Shown piece by piece: positions 1 through 64,000 of a stretch of DNA of 64,000 bases. Source of the stretch: an uncultured Verrucomicrobia subdivision 3 bacterium. GTDB lineage: Bacteria; Verrucomicrobiota; Verrucomicrobiia; Limisphaerales; UBA11358. The notes beneath the pieces were generated by a model. The model saw only the letters and a list, made by a program, of their open reading frames with translations, made no database searches and was not told the origin of the DNA. The translations under genes and the position numbers were made by a program. The DNA is taken from contig CAIXFY010000027.1 in NCBI GenBank assembly GCA_903918885.1, positions 1 through 64,000 on the forward strand, in the 5' to 3' direction. How positions within the stretch are numbered: position 1 is the stretch's first letter; each line of letters opens with the position of its first letter.

Positions 1-199
1 CATTCTACAGATTTTAAGCCTCACGCTCTTTGAGAAAACGCCCATTTTACAGGCGCTTGCTCAACTGCCACCTGCTACACAACCGCCAGACACCGAAAAT
101 CATCAATGTTTACTCGGTTTTTAAACCGGACAGTAGTGTTAAAAACTATATTCCGCCTATCCTCTTATTAGGCATCACGTCAAAGAGAGAGGGAACCGT

Positions 200-1333
200 T
201 TACTGCTTCCACCGCGCACCAATACCCAACGTTTTTTTTGCATATTCCAAGCTCCGCTCAGTATCAATTCTTTGCTGTCGCATCAGGGCTGACGCGTATT
301 CGGGCGGCTGCTTTCCATCGTCTGCGATGAGCATGCTTCCCATGAAGGGCTGCCCCTTGCGCGCCAAAGCCAGAAACTGGGCGAAGTCGGGCGTTCGCGC
401 CTTGGGATACTGTTTCCAAAAATCAGGCTCAAAGTAAGGCAGGACCTGCGGCGGCCGACCCGTGATGATCTCCAGATAAAAGACAGGCTTTGGACAAAGT
501 TCTGTGAATCGGCCAACTATCCGTTTAAAATCAACCGCGCCATCCCCGAGGGCAACCCATTGGAACGCCGCGCCGCGCGGGTGTTCATAGATTACGGAGT
601 CACGCATATGAGTGGCCAACACATGCGGCCCGAGAATTTCAAACGCCATTACGGGATCCTCCATCATCTGCACCGAATTACCAGCGTCAAAGCAACAGCC
701 GACAAAGTCGCTGCCCGCCTCCTCGATCAGAAGCTTCATATCCCGCGCTTGAATTTCGCCATGATTCTCAATGGCGATTCTCATCCCCGCATCCATCGCC
801 TGTGAACGGACGCTGTGCAGGGTCTTGATGGCGCTCTCAATCATGGCATCGAGTGGCCCCAGATGTTGGCGGTCCTCGGCCACACCCATGATCGTCCGAA
901 ACGTATTTGCTCCCAGCGCCTTCGCTTGATGGATGCATTCGGTCAAATATTTGACTGGATCTCCCTGCTTTTTCTTCCACGACTCAGACTGTTCGCAAAA
1001 GCAACCGAATTCCGGCTCAATCTTGATCCCAAGCCGCGCGGCTTGTTCCCTGACTAGTTTAAAATACGCTTCGTCGTGACTTTCAAACGAGTCGGGACTC
1101 AACATGACAGCGTCAAGCTTGAGGCTGGCGGCATAATCCAGAATCTGGGGGGCTTTCCACTTAAGGCTACGGATGGAATATGGGGCCAGACCCAACAGGA
1201 TTTGCTCCTTGGGCTGGGCTGCAAGGGATGCAAAAGGCGTCAGCGCGAGGGCGGTGGCACCACCCAGTGTTCGCAAGAAATCCCGGCGGCTGGTAGCGGT
1301 TTGACTCGGGACCTGTTCCAAGAGATTGCTCAT
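200..1333 (-). CDS. Sugar phosphate isomerase/epimerase-like TIM-barrel protein with Tat-type signal (RRDFLRTLGG)
   Basis: 386-aa ORF; probable start at MSNLLEQ; twin-Arg motif; xylose-isomerase-like TIM-barrel pattern (EPEFGCF, AIENHGE, DAGN). Confidence 0.8.
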   Translation of the reverse strand: MSNLLEQVPSQTATSRRDFLRTLGGATALALTPFASLAAQPKEQILLGLAPYSIRSLKWKAPQILDYAASLKLDAVMLSPDSFESHDEAYFKLVREQAARLGIKIEPEFGCFCEQSESWKKKQGDPVKYLTECIHQAKALGANTFRTIMGVAEDRQHLGPLDAMIESAIKTLHSVRSQAMDAGMRIAIENHGEIQARDMKLLIEEAGSDFVGCCFDAGNSVQMMEDPVMAFEILGPHVLATHMRDSVIYEHPRGAAFQWVALGDGAVDFKRIVGRFTELCPKPVFYLEIITGRPPQVLPYFEPDFWKQYPKARTPDFAQFLALARKGQPFMGSMLIADDGKQPPEYASALMRQQRIDTERSLEYAKKTLGIGARWKQ

Positions 1334-1504
1334 CCTTGGAATGTAAGCAGGCCGGGCCAATCCGACAAGCGCAGTAATGATTTTTTAGCGAGTGATTGGC
1401 TGGAAGGGCGACGGGATATCCCGAAGTGTAAGCAAGGAACTTCAGCCCGACAGCGAAGCGTTCAGCAAGCTGGCGAAGGCTGCGCAGCAGCGCAACCCTC
1501 CCTG

Positions 1505-2875
1505 TTACAAATATTCGCGCTTCCCGATGATTCCGGGCTGAGGTATGGGGTATTTGCCTTGGGCATCGGAAACCAGCGGTCCGGCCGAACTCATGGTCAG
1601 CGTATCGATGCCCGGGCCAAACTCGTGAGAGCAGTTCAACATTTCGTCGTAGGTGATGACTTGACCCGTGTGCGCCGCCATGCGCCCCATTGAAGTGACC
1701 AGGCTGGCTTCCACCCCTCGCTTGACTTCGTTATAGGGCGTATCATTTCGGATGGCCTCAATCAGTTCGTCCCATTCGAGCTGATAGGGATTGGGCTCCG
1801 GCTGGGGAAAGGCCCAAACAAGATCCGCTTTCGCCCTGCTTTGGCCCTTGAAAATGCTCGCGTGGGAGGGCGTGTGGCCGCCGGTCGAGATGATGGCATT
1901 TCCCTTGGTCCCATGCGCATGGCTGGAGTGATCCACCAGACAGCCGGCCATGCATCGTCCTTCCATGAAGAGTTTCGCGCCATCAGCAAACGTGTATTCG
2001 ACGCTGTAATTGTCAAAATTCTGGTCCACGTAATTTCCCCGGTAATTGCGGCCGCCGCTGGCCTGAGCCATCACCGGCCAAGCATCTTTCATCCAGCAGC
2101 ATTCGTCGATGTTGTGAATGTAATAATCGCTGAAACACCCACCGTCGGACCAGAGAAAGCTTTGAAAGCGCTCAACTTGATAGAGTAGGTCGGTCTTGTC
2201 CGCAGGCTTCGGAAGGGAGCAAAAAGAGGAAATCGGGGCGTGCATCCGGTAGGCGCGCATGAACAAGATGTCGCCTATTTCGCCTTGTTTAATCCGGTCC
2301 GCAAGTTCGTGGCGGGCCTTGCAGTGCCGGCACATCAGGCCGACGCCCACTTTGAGATTCTTTTTCACCGATTCCTCGCCCAACTGGAACATCCGCTTGC
2401 TGGTCGGACCGTCCACCGTGACCGGCTTTTCCATGAACACATTGAGATTCTTCTGAATGGCATAGCCGAAATGAACCCAGCGAAACGCCGACGGGGTGGC
2501 GAAGATGGCCACGTCCCCCGGCTTTAAACAATCCATCGCCTGCTTGTAAGCGTCGAAGCCCAGGAACTTGCGGTCCTCAGGCACATCGACCAACGCTCCT
2601 TTGCGCGCGAGATCTTTGTAACTAGCTGTGAGGCGTTTCTCGAAGACATCGGCCATGGCGACCAGCTTGATGGGGCCGCTGGTGGTGGAAAGCGCCTGGT
2701 GGGCCGCGCCAGTCCCGCGTCTACCGCAACCGATGAGCGCCACTTGGATCATGTCCGACCCGGCGGCATAAACTTTTGGAAGAACCACTCCGGCAAGCGC
2801 GGAAGCGGCGACCAAGGTGCCTGAAGTTTTTAGAAACTCACGGCGAGAGGTCACTATTTGGTTCTTTGCGCTCAT
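1505..2875 (-). CDS. Gfo/Idh/MocA family oxidoreductase with Tat signal
   Basis: RREFLKTSG twin-Arg; IQVALIGCGRRGTGA NAD-binding fold; FMEKPVTVD motif. Confidence 0.9.
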   Translation of the reverse strand: MSAKNQIVTSRREFLKTSGTLVAASALAGVVLPKVYAAGSDMIQVALIGCGRRGTGAAHQALSTTSGPIKLVAMADVFEKRLTASYKDLARKGALVDVPEDRKFLGFDAYKQAMDCLKPGDVAIFATPSAFRWVHFGYAIQKNLNVFMEKPVTVDGPTSKRMFQLGEESVKKNLKVGVGLMCRHCKARHELADRIKQGEIGDILFMRAYRMHAPISSFCSLPKPADKTDLLYQVERFQSFLWSDGGCFSDYYIHNIDECCWMKDAWPVMAQASGGRNYRGNYVDQNFDNYSVEYTFADGAKLFMEGRCMAGCLVDHSSHAHGTKGNAIISTGGHTPSHASIFKGQSRAKADLVWAFPQPEPNPYQLEWDELIEAIRNDTPYNEVKRGVEASLVTSMGRMAAHTGQVITYDEMLNCSHEFGPGIDTLTMSSAGPLVSDAQGKYPIPQPGIIGKREYL

Positions 2876-3046
2876 TGTTTTAATCGGGATTTCCCATTTG
2901 GTTTATTGCCCACTACCGGCGTGGGCTCTTTTGCATGGTTTTTCTGATTTTCGTCCTGCTTCCTGGAATTGCAAGTCTATTTTTTAGTCCACCGCCGAGT
3001 TTTTTGCGGCACGGGAAGTGTTGCAATCCCAATTTTGGCCCCCGTT

Positions 3047-3364
3047 TCATTTGGCCTTGGACGGACTACGGCGCAGGTTGGCTTTGATGCGTTGCAGGGT
3101 GCCCACGCTTTCACTTTTCAGATAGCCTCGTTGCGCCACCGTCAGCTTGTCCGTCTTGAGGGATTGCCGAATTAGCTTGCTGCCAACTTTTGCCCGCGCA
3201 AAATAAATGCCTGATGGAACGTAGCGAGAAATGTTGGCAACCGATGACTTTATACCAATTGCTGATTCTTTGTGCGCTGAATTTGCGGTCATGCACAGAG
3301 TGTCAAATATCGGTATCAAATTGTTAAATATGCTCTCGCGGCGAATCTGAAACAGCCTTATCAT
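3047..3364 (-). pseudogene. Truncated tyrosine-recombinase/integrase N-terminal remnant
   Basis: RYVPSGIYFARAKVGSKLIRQSLKTDKLTVAQR resembles the N-terminal AP2/SAM-like arm of phage-type integrases; no catalytic domain; adjacent to a tRNA. Confidence 0.5.
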
Positions 3365-3374
3365 GTTAGGCTTT

Positions 3375-3450
3375 GGGCCCGTAGCTCAATGGTTAGAGCA
3401 GAGGACTCATAATCCTTTGGTTCTCGGTTCAAGTCCGAGCGGGCCCACCA
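3375..3450 (+). tRNA. tRNA-Ile2 (anticodon CAU, lysidine-type)
   Basis: GGGCCCG/CGGGCCC acceptor stem, encoded CCA, CTCATAA anticodon loop, GGTTCAAGTCC T-arm; body closely resembles bacterial tRNA-Ile2. Confidence 0.9.
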
Positions 3451-4575
3451 TCAACCCAAATTTTTCCGCAGCGCCGCCGCGATTTGAATGAAGACTTTTC
3501 CTGCCGCGTGATTCGGCGTGGAAACCACAATCGGCATGCCGCGGTCGCCGCCTTCGCGGATTTCGGTGAAGAGCGGAATCTCGCCGAGGAAGGGAACATT
3601 CTGCCGCGCGGCTTCTTCCTGGCCGCCGCCGTGACCAAAAATTTCCACGCGCTCGCCGTTCGGCGTGGTGAAGTAGCTCATGTTTTCAACGATGCCGAGG
3701 ATGGGCACGTTCACCTTGTTGAACATCGCGATGCCTTTGCGCACGACGCCGAGCGACGCTTCCTGCGGCGTGCTGATGATGACGCCGCCATCCAGCGGCA
3801 CAGTCTGGCAAAGCGAAAGCTGCGCGTCGCCCGTGCCCGGCGGCAAATCCACGAGCAGGAAATCCAAATCGCCCCACTCCACGGCGAGGAGGAATTGATT
3901 GATGGTCTTCGTGATCATCGGCCCGCGCCAGATGACCGGCTGGTCGTCATTCAACAAAAGTCCGATGCTCATCACCTTCACACCGTGCGCCATCGGCGGC
4001 ACGAGGCGCTCGGCGGCATTCACGGTCGGACGTTCGTGAACGCCCATCATCAGCGGAATGCTCGGCCCGTAAATGTCGCAATCCAGCAAGCCGACTTTCG
4101 CGCCGAGATGCGTCAGCGCGCAGGCGAGATTCACAGAGCAGGTAGATTTGCCGACGCCGCCCTTGCCGCTGGCGACGGCGATGATGCGCTTCACGCCGGG
4201 CACTTTGTTCTGATTACCGAACGCGTTGGTGGTTCCCGCACTTTGCCCGGCGGCAGGTTGCCGCACCTCGACGATGGCTTGGTTCACGCCGGGAAGTTTT
4301 TTCAAAATCAGCTCGGCCTCGGTTTTGATTTGGCGCGCGGCGTCCGGATTGGGCGAAGTCAGTTGCAACACCACGCTCACCGCGCCGTTGGCGGCGGAGA
4401 TTTCCTTGATGAGTCCGAAGGAAACGATGTCGCGGGAATAGCCGGGATATTTCACGGCGGTCAGCGCGTGTTTGATGTCGTCGTTCGAAAGCATGGCGGA
4501 CAAAATGCCATTCATACTGGCGAACGCAAAATCTATTTCACACCGTCGCGTTTTCGCCACGCTTTTGGTTTGCAC
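3451..4575 (-). CDS. Mrp/NBP35 family Fe-S carrier ATPase (N-terminal MIP18/DUF59 domain); true start probably downstream, at MLSNDDIKHAL or MNGILS
   Basis: VASGKGGVGKSTCSVNLA deviant Walker A; DLPPGTGD; MSYF motif. Confidence 0.93.
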   Translation of the reverse strand: MQTKSVAKTRRCEIDFAFASMNGILSAMLSNDDIKHALTAVKYPGYSRDIVSFGLIKEISAANGAVSVVLQLTSPNPDAARQIKTEAELILKKLPGVNQAIVEVRQPAAGQSAGTTNAFGNQNKVPGVKRIIAVASGKGGVGKSTCSVNLACALTHLGAKVGLLDCDIYGPSIPLMMGVHERPTVNAAERLVPPMAHGVKVMSIGLLLNDDQPVIWRGPMITKTINQFLLAVEWGDLDFLLVDLPPGTGDAQLSLCQTVPLDGGVIISTPQEASLGVVRKGIAMFNKVNVPILGIVENMSYFTTPNGERVEIFGHGGGQEEAARQNVPFLGEIPLFTEIREGGDRGMPIVVSTPNHAAGKVFIQIAAALRKNLG

Positions 4576-4614
4576 AAAGGTCGCGGAAGTGGGAGATTGT
4601 CCGCCTATTTATAA

Positions 4615-4629
4615 TTAGAATCATTCTAA
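4615..4629. promoter_or_regulatory. Fur-family-like operator TTAGAAT-C-ATTCTAA overlapping a TATAAT (4610-4615)
   Basis: Perfect 7-1-7 inverted repeat between divergent mrp and sufD. Confidence 0.6.
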
Positions 4630-4631
4630 AC

Positions 4632-5969
4632 ATGACGTCAAACGCAAATAACGGAACGGAATCTCTTGTCGCCGCCTTTTCCAAGTCGGAATCTAGTGCG
4701 CAGCCGAAGTGGCTGGCGCCGGTGCGCAAAGCTGGCATCGCGAGCTTCGCCGAACTGGGCTTTCCGAAGTTGAGCGACGAAGATTGGCGCTTCACCAACG
4801 TCGCGCCCATCGCGCAACTGCCGTTCACGCTTGCCACCCAAGTCGCCGTCAACGGCGCCGAGTCCAAGCTGATTGCGGAATCGGTTTTTGATAAGCTGCC
4901 CGGCCATCGGCTGGTGTTCGTGAACGGATTTTTCTGCGCCAAGCTTTCTAACATCAAGCCGGTCAGCGGCGGTGCGCGCATCAAAAATCTCGCGACCACG
5001 CTCACCAAGGATACCGCGCTCATCGAAAAGCATCTCGCTAAATACGCGCACACGGCGAACAACACTTTCGCTTCGTTGAACCAGGCGTTTTTCACTGATG
5101 GAGCATTTATTTTTGTGCCGAAAGGCGTGGAAGTCGCTGAACCGGTTCAGCTCATTTATATTTCTTCGGCGAAGCAGATTGGCGAAACGATTTTGCCGCG
5201 TAATCTCATCATCGCCGAGGCGAACAGCAAATTGACCGTTGTCGAAAGCTACCTCAGCACGGGCAATGTGGCTTACTTTACCAACGCGGTGACGGAAATC
5301 TTCGCCGGCGACAATGCCAATGTCGAACACGTCAAACTGCAAGACGAAGCGACTAACGCATATCACATCGCGACCATCGCGGGCGAGTTTGGCCGCGCGA
5401 GCAATGTCAGTGTCCACTCCATCGCCTTGGGCGCGAAGATTTCGCGCAACAACATCCGCACGAATCTTGCAGGCGAAGGTTTGGAATGCATTCTTAATGG
5501 ACTTTACCTCACGAAAGATGAACAGCTTGCCGACCATCACATGATTGTCGAACACGCGCAGCCGCATTGCGCGAGCCACGAATATTTTAACGGCATTTTG
5601 GACGACAAATCGAAGGGTGTTTTCCATGGTCGAATTCTCGTCCGAGAAATCGCGCAAAAGACCGATGCAAAACAGACGAACAAAAATCTGCTGCTTTCCG
5701 ACGACGCGACGGCAGACACAAAGCCGCAATTGGAGATTTACGCGGACGATGTGAAATGCACTCACGGCGCGACCATTGGTCAATTGAACAGTGAGAGCAT
5801 TTTTTATCTCCGTTCGCGCGGCATGAGTTTGGACACAGCGAAACAAATGTTGATTCACGCGTTCGCGGGCGAAATCATTGAACGCATCAAATGCGAACCG
5901 GCGCGCGAGGTGATTGACAAGCTCGTGTGGGATCGCCTCGAAGCAAATCCGCATTTGCTCGGAAAGTAA
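4632..5969 (+). CDS. sufD: Fe-S cluster assembly protein SufD
   Basis: 445-aa ORF; SufBD core (HGATIGQLNSESIFYLRSRGM; FHGRILVREIAQKTDAKQTNKNLLLS). Confidence 0.93.
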   Translation: MTSNANNGTESLVAAFSKSESSAQPKWLAPVRKAGIASFAELGFPKLSDEDWRFTNVAPIAQLPFTLATQVAVNGAESKLIAESVFDKLPGHRLVFVNGFFCAKLSNIKPVSGGARIKNLATTLTKDTALIEKHLAKYAHTANNTFASLNQAFFTDGAFIFVPKGVEVAEPVQLIYISSAKQIGETILPRNLIIAEANSKLTVVESYLSTGNVAYFTNAVTEIFAGDNANVEHVKLQDEATNAYHIATIAGEFGRASNVSVHSIALGAKISRNNIRTNLAGEGLECILNGLYLTKDEQLADHHMIVEHAQPHCASHEYFNGILDDKSKGVFHGRILVREIAQKTDAKQTNKNLLLSDDATADTKPQLEIYADDVKCTHGATIGQLNSESIFYLRSRGMSLDTAKQMLIHAFAGEIIERIKCEPAREVIDKLVWDRLEANPHLLGK

Positions 5970-5971
5970 AA

Positions 5972-6427
5972 ATGTTCGACGACATCAACGACCTTTATCA
6001 GCAGGTCATTCTGGATCACTGCAAGCAGCCGCGTAATTTCCATGAGCTACCGCAGTGCTCCTGCTCGGCGCAAGGTTTTAATCCGCTGTGCGGCGACAAT
6101 CTGAAATTGTTCCTCACGCTGGACGGCGATGTGATCAAGGACGCGGGTTTCACCGGCTCCGGTTGTTGTATTTCCAAAGCCTCCGCGTCGCTGCTCACGG
6201 ACAACGTCAAAGGCAAAACCAAGGCCGAAGCGGAGCAGATGTTCGAGCGCGTTCGCGATTTGGTGACCACCGGAAAAACCACGGGCGACGTCGGCAAACT
6301 GGCGGTGTTCGCAGGCGTTTACAAATATCCGGCGCGCGTGAAGTGTGCGATTCTGGCGTGGCATGCGCTCATCGGTGCGCTCAGAGGTGAGGCCGCGCCC
6401 GTCAGCACGGAAAATGAGAAGACGTGA
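5972..6427 (+). CDS. sufU: SufU-type iron-sulfur scaffold / sulfur relay protein
   Basis: NPLCGDNLKLFL, GSGCCISKASASLL, CAILAWHAL motifs. Confidence 0.93.
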   Translation: MFDDINDLYQQVILDHCKQPRNFHELPQCSCSAQGFNPLCGDNLKLFLTLDGDVIKDAGFTGSGCCISKASASLLTDNVKGKTKAEAEQMFERVRDLVTTGKTTGDVGKLAVFAGVYKYPARVKCAILAWHALIGALRGEAAPVSTENEKT

Positions 6428-6466
6428 TTTGATTTTAGCCGTAGGAACGGCGAAGATGATTCCATT

Positions 6467-7024
6467 ATGAGTGAACAAAAGATTTTGACCCGCGACGTGG
6501 AAGCCTCCGTCGTTCCCATCGGCACCAAGGTCACGCTGCAAAAAGGCGAGACGGCGCACATCACGCAATCGCTCGGTGGCAGTTTCACCGTCATTGTGAA
6601 CGGCAACATGTTCCGCATCGGCGAAAAGGACGCGGACGCTTTGGGCATTGAAGTCAAAGTTGCGCCCGCCGGTTCGCCCACCGCCACGCCGAGCGGACCG
6701 CTGACGCAGGAAGATTTGGAAAAGAAAGTTTGGGAGCAGCTCAAAACCTGTTACGACCCGGAAATTCCCGTGAACGTCGTGGATCTCGGTTTGATTTACG
6801 ACTGCCACCTCACGCCGATTGGCGAAAATAATTTCAAGGCCGATGTGAAAATGACTTTGACTGCACCCGGTTGTGGCATGGGTCCGGTGCTGGCGCAAGA
6901 TGTGCAGAACAAACTCATCTCGCTCGAACCGATTGACGAAGCGAATGTCGAGTTGGTCTGGGATCCGCCGTGGAATCAAGGCATGATGACCGAAGCGGCG
7001 AAACTGCAACTGGGGCTGCTTTGA
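6467..7024 (+). CDS. sufT: SufT-type Fe-S assembly protein (MIP18/DUF59)
   Basis: CYDPEIPVNVVDLGLIYD ... TLTAPGCGMGPVLAQDV ... VWDPPW. Confidence 0.9.
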   Translation: MSEQKILTRDVEASVVPIGTKVTLQKGETAHITQSLGGSFTVIVNGNMFRIGEKDADALGIEVKVAPAGSPTATPSGPLTQEDLEKKVWEQLKTCYDPEIPVNVVDLGLIYDCHLTPIGENNFKADVKMTLTAPGCGMGPVLAQDVQNKLISLEPIDEANVELVWDPPWNQGMMTEAAKLQLGLL

Positions 7025-7089
7025 ATAATTCAATTTGGAAAGCAGGAAGACGGGAATGAAATTCATGCTTTCCTGCTTTCGTTATAAAA

Positions 7090-8313
7090 ATGACTGACTG
7101 GACAAAACTACGCGCCGATTTTCCGATCCTGAACCAACAAGTTCACGGCAAACCGCTCGTTTATTTCGACAACGCGGCCACTTCGCAAAAACCACGTTTC
7201 GTAATCGACGCGCTCGTCCACTATTACGAGCGCGACAACGCAAATGTCCATCGTGGTATCCACGAATTGAGCAATCGCTCGACGAATGCCTTTGAAGCAG
7301 CCCGTGCGCGCACCGCAAAATTTCTCAACGCCCGCAGCGCCGACGAAATCATCTGGACGCGCGGCACCACCGAAGCCATTAACCTCGTCGCCGCCACTTG
7401 GGGGGCGAAGCATCTTAAGGCCGGCGATGTCATCCTGCTCACCGAAGTTGAGCATCACAGCAACCTCGTGCCATGGCAGATGCTCGCACAGAAAACCGGT
7501 GCGAAGATTGCCTACATTCCCGTCACCGGCGACGAAGGCACTCTGGATTTGTCCAAGCTCGATTCACTGCTCACCTCGCAGGTGAAGTTGCTCTCGATGG
7601 TTCACATCTCGAACTCGATGGGCACTATCAATCCTGTTGCTGAACTCTGTGCGAAGGCCCGCAAGCTTGGCATCGTCACGCTCGTGGACGGTGCGCAGAG
7701 CGCGGGGCATCTGCCGGTGGACTTGCAGGCCATTGGCTGTGATTTCTTTGCGTTCAGCGGACACAAGATTTGCGGGCCGACCGGCATCGGCGCGCTTTAC
7801 GGGCGCACCGAGATTTTGGAAACGATGCCGCCGTATCAGGGCGGTGGAGAAATGATTCTGACGGTCGGTTACGACAAGACGGAATTTAAGCCCGCGCCGC
7901 ATCGGTTTGAGGCCGGCACGCCGGACATTTCCGGGCCAATCGGTTTGCACGCCGCGATGGATTATCTCGACGCCGTCGGCCGCGAAAAAATTTGGCAACA
8001 CGATCAGGAACTGGCGAATTACGCCTGCGAAAAACTTTCCGCGCTGAAAAACATTCGCATCTTCGGTCCGAAACAGAACCGCGCCGGGTTGGTAAGTTTT
8101 TTGCTGAAGGATGTTCACGCGCACGACGTGGTGACGCTGGCGGATCAGGGTGGAGTGGCGTTGCGCGGCGGGCATCACTGCACGCAGCCGTTGATGCACA
8201 AGCTCGGCGTGGAATCCACCGCGCGCGCGAGTTTTTATTTTTACAACACGAAGGCCGAAGTGGACGTTTTCGTGGACGTCATCAAGGAAATCCAAAAATT
8301 CTTCGCGCAGTAA
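7090..8313 (+). CDS. sufS: SufS-type cysteine desulfurase
   Basis: PLVYFDNAATSQKP; TEVEHHSNLVPWQ; FSGHKICGPTGIGALYG; RGGHHCTQP. Confidence 0.95.
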   Translation: MTDWTKLRADFPILNQQVHGKPLVYFDNAATSQKPRFVIDALVHYYERDNANVHRGIHELSNRSTNAFEAARARTAKFLNARSADEIIWTRGTTEAINLVAATWGAKHLKAGDVILLTEVEHHSNLVPWQMLAQKTGAKIAYIPVTGDEGTLDLSKLDSLLTSQVKLLSMVHISNSMGTINPVAELCAKARKLGIVTLVDGAQSAGHLPVDLQAIGCDFFAFSGHKICGPTGIGALYGRTEILETMPPYQGGGEMILTVGYDKTEFKPAPHRFEAGTPDISGPIGLHAAMDYLDAVGREKIWQHDQELANYACEKLSALKNIRIFGPKQNRAGLVSFLLKDVHAHDVVTLADQGGVALRGGHHCTQPLMHKLGVESTARASFYFYNTKAEVDVFVDVIKEIQKFFAQ

Positions 8314-8316
8314 GGT

Positions 8317-8386
8317 TTTGCCACCGAGTCACAGAGAACACAGAGCAAGATTTCCTCTCGGTGACCTCTGTGTCTCGGTGGCAAAA
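8317..8386. repeat. REP-like palindrome, CACAGAG family copy 1
   Basis: GCCACCGAGTCACAGAGAACACAGAG ... CTCTGTGTCTCGGTGGC between convergent sufS and ychF. Confidence 0.85.
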
Positions 8387-8387
8387 A

Positions 8388-9491
8388 TCACACATTAAAC
8401 TTGAACAGCAGCACGTCGCCGTCTTTGACGACGTATTCCTTGCCTTCCATGCGGTAAAGACCCTTTTCGCGCGCGGCGGCGACGGAGCCGAGTTTCACGA
8501 GGTCATCGTAAGCGACGGTTTCGGCCTTGATGAAGCCACGTTCGAAATCCGAGTGAATCACGCCGGCCGCCTTGGGCGCGGTGTCGCCGTTGTGAATCGT
8601 CCACGCGCGGACTTCCTTTTCGCCCGCCGTGAAATACGTCCGCAGGCCGAGCAGGTGGTAGGTCGCGCGGATGAGCGCGCCGACGCCGGATTCGCTGACG
8701 CCGAGTTCCTTGAGAAAATCTTTCGCCTCGGCTTCGGACAGGTCGATCAAATCGCTTTCGATTTGCGCGCTAATGACGACGGCTTCGCAGGCAAAATGGT
8801 GCGCGGTGTATTCGCGGACTTTCAGAACGAATGGATTTTGATCCGCCGTCGCCAAATCTGATTCCTTCACGTTGCACGCGAAAATCGTGGGCTTATCGGT
8901 CATCAGCCAGAACAGGCGCGAAATTGCCTTGTCTTCCGGCGTGAGTTCGAGCGTGAGCGCTGGCTTGCCGGCGTTGAGGTGCGGCTCGATTTTTTTTAGC
9001 ACGGCTTCCTGCGCGAGCGCTTCCTTGTCGCCGCGCTTGGCATCCTTGGCGACTGAATTCAACCGTTTTTGCACGGCTTCCAAGTCGGACAACACCAGCT
9101 CGGTGGTGATGGTTTCGATGTCGCGCACCGGATCAACGTTGCCGGCGACGTGATGGATGTCCGCGTCCTCGAAGCAGCGGACGACCTGCACGATGGCGTC
9201 CACTTCACGGATGTGCGTGAGAAATTTATTGCCCAGACCTTCGCCTTGCGACGCGCCTTTGACGAGGCCGGCGATGTCCACGAACTCGACGGCCGCCGGA
9301 ATGACGACGCCGGTCTTGGCGATGTTCTGCAAGACCTGCAACCGCGCGTCCGGCACGGTGACGATGCCGACGTTCGGGTCGATGGTGCAGAACGGATAGT
9401 TCGCGGCCTCGGCCTTGCGGGTGCGGGTGACGGCGTTGAAGAGGGTTGATTTGCCCACGTTGGGGAGTCCGACGATTCCGGCTTTTAGCAT
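8388..9491 (-). CDS. ychF: Redox-regulated ATPase YchF (Obg family)
   Basis: [37 protein letters not shown]. Confidence 0.96.
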
Positions 9492-9493
9492 AA

Positions 9494-10186
9494 TTAAAGT
9501 TTGTGTCTGGCAAGGTGCCAGGCGATTTGTGCGCCTTCAAATACGGCGGTGGCGATGAGGCACAGGCCGGAAAAATGTTGGAGGCGTAAAAGGGTTTGCT
9601 CGCTGAATTTTCCGTGGCCGCGCGAGACGGCAAAACTGAGAAACAAAAACCAAAAAACCGTTCCCGCGAAAACGGCGCCAACACAGGCCGCCTTGGCCGC
9701 GAACGCTTCGTCCACCCAATCATGCGCCATCAAGCTGGCGGAGAGCACCACCCACGCGACGAGCACGCCGAGGTTGGCGGCCACGCGAATGAAGCCGGTC
9801 GCAAAGGCGGAGTGCGGATGAATTTTTTGTTCGATGCGCGCCTCGATTTTTTCCGAGGCGGAATCCAGTTTCGTCGGCACCTTGACGGTTTGCGCCAGCA
9901 GAAATTTGAAGCCCAGAAACAGCAGGAAAACAAAACTCATCACCTGCATCGTGGCTTTGACCATGCCGTGATCGAAGAATTGCGACAGCCCGGTGAAGGA
10001 AATGCCGCAGTAAATCGCGTCCATCACCGCCGCGCCCAAGCCGATGAAAAACGCCCAGCGAAAACCGCGTTGCGCGCCCTCGTTGAGGATGGTCAGGTTG
10101 ATCGGCCCGACCGGAATCGAGGCGAAAATCAGCGCGCAGATGAAACCCGCCAGTGCCGACAGTAAGATGGGATGCGTCGCAGCCAT
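9494..10186 (-). CDS. LysE family translocator
   Basis: IPVGPINLTILNEGAQRGFRWAFFIGLGAA; multiple TM segments. Confidence 0.8.
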   Translation of the reverse strand: MAATHPILLSALAGFICALIFASIPVGPINLTILNEGAQRGFRWAFFIGLGAAVMDAIYCGISFTGLSQFFDHGMVKATMQVMSFVFLLFLGFKFLLAQTVKVPTKLDSASEKIEARIEQKIHPHSAFATGFIRVAANLGVLVAWVVLSASLMAHDWVDEAFAAKAACVGAVFAGTVFWFLFLSFAVSRGHGKFSEQTLLRLQHFSGLCLIATAVFEGAQIAWHLARHKL

Positions 10187-10187
10187 G

Positions 10188-11051
10188 TCAGCTTGCGGTC
10201 TCCGCCTCGTCTTCGTCCTCTTCGATTTCTCGACGCCACGCGCGCGAAATGTGCGGCCGCACAAAACCGTAGAGCAGGTAGCCCGTGAAGAACAGCGGCA
10301 GGACGTAATACAAAATCTTCTCGCGCAGAATCATCAGGCTGCCAAGGAATAGCACGGCGACAATCAATTTCAAAAACGTCGTGGATGAGCGCAAGCCCAA
10401 CGATTTGAAGCTGGGGTAACGCACTTCGCTCACCATCATCGCCGAGAGAAAAATCAGCACGACTGGCAGCAGATAACCCCAATGGCCGAGGTCTTTTTCC
10501 TTTTCGTTCAATTTGATGATGAACAGCGTCAGCGACGCGACGAGGCCGGCGGCGGAGGGAATTGGAAAACCAAGAAAGTCTTTGCCCGCACCCGGCGCAT
10601 TCATCGCGGACAGACAATTGAACCGCGCCAGTCTGAACGCGCCGCAGATCAGATAGATGGAGGCGATGAACCAGCCGAGTTCCGCGTATTCGTCCGGCAG
10701 CACGTCGCGGAGCACGATGCGATGCACCAGAAATGCCGGGGCGACACCGAAGGAAATCAAATCGGCGAGCGAATCAAACTCGCGGCCGAACGGGCTTTCG
10801 TGTCCGCCCATGCGCGCGACGCGGCCGTCAAACAAATCAAAGATGCAGGCGAGTAGAATAAACCCGAGCGCCAGTTTGATGGGCATCCAGTTGACGAAGC
10901 CGTTGGCGTCCGGCGTGAGGTTAGCCTCGACAATCTTGGTCAGCGCCACGAAACCACAAAACAAATTTCCCGCCGTCAGCAAATTCGGCAGAAAATAAAT
11001 CTTCAGCTTCTCGCCTTCGGATGGCGCAATTTTCTGTGGAGTATCAGCCAT
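10188..11051 (-). CDS. pssA: CDP-diacylglycerol-serine O-phosphatidyltransferase
   Basis: CIFDLFDGRVARMGGHESPFGREFDSLADLISFG CDP-alcohol phosphatidyltransferase motif. Confidence 0.92.
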   Translation of the reverse strand: MADTPQKIAPSEGEKLKIYFLPNLLTAGNLFCGFVALTKIVEANLTPDANGFVNWMPIKLALGFILLACIFDLFDGRVARMGGHESPFGREFDSLADLISFGVAPAFLVHRIVLRDVLPDEYAELGWFIASIYLICGAFRLARFNCLSAMNAPGAGKDFLGFPIPSAAGLVASLTLFIIKLNEKEKDLGHWGYLLPVVLIFLSAMMVSEVRYPSFKSLGLRSSTTFLKLIVAVLFLGSLMILREKILYYVLPLFFTGYLLYGFVRPHISRAWRREIEEDEDEAETAS

Positions 11052-11057
11052 GAAATT

Positions 11058-11711
11058 TTATTCAAACGCCGCCAGCACCGTCAGTCCGCCGACCACACGG
11101 TCGCCGAGCTGCACTTTCACCTTCGCGTTCAGCGGCAGATAGACATCCACGCGCGAGCCGAATTGGATGAGGCTGATGCGTTCGCCGCGCAACACCGGCT
11201 CGTTTTGGGCGATGAACGGCACGATGCGCCGCGCAATCAAGCCGGCGATGAGGCGGACGCCAATTTTCGTTTCGCGCGGATCCACGGACTCGATGCCAAT
11301 CAAAACGTTTTCGTTGAACTTGGCGCAGTCGGCGTTGATGGCATTCAGATACTGGCCGGGCGAATGTTTAAAAAACGCGACGCGACCCGTGACCGGCGCG
11401 TTTTGCACATGCACGTCAAACACGGAGAGAAAAATGGAAATGCGCTGACATTCGCCGCCCATGAATTCATTTTCGGTCGTGGTGTCAATCGTATCCACTT
11501 TGCCGTGGCCGGGGGCGATGACGAGGCCGTGGCCGGTCGGCGGCAGCGGATCCGGGTCGCGGAAAAAGTAAAAGGTGAAGACGACGAACAGCACCCACAA
11601 CACACCAAACACCCAGCCGATTTCGAGCACCAGCGAGCCGAGATACTTACCGATGAGCGCTACGAGCATCAGCAGCAAGATGCCAAAGCCCGACAGGGCA
11701 ATTAGTTTCAT
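11058..11711 (-). CDS. psd: Phosphatidylserine decarboxylase
   Basis: DVHVQNAPVTGRV; LIQFGSRVDVYLP (LGST-like cleavage region appears as FGSR); operonic with pssA. Confidence 0.88.
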   Translation of the reverse strand: MKLIALSGFGILLLMLVALIGKYLGSLVLEIGWVFGVLWVLFVVFTFYFFRDPDPLPPTGHGLVIAPGHGKVDTIDTTTENEFMGGECQRISIFLSVFDVHVQNAPVTGRVAFFKHSPGQYLNAINADCAKFNENVLIGIESVDPRETKIGVRLIAGLIARRIVPFIAQNEPVLRGERISLIQFGSRVDVYLPLNAKVKVQLGDRVVGGLTVLAAFE

Positions 11712-11846
11712 GGCGGCGGCAGATGCTTTTCCAGAGTGTTTCACGCGCTTACGATAAATTTTTTTTCGCCCGCTTGCAATTCGGCATTTTGAGTGCAACT
11801 TGGCTTCCGTCGTAAAACGCGACGCGATGGAAACCAATTAAAAAAT

Positions 11847-12290
11847 ATGTCACTCCACACACCTGACCTCACGAAATTCCCGCCGCGCAGCCCGCGTGTG
11901 CGGCTCGGCGGCTACGTCATTTTGCCGCGCATGTTGGACAAGGGCCGCGCCACGCTGGCCGGCAAGAACGGCGAATACCATTACGCCTGCCCGCTCGACC
12001 AGCGGTTTCTCGACTTCGCCGGCATTGATCCCGAAGCCTTGAAAAAGGAACTGACCAAGAGCGATACCGAAGTGCTGGCGTGGATTGAAAAGCACGCCAA
12101 ACACCCGCGCACCGCGCCGGAAATCATCGCGTGGTCGAACTGGCAGGAGAACCGCGCGCCCGACAATCCCGAAGGCCGCGAATATTTCAACGGCATCCAC
12201 AAGGCCGTTGCGCCCGCGCGCACGGACATCACGACGTGGTTCGACGTTCTGGACGCGGACGATTTTGCGAGCTTCGGCGGCAAGGCGTGA
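11847..12290 (+). CDS. DUF5069 domain-containing protein
   Basis: PRSPRVRLGGYVILPRMLDKGRATLAGKNGEYHY. Confidence 0.75.
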   Translation: MSLHTPDLTKFPPRSPRVRLGGYVILPRMLDKGRATLAGKNGEYHYACPLDQRFLDFAGIDPEALKKELTKSDTEVLAWIEKHAKHPRTAPEIIAWSNWQENRAPDNPEGREYFNGIHKAVAPARTDITTWFDVLDADDFASFGGKA

Positions 12291-12302
12291 GCATCGGTGG
12301 TG

Positions 12303-12324
12303 GGGCTGCGGTGCTCCGCAGCCC
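12303..12324. terminator. GC-rich hairpin downstream of the DUF5069 gene (terminator-like or REP)
   Basis: GGGCTGCGG-tgct-CCGCAGCCC; no strong T-run. Confidence 0.4.
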
Positions 12325-12420
12325 TGCCAATCAATAAACGAGAACCAGCACCGCTGCGTCCTGTGCTGACTTGACCACATCCGCTGACTTCAGCCGATGT
12401 TAAACGACTCCTAGCTGATA

Positions 12421-13524
12421 TTAATCCTGTGTTTGTTTATGAGGAACAAATGCCGCAACTCGGCGCTGCCCTTCCATAATGCACTCGCGAGACATTCTTG
12501 AAGCAAGAAAGTCCCGATTGTGTGCTGCGTCTTTATCTCCTTGTGCAGCTACAATACTATACCATACATAGGCTTCGAGGTCGCTTTGAGACACGCCCTG
12601 CCCATTTAAGTAGCAAAAGCCAAGGTTAAACTGAGCGTCTGTATAACCTTGGTCAGCGGCTTTACGATACCATTTGGCGGCTTCACTGTAATCTTTGGTC
12701 ACGCCATCTCCTGCATAGTAAGAGACGCCAAGGTTATACTGTGCGTCTGCAAAACCTTGTTCAGCAGCCTTACGACACCATTTGGCGCCTTCAGTAGAAT
12801 CTTTCGCCACACCACGGCCTTTTGCATAACAGACTCCAAGGTTAAACTGTGCGCCTGCGTTACCTTGTTCGGCGGCTTTGCGATACCACGCCACGGCTTC
12901 ACTGTAATCTTTAGTCACGTCATTACCTCTTTCGTAACATGTTCCAAGACTAAATTGCGCTTCTGCAAAACTTTGTTCAGCAGCTTTACGATACCACTTA
13001 ACAGCTTCACTGTAATCTTTTGTCACGCCGTCTCCTGCATAGTAAGAAACGCCAAGGTTATACTGTGCGCCTGCAAAACCTTGTTCTGCAGCCATGCGAT
13101 ACCACTTGGCGGCTTCAGCAGAATCTTTCGCTACACCACGACCTTTTGCATAACAAACACCTAGTTCGCACTGTGCTTCTGCGCAACCTTGGTCAGCAGC
13201 TTTACGATACCATTTGGCAGCTTCATTGAAATCTTTGGTCACGCCGGCACCTGTTTTGAAACAAATTCCAAGATTGCACTGTGCGTATGCATTTCCTTGC
13301 TCAGCAGCTTTGCCATACCATTTGGCAGCTTCGTTATCACTATTGGTCACGCCGCGACCTTTTGCGTAACAGATTCCAAGATTAAACTGAGCGTCTGCGT
13401 CGCCCTTTTCAGCTTTGGCTTTAATGCTCTCAACCGAATTCGTGACGCTTTGTTGTGCGTGCAATTGGACGCTCGAAAACAAAACGAGCAGCAGGAAACC
13501 CGGTGCACACAATTTTATATTCAT
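12421..13524 (-). CDS. Secreted SEL1-like repeat protein (about 8 Sel1 repeats)
   Basis: Signal peptide then 36-aa AAEQG..AQ.NLG.CY..G.GV.KD..EA.KWYRK repeats. Confidence 0.93.
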   Translation of the reverse strand: MNIKLCAPGFLLLVLFSSVQLHAQQSVTNSVESIKAKAEKGDADAQFNLGICYAKGRGVTNSDNEAAKWYGKAAEQGNAYAQCNLGICFKTGAGVTKDFNEAAKWYRKAADQGCAEAQCELGVCYAKGRGVAKDSAEAAKWYRMAAEQGFAGAQYNLGVSYYAGDGVTKDYSEAVKWYRKAAEQSFAEAQFSLGTCYERGNDVTKDYSEAVAWYRKAAEQGNAGAQFNLGVCYAKGRGVAKDSTEGAKWCRKAAEQGFADAQYNLGVSYYAGDGVTKDYSEAAKWYRKAADQGYTDAQFNLGFCYLNGQGVSQSDLEAYVWYSIVAAQGDKDAAHNRDFLASRMSRECIMEGQRRVAAFVPHKQTQD

Positions 13525-13600
13525 GTCGGGAGTTTAGTTGATTGATGTTGCCACGCAAGTTTCAGTCCATTGGAAGTTTCGACCGTAGAGTCATTATGAT

Positions 13601-14365
13601 CTACAGCCGACGGAGTTTTCGTTGGCGCGCTTCAAGTCCGCGAATTATTGCTGTTTTTATTGTTGAAGCATGAGGATGGCCGCTGAAATCGAGAATACTT
13701 GAAAAATCCAACGCTTTAATTTCTTCCAGATATTTCAAGAACAGCTCAAGAACCCCCGATTTCTTCGCCTGCTTTCTAATACTATTGAACAGGCTATCAA
13801 TATTCCCCGCATAATCAATTGCCCGTGTTGTTTGCGGTGGCCAACATAATCTTGGACCCGTTCGCTCCAGATCAAAAAGTCGTAGATTACTCATGTCTTT
13901 ATCCATCATCCATTCTGGCCATTCATTTCGATCAAGAATTGCAAAAGCCAAAGCGCAGCCAACTAAATCAGGATGGGTTTGTGTCGGATATGCCAAAGTG
14001 GCTTGCAATTCAAATTGCGGCCACTTTTCTATAAGAATTCCAACCATGCTTTTTGGAGTTTGATTGTCTTTCTGATTCTGGAAAAAAGCCACCCAAGGCT
14101 GAAGCGGAACACCCAAAGCTTCTGCAATTTGGTAGCCGACCACTTCACAGATAGATTCATCTTTATATTTGCATAGCCAAGTGCGGCTATTCCAATTAAC
14201 AAACCAAATACTGTTCTTACCGGGTGGATTTCCACACTTCAAATTTTCCCAGCAGACATCGGACAAATCCCAAAATGATTTTCCGCCATTTGGTCTAAAT
14301 TGAATTTTCATCGTGGTGTTTTTTCTTGCGAAAGCATTCAACCGCCCTTTGCCCCGTTCGTCCAC
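13601..14365 (-). CDS. Hypothetical protein, divergent HipA/PI3K-like kinase-fold candidate
   Basis: ICEVVGYQIAEALGVPLQPW and ALAFAILDRNEWPEWMMDKDMSNLRLFDLERTG resemble HipA-like helix and catalytic segments; true start may be MKIQFRP. Confidence 0.4.
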   Translation of the reverse strand: MDERGKGRLNAFARKNTTMKIQFRPNGGKSFWDLSDVCWENLKCGNPPGKNSIWFVNWNSRTWLCKYKDESICEVVGYQIAEALGVPLQPWVAFFQNQKDNQTPKSMVGILIEKWPQFELQATLAYPTQTHPDLVGCALAFAILDRNEWPEWMMDKDMSNLRLFDLERTGPRLCWPPQTTRAIDYAGNIDSLFNSIRKQAKKSGVLELFLKYLEEIKALDFSSILDFSGHPHASTIKTAIIRGLEARQRKLRRL

Positions 14366-14539
14366 CTCAAACTGCCATTGGCCGCATGGTTTTCAGCGTG
14401 CCGCCTTTCGCGCCACCTTGGGTTTGGCAATAAAAGTAAAAAATTTCCCAAAAGTCGGCTGGCGGATTATTTCGGGAGCCGGCTAGTTTTTTCGCACATC
14501 GTCCATTCACTAAACCTCGACGATGATGAAAGGGAAAAT

Positions 14540-14917
14540 ATGTCCAACCTGAATGATCCGCTGAAGGAAAGTTACATCGGCAAAGTGGGCGATGCCCTCA
14601 AACCTTACGCCGCCGAACTCACCACCAAGGGTTTTGACCCCGCCGCCCGCATCACGCAGCTCACCGGCGCGGGCGATGTGATCGAAGCCGCCAACAAAAC
14701 GCGCACCGATGCCGAGAATGCGCTCGCCACCGCCGTGGCCAACGAACGCAAGGTGCGGGATGATTTTTATACGCTGGCCGCCGGCACGGTCAGTCTGGTG
14801 GAAGGTGTCTTGGGCAAGGATCATCCGCTGCCCGGCAAGCTCCGCGCCCTGCGGGCGGAACTCATCGGCAACCAAAATCCCGGCGGCACGCCCGCGCCCA
14901 CGCCGCCCGCCAAATAA
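14540..14917 (+). CDS. Small conserved-looking hypothetical protein
   Basis: MSNLNDPLKESYIGKVGDALKPYAAE...; followed by a strong terminator. Confidence 0.6.
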   Translation: MSNLNDPLKESYIGKVGDALKPYAAELTTKGFDPAARITQLTGAGDVIEAANKTRTDAENALATAVANERKVRDDFYTLAAGTVSLVEGVLGKDHPLPGKLRALRAELIGNQNPGGTPAPTPPAK

Positions 14918-14950
14918 ACGGTCGCTGCGGTAAATCTCATTGAGCCAGAT

Positions 14951-14981
14951 AACGGCGGTCTCTGACCGCCGTTCTTTTTTT
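14951..14981 (+). terminator. Rho-independent terminator
   Basis: AACGGCGGTC-TCT-GACCGCCGTT followed by CTTTTTTT. Confidence 0.85.
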
Positions 14982-15001
14982 GGGGAAAGGGTCAGATGAC
15001 T

Positions 15002-15152
15002 CAAGCACCGTAGGTGCGAAATCTTTGTAGCAATCCAGCCCCCAATCGTTTCAAGCTCCGTAGGAGCGGCATCGTTCGGAATATGTCGCTCCTACGGAGC
15101 TGGCAACCACGGAACCGGTTAGACTACAAAATGCCGCACCTACGGTGCTGAA
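15002..15152. repeat. Nested REP-like palindrome cluster (A+ B+ B- A-)
   Basis: CAAGCACCGTAGGTGCG, CAAGCTCCGTAGGAGCGGCAT, then inverted ATGTCGCTCCTACGGAGCTGG and CTACAAAATGCCGCACCTACGGTGCTG. Confidence 0.85.
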
Positions 15153-15274
15153 TGTCGCGCCCTACCGGCAAAATGGTTTTTGCCGTTAAATCCGGCTCGC
15201 GGGGACGCTCGCCCCACCAAACTGCCTAAAAATCGCCAGATTTGGCAAAAAAGAGGGTTTTTTAGGGAAAAACG

Positions 15275-15505
15275 GCTGGTAGCTTGCCAAATTACCCTGT
15301 CTGTTTGCCAAACAGACTGGTCTGGATGCAAAACGGAACGGGTATTTTGCTATCCGGCCTAGTCTATTTGGCGGGCAACCTTGTCTGGCTGGCAATCCAC
15401 CTTGTCTGTTTGCCGGAATACCTAATCTTTTCTTCCGGCAACCGAGGGCGAATGGCACACGACCGGTTCCGATTGGTGGACGGAAGGTTCTGTTTCCCAT
15501 TTCAC
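15275..15505. repeat. Degenerate 21-bp tandem repeat array (at least 11 units)
   Basis: Consecutive 21-mers such as cctgtctgtttgccaaacaga / ctggtctggatgcaaaacgga / ctagtctatttggcgggcaac / cttgtctggctggcaatccac / cttgtctgtttgccggaatac. Confidence 0.75.
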
Positions 15506-15527
15506 CCGGATTGTCTTTGGGATTGTT

Positions 15528-15712
15528 CGTCCCCGCGGGACAAACGAAAATAGCCCGGCGTTTTAACGCCGGGTGCGCCGCCACAAAAGCCCAAGTCCCA
15601 GCGGGACGACCGAGAGCGTCGGCCGTCCCTCCGGGACTCTGATTCCAACGGCCACCGATACCCGCAGTTGAAACTGCGGGCTATTTTCAATTGCCGCTTT
15701 GCGGCATGGGGA
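15528..15712. repeat. Cluster of further REP-like palindromes (GTCCC.GCGGGAC and CCCG-GCGTTTTAACGC-CGGG / CCCGCAGTTGAAACTGCGGG)
   Basis: Several short inverted repeats; AGTCCCAGCGGGACG and CGTCCCTCCGGGACT occur as an inverted pair. Confidence 0.75.
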
Positions 15713-15745
15713 TGCACGATTCCAAAAAGTTTTAATCCGCAAAGC

Positions 15746-15787
15746 AAGAAGGCAGGAATCAGGCCTTTCCTGATTTCCTGCCTTCCT
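15746..15787 (-). terminator. Terminator-like hairpin downstream of the GreA-domain gene
   Basis: GAAGGCAGGAATCAGGCC/TTTCCTGATTTCCTGCCTTC inverted repeat. Confidence 0.5.
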
Positions 15788-15803
15788 AATTTTATTTTCC
15801 GCG

Positions 15804-17642
15804 TTACGCCGGCTGGCTGGCGGCTTCCGTCTTCCACGCCTCGATTTTCTCGATGCGGTGGTGGCGCTTGCTCCCGTGCAGTTCAAATTCCACTTCGTCG
15901 CCGACCTTGCGGTTGAGCAGCGCCATCGCGACGGGCGTGAGGTAGCTGATGACGCCCTGGTCGGGATTGGAATCCCACGCGCCGAGAATCGTGAAGGTCT
16001 CGGTCTGGTTGGTCGCGGGATCGGCCACCTGCACAATCGTGCCCGGCCCGACGACATCGGTCTTGGCGTTGGCAAAATCCTGACCGCGCGCGCGATTGAG
16101 CGCGGCTTCGAGGTCTTCCTTCTGGCGCATGAGAATTTTCTGCATTTCCTTCGCGGCCTTGTATTCGTGGTTCTCGCGCAAGTCGCCGTAGCTGCGCGCG
16201 ATGGCGATTTCCTTGGAGTTCGCGGGAATCTTTTTCTCGACGATTTCCTGATACTCGAGTCGGCGGCGTTCGAGGCTTTCCCACGAGACGAGCAGGGCGG
16301 ATTCCTGTTTGGTCTGTTCGCCGCTGACGAGCGATTGCACGGCGGGATGCGCCTTGACGAGCCGCGCGAGCAGCGAACGCTTGTCCATGTCGTCAAACAC
16401 GGGCGACAATTTCAGCGCGCGGGTCAAATCCTTGACCACTTCGATGTCCGCCGTGCCGGTCAGCTCGGCAATCAACGATTGGTCTTCCAGAATAAAATCG
16501 CGCAGGCGGTTTGAGCGTTTTTCGTTGAACTGGTCGCGTTCCATGGCCGTGAGCATCGCGCGGAAAACTTCCGGCCCGAGGATGTCCACGTAATCTTCCG
16601 TGCGTTCGCGGCCGAACCACAGGAGCAATTCGCTGCTCGCCGTGTGCTGGCTGATGAGTTTGGAGAGCGTTTCCTTGAGCAGATTCAAATGGCCGTTGTT
16701 GATGAGAATGCTGGCGACTTCTTTCGCGAGCTTGGCGGAAACCAGATTCAATGCGCCGCGCAGCACGTCCACCCAGCGGTCGGGGTTCGCCGACTTGAAT
16801 GATTCCAAAGCGCGGTGATGTTTCGCGGCGGGAATCGCCTCCAGCAAGGTGCCGAAGCGAATGCCGTCCTGCGACCAGATTTGCGCGGCGGTGATTTGGC
16901 CGTCGGCGGACTGCACGCCGCATGCCGTGCACAATTCGTCGCGCGCAAAAACCGCTTCGAGCGCCACCGCCGGTTGCGTGCGCTGGTGCGAGGCGATGTC
17001 GGGATTGATGGTGGCGAGCACTTCATTCGCCAGCGCCGCCTTGTCTTTCAAATCGGAAACCGATTTGAGCATTTCGGTCAAAACCAGAATGCGCGCCTTC
17101 AAACCTTTCGCCGTGCGGAAATCCGCGAGCAGCCGGTCTTGCAGCGAAGTCTCCTGCGTTTGATAAACGACCGGCTCGGTTTTCTTGAGCGGCACGATGA
17201 AGTGGCCGTCCTTTTTCATTTCGCGCTTGGCGGTTTCCCACCATTTCTTGTAATCATCCGCAATCACGTCCGGCACGAGCACGGACTGAATTTGATCCGA
17301 AGTCGCCTTGCCCCCGAAGCTGTTCAAAATAATTTTGATGAGATCAATGTGATGCGCCGCGAGATGGCGCACGGCGTCGAGGTCGGTCGCCTTGCGCGCG
17401 AGAATGTGATCCTTCGCCACGGGCTTGAGCGATTCGGCCGCGAACGACAAATCCATCGGGTGGCCCGGCTTGCCCGGAAAATCAATCGTGAAGCGCGCGA
17501 ACACCGTGTCTACTGTCTTGATGCGCCCAAAGCCCCAGCTCCGGTGCGTGCAGCAGCCGGCCTCGGCCAGATGCGTCAGGGTCGGAACGTGCTTGCCTTC
17601 AATTTTTCCAGTTGCCGCCAGTTTTTCGAATTCTTCTTTCAT
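15804..17642 (-). CDS. Long GreA/GreB-family transcript cleavage factor with a ~450-aa N-terminal extension
   Basis: C-terminal EIAIARSYGDLRENHEYKAAKEMQKILMRQKEDLE...NQTETFTILGAWDSNPDQGVISYLTPVAMALLNRKVGDEVEF is GreA-like; N-terminus resembles the long chlamydial GreA layout. Confidence 0.85.
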   Translation of the reverse strand: MKEEFEKLAATGKIEGKHVPTLTHLAEAGCCTHRSWGFGRIKTVDTVFARFTIDFPGKPGHPMDLSFAAESLKPVAKDHILARKATDLDAVRHLAAHHIDLIKIILNSFGGKATSDQIQSVLVPDVIADDYKKWWETAKREMKKDGHFIVPLKKTEPVVYQTQETSLQDRLLADFRTAKGLKARILVLTEMLKSVSDLKDKAALANEVLATINPDIASHQRTQPAVALEAVFARDELCTACGVQSADGQITAAQIWSQDGIRFGTLLEAIPAAKHHRALESFKSANPDRWVDVLRGALNLVSAKLAKEVASILINNGHLNLLKETLSKLISQHTASSELLLWFGRERTEDYVDILGPEVFRAMLTAMERDQFNEKRSNRLRDFILEDQSLIAELTGTADIEVVKDLTRALKLSPVFDDMDKRSLLARLVKAHPAVQSLVSGEQTKQESALLVSWESLERRRLEYQEIVEKKIPANSKEIAIARSYGDLRENHEYKAAKEMQKILMRQKEDLEAALNRARGQDFANAKTDVVGPGTIVQVADPATNQTETFTILGAWDSNPDQGVISYLTPVAMALLNRKVGDEVEFELHGSKRHHRIEKIEAWKTEAASQPA

Positions 17643-17688
17643 AAAATTTTTTATCTCGCTTCGCGCAAGATGAATCTCTTTATTAAAG

Positions 17689-19047
17689 TTGTTGAACGAC
17701 CAAAATCCAAGACAAATTGCGGCGCGAGTTCTGTCGCAACGCCTCACCAGCGGCGAATATACCGAGAATCTCCTCGACATCGCCCTCGCCGCCGCGCGGC
17801 TTTCGCCCGTGGATCGAGGGCTTTGTCACGAACTCGTCTGCGGCGTCGTGCGCTGGCAGAAGACGCTCGACGCGCTGATCGAACGCAAGACCGACCCCAA
17901 GCGCGAGCTGCGCCCGGCTCTGCGAAACCTGCTGCGCCTCGGCCTCTACCAGATTTTTTTCCTCGACCGCATTCCGCCGCACGCCGCCGTCCATGAGACC
18001 GTCGAGGAAGCCAAGCGCGCCGGTTATCATTCGCAGGCCGGACTCATCAACGCCATCCTGCGCGCGTATCTGCGCGAGACCGACGAGATAAAAAAAATCC
18101 TCGCCGACATGAAAATTTCCCAGCCCGCGCTCGGTTGGTCGCACCCCGGCTGGCTGGTGGAGAAATGGCGGAAAAATTTCGGCGACGCGAATACGCTGAA
18201 ATTGCTCGAGTGGAACAATACGCCGCCGAAAACCTTCGCCCGCGTGAACACGCTGAAAACCGATGCCGCCAAACTCACCGAACGCTGGCGCGAGGAAAAT
18301 GTGGAATGCGATTTTGTGCGCCGCGATTTTCTCGGTAGGGCGGGCAGTCCTCTGCCCGCCGACGGCGCGCACGGAGTGACGCGCCCTACTGATTTTGAAA
18401 ATCTCGCCTTTGAATTGAAATCGCATCCGCCCTTGAATTCATTGGGTAGTTTGCGTGACGGCTGGTTTTATCTGCAAGACCCCAGCACGCTGGTTGCGCC
18501 CGCTTTGCTTGCGCCGCAAGCCGGCGAAACGGTTTGGGACGCGTGCGCCGCGCCCGGCGGCAAGACGACTTTTCTCGCGCAGTTGATGAACAACCACGGC
18601 AAAATCGTCGCGAGCGATTTGGATGCGAACCGTCTGAAACTCGTCAAAGAAAATTGCACCCGGCTTGGCGCGGCCTGCGTTGAAATCTTGCCGTCCTCCA
18701 CCGTCAATTCGCGGACGCTCGCCAAATTTGACCGGATTTTGATCGACGCGCCGTGCTCGAACACCGGCGTGCTGCGTCGGCGCGTGGATTTGCGCTGGCG
18801 CATTCAGGCGGCGGAAATCGAGCGTCTCCGCGCCACGCAACTGGATTTGCTCAATCATGCCGCGACGAAACTGAAGCCTGGCGGCGTCATCGTTTACAGC
18901 ACTTGCAGTCTGGAGCCGGAAGAAAATTCGGAAGTCGTGAAAGAATTTCTCGCGGCCAATCCGAATTTCAAGCTGGAAAGCGAACGCCAGTTGCTGCCGT
19001 TTGACGACGGCGTGGACGGCGCGTATGTTGCGCGGCTGAAAAACTGA
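17689..19047 (+). CDS. rsmB: 16S rRNA (cytosine-C5)-methyltransferase RsmB-like (NusB-like N-terminus)
   Basis: WDACAAPGGKTTFLAQLM; DAPCSNTGVLRRRVDLRW; VYSTCSLEPEENSEVV. Confidence 0.93.
   Translation: MLNDQNPRQIAARVLSQRLTSGEYTENLLDIALAAARLSPVDRGLCHELVCGVVRWQKTLDALIERKTDPKRELRPALRNLLRLGLYQIFFLDRIPPHAAVHETVEEAKRAGYHSQAGLINAILRAYLRETDEIKKILADMKISQPALGWSHPGWLVEKWRKNFGDANTLKLLEWNNTPPKTFARVNTLKTDAAKLTERWREENVECDFVRRDFLGRAGSPLPADGAHGVTRPTDFENLAFELKSHPPLNSLGSLRDGWFYLQDPSTLVAPALLAPQAGETVWDACAAPGGKTTFLAQLMNNHGKIVASDLDANRLKLVKENCTRLGAACVEILPSSTVNSRTLAKFDRILIDAPCSNTGVLRRRVDLRWRIQAAEIERLRATQLDLLNHAATKLKPGGVIVYSTCSLEPEENSEVVKEFLAANPNFKLESERQLLPFDDGVDGAYVARLKN
18335..18389 (+). repeat. 55-bp palindromic element inside rsmB (copy 1)
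   Basis: GTAGGGCGGGCAGTCCTCTGCCCGCCGACGGCGCGCACGGAGTGACGCGCCCTAC; 54/55 identical to the copy in mfd. Confidence 0.9.
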
Positions 19048-19055
19048 ATTGGTTT

Positions 19056-19658
19056 ATGGAACTCGACCTCGAAAAAGAATTCGCCGACCGCGCCTACCAA
19101 TTGCTCGTCAGCCTCGTCGTGCCGCGTCCGATTGCGCTCGTCACGACCCTCGGCGCGGATGGCAAGGTGAACGCCGCACCGTTCAGTTTTTTCAACGTCA
19201 TGGGCGCGAATCCGCCGATCTGTGCCTTCGCGCCCGGCGACCGCGACAACGGCGTGCCGAAGGACACCGCGCTGAATATTCGATCCGGCCACGAGTTTGT
19301 CGTGAACCTCGTGGACGAAGCCATCGCGGAGAAAATGAACCTGTGCGCCGCGTCGCTGTCTTACGGCGAAAGCGAATTGGCCTTTGCGAAACTCACCGCC
19401 GCGCCGTCGTCAGTCGTGAAACCGCCGCGCATCGCCGAAGCGCCGGCGAGTTTGGAATGCGTCGAGTGGGGCACGCTGCAAATCGGCGGCAACCGCATGG
19501 TCATCGGCTTGATCAAACGGATTCATCTGCGGGATGAATTGTTTGACGCGGAGAAAAAGCGGATTCGCTCTGAAAAACTTTCCCTCATCGGCCGCATGTC
19601 GTCGCCGCACTGGTATTGCCGGACGAACGACCGTTTTGAGATGAAGCGGCCGGACTGA
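19056..19658 (+). CDS. Flavin reductase family protein (FMN-binding split barrel)
   Basis: VVPRPIALVTTLGADGKVNAAPFSFFNVMG...PPICAFAPG; HEFVVNLV. Confidence 0.88.
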   Translation: MELDLEKEFADRAYQLLVSLVVPRPIALVTTLGADGKVNAAPFSFFNVMGANPPICAFAPGDRDNGVPKDTALNIRSGHEFVVNLVDEAIAEKMNLCAASLSYGESELAFAKLTAAPSSVVKPPRIAEAPASLECVEWGTLQIGGNRMVIGLIKRIHLRDELFDAEKKRIRSEKLSLIGRMSSPHWYCRTNDRFEMKRPD

Positions 19659-19667
19659 AGGCAATGG

Positions 19668-19746
19668 AGAAGGAAGAATTTAGAATGCAGAAGTGAAAAC
19701 AACCGTTCGATGGCGACTTTCTGCATTCATCCTTCTTCCTTCTGCC
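19668..19746. repeat. Inverted repeat / bidirectional terminator-like element
   Basis: GAAGGAAGAATTTAGAATGCAGAAG ... CTTTCTGCATTCATCCTTCTTCCTTC between convergent genes. Confidence 0.6.
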
Positions 19747-19753
19747 TTTTTCT

Positions 19754-20524
19754 TCACATTCCCATGATGCAGTAGCCGCCGTCCACATAGATCACCTGGC
19801 CGGTGATGCATGCCGCGCCGTCGCTGGCGAGGAAAACGCCGGTCGCGCCGAGTTCTTCGGGAACCAGATTGCGCTTGAGCGGCGAGCGTTCTTCATAGGT
19901 CTTCAGCATGGCGCTGAAACCGGCGATGCCGCGCGCGGCGAGCGTGTTGACCGGGCCGGCGCTGATGCAGTTGACGCGGATTTTCTTCGGACCCAAATCG
20001 TAGGCGAGGTAGCGCGTGCTGGCTTCGAGCGAGGCCTTGGCCACGCCCATGACGTTGTAGTGCGGCACGACTTTTTCCGCGCCGAAATAGCTCATGCCGA
20101 TGATGCTGCCGCCGTTGGTCATCAGCGGTTCGGCGGCGCGGGCGAGCGCGACGAGCGAATACGCGCTGACGTTGTGCGCAACCAGATAGGCATCGCGGGT
20201 CGTGTCGACGAAGCGACCTTCGAGCGCGGCTTTCGGCGCGAAGGCGACGGAGTGCAGCAGCAAATCCAACTTGCCGAATTTTTCGCCGACGGCCTTGAAG
20301 ACGGTGGCGATGTCCTCGTCCTTGGTCACGTCGCAGGGCAGGATGAGTGTGTCCGCGCCGAACGTGCCGGCGAGTTCCTCGACGTTTTCCTTCACGCGAT
20401 CGCCCTGGTAGGTGAAGGCGAGTTTCGCGCCTTCCTTGGCCCACGCCTGCGCGATGGCCCAGGCGATGGAGCGTTTGTTGGCGACGCCGAAGACGATACC
20501 GGTTTTTCCTGCGAGTGATGACAT
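19754..20524 (-). CDS. fabI: Enoyl-[acyl-carrier-protein] reductase FabI
   Basis: GIVFGVANKRSIAWAIAQAW; YFGAEKVVPHYNVMGVAKASLEASTRYLA. Confidence 0.95.
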   Translation of the reverse strand: MSSLAGKTGIVFGVANKRSIAWAIAQAWAKEGAKLAFTYQGDRVKENVEELAGTFGADTLILPCDVTKDEDIATVFKAVGEKFGKLDLLLHSVAFAPKAALEGRFVDTTRDAYLVAHNVSAYSLVALARAAEPLMTNGGSIIGMSYFGAEKVVPHYNVMGVAKASLEASTRYLAYDLGPKKIRVNCISAGPVNTLAARGIAGFSAMLKTYEERSPLKRNLVPEELGATGVFLASDGAACITGQVIYVDGGYCIMGM

Positions 20525-20623
20525 AGATTAAATTTGGTTGCCGACAGTGTTAAAAAAAAATGCCGCCCGGCAAAGAAAATTCGCAGCCTCGACTCGCGGA
20601 CGCGGACAAATTAACCTCTGCGG

Positions 20624-21265
20624 ATGGATTCCAATCAAATCGCCGACGGCCTGATCCAGTATCTGATGCTGGTGGCGCTGCTGACGTTCCACGAATACGG
20701 CCACGCGTGGACGGCGTGGAAATGCGGCGACGACACCGCGCGACTGCAAGGCCGCGTCTCGCTGAATCCGGTCGTGCATATTGACCCGATTGGCACGGTG
20801 TTCCTGCCGTTGCTGATGATTTTTATGCCGGGCATGGGGCGCTTTCTAATCGGTTGGGCGAAACCCGTGCCGGTGAATCCCTACAATCTCAACCAGCCCA
20901 AACGCGACGACATTCTCGTGACCATGGCCGGGCCCGCGATGAATCTCATTCTCGCCGTCGGCCTCGTGGCGTTGGCGAAGGTTGGATTGGTTTTCCACTC
21001 AATACCGATGGCAGAACTGTGCGTGCAAGCGGCCGGCTTGAGTTTGATCCTGTGCTTCTTCAATTTGATTCCGGTGCCGCCGCTCGACGGTTCGCACATC
21101 TTGCGCGTCGCGACCGGCATGAGCCACGAGACCTACGCCAACTTCGCGCGCTTCGGCTTTGTCATCATCATTGTGCTGCTGCAAGTGCCGCCCGTGCGCG
21201 CGGCATTGGGTTTTGTGACCTACGGCACGCTGGATGTCTTGCTGCGGATTTTCGGGGTGAACTAA
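20624..21265 (+). CDS. Site-2 protease (M50) family membrane metalloprotease
   Basis: TFHEYGHAWTA (HEXXH), NLIPVPPLDGSHIL. Confidence 0.92.
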   Translation: MDSNQIADGLIQYLMLVALLTFHEYGHAWTAWKCGDDTARLQGRVSLNPVVHIDPIGTVFLPLLMIFMPGMGRFLIGWAKPVPVNPYNLNQPKRDDILVTMAGPAMNLILAVGLVALAKVGLVFHSIPMAELCVQAAGLSLILCFFNLIPVPPLDGSHILRVATGMSHETYANFARFGFVIIIVLLQVPPVRAALGFVTYGTLDVLLRIFGVN

Positions 21266-21729
21266 AAAACCTCGCCGGCGAAACCTTGCTGCCGAAGCGC
21301 CTCGAACAAGACCAACGCCGCGCAGTTCGACAAATTAAGCGAACGCGATTCTGCGTTGAACATCGGGATGCGCAGCCAGTTTTCGCGGTGTTGCTCCAAT
21401 AATTGTTTCGGCAAACCCGCCGTCTCGCGCCCGAAAACAATGTAATCGTCCGGCGAAAACTTCGCCTCGCTGTAGAGTTTCGGGCCGCCGCATTCCACGA
21501 ACCAGAGCCTGGAAGTCGGTGGAACTTTTTCCAGAAACGCGTTCCAGTTCTTCCAACGATGCCAGATCACCTGCTGCCAATAATCCATGCCCGCGCGCTT
21601 GAGCTGCGCGTCGTCCAGCTTGAAGCCGAACGGCTCGATGAGATGCAGCTTCGTGCGCGTGGCGGCGCAGAGCCGCGCCACGTTGCCCGTGTTAGGCGGA
21701 ATTTCGGGTTCGAGCAGGACGATGTTCAT
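21262..21729 (-). CDS. trmL: tRNA (cytidine(34)-2'-O)-methyltransferase TrmL-like (SPOUT)
   Basis: MNIVLLEPEIPPNTGNVARLCAATRTKLHLIEPFGF; IPMFNAESRSLNLSNCAALVLFEALRQ. Confidence 0.95.
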   Translation of the reverse strand: MNIVLLEPEIPPNTGNVARLCAATRTKLHLIEPFGFKLDDAQLKRAGMDYWQQVIWHRWKNWNAFLEKVPPTSRLWFVECGGPKLYSEAKFSPDDYIVFGRETAGLPKQLLEQHRENWLRIPMFNAESRSLNLSNCAALVLFEALRQQGFAGEVF

Positions 21730-22568
21730 TTGCTTTGCAACAGAGGCACAGAGGACACAGAGATTTTATTTTTGGATTCCCCTCTGTGCGCTCTGTGCCT
21801 CTGTGGCTTTTTATAAAAAACCTTCCACAGCACCAACCCATGCGCCGGCGCGCTCATGCCGGCCGCCGTGCGGTTCGTCTTGGCGAACATCGCCTTCACG
21901 TCGTCCGGTGAGAATTTTCCAAAGCCCGCCTGCACGATGGTTCCCACAATGCCGCGGCACATTTTGTAGAGAAATCCGTCGCCCTCGATGATCACCGTGA
22001 AATTCCCGCCGGCCCGCCTGACGTCGCAGCGCGTCACCGTGCGCACGGTGCTTTCCATCTCGTAATTTTGCGTGGCGGCGAAGGACTTGAAATCGCGCCT
22101 GCCGACGAAATGTTCCGCCGCCTTCCGCATCGCGGCGCAATCCAGCTTGCGCGGCACGTGCCACGCGCGGCCGAGGAGCAGGGGATTCATCGCGGGATGA
22201 TTCCAGATAAAATAGCGATACTGCTTGCCGGTGGCGTGGAAGCGCGCGTGAAAATCTTTTCGCGCGCGCGTGGCGTGCAGCACGCGGATGTCGTCCGACA
22301 GAAAGGCGTTCAGCGCGATGGCGAGACGGGCGAGTGGAATTTTGTCCTCGGCTTTGGGAATCTCAAAATGCGCCACCATTCCGAGCGCGTGGACGCCGGT
22401 GTCCGTGCGGCTGCTGCTGTGCAGGCGCGGCTTGCTGGGAAAATATCGAGCGAGCACCGCCTCGACTTTTTCCTGCACGCCGGTGCCGATTTTCTGCACC
22501 TGCCAGCCTTGGTAAGCCGAGCCGTCGTAGGCGATGACGAGTTTGAATTTTAGGGAGTTCAAAGTCAT
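21726..22568 (-). CDS. truA: tRNA pseudouridine synthase A; C-terminal tail encoded by a REP-like repeat
   Basis: VIAYDGSAYQGWQ, SSRTDTGVHALG; tail KKPQRHRAHRGESKNKISVSSVPLLQSK is repeat-derived. Confidence 0.94.
   Translation of the reverse strand: MTLNSLKFKLVIAYDGSAYQGWQVQKIGTGVQEKVEAVLARYFPSKPRLHSSSRTDTGVHALGMVAHFEIPKAEDKIPLARLAIALNAFLSDDIRVLHATRARKDFHARFHATGKQYRYFIWNHPAMNPLLLGRAWHVPRKLDCAAMRKAAEHFVGRRDFKSFAATQNYEMESTVRTVTRCDVRRAGGNFTVIIEGDGFLYKMCRGIVGTIVQAGFGKFSPDDVKAMFAKTNRTAAGMSAPAHGLVLWKVFYKKPQRHRAHRGESKNKISVSSVPLLQSK
21735..21812. repeat. REP-like palindrome, CACAGAG family copy 2 (inside truA 3' end)
   Basis: GCAACAGAGGCACAGAGGACACAGAG...CTCTGTGCGCTCTGTGCCTCTGTGGC. Confidence 0.85.
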
Positions 22569-22645
22569 TGGCCACAGAGGCACAGAGGCCACAGAGTCGG
22601 AATCAAAAGTTTTTCTCTGTGCGCTCTGTGTCTCGGTGGCTGCAT
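22569..22645. repeat. REP-like palindrome, CACAGAG family copy 3
   Basis: GGCCACAGAGGCACAGAGGCCACAGAG...CTCTGTGCGCTCTGTGTCTCGGTGGC. Confidence 0.85.
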
Positions 22646-22652
22646 AAAAGTT

Positions 22653-23063
22653 TCATTGCCCCATGTCCAGATAGCTTTGCAACAGAATCGCCGCCGCCAT
22701 GGCGTCCACTTTTTCCTTCCGCTTATCGCGGCGGACATTGGCTTGAATCATCGTGCGGTTCGCCATCGTGGACGTCAGGCGTTCGTCCCATAATTTGATG
22801 GGCACGGTGATGGCCGTCTTGAGCACGCCCACAAAAGTTTCGACCTTTTGCGCGGCGGGGCCGTAGCTGCCGTCCATGTTACGCGGCTGACCAATAAGGA
22901 CGAGGTCAATTTCCTTTTCAAGCAGCAATTTCTTGAGGCGCTCCAGAAAATCCGCGAATGGCTCGGCGGGAATATATTCCAGCGGCAGCGCGATGGTCTT
23001 GGTCTCGTCGCTGACGGCGACGCCGATGCGTTTGGTTCCGTGATCGAGGGCGAGGATTCGCAT
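22653..23063 (-). CDS. ruvX: Holliday junction resolvase RuvX/YqgF
   Basis: MRILALDHGTKRIGVAVSDE; VLIGQPRNMDGSYGPAA; LWDERLTSTMANRTM. Confidence 0.94.
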   Translation of the reverse strand: MRILALDHGTKRIGVAVSDETKTIALPLEYIPAEPFADFLERLKKLLLEKEIDLVLIGQPRNMDGSYGPAAQKVETFVGVLKTAITVPIKLWDERLTSTMANRTMIQANVRRDKRKEKVDAMAAAILLQSYLDMGQ

Positions 23064-23155
23064 GGCGGGCAGTTTGTCAGCAACGCCGGGGGAATTCAAC
23101 GCAAAGGCGCAAAGGCGCTGGACAGGCCTGGACGGGGAAGAATAGAGTCTCGGAT

Positions 23156-23950
23156 ATGAAACGCCTCTTATCAACCATTGGCTTGAGTTTAGTAATCACT
23201 TTTTTCGCTGCGACCAACATTCTTGCCAAAGACCTGCCGACAACCGCCGAGCAATTGCGGACCAAATTTGAAAGCGCTTTGAAAGCTAGAGACACAAATG
23301 CTGCCATGTCGCTTTTCTATTTAGAAGGACTGGAAGACAGCGGATGGAATCGTGGCCGACGCCTATCGTCAGCAGAAACGCAAGCAGCCTTTTTGCGAGA
23401 GATGTGGCCGTTTTTTCCAACCAACGTTTCGAAAATAAAATTGGCTCCATTGCTAAAAGAATTTCAAGTTCTCCAAGCTCCGAAAGAAGACGATGGAATG
23501 GGCGATGATTGGAACGGGGATAATGGATGGCGCGCAAGATGGAGTGTCCCTCCCGTAGGGATGTTTGAGAGCCAGCCGCCAGCGATGTTTCCAACGCCTT
23601 TGATATATGGCAAAACAAATGGCGCTTTTTATATAGGCATACCAATTGTTTATACAGCTCCCGGAAAATCTCTTTATGTGCATACGTTAGCCAGCGTCAC
23701 TTACACTGGTTCTTGGGTTTTTGTAAAAAACGGGAAGGAACACACGGTCAACTTCAGTGACAAGACAAATGAATTCAGAGAATGCTGGGGTGACTATATT
23801 AAATCCTGCACAGTTCAAAAAACCTCCACCAAACCTTATGTTCAATATGAGAGTTGTTTCAATTTCACAATTGAAGAAGATGGGACAAATATATTTGAGT
23901 CAGGAGAAATTACGAACAACGAACCGTTTACCTATAAACGAAAACAATAA
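23156..23950 (+). CDS. Secreted hypothetical protein
   Basis: 264-aa ORF with signal peptide (MKRLLSTIGLSLVITFFAATNILA); relatively AT-rich. Confidence 0.65.
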   Translation: MKRLLSTIGLSLVITFFAATNILAKDLPTTAEQLRTKFESALKARDTNAAMSLFYLEGLEDSGWNRGRRLSSAETQAAFLREMWPFFPTNVSKIKLAPLLKEFQVLQAPKEDDGMGDDWNGDNGWRARWSVPPVGMFESQPPAMFPTPLIYGKTNGAFYIGIPIVYTAPGKSLYVHTLASVTYTGSWVFVKNGKEHTVNFSDKTNEFRECWGDYIKSCTVQKTSTKPYVQYESCFNFTIEEDGTNIFESGEITNNEPFTYKRKQ

Positions 23951-24014
23951 AAGTTTTCGCTAGGCAGATTTCTTTTCGCGCTTTCGTTTCTTTCATGGTT
24001 AAATATTTCCCGCG

Positions 24015-24812
24015 ATGATTGCATACCTTGATCTGCTCCGGCACGTCCTCGACCACGGCGGGTTCAAGGCCGACCGCACCGGCACCGGCACCTATTCCGT
24101 GTTCGGCGCGCAGGCGCGGTTTGATCTGCGCCAGACTTTCCCCGTCCTCACCACCAAGAAGCTCCACCTCAAGTCCATCATCTACGAACTGCTTTGGTTC
24201 CTGCGCGGTGAAACCAACGTCCGCTGGCTCCAAGAACGCGGCGTGTCCATCTGGGACGAATGGGCGAACAAGGAAACCGGCGATCTCGGCCGCGTCTATG
24301 GCGCGCAATGGTGCGACTGGCAAACCACCGACGGCCGCAGTATCAACCAGATTGACGGCGTCATCGCGCAGATCAAAAAGAATCCCGATTCGCGCCGGCT
24401 CATCGTGAGCGCGTGGAATCCCGGCGAGATTGAGACGATGGCGTTGCCGCCGTGCCACACGATGTTTCAATTCTTCGTGCAGGATGGCGAGTTGAGCTGT
24501 CAGCTTTATCAGCGCAGCGCGGATTTGTTTCTTGGCGTGCCGTTCAACATCGCCAGCTACGCGCTGCTCACGCGCATGGTGGCGCAGGTGTGCGACCTGA
24601 AGCCGGGCGATTTCGTCCACACCTTTGGTGACCTGCATCTCTACGCGAATCATCTGGAACAGGCGAAGCTCCAGCTCTCGCGCGAGCCGCGTCCGCTGCC
24701 GCAGATGAAGATCAATCCGACGGTGAAAAACATCCACGATTTCAAGTTTGAGGATTTCGCGCTGGAAGGCTACGACCCGCATCCGGGCATCAAAGCGCCG
24801 ATTGCAGTTTAA
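24015..24812 (+). CDS. thyA: Thymidylate synthase
   Basis: [61 protein letters not shown]. Confidence 0.98.
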
Positions 24813-24820
24813 GATTTTTA

Positions 24821-24893
24821 TGCAGCCACAGAGCCACAGAGGACACAGAGGTGGAAATGTTTTTTTCTCTGTGCGCTCTGTGTCTCTGTGGCA
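24821..24893. repeat. REP-like palindrome, CACAGAG family copy 4
   Basis: GCAGCCACAGAGCCACAGAGGACACAGAG...CTCTGTGCGCTCTGTGTCTCTGTGGC between thyA and folA. Confidence 0.85.
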
Positions 24894-24902
24894 ATGTTTG
24901 GT

Positions 24903-25496
24903 ATGAAACACTTCAAGGCCATCGCAGCGATGTCATTGAACCGCGTGATTGGCGCGGGCAATAAAATCCCGTGGCATCTGCCGGAGGATTTCAAGTGGTT
25001 CAAGCGCATGACTTCCGGCCACGTCGTCATCATGGGGCGCAAGACGTTCGAGAGTCTCGGCGGTAAGCCGTTGCCCAACCGCATCAACATCGTCTTGAGT
25101 CGGCATCCGGGAAAACTGCAAAAGAATTTCCCGGAAGTATTCGGCCAGGCCTGGGTCGGACGCGGCAAGACGCATTTTCCCGACAAGCCCACGCAGTTTG
25201 AATTGCCGAAAGTCGGTGGCACGGCGACGGTGGATTTGCGCATCATCAAAAACGTGCTGAAGCTCGACCCGGCGAGTTCGCCGCTGGAATTTTTCATCGC
25301 CGGTGGGGCGCAGATTTACAAAAAGGCGTTGCCGTTCTGTTCCGACCTTTATTTGACCGTCGTGAAACGCGAGGTGGAAGGCGACGCGTTTTTCCCGCCG
25401 TTCGAGGACAAGTTTGATTTGGTGGAAACGCTGCGCGACGAACCGGAGTTCAAGATTCTCCATTACCGGCACAAGGCGTTGTTTGAGCTGAAATGA
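24903..25496 (+). CDS. folA: Dihydrofolate reductase
   Basis: FKAIAAMSLNRVIGAGNKIPWHLPEDFKWFKRMTSGHVVIMGRKTFESLG; FIAGGAQIYKKAL. Confidence 0.96.
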   Translation: MKHFKAIAAMSLNRVIGAGNKIPWHLPEDFKWFKRMTSGHVVIMGRKTFESLGGKPLPNRINIVLSRHPGKLQKNFPEVFGQAWVGRGKTHFPDKPTQFELPKVGGTATVDLRIIKNVLKLDPASSPLEFFIAGGAQIYKKALPFCSDLYLTVVKREVEGDAFFPPFEDKFDLVETLRDEPEFKILHYRHKALFELK

Positions 25497-25499
25497 TTT

Positions 25500-25571
25500 G
25501 TAGGAGACGAGGTGACGAGTCTCCTTTCAATTCGGAATTTGGTTAGAGACTCCTCACGTCGTCTCCTACGA
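25500..25571. repeat. Inverted repeat GTAGGAGACGAGGTGACGAGTCTC ... GAGACTCCTCACGTCGTCTCCTAC
   Basis: ~72-bp imperfect palindrome between convergent folA and rpsA. Confidence 0.8.
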
Positions 25572-25575
25572 TAAA

Positions 25576-25614
25576 AGCAAAAATCGGCGGACTGTTGCCA
25601 GTCCGCCGGTTTGA
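25576..25614 (-). terminator. rpsA terminator
   Basis: Minus strand: CCGGCGGACTGGCAACAGTCCGCCGATTTTTGCTTTT. Confidence 0.8.
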
Positions 25615-25629
25615 ATTTTCCAGCCGGAA

Positions 25630-27297
<1,668 letters not shown>

Positions 27298-27508
27298 AAC
27301 TTTGCGAACTGCTGCGGGAGACTTGAATTCCAGAAGGAACTGAAGACTCCATTGCCTAAACTAACGAACGCTGCCGGGGCAACGGAGGTTAAAGGTTAGG
27401 TTCTTGGTTTAACTGTTTTTCTCAGCCTCAATTGAACAATCCGCACACGCGGCGTTCAGGCAGGATGGAGCATAGAAGAAACGCGAAGAATGGCAAGGCG
27501 AAATTAGC

Positions 27509-28408
27509 CTATTTACCGGTATAAGGTAGAGCCGCTGGTCTCGTAATCGGTGGCAGTTCATTTGGCGATTTCACCTGCGGCATTTCCGCCGGCTTGAGCC
27601 GCCGCGTGCCGCCCGTTACGGAAATTTCCCCGTTCTCATCAATCGTTAGCCGCGGCCGCGAGAAAAAATTGTCATAATACTCCATCGCTGCCACCGTGCC
27701 GTCGGGATTCACCACCGCGTAGCTGAACATCTGCGCGCCCGTCTGCCACAGCACCTTCAACCGGCTCGACCGGTCCACCTGCGCCTCGGGATGACTGAAT
27801 GATACCATCGGCCCCAATGCCGTGACCCGGTAAATCCGCGCCTGTGCTGCGTCGCTCACCTGCACATAGAGCCGCAATTGCTCCTTCAGATAATTCGCCT
27901 GCTCCAGCGTGTATTTGCGCACTTCGGGCGCGCGGTTCGTCCCGTCCGCTACTCCAAAATCCTGCTGCCACAGCATCGCGCCGTTGATCACATCAAAATG
28001 TTTTGGCGCGCTCGGCACCTGCGCGCTCCAGTCCTTGATGCGCAGCGTCGCCGTCACGCGGTAGCGTCCCGGCTTGCTCATCGCGAAATACGGCTGCAAA
28101 TCCACGCGCTTCGTCGCCATCTGCGCCGACTCCAAATCAAACGCGCCCGTCACCGGCACTTCCGCATTTTTCAGCACCACAAAACCGTCGTCCGCCTCCA
28201 TGCTGAACGTCAGCCAGTTCGCGTCCGCGCCGAGATGCAACTGCTGGCCGGAACGGTTCGTGATCTTCACCGCCAGCGGGATGGACTCGCTCGGCAAAAA
28301 CTGTTCCTGCGCCAGCGCCAAGTCCACGCTCACCTGCGCCGACGCGCGGAGAAAACCCAGCGCCACCAGTGCGAAAACAAAAAATGATTTCATGCGAATG
28401 AGAGACAA
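27509..28408 (-). CDS. Secreted hypothetical protein
   Basis: 299-aa ORF with signal peptide; typical codon usage. Confidence 0.65.
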   Translation of the reverse strand: MSLIRMKSFFVFALVALGFLRASAQVSVDLALAQEQFLPSESIPLAVKITNRSGQQLHLGADANWLTFSMEADDGFVVLKNAEVPVTGAFDLESAQMATKRVDLQPYFAMSKPGRYRVTATLRIKDWSAQVPSAPKHFDVINGAMLWQQDFGVADGTNRAPEVRKYTLEQANYLKEQLRLYVQVSDAAQARIYRVTALGPMVSFSHPEAQVDRSSRLKVLWQTGAQMFSYAVVNPDGTVAAMEYYDNFFSRPRLTIDENGEISVTGGTRRLKPAEMPQVKSPNELPPITRPAALPYTGK

Positions 28409-28553
28409 GTTAAACCGCCCGCCGTTCGAGGCAATCTAAAAGGGGCGCGGCTCAAATTCGGCTCGACACGCGCGCGGGGCGGAAATAGCGTTCGGGGAAT
28501 GAAAACCGAGACAGGCTGGAAACAGATTTGGCCGACTTAGATGTTAGGTAACT

Positions 28554-29036
28554 ATGCGCTGCTACACTTCAATCCCAAAGACATTCGGATTGGTCTGCAT
28601 CGGAATTCTTATGCTTGGTGTATCATGGTTTTGCACCACTGTTCCGAACCAAATCGCACAGATTGTGGGTTGGCTTGGCCTAGTGTTTTTTGGTCTATGC
28701 TTCATCGCCATACTCGCGCAACTCTTTCGCACTCGTGAGTGCGTAGTTCTCGATGATGTAGGCATTCATGATCTCCGAGCGTTCGGCGTTATTGCTTGGG
28801 ACGATATCGTGTCTCTGACGATTGGCTCGGTTAGGTCACAGCGTTTCTTGTGTATCGAAGTCCGAGAGCCGAGCATCTACCTATCTCGTCTTTCGACCCA
28901 CAAGCGCCTGCTGGCACAGGCCAATCCGTCTCTTGGATTTCCGCCGATTACCATTAGTTTTAGTGGGCTTTCACCCGGTCTTGAAGAGGTTTTGAGATAT
29001 GTTCAGATGAATCATCCTGAAAAATATGTCGCCTAA
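28554..29036 (+). CDS. Small membrane protein, STM3941-like (two TM + PH-like domain)
   Basis: VVLDDVGIHDLRAFGVIAWDDIVSLTI; two N-terminal TM helices. Confidence 0.55.
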   Translation: MRCYTSIPKTFGLVCIGILMLGVSWFCTTVPNQIAQIVGWLGLVFFGLCFIAILAQLFRTRECVVLDDVGIHDLRAFGVIAWDDIVSLTIGSVRSQRFLCIEVREPSIYLSRLSTHKRLLAQANPSLGFPPITISFSGLSPGLEEVLRYVQMNHPEKYVA

Positions 29037-29073
29037 TATAGAGATAGTCGTTAAATTCTATTCACCAAAATAA

Positions 29074-29104
29074 AAAACGCCCCGCAATTGCTCGCGGGGC
29101 GTTT
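29074..29104. terminator. Bidirectional rho-independent terminator
   Basis: AAACGCCCCGC-aattgctc-GCGGGGCGTTT with T/A tracts. Confidence 0.85.
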
Positions 29105-29122
29105 GACATTGGCAGATTTAGT

Positions 29123-31084
29123 TCACGCGCCGACGCTGGCGAGTTCTTCGCCGCTCTCCACGTTCACGATCTTGAACTGTTCGGCGTGCATGCCGGTGTC
29201 CGCGCGGAACGACAGCTTGCCGAAGTAGCGTTTTTCCATCTCGATGAGATGCTTTTCGTCTTCGGTGCGGAGCCGTTCCAGCACAGTCGGATGCACGACG
29301 ATGCGGAGTTGGAAGTCGTTTTCGTCGCGCGTGCGCTTCTTCAGGATTTCCTGGAGCTTGCGCTGGATTTCCACGCTCATGGTGATGGTGGATTTCACCT
29401 TGCCGCGGCCCTTGCAATACGGACAGTCGTCATAAACCGCCGAACGCACGGATTCGCTGTGGCGCTGGCGCGTCATCTCCATCAGGCCGAGCTGCGAAAT
29501 CGGCAGGATGTGCGTCTTGGCCTTGTCGCGGCGCAAACCGTCGCGCATGCGGTTGTGGACCTGCTGGCGGTCGCGCCCGGATTTCATGTCAATGAAGTCG
29601 AGCACGATGAGACCGCCCATGTTGCGCAGGCGGAGCTGGCGGCAGATTTCCTCGGCGGCTTCGAGGTTCACTCGCAGGATTGAAGCTTCCTGATCCTTGC
29701 CGCCCTTGTGCCGGCCGGTGTTCACGTCAATCGCCACGAGCGCCTCGGTTTCGTCAATGACGATGGCGCCGCCGCTCTTGAGATTCACCTGACGGGAGAA
29801 GGCGTTTTCCAACTGCTTGCTCACTTGGAACCGGTCGAAGATCGGTTGCGCTTCGATGTAAGGCATGATTTTTTTGGCGGAACGCTGCGAGATTTTTGAA
29901 ATCATCGTGCGCATCCGCTCACACGCCTTGGGATTGTCCACGACAATGCGCTCGACATCCTCGGTGAGGAAGTCGCGCACGGTGCGTTCGATCAAGTCCG
30001 GCTCCTGAAACACGCAGGTCGCCATCGGCTGCTTCTTGATTTTTTCGGAAATGGCGTTCCATTCCTCAACTAGCAGCGCAAGGTCGCGCACGAAGTAACG
30101 CAACTGCTGGCCTTCGCCGGCGGTGCGCATGATGACGCCCATGCCTTCGGGAATGTTCAGCTCGCGCAGGATTTTCTTTAGGCGCTTGCGCTCCTCCTGA
30201 TTTTCAATCTTGCGGGAAATGCCGCTCTGATCCGAATTCGGCAACAGCACGAGGAAACGGCCGGGCAACACGAGATTCGTAGTGACGCGCGGGCCTTTCG
30301 TGCCAATGGGGCCTTTCGTGACCTGCACGATGATGTCGCTGCCGGGCGAATACAAACGCGGAATGTCCCGCTGCGTAATTTTCGGGCGCTGCGGCCGGCG
30401 CCCCTGATTTTCGCGCTCAACGATTTCGACGCCGGAATCAAACTGGTTCGGCACGATGTCCCAGTAATGCAGGAACGCGTTTTTCTCGAAGCCAATGTCC
30501 ACGAACGCGGCTTTCAGTCCGTCTTCGAGGTTGCGCACCTTGCCCTTGAAGATGCTGCCGACGAGGCGTTCCTCGGTCGTGCGCTCGATGTTGAATTCCT
30601 CCAACTTGCCGTCCTCCAAAACCGCGACGCGCGTTTCGAGCGTCTCGGCGTTGATGATGACTTCCTTGTGGATTTTCTTTTCCGGGCGGATGAGCTTCTG
30701 GACTTTTTTGACGATGTTGGACGCGGCGTCCTTGATCGTTTCAATCAATCCCTTCGGCGGCTCCTGGATTTTCACCGGCTCGAACTTTTCCCCGGCGGCT
30801 TCGGTCGCCGGCGCGGGTTCGTGCTTGTGCTCGTGCGGATGCGCGTGCTCCGCGGGCGCGGCGGGCGCGCCCTCCGGCGGCAAACCGGCGGCGATGTTTT
30901 CGGCGCGCTCGATTTCGGTTTGGTGGCGCTTTTCAAACAGGCGTTCCTGACCGCCCTGTTCGGTGACGACGTCGGCGCGGGCCTCGACGGCCTCGCGGTC
31001 GGTTTTTTGGTGCGCGGGATTCAGCCCGCCTTTGGGCTTGAAACGCATGCCGCGGCGGCGCCGGGAGAAGTTATTGCTACTCAT
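29123..31084 (-). CDS. rng: Rne/Rng family ribonuclease with a ~150-aa low-complexity N-terminal extension
   Basis: GLKAAFVDIGFEKNAFLHYWDI; IVIDETEALVAIDVNTGRHKG; GGLIVLDFIDMKSGRDRQQV; CPYCKGRG. Confidence 0.93.
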   Translation of the reverse strand: MSSNNFSRRRRGMRFKPKGGLNPAHQKTDREAVEARADVVTEQGGQERLFEKRHQTEIERAENIAAGLPPEGAPAAPAEHAHPHEHKHEPAPATEAAGEKFEPVKIQEPPKGLIETIKDAASNIVKKVQKLIRPEKKIHKEVIINAETLETRVAVLEDGKLEEFNIERTTEERLVGSIFKGKVRNLEDGLKAAFVDIGFEKNAFLHYWDIVPNQFDSGVEIVERENQGRRPQRPKITQRDIPRLYSPGSDIIVQVTKGPIGTKGPRVTTNLVLPGRFLVLLPNSDQSGISRKIENQEERKRLKKILRELNIPEGMGVIMRTAGEGQQLRYFVRDLALLVEEWNAISEKIKKQPMATCVFQEPDLIERTVRDFLTEDVERIVVDNPKACERMRTMISKISQRSAKKIMPYIEAQPIFDRFQVSKQLENAFSRQVNLKSGGAIVIDETEALVAIDVNTGRHKGGKDQEASILRVNLEAAEEICRQLRLRNMGGLIVLDFIDMKSGRDRQQVHNRMRDGLRRDKAKTHILPISQLGLMEMTRQRHSESVRSAVYDDCPYCKGRGKVKSTITMSVEIQRKLQEILKKRTRDENDFQLRIVVHPTVLERLRTEDEKHLIEMEKRYFGKLSFRADTGMHAEQFKIVNVESGEELASVGA

Positions 31085-31086
31085 AG

Positions 31087-32295
31087 TTAGTATCCTCTTC
31101 GATGGATGTGGATGTTTTGCATCAAGCCCACGGCGATCAACGAGCACAGCACTGAGGATCCGCCATACGATAGCAGCGGCAGTGGCACACCCGTCACAGG
31201 CATGATGCGAATGTTCATTCCGATGTTGATGAAAACGTGGCTGAAAATGAGCGTTACTACGCCCACCGCCACGAGCTTGCCCAGGCGGTCGCGCGCCGAG
31301 CCGGCGATTCTCAATCCGGTGAAGAGAACCACCGCATAAAGCGTGATGACGATCACGCTGCCAACGAATCCCTCCTCCTCGGCGATCACCGAGAAAATGA
31401 AGTCGTTGTGTGCCACCGCGCGCGGTAGATAGCCCAGAGCATTCTGGGTTCCCTGCCGCCAACCTTTTCCGACGAGCCCACCGGAGCCCACGGAAATCAA
31501 CGCCTGCCGCACATTATATGCGTCATCCAACTGCCGTTGGCGCAGGCGTTGTAACTCCGCCGGCGTGGCGCCCGGCGAAGCTAAATCTGTGTAATTACGA
31601 CCGAAATAAATCAGCAGGCGATTGCGTTGGTATTGTTCCATCGGAATCTGCCATTTGGCGGGCGCGAATAAAATGTCCGCGACAAACAGCACCGCCAGTA
31701 GCCCGACGATGCCGCCCAGCTTCAGCAGATAACTGCGCGGCACGCCCGCCACCAGCATCATCACCAAACCCGTCGGCAACAACACCAGCGCCGAACCCAA
31801 ATCCGGCTCCTTCAAAATCAGCAGGAACGGCAGCATCATCAAACCCATGCCTTGCCAGAAAACTTCCGAGCGTTTCAATTCATCCACCGGCCGGCTCAGA
31901 AAATTTGCGCCGGCGAGAATGAACGCCAGCTTCGCAAATTCGCTCGGCTGAAATTGGAAAAAGCCCAGATCAATCCATCGCCGCGCGCCGAAACGCATCG
32001 AGCCAATGTGCGGAATCAGCACCGCGACGAGGCAGAGGATCATCGCCCAATAGCCGACGAACGACCACCGCGCCAGCGTGTGATAATCCACCACGCACAA
32101 CGCCACCGCCACCCCGATACCCAGCGCATACCAGAAAATCTGCCGCACCCAAGCCTGTTGATACCACGACAGCAGACCCGCCGTGTCGTTCGCCATCGTG
32201 GCGCTGTAAACGAACGCCGTGCCCAGAAACATCAGTCCCGCCAGCGCCACGAACTGGAGCTTGTCGAACTTCTCTCTGGGAACTTGGTGAAACAT
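31087..32295 (-). CDS. rodA: Rod shape-determining protein RodA (SEDS)
   Basis: QPSEFAKLAFI; KEPDLGSALVLLPTGLVMM; FINIGMNIRIMPVTGVPLPLLSYGGSS. Confidence 0.95.
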   Translation of the reverse strand: MFHQVPREKFDKLQFVALAGLMFLGTAFVYSATMANDTAGLLSWYQQAWVRQIFWYALGIGVAVALCVVDYHTLARWSFVGYWAMILCLVAVLIPHIGSMRFGARRWIDLGFFQFQPSEFAKLAFILAGANFLSRPVDELKRSEVFWQGMGLMMLPFLLILKEPDLGSALVLLPTGLVMMLVAGVPRSYLLKLGGIVGLLAVLFVADILFAPAKWQIPMEQYQRNRLLIYFGRNYTDLASPGATPAELQRLRQRQLDDAYNVRQALISVGSGGLVGKGWRQGTQNALGYLPRAVAHNDFIFSVIAEEEGFVGSVIVITLYAVVLFTGLRIAGSARDRLGKLVAVGVVTLIFSHVFINIGMNIRIMPVTGVPLPLLSYGGSSVLCSLIAVGLMQNIHIHRRGY

Positions 32296-32301
32296 TTTAA
32301 T

Positions 32302-34335
32302 TCATCGCGCCGCCAGAAATTTTCCGGCTGCAGTTTTTTCTTTTTCCAAAATCGTTTCGTAAACATCGTGCGCGATTGGCGCGCAGGTGCCGCCGCCGGA
32401 GGTGCCGCTCTCCACCATCACCACCACGGCGTAGCGCGGTTTTTCATACGGCGCGAACGACGCGAACCACGTCGTGTGATCCACCACACGGTTGCGTTCG
32501 TCGGTCACCTGTGCCGTGCCGGTTTTGCCGCAAATCCGCAGCCCCGGCACGCGCGCCGCCTGTCCCGTGCCCTCGGTGTCCTCGGTCTCGGCCACCATCG
32601 CGTTGTGCAAAATCCGCAGGCTGCGTCCGCTCACGCCGATGTGGTCGCGCGCCAGCCCGGCGGGAAAATTTGTCACCGTCTCGTGCGACGACGGATCCTG
32701 CGGTTCAATCCGCGAAACCAAGCGCGGCCAGTAAACCGTGCCGCCGTTCGCAATCGCGGAATAAACGACGGCCATCTGTAACGGCGTGACGGAAACTTCA
32801 CCCTGACCGATGCAGACGTTCGCCGTGTCACCATCGCTCCAGCCTTCGTGGATGCGGTCGAGTGACGGCATGTTGCCGGCGGTTTCCTGTCGTGTCGGCA
32901 AACTGCATTTTTCGCCGAGCTGGAATTTTTCCACCAGCGTGGCGATGCGTTCCACGCCGGCTTCCAAGCCAACTTGGATGAAATACGAATTGCTGGAACG
33001 CTCGAGCGCGAGCTTGAAGTTGTATTCGCCGGGCGGCGCGGTGTCGTCAATTTTGCGCTTGCCCACATAAACACAACCGCGACCCGGCCGCGTCGGGTCA
33101 GCCTGCACTTCGTAAAATTTTTCCGGATTCAAGCCCGCTTCGAGCGCCGCGAGGCCGACGATGACCTTGAAGATGGAACCCGGCGCGTAATTTTCCTGCG
33201 TCGCGCGGTTAATCTGCGGGCGCAATTTCGGATCCGCCAGCCGCGCCGCGTTTTGCGGCGTGAAACCCTCGATGAAATCGTTCGGGTTGACCGTCGGCGA
33301 CGACGCCAGCGCCAGCACGTCGCCGTTGCGCACGTCCATTACCACCACCGCCGCGCGCGCGTCTGCGTGCTGGTGGTTCAACAGCGACGCTTCCGCCGCC
33401 TGCTGCAAATCAAGGTCAATCGTCAGCACGAGATTTTGTCCGGGTGCCGGCTGGCTCCACATGTTTTCCGACTGCCGGTAGCCGAGGTTGTTGACCAGCA
33501 CGGACTCCGCGCCGGCGCGCCCGCGCAACTGCGGATCGAAGCCCGCCTCCACGCCGACGACGCCGCGATAATCCGGCAGGCGATACGAAAAAAACGACTC
33601 TTCGCCTTCATAAGAACTGTCGTCGCGCGTCAGGTAGCCGAGCAGATGCGCCGCCGTGGACCCGAGCGGATAATGCCGCACGGATTGCAAATCCAAATCC
33701 GCGCCGAGGCCGTTGGTGACGTTTTCCTGAAAGCGCGCGAGCTGCGTCGCGTCGAGATTTTTCAGCACCGGAAACGGCAGTGCCAGCCGCGTGGCGTAAT
33801 GGCGTTTGAGCTGCGCGGCGTCGAGCGACAGCGGTTCGCCGATCTTTTGGCTGACTTGCGCCACGACCGCGTTGGCTACGCGTTCGCGCGCCAGTTCGCG
33901 CAACTGCGACAGGTATTCCGGCTTGAACGCGAATTGTTTTCGTTCGGCTTTGGTCAGCGAGCGGTCGAGTCTTTTCTCGGCGGCGGCGATGTTTTTTTTC
34001 TGCGCGTCGCGGGCGGATTTCAGAAGTTGGCCGTAGGAGGCGTCGAATTGCTGATGCAAATCGTCGAGGTAAAGGCTCAAGTTGTAGCGCGGTCGGTTCT
34101 CGGCGAGCAAGCGGCCTTCGCGATCCAAAATTTTTCCGCGCACCGCCGGCAGCCGGATGGTGCGATACGCCTGCGTCGTGAGATGTTCCTGGTATTCGCG
34201 CGACGAAACGATCTGCACCCACCAGAGGCCGGCGAGCAAAATGCAAAGCCCGACCGCCAGCCCCACCGCCACGAGGCGAAGCTGCGGTTCGTTCTTTTTC
34301 AGTTCGTCAAAAACCAGCATTTTATTTTTTGCCAC
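32302..34335 (-). CDS. mrdA: Penicillin-binding protein 2
   Basis: RGKILDREGRLLAENRPRYNL; YAPGSIFKVIVGLAAL (SxxK); SNSYF; KTGTAQ. Confidence 0.95.
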   Translation of the reverse strand: MAKNKMLVFDELKKNEPQLRLVAVGLAVGLCILLAGLWWVQIVSSREYQEHLTTQAYRTIRLPAVRGKILDREGRLLAENRPRYNLSLYLDDLHQQFDASYGQLLKSARDAQKKNIAAAEKRLDRSLTKAERKQFAFKPEYLSQLRELARERVANAVVAQVSQKIGEPLSLDAAQLKRHYATRLALPFPVLKNLDATQLARFQENVTNGLGADLDLQSVRHYPLGSTAAHLLGYLTRDDSSYEGEESFFSYRLPDYRGVVGVEAGFDPQLRGRAGAESVLVNNLGYRQSENMWSQPAPGQNLVLTIDLDLQQAAEASLLNHQHADARAAVVVMDVRNGDVLALASSPTVNPNDFIEGFTPQNAARLADPKLRPQINRATQENYAPGSIFKVIVGLAALEAGLNPEKFYEVQADPTRPGRGCVYVGKRKIDDTAPPGEYNFKLALERSSNSYFIQVGLEAGVERIATLVEKFQLGEKCSLPTRQETAGNMPSLDRIHEGWSDGDTANVCIGQGEVSVTPLQMAVVYSAIANGGTVYWPRLVSRIEPQDPSSHETVTNFPAGLARDHIGVSGRSLRILHNAMVAETEDTEGTGQAARVPGLRICGKTGTAQVTDERNRVVDHTTWFASFAPYEKPRYAVVVMVESGTSGGGTCAPIAHDVYETILEKEKTAAGKFLAAR

Positions 34336-34393
34336 CGAGGCACAGAGGACACAGAGAAGAATTTTTCCTCTGTGCGCTCTGTGTCTCTGTGGC
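34331..34393. repeat. REP-like palindrome, CACAGAG family copy 5
   Basis: GCCACCGAGGCACAGAGGACACAGAG...CTCTGTGCGCTCTGTGTCTCTGTGGC between mreD and mrdA. Confidence 0.85.
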
Positions 34394-34398
34394 GAATT

Positions 34399-34956
34399 TT
34401 ATTTCAAAACCCTGCCGTGCCGGATCTCGCGGTCGGCGCGAAAACTCACTTCGGTTCGCAATTTGTAGCCGAGCGCGCCGTTGCACGCATCCATCAGCGC
34501 AAAAATAAACGGCGTGGCCACCGCGCCGCCGGCGGTCATCACGAGCCATTGCCAGAGCGTGCCCCAACCCAGCAGCGGTTGCGTGCTGCCGCTCAACAGC
34601 ATCAGCAGCGTGAGCGCCGGCACCAGCGCACTGGCGGCCGCGCCGAGGACGAATTGCGCGAACGGTAGGTCGCGCAGAATCAGATCACGGCGCAGATAAA
34701 TCGGAAAGCCGACGAGCATCAGCGGCAAAATCGAGATGCCGAGCGGATTGGCGGAAAAAGTATCGAGCCAGAGGCCGCCGAAAATGGCGAGCGCGGCAAT
34801 CGTCGGCAGACCGGCATTCAGCGCGGCGAACACCATGATGGCCGGCAGCAAATCAATCTGCGCACCGAGCCACACGCGCGGCGCGGACAAAACCGTTTCG
34901 CCGAACACGGCGAGAAACGCCGCCGACAAAATCAGGATGGTTTGAAACGGATTCAT
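34399..34956 (-). CDS. mreD: Rod shape-determining protein MreD
   Basis: Polytopic membrane ORF between mreC and mrdA. Confidence 0.8.
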   Translation of the reverse strand: MNPFQTILILSAAFLAVFGETVLSAPRVWLGAQIDLLPAIMVFAALNAGLPTIAALAIFGGLWLDTFSANPLGISILPLMLVGFPIYLRRDLILRDLPFAQFVLGAAASALVPALTLLMLLSGSTQPLLGWGTLWQWLVMTAGGAVATPFIFALMDACNGALGYKLRTEVSFRADREIRHGRVLK

Positions 34957-35756
34957 TTGAACAGCACCCAGACTTGTTCGAGCGAGCCGAGGTTGGCGTT
35001 TAATTTCACCTGAGCCTCGGTATAAAGCCCGTATTCCACCGAATTGGCATAAACGATTTGCCCGATGGGAATGCCTTTGGGAAAGACGCCGCCGAGTCCG
35101 CTGGTCACGACGCTTTGGCCGGGTTTGAGATTCGCGCTGCTGGCGAGGTAGGTCAGTTGCACAAGCGAGGTGTCAAGAGGGCCGCTGGCGAGAACGACGC
35201 CCATGTCGCGCGCGGCATTTTCCACCGTGGCGGACACGCGGCAGTTCGGGTCGCCGATGAGAACAATTTGCGAGCGCGTGAGGCTGACGGAACTGACGCG
35301 GCCAACTAGGCCGGCGGCGGTGATGACGGGCAGGTTTTCGCGGAGACCGTCGCGGCTGCCCAAATCAATCTGCACCGTGCGCCACCAGTTCGCCGGGTCG
35401 CGCATGACGACATTGGCGAGCTTGAGTTTCCACGGCGATTGCCGTTGCCAATTGAACAGCGCGCGGAGTTGGTCGTTCTCTCGCGCGATGGCGGCGGACT
35501 GGACGGCTTGCGAGCGGAGCTGCTGGTTTTCGCGGCGGAGATTGTCCACCTGCTTGAGGAGTTCGTGGCGGGTGAGGGCGGAGTCAGCGAGGTCAACGGG
35601 CAGTTGCTGGCCGGCGCTGGCGAGGCCGAACAGCGGCAGAAACCAGCTGCCGACGGCGAGCTTTATGCGGTCGGTGGTGCGCGTGGGCAGGCTCAACAAG
35701 AGCACCACCACGATGACCACCGCGCCGAGCGCGAGATAATTTTTTTGTTTAAGCAT
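34953..35756 (-). CDS. mreC: Rod shape-determining protein MreC
   Basis: VMRDPANWWRTVQIDLGSRDGLRENLPVITAAGLVGRVSSV; coiled-coil; TM. Confidence 0.93.
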   Translation of the reverse strand: MLKQKNYLALGAVVIVVVLLLSLPTRTTDRIKLAVGSWFLPLFGLASAGQQLPVDLADSALTRHELLKQVDNLRRENQQLRSQAVQSAAIARENDQLRALFNWQRQSPWKLKLANVVMRDPANWWRTVQIDLGSRDGLRENLPVITAAGLVGRVSSVSLTRSQIVLIGDPNCRVSATVENAARDMGVVLASGPLDTSLVQLTYLASSANLKPGQSVVTSGLGGVFPKGIPIGQIVYANSVEYGLYTEAQVKLNANLGSLEQVWVLFK

Positions 35757-35801
35757 CCGCTAAACGGCCTTTGCCGTTGTGCGGTGAACTCCCGGGAAGA
35801 A

Positions 35802-36830
35802 TCAGTATTTGGCGTTGGTCGCGACGCGTTTCAGGAATTCGATTTCCTGTAACACCCGGCCAGTGCCTTCAGCGACGGCGCTCATCGGGTCGTCAGCGAG
35901 ATGCACGGGCAGGCCAGTTTCGCCGGCCACGAGCCGGTCAATGCCGCGGATCAACGAACCGCCGCCAGCCATCACGAGCCCGCGATCGACAAGATCGGAG
36001 GCGAGTTCCGGGGGGCAGCGTTCGAGGGTGATGCGGATTGATTCGAGAATGCTCGAAAGCGGTTCCTGCAAGGCTTCGCGGACTTCCTCGGAACGGATGG
36101 TCAATGTCTTCGGCAGGCCGGACCCGAGGTCGCGGCCTTTGACATCCATCGTCAATTCTTGTTCCAGCGGAAATGCGGAGCCGATGCGTATCTTGATTTC
36201 TTCAGCGGTGCGTTCACCTATCATCATGTTGTAGGCACGCTTCATGTGGGCGATGATTGTGGCATCCAGTTCGTCCCCGCCGACCCGCAGGCTGCGGCTG
36301 AAAACGATGCCGGCGAGCGAGATGATTGCGATCTCGCAAGTCCCGCCGCCGATGTCCACGATCATATTACCCGCCGGCTCATGCACCGGCAGACCGACAC
36401 CAATGGCCGAAGCCATCGGCTGCTCGATCAAATAAACCTCGCGCGCTCCCGCGTGCGTGGCGGAATCTTTGACTGCCCGTTTCTCCACCTCGGTGATACC
36501 CGAAGGAACTGCCACCACGACGCGTGGGGCAATTAATTTTCTGTGGTGAACTTTCTGGATGAAGTGGCGCAGCATCGCCTCGGTGATCTCGAAGTCGGCG
36601 ATCACGCCGTCTTTCATCGGGCGAATCGCCACGATGTTGCCGGGCGTTCTGCCCAACATCCGTTTTGCTTCATCACCGACCGCCAACACATTAGTTGTGC
36701 CGGCTTGAATGGCCACCACCGAAGGTTCGCGCAGGACGATTCCACGATCCCGCACATAGACCAGGGAATTTGCCGTCCCTAAATCTATGCCAATGTCATT
36801 GGAAAACAGGCTTTTGAATTGCTCTAGCAT
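35802..36830 (-). CDS. mreB: Rod shape-determining protein MreB
   Basis: IGIDLGTANSLVYVRDRGIVLREPSVVA; MIVDIGGGTCEIAIISL. Confidence 0.97.
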   Translation of the reverse strand: MLEQFKSLFSNDIGIDLGTANSLVYVRDRGIVLREPSVVAIQAGTTNVLAVGDEAKRMLGRTPGNIVAIRPMKDGVIADFEITEAMLRHFIQKVHHRKLIAPRVVVAVPSGITEVEKRAVKDSATHAGAREVYLIEQPMASAIGVGLPVHEPAGNMIVDIGGGTCEIAIISLAGIVFSRSLRVGGDELDATIIAHMKRAYNMMIGERTAEEIKIRIGSAFPLEQELTMDVKGRDLGSGLPKTLTIRSEEVREALQEPLSSILESIRITLERCPPELASDLVDRGLVMAGGGSLIRGIDRLVAGETGLPVHLADDPMSAVAEGTGRVLQEIEFLKRVATNAKY

Positions 36831-36932
36831 GAATGTGCCTAATCGCGAACAGTTAAAACCGCACCCAGCCAAAGGTCAAGCCGCGAATGTGAATAACTCT
36901 GAAACCCCGCGCTAAACCTTTGTTCCCGCGTT

Positions 36933-39002
36933 TCAGGTGAACACAATCTTCGTCGTCGCTTCCTTTTCGTCCCAACCACGCGTCGGTTCCGCCGTGACGG
37001 ATGAGATATCCTTGATAGAAATCTGGCGACCCAGCGTGCGTGGATTTTTCACTTCCACCTGCGACGGGTCACACGTCTGCTGCGAAACTTTCTGGTGCGG
37101 CGCGGGCTTGTAACGGACATAAAGCAACTTCGGCGTCTCCGGCGCAAAATACAAGATGCGCGATTTTTCCGGGATGCACGAATAGGCCTTGTTCATAATT
37201 GTGCCGCCGAAAGTGAAGCGTTTGAGGTAGCTCGCCTCGCGGTCGGTGTAGGCGCAGGTAAAAACTTTCTCGCGGTCCGGCAAGCCGCAATAAAACAATT
37301 CCTGCCCGACGAATAATTTCTCCGGCAACTCGGTGACTTTGTAAGTGCCGTCGCGGAACACGAGCAGAATTTTGTCGAACTTCGTGCACTCCAGCCGAAA
37401 TTCTTCGCCGGAAACTTTGTAGCCGACGTAACCCGTCTCGCGGTCGTAAGCAACCTTGAACGACTTGAACGCGACCGCTTTCACATCCACTTCTTCGTGG
37501 CGCGCGGACTTGGTTGTGAGGCGCGGATATTGTTTGCCGTATTTTTCCAGCAACGCTTCGAGATGGCTGATGACGTATTTCGTCAGGCCTTTAAGATGCT
37601 TGCGCGTCTCTTCCAACTCCGCCTTCGTTTTCTCCATCTCCTCGCGATGCTTATTGATGTCGAACAGCGAAATCCGGCGAATGCGAACCTGCAGGAGTTT
37701 CTCCACGTCCGCGTCCACGATGTCGCGGATCAATTCCTTCTTGAACGGCTTGAAGCCATCATACACCGCCGCCATCACCGCCTCGTTCGTCTTGCACTTC
37801 TCAATCAATTTATAAATGCGCTCCTCGACGAAGATGCGTTCCAGCGTGCGATAATGGAGTTCGTCCAACAGGTTTTTCTCGCGCAGCTCCAGTTCGCGTT
37901 TGAGGATGCGGATGAGCTGGTCGGTGTTCTCGCGCAGGATTTCGGAAACGGTCAATTCCACGGGCCGGTTGTCTTTGATGACGACGATGCGGCTCGCGAT
38001 GGAGACTTCGCAATCGGTGAAGGCATACAGCGCATCAATCAACTTCTCCGCGTCCACACCCGCGTGGCAGCGGATTTCGATCTCCACATCTTCCGACGTG
38101 AAATCATTGATAGATTTGACCTTGAGCTTGCCCTTCTGCACCGCGTCTTCAATGGACGCGATGAGCGATTCCGTCGTGGTCGTCGGCGGAATTTCCTTGA
38201 TGACGACGGTAGATTCGTCCTTCACCTTGATCTTGGCGCGGACTTTGACCGAGCCTTTGCCATCCTGATAATCGCGAGCGTCCATCAGCCCGCCGGTCGG
38301 AAAATCGGGCAGACACTTGAACGGCTGCTTCTTAAGTATCGCGATCTGCGCTTCGAGCAGTTCGGGGAAATTATGCGGCAAGATGCGCGCGCTCAAGCCA
38401 ACCGCGATGCCTTCCGTGCCGAGCATGAGCGTGAGCGGCAATTTGCACGGCAGTGTCACTGGCTCTTTATTGCGGCCGTCGTAACTCGGAATGAAATCCG
38501 TGATGGAATCATTGAATACTTCCGTGCGCGCCAGTTCCGTCAAACGGCATTCGATGTAACGGGAGGCTGCCGCCGGATCGCCCGTGAAAATATTCCCGAA
38601 ATTTCCCTGCCCTTCGATGAGATAGCGCTTGTTCGCCAGCACCACGAGCGCGTCGCCGATGGAAGCGTCGCCGTGCGGATGGTATTGCATGGTATGGCCG
38701 ACGACGTTGGCCACCTTGATAAAACGTCCGTCGTCTTTTTCGTGCAGCGCCCACATGATGCGGCGTTGCACCGGCTTCAAGCCGTCGGCGAGATTCGGAA
38801 TCGCGCGGTCGCGGATGACGTAGCTGGCGTAATCCAAAAAGCCCCGATCCACGCGCGTGTGCAGCCCGACGCCGAGTTTTTTAGGATCAAACGGCTTGTG
38901 CGCAATGGCTTCAACCGCTTCGGCCACGATGTGCTGCTCGCCTTTGACTTCGACGGGTAATTCCGGCTGGCCGGACTCTTTCTTTTTCTTGTCTGCGCTC
39001 AT
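36933..39002 (-). CDS. Type IIA topoisomerase subunit A (ParC/GyrA-like, short C-terminal domain)
   Basis: YASYVIRDRAIPNLADGLKPVQRRI; HPHGDASIGDALVVLA; ASRYIECRLT. Confidence 0.92.
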   Translation of the reverse strand: MSADKKKKESGQPELPVEVKGEQHIVAEAVEAIAHKPFDPKKLGVGLHTRVDRGFLDYASYVIRDRAIPNLADGLKPVQRRIMWALHEKDDGRFIKVANVVGHTMQYHPHGDASIGDALVVLANKRYLIEGQGNFGNIFTGDPAAASRYIECRLTELARTEVFNDSITDFIPSYDGRNKEPVTLPCKLPLTLMLGTEGIAVGLSARILPHNFPELLEAQIAILKKQPFKCLPDFPTGGLMDARDYQDGKGSVKVRAKIKVKDESTVVIKEIPPTTTTESLIASIEDAVQKGKLKVKSINDFTSEDVEIEIRCHAGVDAEKLIDALYAFTDCEVSIASRIVVIKDNRPVELTVSEILRENTDQLIRILKRELELREKNLLDELHYRTLERIFVEERIYKLIEKCKTNEAVMAAVYDGFKPFKKELIRDIVDADVEKLLQVRIRRISLFDINKHREEMEKTKAELEETRKHLKGLTKYVISHLEALLEKYGKQYPRLTTKSARHEEVDVKAVAFKSFKVAYDRETGYVGYKVSGEEFRLECTKFDKILLVFRDGTYKVTELPEKLFVGQELFYCGLPDREKVFTCAYTDREASYLKRFTFGGTIMNKAYSCIPEKSRILYFAPETPKLLYVRYKPAPHQKVSQQTCDPSQVEVKNPRTLGRQISIKDISSVTAEPTRGWDEKEATTKIVFT

Positions 39003-39154
39003 GAGCGGCGCGCATTAAGCCAGAAGTAAACGGCGGCGGCAAGATTCCCGCGCAGGAAAATTTTATGCGGCGCACGGCGACCGCTTAACTTTCTCATCCA
39101 TCGTCTGGCCGACGCCGGTTATCTAATATTTCCAATTCACGTGCCGACCGGTGG

Positions 39155-42100
39155 TCAGGGTGAAACTATCCGGTAATACCGGTTTAAAAAATTACTGGCG
39201 AGATTGTCGGTGAAGCTGAAATTTCCGAGCGTGAACGAGCTGGTGACAATTGCTGTCCAGTTAGAGAAGGGAAGGCTGAGGTTGGTGGTGCTAAAGATGC
39301 GGTAGACTTGTCCGGTCGGACCGATGCCGGATAAAGAGAATCCATTGGTCAGGCTAAAACCGGAGTTCGTGAATTGCGGAGGAACAGCGGACGCGATGTT
39401 CAACGTGTTCGTCGCACTGCCTTGATAGATTGGATCGCTGATGATTCCGATGACAGTGTAATTTCCCACATTCGTCGGCGCGCTGGTTGAACCGTTGTAA
39501 GTGACATTCACTATCAAACCTGACGGAACGGTGGAGATGGCTACGCTCTTGGCAGCGCCGTCATAAGTTTGAACGAGATTGCTGAACGAGATTGCTCCCG
39601 CCACGCGGGCAAAAGGTCCGACATCGTTCGTCGTCAGAAAATGCGCGGTGACGGGCGCACTGGAAAATTCATCGGCGCCGATATCTGCGCCGGTGAGGGG
39701 GCGCGGTTGACCGTCCATGTCTACTAGCACATTCGTGAATCCCGCCGCCGCTGCACCGATGGCGGGGCTGGTGGACTGGAGATGCAGAATGCCGTAGGCG
39801 TCCGCGAAGGTCACAAGTGGGTTGGTAATCGTATAAGTGCCTGCGGGCATGATACCGGCGTGGGTGTTGGCGACCGTGGTGTTCCAAATGATATTGTTAG
39901 TCCAGACTCCGTTCGTGAAAAAGCCGGACGACGCCTGTGATAAATCAAAAGCGTTGGCGCTGCCCACGATGATGTTGTTCGCGATCGTATTGCTCTGTGC
40001 GCCGTAAATGTCGGAACCATTTTGGTAAATCTGATACGCATTGTTGATGAGCGTGTTGAACGCAATCACATTGTATCTCGGCTCAACGTGCGTGGCGTTG
40101 CCGTAGTCCAGCACGTTGGTGTCGCCCGGACCGATTTGAATCGCGCCGCCGCCGTTGCCGCAGTTGACAAAATAATTGTCGTAGATTTTGTGGTAATAGC
40201 TCCAGACCACCAACCCCAGCGTGTTGGAAAAACAATTGCCGTAAATCCAGCAGTTGGTGCTCTCGCGGATTTTGAAATAGTTGTGGTAGTTGTTGAGAAC
40301 GGTGTTGAAGCGATAGGTGTTGTTGCAGGACTTGTTGGAAAGCATTTCCGCGGAGTCGCCGTCGCAACGGTCGAAAAGATTATATTCCATCAGGCCGTAG
40401 CCGGACGAAGCCGAGTAGGTTCCCAATCCCCAACGCACCGTCTCGCCACCATTCAAGCCGTTTTGATAAACGTTATCATGAAAATAGTTGTGGTGTATCC
40501 ACACGCGTTGGGCGATGGGATTGTTCACGGTGGCCGAGTTGGTGACAGAGCCTTCGACTTTAACCATCTGGCCCAGCGAGTTTTTATTGCGAACCTCGTT
40601 GTAGTCGAACTGTGCGTCATCCCCGGCTAGCTTGAGATACCAAAACCCGGTCGGGTCGCCGTTGGTAATGGTGCATTGGATGACGTTGCGCGATAGCCGG
40701 CAATGACTCGTGCCATATTCAATCTGCAACTGGCTACCCGCGTTGGTGAAAACAAATCCTTGCGCGGTCACCCACGCCGCCGGAGATTGGAAGTCAAAAC
40801 TGTAATTGCCGCCAATCGTCGCGCCACCGATGGTTTGAGCCTTGATTAAAATCGGAGCGTTGGAAGTTCCGACGCAAGTGACCAGAAGCGTGCTGCTGGT
40901 GACATAGATGCCGTTCGACAAGATTATGGTGTCGCCTGGTTGGGCGTTATTGATGGCCGTTTGCAGCGCGGACAAAGTGCCCACGGTATTGCCAACGGTC
41001 AGCGTTGCGGCGGCGGACGTGGCTGGCGAACAACTGCCGCTGACCACGCAACGGTATTGAAAGCCGTTCATCGCCGTCGTCACGTTCGTGGTGGTTAAGC
41101 TTGCCGTGCCGCCGCCCGTGCCATCCGCACCGATGACATTCACAAATCCGCTGCCTTTGTTCAACTGCCATTGATACGAAGCCGCATTGACAGCGGCGAC
41201 GGTGAAAGTCGCTTGAGAGCCGATGTTTTTGGTTACGCTGGCCGGTGAACTGGTGACAGCGGGTGCGTTGGTGGGCTTAACGCCCGCGCTGTCTGCGGAT
41301 TTGACGCTTTCACTGCACAACACCGAAGACACGGCATAAATATACGTTGTGCCGTTCAACAGGTTGGTATTGTCCGAATCGAGATAATTCGTCGCCGTTG
41401 TATTGGCGATGGCTGAACCGTAGCTCCCGCCGCTCGCTTTGCGATAAATATTATAACTGACAGCATTACTCGTAGCATTCCAGGTTAGAGATACCGGGCC
41501 ACAACTCGAAGCGATAATGGAAATAATGCTCGGCGTCAGCGGGGGATCGCAGACAAGATATGAAATGGAAATCTGCCCCGTCGCTCCGCTACCGCCAATG
41601 TTTAATGAATTGGAGCTACTTGCCCTAGCCCCACCACCGCCACCGCTGGGAGCAAAACCATTGGTGCCATTGCCGTTTGCGTTTGCACCGCCGCCCCCAG
41701 CTCCACCACCGCTGATGCCTCCTAGGCCACCAAAGTTGTTGGTAGCGTTACTGCCGCTGTTGGCGTTGCCAGCGCCGCCGCCGCCGCCGCCGCCGTAGCT
41801 GCCCAGCAAACCAGCTGCGCCATTGCCCCCGGCAAAAATAAAACCCACGTCGCCGACACATCCGTTGGTTCCGCTCATCCCATTGGTTCCGGCGGTGGAA
41901 CTGGCTGGATTGATGATACTGACCCCACCGGCACCACCAGCAGCAACAATCGTGACCCCGCCGTCGCCGGTAAAGCTTGTGTTTGTCCCAGCCACAGTAA
42001 TTCCGTTGTTGGTCGAGCTGATGCCCCCGGCACCGACGACAAAGCTGTAGGAATTTCCTGGAGTTACGGCCACCGTCACCATTTTTGCATAGCTACCGCC

Positions 42101-42343
42101 AGCACCGCCGCCACCAAAGGCGTTGAAACTTGTTTTACCTGCACTTCCCCCCGCGCCGCCGCCGCCCCAACATTCCACCTGCACATTGGTGACATTGACT
42201 GGGCAAAGCCACGAACCGGAGCCGGCCGTGGTGATATTGGTGGTGAGCAAGGCCGCCCACACGCTTTGGCTGACGAACAGGCCGAACGCGGTCAATAAAA
42301 TGCCGGGAGCGAGAAAGATGTTTTGGCGGACGGCGGTTTTCAT
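39155..42343 (-). CDS. Secreted multidomain protein: Gly-rich N-terminus, Ig-like domains, PL6-like (chondroitinase-B/alginate lyase) beta-helix, MBG-like domain
   Basis: LQTAINNAQPGDTIILSNGIY; NGLNGGETVRWGLGTYSASSGYGLMEYNLFDRCDGDSAEMLSNKSCNNTYRFN; VTYNGSTSAPTNVGNYTV. Confidence 0.82.
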   Translation of the reverse strand: MKTAVRQNIFLAPGILLTAFGLFVSQSVWAALLTTNITTAGSGSWLCPVNVTNVQVECWGGGGAGGSAGKTSFNAFGGGGAGGSYAKMVTVAVTPGNSYSFVVGAGGISSTNNGITVAGTNTSFTGDGGVTIVAAGGAGGVSIINPASSTAGTNGMSGTNGCVGDVGFIFAGGNGAAGLLGSYGGGGGGGAGNANSGSNATNNFGGLGGISGGGAGGGGANANGNGTNGFAPSGGGGGARASSSNSLNIGGSGATGQISISYLVCDPPLTPSIISIIASSCGPVSLTWNATSNAVSYNIYRKASGGSYGSAIANTTATNYLDSDNTNLLNGTTYIYAVSSVLCSESVKSADSAGVKPTNAPAVTSSPASVTKNIGSQATFTVAAVNAASYQWQLNKGSGFVNVIGADGTGGGTASLTTTNVTTAMNGFQYRCVVSGSCSPATSAAATLTVGNTVGTLSALQTAINNAQPGDTIILSNGIYVTSSTLLVTCVGTSNAPILIKAQTIGGATIGGNYSFDFQSPAAWVTAQGFVFTNAGSQLQIEYGTSHCRLSRNVIQCTITNGDPTGFWYLKLAGDDAQFDYNEVRNKNSLGQMVKVEGSVTNSATVNNPIAQRVWIHHNYFHDNVYQNGLNGGETVRWGLGTYSASSGYGLMEYNLFDRCDGDSAEMLSNKSCNNTYRFNTVLNNYHNYFKIRESTNCWIYGNCFSNTLGLVVWSYYHKIYDNYFVNCGNGGGAIQIGPGDTNVLDYGNATHVEPRYNVIAFNTLINNAYQIYQNGSDIYGAQSNTIANNIIVGSANAFDLSQASSGFFTNGVWTNNIIWNTTVANTHAGIMPAGTYTITNPLVTFADAYGILHLQSTSPAIGAAAAGFTNVLVDMDGQPRPLTGADIGADEFSSAPVTAHFLTTNDVGPFARVAGAISFSNLVQTYDGAAKSVAISTVPSGLIVNVTYNGSTSAPTNVGNYTVIGIISDPIYQGSATNTLNIASAVPPQFTNSGFSLTNGFSLSGIGPTGQVYRIFSTTNLSLPFSNWTAIVTSSFTLGNFSFTDNLASNFLNRYYRIVSP

Positions 42344-42499
42344 CAGATGCAGATTAGAAATCTTCTGTCAGTAGCCAGTTTTGATAACCTGAAGAGAAAC
42401 CTACCACAAGCTCAACTGACTGGCCTGATGCCTCACTACAACTGTTTTTACTGGCAGGTGGAGTTTTCCAAAAACCAAGGGCACTTGCTGTGCCGCTGG

Positions 42500-43324
42500 T
42501 TATTGATTTTTCCACGTATTGATTGTCCAAGTGCTCACGGCGGTTTTGTCACTTATGGCGGCAACGCTATAATCGGCATGCAACAGCACCATTGATTTGC
42601 CTGAATTGTGGCGGAAGTCTAGCCCGGTGCGGCTGGCGTTATCGGTTAATAGTAAGTCAGCCGCCACCACGTCTCGGCTCGCACCCCCCGACCATCCCAA
42701 ACCGTTAAAGCAGGTGGTGAATGGGGCATTGCCGGGTTTGTATTCGGGTTTGGCTTCCACCAGTAAAACCATATCCGAGACTGGATACAGCATCGGGGAG
42801 GCTTTTCTGGGAACATAAACGGTGCTACCGATGTTGCCGTTGGCGTTGCCCATCATGACACTCGTTTTGGTATAGGTCACGTCATAGGGTGTTGGTTGCA
42901 CACCGGTTTTTGAGGCGGTTGCGAAAAAAACGGCTGAAGGACAGGCGAAAACTTTGTTCACGTTGGTTCCCGAACTGGATGAGGTTCCCGCCGCCGCGCC
43001 ACTCGACTTGTTGGGCAGATAAGAATAAAGCAGTTCATACCAATCAATATTTGCACTGTTGTTATTTCCGACGCCCGCCTGAACGGTGTAGGGGAAAAAT
43101 CCACTGTTGTCGTCCACATACATTGCCAACGCCACGCCAATCTGTTTGTTGTTGGAGACGCAACTCGCCTGCCGAGCCTTTTCCTTGGCCTTGGCCAGTG
43201 CGGGCAACAGCATCGCCGCCAAAATCGCGATGATGGCAATGACCACCAGCAGTTCGATGAGCGTAAAACCGTTCTTGCTGATACGGCTCGGTGGCTGAGC
43301 AGATTGAAAATTATGGTTGATCAT
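42500..43324 (-). CDS. Prepilin-type N-terminal cleavage/methylation domain protein (type II pseudopilin-like)
   Basis: Start at [45 protein letters not shown]. Confidence 0.93.
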
Positions 43325-43467
43325 ACTTTTATATTGGGTCGGATAGCCAAACCTAGCACAAGCAGCCCCATTGTCTTGTCCGATAAAGTGTGGACAGTAG
43401 TTAAAATTGGATGTGAATCGCGACAAACACACACTGCTCGCCATCCAACCAGCGACCGCTGAAAATT

Positions 43468-45186
43468 TTAATCCAAGTTCAAACCATCCAGCTCCAAAAA
43501 GCCGTTCAATTGTTTCATCCGCGTCGGATGGCGCATTTTCCGCAGCGCCTTGGCCTCGATTTGCCGGATGCGCTCGCGCGTCACTCGGAACTGCTGGCCC
43601 ACCTCTTCGAGCGTTCGCGCGTTGCCGTCGCCGATGCCGAAGCGCAGTTCCAGCACCTGCCGTTCGCGTTCGGTCAGGCTGCACAACACATCGCCCATGC
43701 GGTCTTTCAACAAGCTGAAACTCGTGATGTCCAAAGGATTTTCCGCCGCCTTGTCCTCGATGAAATCACCGAAGCTCGCGTCATCGCCGTCACCCACCGG
43801 TGTCTGCAACGACACTGGCTGCTGCGCCATTTTTAGAACCGAATTTACCCGAAAGACCGGCAGTTGTAGTTCGTCCGCCAGTTCCTCCGGCGTGGCTTCG
43901 CGGCCATATTCTTGAAATAATTTTTTCTGCGCGCGCAGCAGCTTGTTGATGATCTCAATCATGTGCACCGGAATGCGGATGGTGCGCGCCTGATCCGCGA
44001 TGCACCGCGTGATGGCCTGACGAATCCACCAAGTCGCGTAGGTGGAAAACTTGTAGCCGCGCCGATATTCAAATTTTTCCACCGCTTTCATCAATCCCAT
44101 GTTGCCTTCTTGAATCAAATCCAGAAACGACAGCCCGCGATTCGTGTAGCGTTTGGCAATGGAAATCACCAATCGCAGGTTGGCCTCCACCATTTCCGTC
44201 TTGGCCTGCAACGCCCGCGCCGCCGCGTCGCGCAGGCAGTCGAACGACCGCAGAAAATCCTCCGCCGGCATCCGCACAAATTCCTCGAGCGCGCGGATTT
44301 TCTGGCGCTCGGCCTCGACGAGGTGCTTCTGCGCGGAAGATTCGCGCTGATTTTCCGCCTCGGCCAGCGCGCGCAAAGTGTATTGCAACTTGTCGTGGAT
44401 GTTTTCCGCCACGAGCGCGATTTCTTCGTTCACCTTTTGCTTGAAGCAAAATTTCGGGAAGTTCGCCTGCAATTTTTTATCCAGCTTCACAAACTCGTCA
44501 TGCTCGCGGTTACGCCGCTTGAGCTGGTGCGCGTCGCGCCAGAGGTTGAAGTGTCGGTCCGTTTCCGCGTCCAACTCGCGCAGCTTGGTGAGCAGTCGGG
44601 TCATGGTCTTCAGGTGCGCTTCGCGGCTATCCACCTTCTTGTCAATGACCACGCGGTCAAAGCGTTCGCGCGGCGGGTCGGCGAGAAGTTTTTCCGCGAG
44701 CGCGATGTGTTCCTTGCCGGCAAAACCAAAACTGAAAACCACCGTGCGCAAATCATTTTCCGCCTCCTCGATGCGCTTGGAAATCTCCACCTCCTGCTCG
44801 CGCGTCAGCAGCGGAACCAGTCCCATCTGCTTGAGATACATCCGCACCGGATCGTCGAGCGCGTCTAGATGCCGCCCGCTCGTTTCCTCTTCGTCTGCAT
44901 CTTTTGTCGTGTCCACTTCCGCCTGATCCACGATCTCGATTTCCAACTCCCGCAGCTTGGCAAAAATTTCATCCAGCGCTTCCGGCGAGGAAAGCGATTC
45001 GGGCAAGGCCTCGCTGATGTCGGTGTAAGTCAGGTTGCCCTGTTCCTTAGCGAGGAGGACGAGTTCCTTGATTTTTTCCGCCAACAGCACTTCGCGGTTT
45101 GCCGGTGTGACGAGCGGGGCAGGGGCAATGGCTGGAAGCTTGGCCGCGACGGTTGGGCGGCGGGGGCGAGACTTGGTTTTCGTCAT
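43468..45186 (-). CDS. rpoD: RNA polymerase primary sigma factor
   Basis: [76 protein letters not shown]. Confidence 0.97.
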
Positions 45187-45272
45187 ACAACGGCGGCGCG
45201 CCAAAAAAATTCCGGCAGCGAGCGAATATGAAAAGCAGCCGGCGGTTCGTCAAGCGGTGAAACGCCGAAAAC

Positions 45273-46616
45273 TCATTTATTTTCTTCCACCAAAATTCCC
45301 CGGCGTTCCAGTTGCGGCAGAATCATCGCCACCGTGCGTTCGACAGCGCCGAGGTTTTCCGAAACGACACCCAGTGCGGCGCGACCCAACGCGGCGCGGC
45401 GCGGCGCATCCGCCAGCAATTCGCCCAGCGCGCGTTCGAGTTCTTCGGGGCTTTTGACCTGTATGGCGGCTTTCTTTTGCAAAAACGAACGGGTGATGTC
45501 GGTGAAATTCTGCATGTTCGGGCCGAAGACAATGGCTTTGCCTTGGGCGCCCGGCTCAATCGGATTTTGTCCGCCGAGTGCCGTGAGGCTTTTGCCGACA
45601 AAGACAATGTCGGCCGGTTCGTAGAAAAATCTCAATTCGCCCGTCGTGTTCACCAGCAGACAGTCCAGCGCGCCCGGTTCGAGTTTGGTATTCGGAAAAA
45701 TTTCGCTGCGGAAAGTGAACCTCACGCCGCTGGCCCTCAATTTTTGGCCGAGTTCCTTGCAGCGCTCAAAATGGCGCGGCACGAGGATCAAAAACAATTT
45801 CGGAAATTTTTCACGCAGCCGTTTGGCCATGTCCGTCAACAGGATTTCCTCGCCGTCATGCGTGCTGCCGGCGACGAGAATCGACGCGTCTTCCGGAACG
45901 CCGATCTGCCGCAACAGACCGCGCACGTCGAGCGAATGCACTTCGGTCAATTTCGCCGCGTCGAATTTCAGGTTGCCCACCACGCGCACGGCTTCCGGCC
46001 GGCAGCCGACGGCGCGCAGGCGTTCGGCGTCAATTTCGTTCTGGCAGCCAACGCCGGTGAAGGCCGCAAATAGCGGGCGGAAGATGAAGCCGAATTTTTT
46101 GTAGCGCGGATACGAGCGGTCGGACAGCCGGGCGTTGGCGAGGATGAGCGGAATTTTCAAATCGCGCACGCGCCAGATGAAGTTCGGCCAGATTTCCGCC
46201 TCGACGAGGATGACGGCCTGGGGGTTGATGGTGGCCAGCGCGCGGCGGACAAATTTGCGCCGATCCACCGGGTAATAAATCTTGGTGATGCGCGTTGGTA
46301 ACCGGCGGCGGAGTTCCGCCATGCCGGTGGTCGTGGTGCAGGAGACGACGAATTTGAGGTTTGGCACGCGCGGTTCGAGGGCGTGGATGAGCTGGGTGCA
46401 GAGGTTCACCTCGCCCACGCTGACCGCATGAATCCAGATGATATGGCGGTTGGTGAGCGCCTGTTTTACCGCGGCGTCGTAAATGGCGAAGCGTTCGCCG
46501 AAGCCGCGTTGCCAATCTCCGCGCCGCCGCATGCGCCAGAAATAATATGGCGATGCCAGCGCAAAAAAAATCAGGAACAGGATGTTGTAAAGCGTTCGCA
46601 CTTTGAATTTCCCCAA
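45273..46616 (-). CDS. waaA: 3-deoxy-D-manno-octulosonic acid transferase
   Basis: IIWIHAVSVGEVNLCTQLI; VEAEIWPNFIWRV; VAGSTHDGEE; GGQNPIEPGAQGKAIVFGP. Confidence 0.95.
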   Translation of the reverse strand: MGKFKVRTLYNILFLIFFALASPYYFWRMRRRGDWQRGFGERFAIYDAAVKQALTNRHIIWIHAVSVGEVNLCTQLIHALEPRVPNLKFVVSCTTTTGMAELRRRLPTRITKIYYPVDRRKFVRRALATINPQAVILVEAEIWPNFIWRVRDLKIPLILANARLSDRSYPRYKKFGFIFRPLFAAFTGVGCQNEIDAERLRAVGCRPEAVRVVGNLKFDAAKLTEVHSLDVRGLLRQIGVPEDASILVAGSTHDGEEILLTDMAKRLREKFPKLFLILVPRHFERCKELGQKLRASGVRFTFRSEIFPNTKLEPGALDCLLVNTTGELRFFYEPADIVFVGKSLTALGGQNPIEPGAQGKAIVFGPNMQNFTDITRSFLQKKAAIQVKSPEELERALGELLADAPRRAALGRAALGVVSENLGAVERTVAMILPQLERRGILVEENK

Positions 46617-46680
46617 ACCTCTGACAATCCCGGAACAGACGACCCGGCGGGAAAAATTGTTTCAGAATTGTAACTTTAAC

Positions 46681-48030
46681 TCAACCCCGGAAAAAGAGCA
46701 GCCAGACGATGGCCAGCACCGGCAGCAGGAACGGCAGGGAAAATTTTTGGATGAATTCCAGAAACGACGGCATGCGCACGCCGTTTTGTTCGGCGATGGC
46801 TTTGACCATGAAATTCGGGCCGTTGCCGATGTAAGTGGCCGCACCAAAAAAAACTGCGCCGAGGCTGATGGCCAGAATGTGTGCGCCGTGGCTGGCGAGC
46901 AGCGCGGCGATATCCGCTGTGTCGGTGACTCCCTGAAGCGCGCCAAGAAACCCAAGATAAGTCGGCGCATTGTCCAGCCCGGCAGACAGCGCGCCCGTGC
47001 CCCAGAAAAAAATCCCCGGTGATGGATTTTGACCGAGCAGCGCGGCGGAGTGGTGGTTCAGCCACGCCAGCGCGGGAATCATCGTGGCAAAAATTCCGGC
47101 GAATAAGACCGCCACTTCCCGAATTGGATGAAAATTAAAATCGTTGGCCGCGTGGATGGATTTTTTGGTTGTGAAATAGGAGCCGACCGCTGCCGCGAGC
47201 ATCAATCCTTCGCGCAGGAAAAAGGGCTTTTCCACGAAGACGGACGCAAGAATGACGGCGAGAAAAAACAGATTGGGCAGTCCGTCAAATTGCCATGTTT
47301 CCCGCGCGGTTTCTCGGTCGCGCACGGCGCGCGGCGCGCGCAGGAAATTTTTCCGGTCGAACGCGTAAAAAATTCCCAGCAGCAAACCGTTCGCCACCAG
47401 CCACGGGGGCCAGCAGTTTTTCGCCACCCACCAGAACGGCACGCCCTGCAAATAGCCGAGGACCAGCGGCGGATCACCGATGGGCGTGAGGCAGCCGCCA
47501 ACGTTGGCGACGATGAAAATGAAAAACACGACATGATGTGCCGCTACGCGGTGTTGATTCATTCGAATCCACGGACGGATGAGTAGTATCGCGGCGCCGG
47601 TGGTGCCGAACAGGTTGGCCGCCAGCGCACCGACGAGTAGAAAAATCACGTTCCTCGCGGGCGTGGCTTCGCCTTGCACGCGAATGTGGATGCCACCGGA
47701 GACGACGAATAGCGCGCCGACCAGCGTGATAAAGCTGAAGTATTCATGCTCCGCCGTGCCGAGGCTGTGTGTGTCGCGCAGGCCAAAAAAGTAGTAGCCC
47801 GCCGTCACCGCGCCTAGCCCGAGCGAGATTTTGGCGTAATGTTTCAGCCACCAGCGCGGCGCGAGCACCGGGGCGATGGCCATCGTGCCGAGCAGCAGCG
47901 CGAACGGCAGCATGGAAATGAAATCGGCCAGCGTCACCGGAAAATCTTTACGGACGCGCACGGTTGGGTCAACTGAAACCGGCAATTTGGATTGAATGTC
48001 GCGTTTCGATTTCGTCAAATTTCCCGACAT
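46681..48030 (-). CDS. NhaD-like sodium:proton antiporter
   Basis: Polytopic; IVANVGGCLTPIGDPPLVLGYLQGVPFWW; DNAPTYLGFLGALQG. Confidence 0.88.
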   Translation of the reverse strand: MSGNLTKSKRDIQSKLPVSVDPTVRVRKDFPVTLADFISMLPFALLLGTMAIAPVLAPRWWLKHYAKISLGLGAVTAGYYFFGLRDTHSLGTAEHEYFSFITLVGALFVVSGGIHIRVQGEATPARNVIFLLVGALAANLFGTTGAAILLIRPWIRMNQHRVAAHHVVFFIFIVANVGGCLTPIGDPPLVLGYLQGVPFWWVAKNCWPPWLVANGLLLGIFYAFDRKNFLRAPRAVRDRETARETWQFDGLPNLFFLAVILASVFVEKPFFLREGLMLAAAVGSYFTTKKSIHAANDFNFHPIREVAVLFAGIFATMIPALAWLNHHSAALLGQNPSPGIFFWGTGALSAGLDNAPTYLGFLGALQGVTDTADIAALLASHGAHILAISLGAVFFGAATYIGNGPNFMVKAIAEQNGVRMPSFLEFIQKFSLPFLLPVLAIVWLLFFRG

Positions 48031-49663
48031 GACGCCATCTTCCAGTTCCCGAATTTTCCAACTTCGCTGGAAGTTGTGGTTCATGATTGCGCTGCTGGCG
48101 TTGGTGGCCGTGGCTCGGCTGCGCTTGATGAATTTTCCGCTGGAGCGCGACGAGGGTGAATACGCTTACGCCGGCCAGTTGATTTTGCATGGCATTCCGC
48201 CCTACGAGTTGGCCTACAACATGAAGTTTCCGGGAACGTATTTGGGCTACGCTGGTTTTATGGGCTTGTTTGGTGAGACGCCGGGAGGAATCCATTTCGG
48301 ACTTTTGCTGATGACCACCGCCACGGCGTTGATGCTCTATTGGCTCGGCAAAAAAATCCTCGATGAAACTGCGGGCGTGGTGGCGGCCGTGAGCTATGCC
48401 GTGATGGCGACAAGCACGGCGATGTTCGGGTATGCGGCGCATGCCACGCATTTCTGCGCATTTTTTGTGACCGGCGGATTGTGTCTGCTGTGGGTGGCGC
48501 GGAAAAAACGCAGGCTGTGGCCGCTCTTCGGTGCGGGGATTTTTTTTGGCACGGCTATCCTGATGAAACAACACGCAGCGATCATCGCGTTGTGGGCGGG
48601 ATTGGCGCTATTGGTGGCGTCGCTGCAAAAAAATGAAATTTCACTTCCCCGGCGTCTATTGGAAGTTGTGGCATTCAGCCTGTCCGTTCTCCTGCCGTTT
48701 GGGTTGTGCTCTACGTGGCTTTGGTATGCGGGTGTTTTTGGACACTTCTGGTTTTGGACAATGGCTTATGCCCATGCCTATGTTGCGATCATCCCATTCG
48801 CAGACGCGGTGCATAATCTTTCCTGGAGCCTACATTCAATTTTTTCAGATTGCGGGCTGTGGTGGTTTGCCGTCGCCGGATTGGCCGTGATGTGGTTCGA
48901 CGCGCGCTTGCGCCCAGCGAGATTTTGGTTGGCTGGTTTCGCGATGGCATCGGGGCTGGTCGTGGCACCGGGATTTTATTTCCGCACGCACTATTTTCTT
49001 TTGACGCTACCAGCCGCCGCATTACTGGCGGGTTGCGCCGTGAGCGGAAGCATTGCTGGGCTGCGGCAAAATGAGCGCGCAAAAAAACTCCGGTGGTTTC
49101 CCGGCGTGGCGTATGCCGTGGTTTTGACGGCGGTGCTGTTCAAATTTGCGGATGTCTCGTCGGTGCTGGCGCGCGTCGGTGGGCACGCCTTGTATGGCAT
49201 GGAGCCAGTTGTGGAATCGCAGGTGGTCGCCGCCTTCATCCGCGCCCAATCATCGCCCGCCGCACGCATCGCGGTGCTGGGCTCGGAGCCGCAGATTTAT
49301 TTTTATGCGCGCCGCCATTCCGCCACCGGCTACATCTACGTTTACGCGCTAATGGAACCACAGCCGTTCGCTTTGAAAATGCAGCATGAAATGATTTCTG
49401 AAATCGAGACGAACGCGCCGGAATTCGTGGTGGTTTCCAACATCGGCTCCTCGTGGCAGCGGCGGCCGGACTCCGTGCCGGATATTTTCAATTGGTGGTC
49501 CAGCTACCAGAAGAACTACGAGCTGTGCGGAATTGCGGAAGTGCTTTCGCTACTGGAGACAAAATATTATTGGAACGAAGACGCCGCCCACCATGGCCCG
49601 CTCCAAAACGTTGGCTTCGAAGTTTACCGACGCAAAGCCGATTTTCCGTCCCGGCACGATTAA
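48029..49663 (+). CDS. GT39/ArnT-like integral membrane glycosyltransferase
   Basis: LERDEGEYAYAGQLILHGIPPYE motif; many TM segments. Confidence 0.85.
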   Translation: MTPSSSSRIFQLRWKLWFMIALLALVAVARLRLMNFPLERDEGEYAYAGQLILHGIPPYELAYNMKFPGTYLGYAGFMGLFGETPGGIHFGLLLMTTATALMLYWLGKKILDETAGVVAAVSYAVMATSTAMFGYAAHATHFCAFFVTGGLCLLWVARKKRRLWPLFGAGIFFGTAILMKQHAAIIALWAGLALLVASLQKNEISLPRRLLEVVAFSLSVLLPFGLCSTWLWYAGVFGHFWFWTMAYAHAYVAIIPFADAVHNLSWSLHSIFSDCGLWWFAVAGLAVMWFDARLRPARFWLAGFAMASGLVVAPGFYFRTHYFLLTLPAAALLAGCAVSGSIAGLRQNERAKKLRWFPGVAYAVVLTAVLFKFADVSSVLARVGGHALYGMEPVVESQVVAAFIRAQSSPAARIAVLGSEPQIYFYARRHSATGYIYVYALMEPQPFALKMQHEMISEIETNAPEFVVVSNIGSSWQRRPDSVPDIFNWWSSYQKNYELCGIAEVLSLLETKYYWNEDAAHHGPLQNVGFEVYRRKADFPSRHD

Positions 49664-49710
49664 TTTCACCGACTTGACGCGGCGACGATTCGCTGCGACT
49701 GTTCCCGCGC

Positions 49711-52700
49711 TTGCCGCAAGATTCACCAGCCAAGGCGACGAGCCAACTGTTCGCTGACCTCGCAAAAATTCCCGCCGCGCAGACGCTCGCCCGGCGCGTG
49801 GAAGCTGGCGGAGCGCTGGTTTTTTCCGGATTCACTCCCAGTGCCTGGCCGTTTTTTGCCGCGTTTCTACAGCAAAAATTTCCTCCACAAACCGTCGTCC
49901 TCGTCGCCGAAAATTTGAAACAGCAGGAAAGTTTTCAGCAGGATTTAGAAACCTGGCTGGGCGCATCGCCGCTGTTTTATCCGGCTTGGGAAATTTTGCC
50001 GCACGAAGGCAAGTTGCCGCATGCCGACGTCATCAGCGACCGATTGCAAACGCTCGTCGCCCTGGCCGATAATTTAAAAATTATAAACTCGAAACTTGTG
50101 GTGACGAGCGTCACCGCGCTGCTGCAAAAAACTTTCGCGCCGGGCGATTTGAAAAATCGTGCGCGAAAATTGAGCCGTGGAGATAAAATCGCGCCGCTCG
50201 ACCTGATTGAACGGCTTGAAACACAGGGCTACGAACCCGAAGCGCAGGTTTCGCAGAAAGGTGAAATCGCCTTGCGCGGCGGCATCGTGGACGTTTTTCC
50301 GCCGACGAGTCCGTGGCCGGTGCGGCTGGAATTTTTCGGCGACGAACTGGAGTCGCTGCGCGAGTTCGACCCGCAAACGCAGGTCTCGCGTGGAGAAATT
50401 TCGGAAGTCACGCTGCCGCCCGCCGGTGAGATCGGCATCCTGAATTGCGACGAAGAAAAGCAAACACTTGCCACGCTGCTCGACCATCTGCCGCGCGAAA
50501 CCATTTTTATTTTGTGCGAACCGGATGCGCTGGCCGTCCACGCGGAAAATTATTCATCGTTGATCCCGGCGGAAGCCCCGTTCCACATTTCATGGTCGGA
50601 TTTTTTGACAGAGCTACACCGACGCAAGTTCACCGCGTTGGAACTGACCGATGGCGAATTGGATGGAACGCCGGAGGCTATCGCTCCGCTGTTCGCGTCG
50701 CTTGATGCGTTCCGTCCGCTGGCGGAGCGGGCACCGGAACCGCAGGTCGCCGAGGCGCAACGGCGGGAATTTTTCCAGCAGCTACACCGCTGGCTGCGGC
50801 AGGATTACGCCGTCTATGTTTTTTGCAACAACGACGGCGAACGGCAGCGGTTTGAGGAGATTTGGAAAGACCTGGGATTTACCGACGCAAAAAGCCCGGT
50901 GATAAATATCGGTTCGCTCGCGCGCGGTTTCATTTGTGACGAGGCGAAGCTGGTCATTGTGACGGACGCAGAAATTTTCGGGCGCTACAAAATCCAGCGG
51001 CCGCGCCGGCAGAAAAATTCCCACGCGCTCGCGGCGCGTTCGGCGCTGGACATTGATTTCACGGATTTGACGGAAGGCGACCTAGTCGTGCATTTGCAGC
51101 ACGGCATCGGAAAATATCTTGGCCTGAAAAATTTGCCGGCGACGGCGGCCAAATCTGGTAGGGCGGGCAGTCCTCTGCCCGCCGACGGCGCGCCCGGAGT
51201 GACGCGCCCTACCGAAGAAACCGGCACCGAATGTCTCGTCATCGAATACGCGCCGAGCGGCGACGCGGTTGAGCCGCCGAAACTGTTTGTGCCGGTCAGC
51301 GAGGCGCATCTCGTCAGCAAATATGTCGGCGCGGGCAAGGCGAATCCGCCGCTGAACCAGCTCGGTGGCACGCGTTGGGCGAAGGCGAAGGAGCAAACGG
51401 AAAAGGCCGTGCGCGACATCGCGGCGGAAATGCTCCGCATCCAAGCTGTGCGCGAAACGCAGGCTGGCCATCCATGCAAGCCAGACACGCAATGGCAGCG
51501 TGAGTTTGAGAGCGCTTTCATCTACGAGGAGACGCCTGACCAAGCGACTGCCATCGTCGCGACGAAAGCAGATCAGGAGCGCGCAAAGCCGATGGATCGT
51601 TTGATCTGCGGTGACGTTGGTTTTGGCAAAACCGAAGTCGCCATCCGCGCCGCGTTCAAGTGCGTGATGGACGGAAAGCAAGTGGCCATCCTCGTGCCAA
51701 CAACGGTGCTCGCACAGCAGCATTTTAATAATTTTCGCGAGCGCATGGCAGATTACCCGATTCGGGTGGAACTGCTCTCGCGTTTCCGCACGAAGCGTGA
51801 GCAAAGCAAGGTCGTAGAAAATCTCGCCGCAGGCGCGGTGGACATCGTCATCGGCACGCACCGCATCGTGCAGGAAGACATTGCGTTTAAGGATTTGGGT
51901 CTCGTGGTGATTGATGAGGAGCAGCGCTTTGGTGTCGTCCACAAAGAAAAATTCAAACGGCTGCGGACGATGGTGGACGTGTTGACGTTGAGCGCCACGC
52001 CAATTCCGCGCACGCTTTACCTCGCACTCACAGGCGCGCGCGACATGAGCACGATTCAAACACCGCCGCACGACCGCTTGCCCGTGGAGACCATCGCCAC
52101 ACCTTACGACGAGCGCACCATCCGCGACGCCATCAAGCGCGAACTTGCGCGCGGCGGACAGGTTTTTTTCCTGCACAACCGCGTGACAACGATTGACACG
52201 ATGCGCGACAAACTACAATCGCTTGTGCCGGACGCGCGCATCGTCGTCGGCCACGGGCAGATGGATGCGGATGATTTAGAAGAGGTGATGACAAAGTTCG
52301 TGAACGGTGAAGCGGACGTTCTGCTTTCCACGACCATCATCGAGAGCGGCCTCGATATTCCGAACGCGAACACCATCATCATTGACCGGGCAGATCGGTT
52401 TGGCTTGAGCCAGCTTTACCAGTTGCGTGGCCGAGTCGGGCGTTACAAGCATCAAGCCTACGCGTATCTGCTGCTGCCGCGTCACGCGCGTTTGCTCACC
52501 GACGTCCGCAAACGCATCAGCGCGATGAAGCAATACGCCACGCTCGGCAGCGGTTTCAAGATCGCCATGCGCGACCTGGAGATTCGCGGCGCGGGAAATC
52601 TTCTCGGCGCGGAACAAAGCGGCCACATCACCGCCGTCGGTTTTGAACTTTACTGCCAGTTGCTCAAGCAAAGCGTCGCTTCGATGAAGGGCGAGAAAAT

Positions 52701-53091
52701 CAAGCCGCGCGTCGAGGTCCGCGTGGCGCTGGATTTTCTCGGCGCCGCCGGCACGCTGCCGGAAAATTACGTTACCGAGCGGCATCATCGCATCGAGATA
52801 TACCGCAAGCTGGCGCAGGCGAACGAAAAGCCGCTGCTCGACGCCTTGCAAAAGGAATTGCGCGACCGTTTCGGCAAATTTCCGGAAGCGGTGGAATTGC
52901 TGCTGGCCGTGGGTGAATTAAAAATTCTCGCCAGCGAAAAAGGTGTGACCAGCATCGAGGTGGAAGACGATAAATTGAAACTGATTCGCAGTGGCGATTT
53001 CATCCAGCTCGGCGGCAAATTTCCGCGCCTCACCAAAAAGGACGCGAAGGGAAAATTGAAGGAAATCAAGCGGCTGCTGCTGGCGATTTGA
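49711..53091 (+). CDS. mfd: Transcription-repair coupling factor Mfd
   Basis: DRLICGDVGFGKTEVAIRAAFKCV; VVIDEEQRFGVVHKEKFK; LSATPIPRTLYLALTGARDMSTIQTPP; QLRGRVGR. Confidence 0.97.
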   Translation: MPQDSPAKATSQLFADLAKIPAAQTLARRVEAGGALVFSGFTPSAWPFFAAFLQQKFPPQTVVLVAENLKQQESFQQDLETWLGASPLFYPAWEILPHEGKLPHADVISDRLQTLVALADNLKIINSKLVVTSVTALLQKTFAPGDLKNRARKLSRGDKIAPLDLIERLETQGYEPEAQVSQKGEIALRGGIVDVFPPTSPWPVRLEFFGDELESLREFDPQTQVSRGEISEVTLPPAGEIGILNCDEEKQTLATLLDHLPRETIFILCEPDALAVHAENYSSLIPAEAPFHISWSDFLTELHRRKFTALELTDGELDGTPEAIAPLFASLDAFRPLAERAPEPQVAEAQRREFFQQLHRWLRQDYAVYVFCNNDGERQRFEEIWKDLGFTDAKSPVINIGSLARGFICDEAKLVIVTDAEIFGRYKIQRPRRQKNSHALAARSALDIDFTDLTEGDLVVHLQHGIGKYLGLKNLPATAAKSGRAGSPLPADGAPGVTRPTEETGTECLVIEYAPSGDAVEPPKLFVPVSEAHLVSKYVGAGKANPPLNQLGGTRWAKAKEQTEKAVRDIAAEMLRIQAVRETQAGHPCKPDTQWQREFESAFIYEETPDQATAIVATKADQERAKPMDRLICGDVGFGKTEVAIRAAFKCVMDGKQVAILVPTTVLAQQHFNNFRERMADYPIRVELLSRFRTKREQSKVVENLAAGAVDIVIGTHRIVQEDIAFKDLGLVVIDEEQRFGVVHKEKFKRLRTMVDVLTLSATPIPRTLYLALTGARDMSTIQTPPHDRLPVETIATPYDERTIRDAIKRELARGGQVFFLHNRVTTIDTMRDKLQSLVPDARIVVGHGQMDADDLEEVMTKFVNGEADVLLSTTIIESGLDIPNANTIIIDRADRFGLSQLYQLRGRVGRYKHQAYAYLLLPRHARLLTDVRKRISAMKQYATLGSGFKIAMRDLEIRGAGNLLGAEQSGHITAVGFELYCQLLKQSVASMKGEKIKPRVEVRVALDFLGAAGTLPENYVTERHHRIEIYRKLAQANEKPLLDALQKELRDRFGKFPEAVELLLAVGELKILASEKGVTSIEVEDDKLKLIRSGDFIQLGGKFPRLTKKDAKGKLKEIKRLLLAI
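51158..51212 (+). repeat. 55-bp palindromic element inside mfd (copy 2)
   Basis: GTAGGGCGGGCAGTCCTCTGCCCGCCGACGGCGCGCCCGGAGTGACGCGCCCTAC; one mismatch to the rsmB copy. Confidence 0.9.
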
Positions 53092-53158
53092 TTTTCGCAA
53101 TCATCAGTAGAAACCCCTATTGCCGGATTCGCTGGGCGTGTTAGCGTTTGTGTGACTT

Positions 53159-53719
53159 ATGAAAACCATTGCGCCTTCCGACTTGCAAAAACTCATCGCG
53201 GCTCAGCCCAGCTTGTGCGTGCTTGATGTCCGCACGCCCGTGGAATTTGCCGAGGTGCATGTGCCGCAAGCGTGCAACGAACCTCTCGACCGGCTTAAGC
53301 CCAAGGCTTTTTGCGCAGCAAAAAATTTGTCATCTTCGTCGCCAGTTTACCTCCTCTGCCGTTCCGGCGGCCGCGCGACCAAGGCTGCCGAATTATTCGC
53401 GCGGGATGGATTTGATAATGCGGTCGTCGTGGAAGGTGGCACGCTCGCGTGGTGCGCCGCCGGGTTGCCCGTGAACCGCAGCGCAGTCAAAGCAATCAGC
53501 CTTGAGCGGCAGGTGCGCATTGCTGCGGGGCTGCTGGTGTTGACGGGAGTTTTGTTGGCGCACTTTGTTCATCCCGGCTTCATCGGCCTCGCGGCGTTTG
53601 TCGGCGCGGGTCTCGTATTCGCCGGCATCACCGACTGGTGCGGCATGGGAATGTTGTTGGCGAAAATGCCTTGGAATCAATTTCCCAGTTGCGCCACAAC
53701 AAAAAAATCCTGCCAATGA
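53159..53719 (+). CDS. Rhodanese-like protein with C-terminal DUF2892-type membrane domain
   Basis: LCVLDVRTPVEFAEVHVP; YLLCRSGGRATKAAE; LLVLTGVLLAHFVHPGFIGLAAFVGAGLVFAGITDWCGMGMLL. Confidence 0.92.
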   Translation: MKTIAPSDLQKLIAAQPSLCVLDVRTPVEFAEVHVPQACNEPLDRLKPKAFCAAKNLSSSSPVYLLCRSGGRATKAAELFARDGFDNAVVVEGGTLAWCAAGLPVNRSAVKAISLERQVRIAAGLLVLTGVLLAHFVHPGFIGLAAFVGAGLVFAGITDWCGMGMLLAKMPWNQFPSCATTKKSCQ

Positions 53720-53737
53720 TTCGTCGCTGGCGCGCGA

Positions 53738-54577
53738 CTATTCCCAATCAAAGACCGTTTCGGCGTCGAGATATTTCCAGGTTTTGCCCTTTTGCGTGCG
53801 CGGCGTGGTGCGTCCGACATACGAGACAATGCGGTGGTCGCCGTCCTTTTCTACTGTAAAGACAAGGGGTTTTACCATTCCGGCCACGAGTAGATTGGTC
53901 GGCTCCATTCGGATTTGAACATGCGTGTGTCCGTGCATGGTTGTTTCACCGCATTTTACAAGGCGGAACCCGAAGGTGCGTTCCCATTCCAGCGTGACAA
54001 AGCGAAATTTCACGGCCTCGCCTTTAATCAATTTGTCCCAGTGCGCGAGCATGAAGGGATAAAAATTATCATCGACCACGGTATCGGGCTGGAGGTTTTC
54101 AGAGTCGCCTTTTTTCAGCGCGGAGCCGTTGCCGTAGCCGATGCAAATCTTCGACTGTGCGGGATTTTTCGGGTCGTGCGTAATTTCGACGGTGCCGGAA
54201 ACCTTGGCTTGAAACTCCTTCATTTGAAACGAAGTCAATTGGCCGGCCACATAGACGGCGCTTTCCGTGGCGGCCACGAAACCGTCGGGCCGGACAAACT
54301 GGCGTTCCACGTGGACGACATCGTTCGTGCGCGTGGCGGTGCGCGTGAAACGGTAGAGGATTTTTTTCTGGGCGGAACCGATTTCGTAGATCGCGCCCGT
54401 AATCAGCCTGGGCTCCGCGTAATCAAACGTGGCGGGAAAAATCTGGCTATCCGCCGCGCTTGCCAACCGGCCAAAGCCCAACCAAAGCACGATGAAAATC
54501 AATTTTACAAAACGCACGCCGTGAGGATGCGGTTGTAATTCCGTGGCGGCAAGTGACAATTGTTTGACCGCAGCCAT
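53738..54577 (-). CDS. DUF3108-like secreted protein
   Basis: Predicted secreted beta-rich protein; KPLVFTVEKDGDHRIVSYVGRT. Confidence 0.55.
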   Translation of the reverse strand: MAAVKQLSLAATELQPHPHGVRFVKLIFIVLWLGFGRLASAADSQIFPATFDYAEPRLITGAIYEIGSAQKKILYRFTRTATRTNDVVHVERQFVRPDGFVAATESAVYVAGQLTSFQMKEFQAKVSGTVEITHDPKNPAQSKICIGYGNGSALKKGDSENLQPDTVVDDNFYPFMLAHWDKLIKGEAVKFRFVTLEWERTFGFRLVKCGETTMHGHTHVQIRMEPTNLLVAGMVKPLVFTVEKDGDHRIVSYVGRTTPRTQKGKTWKYLDAETVFDWE

Positions 54578-54580
54578 GAA

Positions 54581-56212
54581 TCAAACGGCTTTCACCCAGA
54601 CCGTTTTCAAGTAAGCTGGCTCCGCACGGCTGACGGGAAAATCCGGAGGTTGGGGAACATAGTGCTGCTTCAGAATTTTTCGTTTTGCGGCGTGAAATGC
54701 TGCGGTCACTGCTCCGAGAAAATTTTCCGGCGGCCACTCGGCGGCATTCGTTGAGGCCAGCAAAACCCCGCCGGGCTTCAACACCGCCAACGCAGCGGAC
54801 ACGAGGTCGCCGAAATTTTTCTCCACGCGGAAAACGCCGTTTTCCTTCGATTGCGAAAATGTCGGCGGATCAAACACGATGGCGTCAAATGCGCGGCCCT
54901 TCTTCGCCAGCCGCCGCAGCCAGTCAAAGGCGTCGCCATAAATGAAATCATGCGCCGCCGGGTCGAGGCCGTTGAGCGCGAAGTTGCGTTTGCCCCACTC
55001 CAGATATTTTTTCGAGAGGTCGAGGCTGGTCGTCCGCGCGCCAGCTTTCGCCGCCGCTACGGAAAAACCGCAGGTGTAGGCGAAACAATTCAGCAGCTCA
55101 AAGTTGGAAGCTGGAAGTTGGGGGAAGTCGGCGGCGATGTGGCTCGTGAGCAGCCGGCGGCGGTTGTCGCGCTGATCGAGGAACAGACCGACGGAATAGC
55201 CTTCGCGGAAACTTAATTCGTAGCGGAGGCCGTTTTCAAAAATCTCAAAACGTTCCGGTGCGGCCTCGCCAAAAACGAGTTGCGGCGAGGCATCGGCGAC
55301 TTTGGATTGCCGGACGTGCCGCGACAGGATTTTGTGATAAGCGCCGCGTGATTTTAATACTGTTGCCAGCTTAGTTAGTTCTTTGCTTTGCGCCGGATTT
55401 AATTCGCCTTCGGCTTGCGATAGCAAATAATCGCCGAGCTTTTCCACGAACCAGCCGGGCCAGCCGTCGCTCGCGCCGTGAATGACGCGGAAGGCATTGG
55501 TCTCCTGCGGCTCAATGACGGCTTGGCGTAAGGCCAGTCGCGGTTCGCAGTCAAACTCCGTCGCCACTGAAAATTTCACCAGCTGGCCAGTAGCCGGATG
55601 CACAAACTCAATCTCGCCCGCGTGCAGGAAAACCCGCGCTGAACTGGTGCCGCTGTAAAGCGTATCGCCGAGAATCGGAAAACCGTTTTCCGCCGCATGG
55701 ACGCGAATTTGATGCGTGCGGCCGGTGAGCGGTTCGGCCTGAACCATCTTGAATTCCGAAACCGTAAACTTGGCATCCGCTACGGGCGTGAATTTTGTCT
55801 CGGCTATTTCTCCACCTGGACGACTTCCGTATTTCTCGCCGAGGCGGAGCAGCGCCGTTTTCACCGTGAATTCCTTTGCCGGCACGACGCGGTCGGTGAG
55901 CAGGAGATATTTTTTTTGAACGCGACGCTGCGTGAATTGCTCCGTGAGCGATTTGTTGGCAAGCGGCGTTTTGCCAAAGACGAGAATGCCGCTGGTTTCC
56001 TTGTCCAGCCGGTGAATGATGGCGAGTGACGCCCAGCGCGGATCGCGCGCGCGCAACCAGTCGAAAATACCTTCGCCAGCGTAAGGCGAAGGAGCGTGCG
56101 TGTTCCAGCCGGCGGGTTTGGCAACCACCAGCAGATGTTCATCCTCGAAAATGACGCACGGAACCATGCGCCATGAAAACATTTTCCGACGCGGGAATGA
56201 AGCGCGAAACAA
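54581..56212 (-). CDS. RluA-family pseudouridine synthase fused to an RlmI/K-like SAM methyltransferase
   Basis: N-terminus: VIFEDEHLLVVAKPAGWNTH, AIIHRLDKETSGILVFGK. C-terminus: VGLFLDQRDNRRRL, NCFAYTCGFSVAAAKAGA, DAIVFDPPTFSQSK. Confidence 0.88.
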   Translation of the reverse strand: MFRASFPRRKMFSWRMVPCVIFEDEHLLVVAKPAGWNTHAPSPYAGEGIFDWLRARDPRWASLAIIHRLDKETSGILVFGKTPLANKSLTEQFTQRRVQKKYLLLTDRVVPAKEFTVKTALLRLGEKYGSRPGGEIAETKFTPVADAKFTVSEFKMVQAEPLTGRTHQIRVHAAENGFPILGDTLYSGTSSARVFLHAGEIEFVHPATGQLVKFSVATEFDCEPRLALRQAVIEPQETNAFRVIHGASDGWPGWFVEKLGDYLLSQAEGELNPAQSKELTKLATVLKSRGAYHKILSRHVRQSKVADASPQLVFGEAAPERFEIFENGLRYELSFREGYSVGLFLDQRDNRRRLLTSHIAADFPQLPASNFELLNCFAYTCGFSVAAAKAGARTTSLDLSKKYLEWGKRNFALNGLDPAAHDFIYGDAFDWLRRLAKKGRAFDAIVFDPPTFSQSKENGVFRVEKNFGDLVSAALAVLKPGGVLLASTNAAEWPPENFLGAVTAAFHAAKRKILKQHYVPQPPDFPVSRAEPAYLKTVWVKAV

Positions 56213-56225
56213 ATCTGTGTTTCAT

Positions 56226-56242
56226 CCGTGTCCATCTGTGGC
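56226..56242 (+). repeat. attL-like direct repeat CCGTGTCCATCTGTGGC
   Basis: Identical to 59828-59844. Confidence 0.75.
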
Positions 56243-56438
56243 GGGTTTAATTAAACCCTTTGTTTATTAGGGTTTGCTCGCCGGATGGACGGCCACTGTC
56301 AGCAAAAATGTCAGTCACAGGGCGGATGGTAAAACAATTCGCCAATACTGACTAGAAATTTGCTGAAACTTTGCCACAACGCGCGTTCTAAAACGCCGTT
56401 GATTCACGACTGCTATCTCGATTCAGAGAAAGCCAGTT

Positions 56439-57464
56439 ATGAAAACGAAATACACCTTGTTCCGGCGCGGCGAAATGTTCTACATGCAGGACAGCGCCAC
56501 CGGCAGACAGACCAGCCTACGCACCAAAGACGAAGGCGAAGCCACCAGCCTACTAAACGCCCGCAATGCAGCGCAGCAACAGCCCACGCTAAACTTGCAC
56601 CTTGCCCGCGCCTATTTGACCGCCAGTGACCCCGCCTTTGTCGAGCGCACATGGCAGACCGTCATGGAACAATTACAATCGCGCGGCAAAGACAGCAGCC
56701 GCCAGCGTTACGCCAGCGTGTTCAAGTCGCCATCCTTTAACGGACTTCGCAGCAAAAAACTTTTGGAAACCACCGCCGATGATTTTTTCGCGGTGTTCAA
56801 AGAAGGCAAAGTTGCCATCACCTATTTTCTAAAACGCTTGCACACCTTCGCCTTGAGTTTGGGCTGGATTGCCTTGCCGATAGTCGCGCCCTACCTTTGG
56901 CCGAAATACAAAGCCAAAGACCGGCGCGGCATCACCAAGGAAGAACAGGAAACCGTTTTGGCCGCAGAGAAAAAAGCCGAATGGAAATTGTTTTTGGAAC
57001 TGCTTTGGGAAACCGGCGCAGCCCAAGGCGCCGCCGCCGCCATGACCGCCGAGGATGTTGACTGGCAGAGCCGGACAATTACTTATTTCCGCGCAAAGAC
57101 CGGCTCGCGGGCGCAGTTCACCATTAGCAAGGCGCTGGAAACGGTTTTAAGTCACTTGCCGACCACGGGCGCATTGTTCCCGAACCTCTCGCGATTCACC
57201 GCCAACGACCGCGCCAGCCGTTTCCGCCGCCGTTGCCACCGTGCAGGCGTAACCGGCGTGACCTTGCACAGCTACCGCTACGCATGGGCAGAGCGGGCAA
57301 AGATTGTCGGGATGCCGGAACGGTTCGCACAGGCCGCGCTTGGCCACAACAGCAAAGCGATTCACCGCGCCTATGCGAAGAAAGCACAAATCATTGTCCC
57401 GTCCCTTGAGGAATACGAAATGAAGGCGGCAGCGACGACGCAGCAATCGGCAGTTGCAGCTTGA
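56439..57464 (+). CDS. Tyrosine-type recombinase/integrase
   Basis: LHSYRYAWAERA (HxxR), ALGHNSKAIHRAYAKKA (LGH...Y); Arg-I box replaced by TGAAQGAAA. Confidence 0.85.
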   Translation: MKTKYTLFRRGEMFYMQDSATGRQTSLRTKDEGEATSLLNARNAAQQQPTLNLHLARAYLTASDPAFVERTWQTVMEQLQSRGKDSSRQRYASVFKSPSFNGLRSKKLLETTADDFFAVFKEGKVAITYFLKRLHTFALSLGWIALPIVAPYLWPKYKAKDRRGITKEEQETVLAAEKKAEWKLFLELLWETGAAQGAAAAMTAEDVDWQSRTITYFRAKTGSRAQFTISKALETVLSHLPTTGALFPNLSRFTANDRASRFRRRCHRAGVTGVTLHSYRYAWAERAKIVGMPERFAQAALGHNSKAIHRAYAKKAQIIVPSLEEYEMKAAATTQQSAVAA

Positions 57465-57479
57465 AGCCGACAAAAAGCG

Positions 57480-57512
57480 AAGCGGTTGAGTCTCCGGCGA
57501 CTCAACCGCCTT
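57480..57512 (+). terminator. Terminator-like hairpin after the integrase
   Basis: GCGGTTGAGTC-TCCGGC-GACTCAACCGC. Confidence 0.65.
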
Positions 57513-57686
57513 TGATGGTTTGGGGTTTTGCGCCATCCCCAAGCCCCGCGCCAGAGGCATGGCCTCTGGACATATCACCCGCTCGCGCTGGCTTTTACGC
57601 TTCGCGCCCGTTCTTGCAGAACGGATATTGAATATGCACGGAGCAAAGTGATTGAACGAATTTTGTATCCAACTTAAGATTTAATC

Positions 57687-58508
57687 ATGAGCACCCCGAT
57701 CAAACTGACTGACATCATTCCGGTTGAAAAGCCAACCGATTTCAAACTTCATCTTGCCTGTGCAAATGAGGAAGGAACTCACCCGCTCAATGAATACATC
57801 TCGGATAGAATAAAGTGGATTGGTTGGAACGAATGGAGAGGCAACAAAAACGACTGGACTCGTCCCTTCATATTTTCATTCATGGATTTTTATCCGATTT
57901 CTAACGCCTATCTCTTTGGCGGTGTTTTTGAGGTTATGGAGCGGCGACCAGACGGGTATATCATCAAGGAAGTTGAAGCATATCGTAAATGGGATGGGCG
58001 TTTGATATGTCGCTTCTTCCGTTATCAAGGCCTTCGGGGACGCGCATTCAACCTTGAGGGACAGATTGATTCGTTTGAGGTGCTGGAAGTTCTCCCAGAG
58101 CGTTACGATGGTGAAAAGTTTTGTGGTTACGAGAATATAAACCATCAATTTTCTATGCTTCATCCCATTCTCCAACGTGAAAAACAGGATTGGAAGGCAT
58201 CGCTCATGGCCGTTAAAGGTGTTTATCTTATTTTGGACACATCAAACGGAAAGAGTTATGTCGGATCGGCCTATGGTGATTCTGGTATTTGGTCAAGGTT
58301 GGCTTGCTATATTAATACAGGCCACGGATGGAATGACGAACTTGTAAGCACAATTAACGAAAAAGGCCTTGATTACGCGTTAGCAAATTTCAAATTCTCC
58401 ATCTTGGAAGTTTTTGCATTTACTACTCCCGACGACATTATTTTTGCAAGGGAATCTCACTGGAAAAACGTTATGCTTTCAAGGCAGTTCGGGTATAACC
58501 GAAATTAA
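57687..58508 (+). CDS. GIY-YIG nuclease-domain protein with uncharacterised ~170-aa N-terminal domain
   Basis: KGVYLILDTSNGKSYVGSAYGDSGIWSRLACY. Confidence 0.8.
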   Translation: MSTPIKLTDIIPVEKPTDFKLHLACANEEGTHPLNEYISDRIKWIGWNEWRGNKNDWTRPFIFSFMDFYPISNAYLFGGVFEVMERRPDGYIIKEVEAYRKWDGRLICRFFRYQGLRGRAFNLEGQIDSFEVLEVLPERYDGEKFCGYENINHQFSMLHPILQREKQDWKASLMAVKGVYLILDTSNGKSYVGSAYGDSGIWSRLACYINTGHGWNDELVSTINEKGLDYALANFKFSILEVFAFTTPDDIIFARESHWKNVMLSRQFGYNRN

Positions 58509-58537
58509 ACAACAGCGTATAATTGATACCAAAAGAC

Positions 58538-58864
58538 TTATCTGCCGCCCACTACATGTAAATTCAAGTTCCCATTTTCTGACAGGTTTTTCTTACGGGC
58601 GTTCTGTTTTTGCCAATGCTGGCAAATTGTGTTGGTGACTTTGACCAGCCAAGAACGGTCTTTGGTAATTTCCAAAACGTCCGCCGTCGCAAAATACTTG
58701 GTGCTGTTTTGTGACGGGTTGCCGAGCGGCTTGAGCAGCCGCGCGCCCACCAGTGCCGGAATGTCATGCGACTGACAATTCAACACCCAGCCAGTTTGCT
58801 CCGCCGTGAGGCGAGCGGGCAATTGTCCCAAGAGCGACAGGAAGCGGTGTTGATCGTCTTTCAT
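58538..58864 (-). CDS. Small DNA-binding (HTH/excisionase-like) hypothetical protein
   Basis: LTAEQTGWVLNCQSHDIPALVGARLLKPLGNPSQNSTKYFATADVLEI resembles a winged/MerR-type HTH. Confidence 0.5.
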   Translation of the reverse strand: MKDDQHRFLSLLGQLPARLTAEQTGWVLNCQSHDIPALVGARLLKPLGNPSQNSTKYFATADVLEITKDRSWLVKVTNTICQHWQKQNARKKNLSENGNLNLHVVGGR

Positions 58865-58961
58865 GCCTCACCAGTCGCCCCCCGCAAATGAAAACGAACG
58901 CCAAACTTTCCGAAATCATTTGCCACGGACAAGCGCGAGTCTTTAGCCTTTGCGCCGACAA

Positions 58962-59659
58962 ATGGACGACCTCATCAAACTGGTAAAGACCTACCGCTTC
59001 ACGGCGGGCATGGCGGAACGGATTCCGCTGGCGGAAAAAATCTTCACCCGTATTGAGCCGGACTTGCGCTTGTTTGTGTTCAGCAGCGTTGCCCACCAGA
59101 ACGCGCAGGACGTGTTGCAGGAAGTCTTGAAGGGCGTGGCTACCAGCTTGAAGCAGTTTCAGGGCGACACGGAAAAGGAGTTTTGGGCGTGGTGCTATCG
59201 CATCGCCCGGAACAAATTAAACGACCAGTTCCGCAAACAAGCCAACGACCGGATTCAGGCCGTGCCGCCGGAAGACCTCTGGCAGATGATGGAACTTTCA
59301 GCCCAGGACGCCCCCACGACGCCCGCCACGCGGCACGATCTTGAATATGTCATGAAGTTGCTGACCGCCTCCAAACCAGAGTGCTTTGATTTCCTGTGGA
59401 AACATTTTGTTTTCGAGCTGGATTACGCTGACATTGCCGAAGAACAAAACTTGAATTACGACGCGGTCAGGATGTCGTTTGGATGCTCCGCTTTGCCATC
59501 CGCAAGGCATCACAGGGGCAAGACCGTTTGCCGTTTGCGCTCTACGTTCGCAACGACAACCGCGCCGCCCGTCTCGTTAAGTTGATCGCCACTTGTGGCG
59601 CACTCGACATTGACGACCCGCAGCCCGCCATCACGGTGATGATGCCGGACGAAGATTGA
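58962..59659 (+). pseudogene. ECF-like sigma-70 family factor with apparent frameshift near 59465-59480
   Basis: Frame 1: FSSVAHQNAQDVLQEVLKGVATSLKQFQGDTEKEFWAWCYRIARNKLNDQFRK...DYADIAEEQNLNYDAVRM. The other frame continues VWMLRFAIRKASQGQDRLPFALYVRNDNRAARLVKLIATCGALD to 59659. Confidence 0.6.
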
Positions 59660-59827
59660 AACCTTGAAAAGTTGCGGCTGGATTGGCAACAGCGCAGCCG
59701 CAACTGTCAGTTAAACTGTCAGTGAAAGCACCGAAAAGTTAGTGGAAAAAGTGACCAGTTAGAGCGAATTCAGCTTTATTTTACGCGGGATTTCGCTATT
59801 TTATGAATATCTGAATCGGTTTGCAGA

Positions 59828-59844
59828 CCGTGTCCATCTGTGGC
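59828..59844 (+). repeat. attR-like direct repeat CCGTGTCCATCTGTGGC
   Basis: Identical to 56226-56242; 12 bp before recF start. Confidence 0.75.
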
Positions 59845-59856
59845 TAAAATCCGCGC

Positions 59857-60933
59857 GTGCATCTGGCCCATCTGCGACTCCGTGACTTCCGCAACTACGC
59901 GCGGATGGACGTGGATTTTGCGCCCGGCTTCCATGTCTTGCTCGGCGACAACGCGCAGGGCAAGACCAACATTCTCGAAGCGATTTATCTTATGGCCACG
60001 CTGCGTTCGTTTCGCGGCGTCGGCGGCGCACAAATGATCCGGCATGGTGCGAAGGGCTATTTCGTCGGCGGCAACGTGGTGGGGCAGGGCGATCATGAGA
60101 TCAAAATGTATTGGTCCTTGCGCGAACGGAAACTCGCGCTCGACGGCCAACCGGTAAAAAAACTTGCGGACTATCTGGGCGCGCTGCGGACGGTGGTTTT
60201 CTGCACCGAAGATTTGCAGCTCATCAAAGGCACGGCGCGCGCGCGTCGGCGGTTCATTGATCTGCTGCTCGCGCAGACGCAGCCGAGTTATCTGCCGCTG
60301 CTCCAGCGTTATATGCACACCGTCCGCGCCCGCAACGCGCTGCTCAAGCAACGCACCGTGGACGAGGCGGCGCTGGAAAGTTTTTCCGCCGAACTCATCA
60401 AGCTCGGCAACGACCTCATCCGCGCCCGCCGCGAACTCATTCCCAAATTTTCCCCGCTCACGCGGCTGGCGTATCGGCGCATTTCGAACGACGCGGAGGA
60501 ACTGCGCATCGAATACCAGCCGAGTGTGAAAAATGATTTTGCGGTGGAGCTCGCGCAAAGCCGCACTCGCGAGCGGAGTTTCCGCGCCACGCTTGTCGGC
60601 CCGCACCGGGATGATTTGTCATTGTTGCAGAACGGCAAATCTGCCGGGCAATTCGGCAGCGAAGGCCAAAAACGCACGTTGGCGATTGCCTTGAAGATGG
60701 CGCAGGCGGAATTTCTCGCCGGCATCCACGGCTCGCCGCCGATTCTGCTGATTGACGATGTGATGGGCGAGCTGGACGTGAAGCGCCGCAGCGGATTTCT
60801 ACCGTTGTTGGAGCAGGCGCGCCGGACACGCGGCCAAGTTTTCATGACCTGCACCGAGGAAAACTGGCCGAGTGAGTTAGGCAAGGATTTGCAACGCTGG
60901 GAAGTGCAGACGGGAAGTTTGAAGCAGTTTTAA
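59857..60933 (+). CDS. recF: DNA replication/repair protein RecF (GTG start)
   Basis: LRLRDFRNYARMDVDFAPGFHVLLGDNAQGKTNILEAIYLMATLRSFRG; GQKRTLAIALKMAQAEF; LLIDDVMGELD. Confidence 0.96.
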   Translation: MHLAHLRLRDFRNYARMDVDFAPGFHVLLGDNAQGKTNILEAIYLMATLRSFRGVGGAQMIRHGAKGYFVGGNVVGQGDHEIKMYWSLRERKLALDGQPVKKLADYLGALRTVVFCTEDLQLIKGTARARRRFIDLLLAQTQPSYLPLLQRYMHTVRARNALLKQRTVDEAALESFSAELIKLGNDLIRARRELIPKFSPLTRLAYRRISNDAEELRIEYQPSVKNDFAVELAQSRTRERSFRATLVGPHRDDLSLLQNGKSAGQFGSEGQKRTLAIALKMAQAEFLAGIHGSPPILLIDDVMGELDVKRRSGFLPLLEQARRTRGQVFMTCTEENWPSELGKDLQRWEVQTGSLKQF

Positions 60934-61006
60934 CCGCAGATTGCGCCGATTTACGCAGATAAAAATCACTTAATAAAAATCTGCGCACATCTGCGTAATC
61001 TGCGGG
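60931..61006. repeat. Inverted repeat, ATCTGCG family
   Basis: CCGCAGATTGCGCCGATTTACGCAGAT ... ATCTGCGCACATCTGCGTAATCTGCGGG. Confidence 0.75.
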
Positions 61007-61054
61007 CGCAGTTTCCTGCTTTCCTGCCTTCCTGATTTTTCGTTATGTTGGCTC

Positions 61055-62020
61055 ATGCGAATTTTGTCCGGCATCCAGCCCAGCGGCACGCTGCACCTCG
61101 GAAATTATTTCGGGATGATGCAGCCCGCCATCGCTCTGCAAGAAAAGGGCGAGGCGTTTTATTTCATCGCGGATTACCACTCCATGACCTCGCTGTTTGA
61201 TGCGGAGCATCGCCGCAAAAACACCTTGGACGTGGCCTTAGATTTTCTTGCGTGCGGCCTCGACCCGAAGAAATCCGTCTTCTTTCGGCAGTCCGACGTG
61301 CCGGAAGTTTGCGAATTGGCGTGGCTGCTCTCCACGCTCACGCCGATGTCCATGCTGGAAAAGGCGCATTCGTTCAAGGACAAGTCAGCCAAGGGTATTC
61401 CCGTCAACCACGGCCTCTTTGCCTATCCCGTGCTGATGGCGGCAGACATTTTGATTTATGATTCAAACGTGGTTCCCGTCGGCCAAGACCAGAAACAGCA
61501 CGTCGAGATAACGCGCGACATTGCCATCAAATTTAACGAAGCCTACGGCGAAACTTTTGTCATTCCCGAGCCGCAGATCAAAGGCGAGACGGCGAAAGTT
61601 CCCGGCCTTGACGGCGAAAAGATGAGTAAAAGCTACGGCAACACGCTGGAAATATTCGGCGAGGAAAAGCCGCTCCGCAAAAAGGTCATGGGCATCAAGA
61701 TGGATTCGCGCACACCGGAAGAGTCCAAGCCGGACGCGGATCAAAACCTTGCCATCCAGTTACTCAAGCTCGTCGCGCCCGCTGAAACTGCCAAGGATTT
61801 TGAAAGCCGTCTTCGAGCCGGCGGCTTTGGCTACGGCGATTTGAAGAAAGGTTTGTTCGAGCATTATTGGAATCACTTTGCCGAAGCGCGGAAGAAGCGC
61901 GCCGAACTCGCGGCGAATCTGGATTACGTCAACAGCGTCCTCGCTGATGGCGCAACCAAGGCGCGCACACTGGCGCAAAAAGTTTTGAAACGCGCCCGCA
62001 AAGCGAGCGGACTCGAATGA
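61055..62020 (+). CDS. trpS: Tryptophanyl-tRNA synthetase
   Basis: [33 protein letters not shown]. Confidence 0.97.
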
Positions 62021-63243
62021 GCCAAACCGCCGCAAATCAAACTGCGGCACGATTACGCCTGCGGCTTACGAACACCGCCGAAACTATCGTCCGCTCCGGC
62101 CATCCGTGGCTTTTCGCCGACAGCATCCGTGAGCAGAACCGCGCCGGTCAAACCGGCGAACTCGCCGTCATCTACGACCGTAACGATAAATTTCTCGCCG
62201 TCGGTTTATATGATTTAGATTCACCGATTCGTGTCCGCATCCTGCATGCGGGCAAGCCTCAAACTATTGATATTGCTTGGTGGAAAGCGCATCTGGAAAA
62301 ATCGCTTTTGCGTCGCGAACAACTTTTTGATCTAACAACAACCGGCTATCGCTTGATTCACGGCGAGAGTGACGGCTGGCCGGCGATAGTGCTGGATAAA
62401 TATGATTCCACACTCGTGCTAAAAATCTATTCCGCCGCGTGGCTGCCGCGATTGGACGAAATTGTTTCGTTGTTCCTTGAAAAAATTCCGCGCGAACGCA
62501 TCGTTCTCCGCTTGAGCCGGAACATCCAGCCGCTTGCAGAGAAACAATTTCAGCTGCGCGACGGCCAAATGCTATTTGGCTCGCCGCCAGCTGGCGCAGT
62601 GATTTTTTCCGAGAACGGAATTCGCTTTGAGGCTGATGTTTTGCGCGGACAGAAAACGGGATTCTTCCTTGACCAGCGCGAGAACCGCGCTGAGGTAGAA
62701 AAGCTTTCAGGAGGCAAAAAAGTTTTGAACGCCTTCAGTTTTTCCGGCGGCTTCTCGGTATATGCCGCACGCGGCGGTGCAACTTCCGTGACCGATTTGG
62801 ACATCAGCGCGCACGCTCTGGAATCGGCCAAACGCAATTTCGCTCTGAACGAAAAAATTCCAGCGGTCGCAAGTTGTCACCACGAAACCGTGCAGGCTGA
62901 CTGTTTTGATTGGCTGGAAAAAACGGCGGGCAAATTTGATTTGATTGTGCTCGATCCGCCATCGCTCGCCAAACGAGCGGCGGAGCGCGAAGGTGCCATT
63001 CGTGCTTACGAACGTTTGAATTCACTTGGAATCATGCAGCTATCACGCGACGGCATTCTGGTGGCCGGTTCCTGTTCGGCGCATGTTTCATCAGTGGAGT
63101 TTTATGACGCAGTGCGCCGGGCGGCGATGAAGTCTGGCCGGAAATTTGCCGAGTTGAAAACGTTGCGGCATCCGCCGGATCATCCAGCCGGGTTCAAGGA
63201 GGCGGAATATTTGAAGGTGATTTATCTAAAGTTCGCGACGTAG
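62017..63243 (+). CDS. Class I SAM-dependent rRNA methyltransferase (RlmI-like, PUA N-terminus)
   Basis: [53 protein letters not shown]. Confidence 0.92.
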
Positions 63244-63310
63244 CGGCGTCTCGGTAGAGCGCCGCATTTTTTACGCAAAGTTTGCCGCGCTCTGCCGAGA
63301 CGCGGCTACA
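63240..63310. repeat. Inverted repeat between convergent rlmI-like and kdsD genes
   Basis: GTAGCGGCGTCTCGGTAGAGCGCCGCA ... TGCCGCGCTCTGCCGAGACGCGGCTAC. Confidence 0.8.
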
Positions 63311-64000
63311 CAATTTTCAGCTTCGGCAAATCCTGCGAGTCCACCAAGCCCACCGGTTCGTTCTTGGCGTTCACGACGATGAGGTCGTCAATGTTCCGCT
63401 CGTTGAAAATCTTCAGCGCTTCGACCGCCAGCGCGGTGTCGCGGACGCAAATGGGATTCCGCGTCATGATTTTCTTGAGCGGCTGCGACAGGAGTTTTTC
63501 GTCGTTCGCCATGTGTCGGCGAAAATCGCCATCGGTGAAGATGCCGGCGAGTTTGCCGCGCGCGTTCACCACGGCGAGGCTGCCGGACTTGGCGTGTGTC
63601 ATCACCAGCAGCGCTTCCTTCACGGAAAGATTTTCGGACGCAATCGCATTGCGCTCGCCGCGGCGCATGATTTCGCCGACTTTTAGCAGCATGGCGCGGC
63701 CAATGGCGCCGCTGGGATGATACTTGGCAAAATCTTTCTGCGTGAATCCGCGCGCGGCCAGCACCGCCATGGCCAGCGCGTCGCCCATGACGAGCGTGGC
63801 GGTCGTGCTGCTCGTTGGCGCGAGGTTGAAGGGACAGGCTTCTTTGGGAACTTTGACGCTGAGCGTAACGTCGCTGTGCCGCGCGAGGGAAGATTTTAAG
63901 TTTCCGGTTAAAGAAATAATTTTGACGGAAAACCGTTTTAGCGCGGGCAGCAGATTGAGCAATTCCTCCGATTCTCCGGAATAGCTCAGGGCGAGAATCA
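63306..64000 (-). CDS. kdsD: Arabinose-5-phosphate isomerase (KdsD/KpsF family), SIS + two CBS domains; 5' end beyond window
   Basis: LSYSGESEELLNLLPALKRFSVKIISLTGN (frame continues to window edge); PTSSTTATLVMGDALAMAVL; CBS repeats. Confidence 0.92.
   Translation of the reverse strand, partial: ILALSYSGESEELLNLLPALKRFSVKIISLTGNLKSSLARHSDVTLSVKVPKEACPFNLAPTSSTTATLVMGDALAMAVLAARGFTQKDFAKYHPSGAIGRAMLLKVGEIMRRGERNAIASENLSVKEALLVMTHAKSGSLAVVNARGKLAGIFTDGDFRRHMANDEKLLSQPLKKIMTRNPICVRDTALAVEALKIFNERNIDDLIVVNAKNEPVGLVDSQDLPKLKIV

What the first reader, a model, noticed from the sequence alone, without database searches (positions are those of the whole stretch)
15275..15505. Degenerate 21-bp tandem array in a long intergenic region
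From 15275 to 15505 the sequence can be cut into eleven consecutive 21-mers sharing roughly cTtGTCTGtTTGCC(a/g)..... ac; degenerate traces extend to about 15212 and 15526. 21 bp is about two helical turns, so any bound protein or bend would be phased on one face. 21 is also 7 codons, so both strands stay open: the minus ORF 15186-15584 reads as a heptad repeat (RLGIPAN RQGGLPA RQGCPPN RLGRIAK ... RPVCLAN RQGNLAS). I cannot tell whether this is DNA architecture, an RNA or a repeat protein.
Basis: seen in the sequence. Interest (0 to 1): 0.78.

Follow-up and report, generated by a model that had tools for sequence, protein, structure and literature searches.

The report
Helically phased palindromic 21-bp DNA arrays
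An intergenic stretch of a Verrucomicrobia genome holds a real, non-coding train of 21-bp mirror-symmetric units, one of many such arrays in its genus that share the spacing (two DNA turns) but not the sequence, which points to a little-known kind of mobile or protein-bound repeat.

Summary
The array is real: lag-21 identity is 0.50 against 0.25 in shuffles (0 of 3000). It is also not alone. In 1.7 Mb sampled from the same genus, nearly all non-coding tandem repeats with units of 15 bp or more have period 21, and each array or family has its own unit sequence. The units are two-fold symmetric: 10-11 bp half-sites alternate in orientation. Half-site variants are shared between orientations, but the two arms of a unit do not co-vary.

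Coding is rejected: a homologue in another species and dispersed copies of a sister array show equal change at all codon positions and dN/dS about 1. Substitutions are many, yet gaps inside the arrays are multiples of 21 bp; neighbouring intergenic DNA of the same species pair has many irregular gaps. So phase is kept while sequence drifts. Some sister arrays are dispersed within one species and absent from the other 48 sampled genomes of the genus, which suggests MITE-like mobility.

Best reading: a non-coding, mobile-type array of phased half-sites, probably bound on one DNA face by a symmetric protein. A purely mutational minisatellite is the main rival. No protein partner was found.

The parts
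15275..15505 (.). Core array: eleven in-phase 21-bp units, consensus C..GTCtGtTTGcCa.aC.aC, two-fold symmetric
15212..15274 (.). Degenerate left extension in the same phase; the edge AACTGCCTAAAAATCGCCAG at 15220 is shared with the homologue in G009
15506..15526 (.). Degenerate right extension (last recognisable unit)
15296..15320 (.). Best single palindrome of the array, CCTGTCTGTTTG-C-CAAACAGACTGG, two half-sites facing each other
15198..15226 (+). Left-flanking dispersed REP-like element CGGCTCGCGGGGACGCTCGCCCCACC; other copies in the genome, several as inverted doublets; outside the array
15528..15573 (-). Right-flanking stem-loop resembling Acido-Lenti-1 RNA (33.6 bits, below the gathering score 37)
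14540..14917 (+). Left neighbour: small gene of unknown family (125 aa) whose 3' end, with terminator-like hairpin 14951-14973, faces the array
15804..17780 (-). Right neighbour: 658-aa protein with C-terminal GreA/GreB domains; its 3' end faces the array (convergent pair)

Best explanation
SHOWN: the feature is a non-coding DNA array of about 10.5-bp half-sites that alternate in orientation, so that each 21-bp unit is a two-fold-symmetric site exactly two helical turns long. It belongs to a class of such arrays in this genus. Each array or family has a private unit sequence. In compared copies arrays gain or lose whole 21-bp units, and some families are dispersed in several copies within one species. 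INFERRED: the arrays are bodies of small non-autonomous (MITE-like) mobile elements, and the half-sites are binding sites for a cognate symmetric DNA-binding protein (transposase or recombinase type) that contacts one face of the helix. This would explain why spacing is kept while sequence drifts, why half-site variants are shared between orientations, and why each family has its own sequence. Unit duplication and copying between inverted arms during replication would generate the variation.
For: Period 21 real. Same period in unrelated arrays across the genus; TRF on 1.73 Mb gives only 21, 22 and 23 among non-coding repeats of period 15 or more. Two-fold symmetry against a column-permuted null, p < 0.02 in 10 of 12 arrays of the first set, with further cases. 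Half-site variants shared between orientations, p < 0.01 in 6 of 10 arrays. Phase kept: window vs G009 80 mismatches and one 21-bp gap (plus one terminal base), control intergenic 39 mismatches and 8 irregular gaps; dispersed G018 copies differ by exactly 21, 42 and 21 bp. Not coding. Dispersed, species-private families: six other places in G018, three other contigs in G017, none in the other 48 sampled genomes; shared flanks beyond the array.
Against: No cognate protein or adjacent transposase found. Terminal inverted repeats only weakly suggested in one family; target duplications not tested. No common A+T or purine profile across arrays, so one shared protein for all is unlikely. The window array is single-copy in its own genome. 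Symmetry not significant in own-genome arrays C66 and C34. Gap counts depend partly on the gap penalty: weak penalties split the one 21-bp gap into several short ones.
Confidence: 0.43

Rival explanations
1. A mutational minisatellite with no bound protein. Tandem duplication makes 21-bp arrays; replication template switching between inverted arms makes and spreads palindromic half-sites; recombination removes or adds whole units and occasionally copies the array elsewhere.
For: Private sequences and no conserved position: of 23 greA-type loci of relatives examined only L088 has an array, with units unrelated to the window's. Variants shared between orientations. The array diverges about twice as much as nearby intergenic DNA of the same species pair (0.31 vs 0.16) with mild clustering of changes (p = 0.036). 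The exact-copy own-genome array on C34 is not significantly palindromic, as expected if symmetry builds up with time. Template switching is an established mechanism that homogenises inverted-repeat arms (PMC7202029, PMC8794818).
Against: Does not by itself explain why unrelated arrays share exactly 21 bp or why non-unit indels are absent. Dispersed copies with shared flanks need a mover.
Confidence: 0.35
2. An RNA element: the array is transcribed in the 3' region of neighbouring genes and works as a train of hairpins (termination or mRNA end protection).
For: Both strands fold better than shuffles in most arrays, z about -2 to -10; the window array lies between two gene 3' ends; terminator-like sites are enriched in the region, though mostly in flanking stem-loops.
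Against: Arms do not co-vary within units; two arrays show no folding excess; the array on own contig C66 sits on the 5' side of pheT; strict 21-nt phase is not needed for RNA hairpins; no Rfam match inside the array at a meaningful score.
Confidence: 0.13
3. A coding heptad-repeat protein on one strand.
For: Open frame 15186-15584 on the minus strand; several sister arrays have open frames. One sister array (L157) gives a coiled-coil-like translation with weak Pfam hits.
Against: dN/dS 0.69-1.05 in all frames and stops in every homologue frame; the open frame of the G018 family has pN/pS 1.00 with changes 19/18/17 over codon positions; GC by codon position of the window frame is 0.57/0.61/0.49, unlike genes nearby; no Pfam match for the window frames.
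Confidence: 0.03

Closest known systems
BrickBuilt, a minisatellite inside a MITE of Porphyromonas gingivalis (PMC4596501)
   Same: Dispersed, non-coding element whose body is a tandem array of short units (23 nt) that varies in unit number between copies
   Different: One family in one species with recognisable TIRs; here several unrelated families share period 21, units are two-fold symmetric, TIRs are uncertain
REP / BIME elements (PMC3733652)
   Same: Intergenic palindromic units of 20-40 bp, sometimes in alternating orientation and clustered; also reported from Verrucomicrobia
   Different: REPs share one sequence (GTAG or CGTC tag) across a genome and lie at variable spacing; here sequence is private to each array or family and spacing is fixed at 21 bp
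Bacterial VNTR minisatellites
   Same: Head-to-tail units, whole-unit copy-number differences
   Different: Units only about 50-60% alike yet without phase loss; fixed helical period across unrelated arrays; two-fold symmetry
Transposase-binding site arrays of large transposons (Tn7 ends, En/Spm subterminal repeats; from own knowledge)
   Same: Would work alike: repeated sites of one to two helical turns, some in alternating orientation, private to each transposon family
   Different: No transposase, no clear ends shown here; resemblance is from memory and untested
Intergenic helical (about 11 bp) AA/TT periodicity of E. coli (PMC516772)
   Same: Intergenic signal near the helical repeat
   Different: That is a weak AA/TT curvature signal; these arrays repeat whole 21-mers and do not share curvature or an A+T profile

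Membership tests
Minisatellite / VNTR | Tandem head-to-tail units | tested here: met
   lag 21, 42, 63 identity 0.50, 0.42, 0.52
Minisatellite / VNTR | Copy-number change in whole units | tested here: met
   gaps of 21, 21, 42, 21 bp between homologous copies
MITE with internal minisatellite (BrickBuilt-like) | Several dispersed copies in one genome | tested here: inconclusive
   Met for sister families in G018 and G017; the window array itself is single-copy in G000
MITE with internal minisatellite (BrickBuilt-like) | Terminal inverted repeats | tested here: inconclusive
   shared flanks of the G018 family with imperfect matching ends (AAGCC...TTTT..CC and its reverse complement, by eye); none seen for the window array
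MITE with internal minisatellite (BrickBuilt-like) | Target-site duplications and empty sites | not tested
REP / BIME | One palindromic sequence family with a constant tag across the genome | tested here: not met
   Different unit consensus in each array; the unit motif is no more common in the genome than its reversed control (17 vs 19)
Coding heptad-repeat gene | Purifying selection on codons | tested here: not met
   dN/dS about 1, no codon-position bias, stops in homologue
Structured RNA | Compensatory change between paired arms | tested here: not met
   within-unit pairing no better than arms shuffled between units in most arrays (one centre at p = 0.002, one at 0.011)
Intrinsically curved DNA | Curvature above shuffled sequence | tested here: not met
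   window array z = -0.7; raised only in some others
Transposase-bound array | Cognate protein binding | not testable with these tools
   No transposase seen among nearby genes listed; needs biochemistry

The most novel reading that the evidence does not exclude
A so far undescribed class of bacterial repeat in which geometry, not sequence, is what is kept: species-private, mobile families of two-fold-symmetric half-sites on a strict 21-bp (two-turn) lattice, each bound by its own symmetric protein.
Probability: 0.33. Interest if true: 0.82.

Novelty: new variant of a known kind. Interest (0 to 1): 0.64.

Why it matters
Repeat searches look for conserved sequence, and Tandem Repeats Finder missed the window array. 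If many lineages carry repeats that keep only helical spacing and mirror symmetry, part of bacterial intergenic DNA has an unrecognised organising rule. The uniform 21-bp period and the gap spectrum in multiples of 21 make it directly testable whether a protein lattice or a mutational process sets a repeat length.

Tried and rejected
Coding reading: rejected. Curvature: no shared excess. A common A+T or purine pattern around the dyads: none. RNA hairpins with compensatory arms: not supported. Match to phages or plasmids: none. Rfam: only sub-threshold hits, the best outside the array. Position conserved near greA: of 23 relatives' loci only L088 carries an array, with unrelated units; the G009 greA locus and the G000 locus of the gene beside the G009 array have none nearby. 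Paper searches for 21-bp or helically phased intergenic arrays, and for Verrucomicrobia repeats, found no description.

Full report
OBSERVATION. The eleven 21-mers at 15275-15505 are there, in one unbroken phase. Identity at lag 21 is 0.50 against 0.25 in dinucleotide shuffles (0 of 3000), and no other 210-bp stretch of the window scores higher at any lag from 12 to 60. TRF misses it. It lies between two convergent gene 3' ends: a 125-aa protein of unknown family and a 658-aa protein ending in GreA/GreB domains. The region also holds REP-like stem-loops and two sub-threshold Acido-Lenti-1-like hairpins.

IT IS ONE OF A CLASS. The window is contig 27 of a genome (G000) whose nearest greA relatives are Verrucomicrobia subdivision 3 / Limisphaerales MAGs. 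A lag scan of stretches from this genome and its genus found further period-21 arrays with unrelated units: own contigs C66, C34 and C30; G009 (two, one of them the homologue described below); G016; G017; G018 (five); and a named relative, L088, beside the same greA-type gene. A 41-bp array lies on own contig C40, a 22-bp array in G020, and 41/42-bp arrays of palindromes in G029 of another family. TRF on 1.73 Mb of the genus lists, for non-coding repeats with period 15 or more, only 21 (7 rows), 22 and 23. In other families sampled, lag-21 hits mostly lie in long reading frames or are multiples of 7-bp simple repeats. Some arrays (G009 C8, own C66 and C34) were found through searches, so counts are not a fair census; density clearly varies (none in 294 kb of G001, five in 131 kb of G018). 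The non-coding filter is rough, and two of the G018 and G009 arrays (L187, L151) lie in regions whose coding status is less clear.

ANATOMY. Against a null that permutes the 21 columns, reverse-complement symmetry is significant (p < 0.02) in 10 of 12 arrays, including the window array (0.006); more cases. The centres are 10 and 11 bp apart, so the array is a row of half-sites in alternating orientation. Arms of one unit do not match each other better than arms of different units, so these are not conserved hairpins. Half-site variants recur in both orientations more than column shuffling allows (window p < 0.001). No curvature, A+T or purine pattern is common to the arrays.

NOT CODING. The window array has a homologue in G009 (78% over 131 bp). 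Over 287 aligned bases (67% identity) changes are equal at the three codon positions, dN/dS is 0.69-1.05 in all frames, and every frame of the homologue has stops. In G018 the one frame open in both compared copies has pN/pS 1.00.

PHASE IS KEPT, SEQUENCE IS NOT. With ordinary gap penalties the window-G009 alignment has 80 mismatches, one gap of exactly 21 bp and one terminal base; intergenic DNA beside greA in the same two genomes has 39 mismatches and 8 irregular gaps. Very low gap penalties split the 21-bp gap into short pieces, so the count depends on alignment settings; the unbroken phase within each array does not. Copies of the G018 array differ by 21, 42 and 21 bp, with one further 1-bp gap near the array edge, against 21-31 mismatches.

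DISPERSAL. One G018 array has copies at six other places in G018 (C22, C24, C35, two on C37, C67) and none in the other 48 sampled genomes of the genus; a G017 array has copies on three other contigs of G017 only; a second G018 array has one further good copy, 21 bp shorter. A third G018 array has a homologue in G013, itself a long in-phase symmetric array. Copies of the first family share about 75 bp of left and 45 bp of right flank with possible imperfect terminal inverted repeats. Arrays cluster near contig ends (5 of 12 within 500 bp, expected 1.6% of sequence), as repeated DNA would. The window array is single-copy in its genome, and the G009 homologue lies beside a different gene. That fits mobility but could also be a rearrangement, since a sequence that looks like an IS lies nearby in G009 (identified by reading, not by a family search).

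MECHANISM. Phase conservation without sequence or codon conservation argues for a DNA-level constraint tied to the helix. Dispersal and private sequences argue for mobile families, each perhaps with its own binding protein, as transposon ends have. Inverted-arm copying by template switching, known in E. coli and elsewhere (PMC7202029, PMC8794818), would supply the shared half-site variants. Binding protein and mover are inferred; neither was found. A purely mutational origin remains a serious rival.

COMPARISON. The nearest described element is BrickBuilt, a 23-nt minisatellite inside a MITE (PMC4596501). REP/BIME elements (PMC3733652) share palindromy and location but not the private sequence and strict spacing. 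The library searched held no description of such a class; that library lacks most subscription papers, so novelty is provisional.

Noticed in passing
window 15528-15573 (-) and 15661-15706 (+): Two stem-loops resembling Acido-Lenti-1 RNA (RF01687), 33-34 bits, just below the gathering score, one on each strand beside the array.
   Followed up: no
window 15198-15226; L002, L005, L006: A 26-30 bp REP-like sequence (CGGCTCGCGGGGACGCTCGCCCCACC) with 12 other matches in the genome, several as inverted doublets about 20 bp apart.
   Followed up: no
own contig C66 39040-39089, ~39588-39638 and 39901-39955 (L127): A ~52-bp piece of the pheT start region is repeated three times near pheT, on both sides of the C66 array; similar extra copies occur in G016, G041, G047 and others.
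   Followed up: no
window 12421-13524 (-): A 367-aa protein of 36-residue repeats (108-bp tandem array, Sel1-like by eye).
   Followed up: no
L118 1341-1668 (own contig C40); G029 L172 1582-1745 and 13955-14290, L173 11564-11727: Arrays with period 41-42 bp (four helical turns); those of G029 consist of palindromes about 20.5-21 bp apart.
   Followed up: partly
L145, L190, L215, L223: Heptamer simple repeats (period 7/14) occur in several genomes of the order; different in kind from the 21-bp arrays.
   Followed up: no
window 15804-17780 (-): GreA/GreB domains at the end of a 658-aa protein with a long N-terminal part, like the 'transcript cleavage factor/unknown domain fusion' models, well below their cut-offs.
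   Followed up: no
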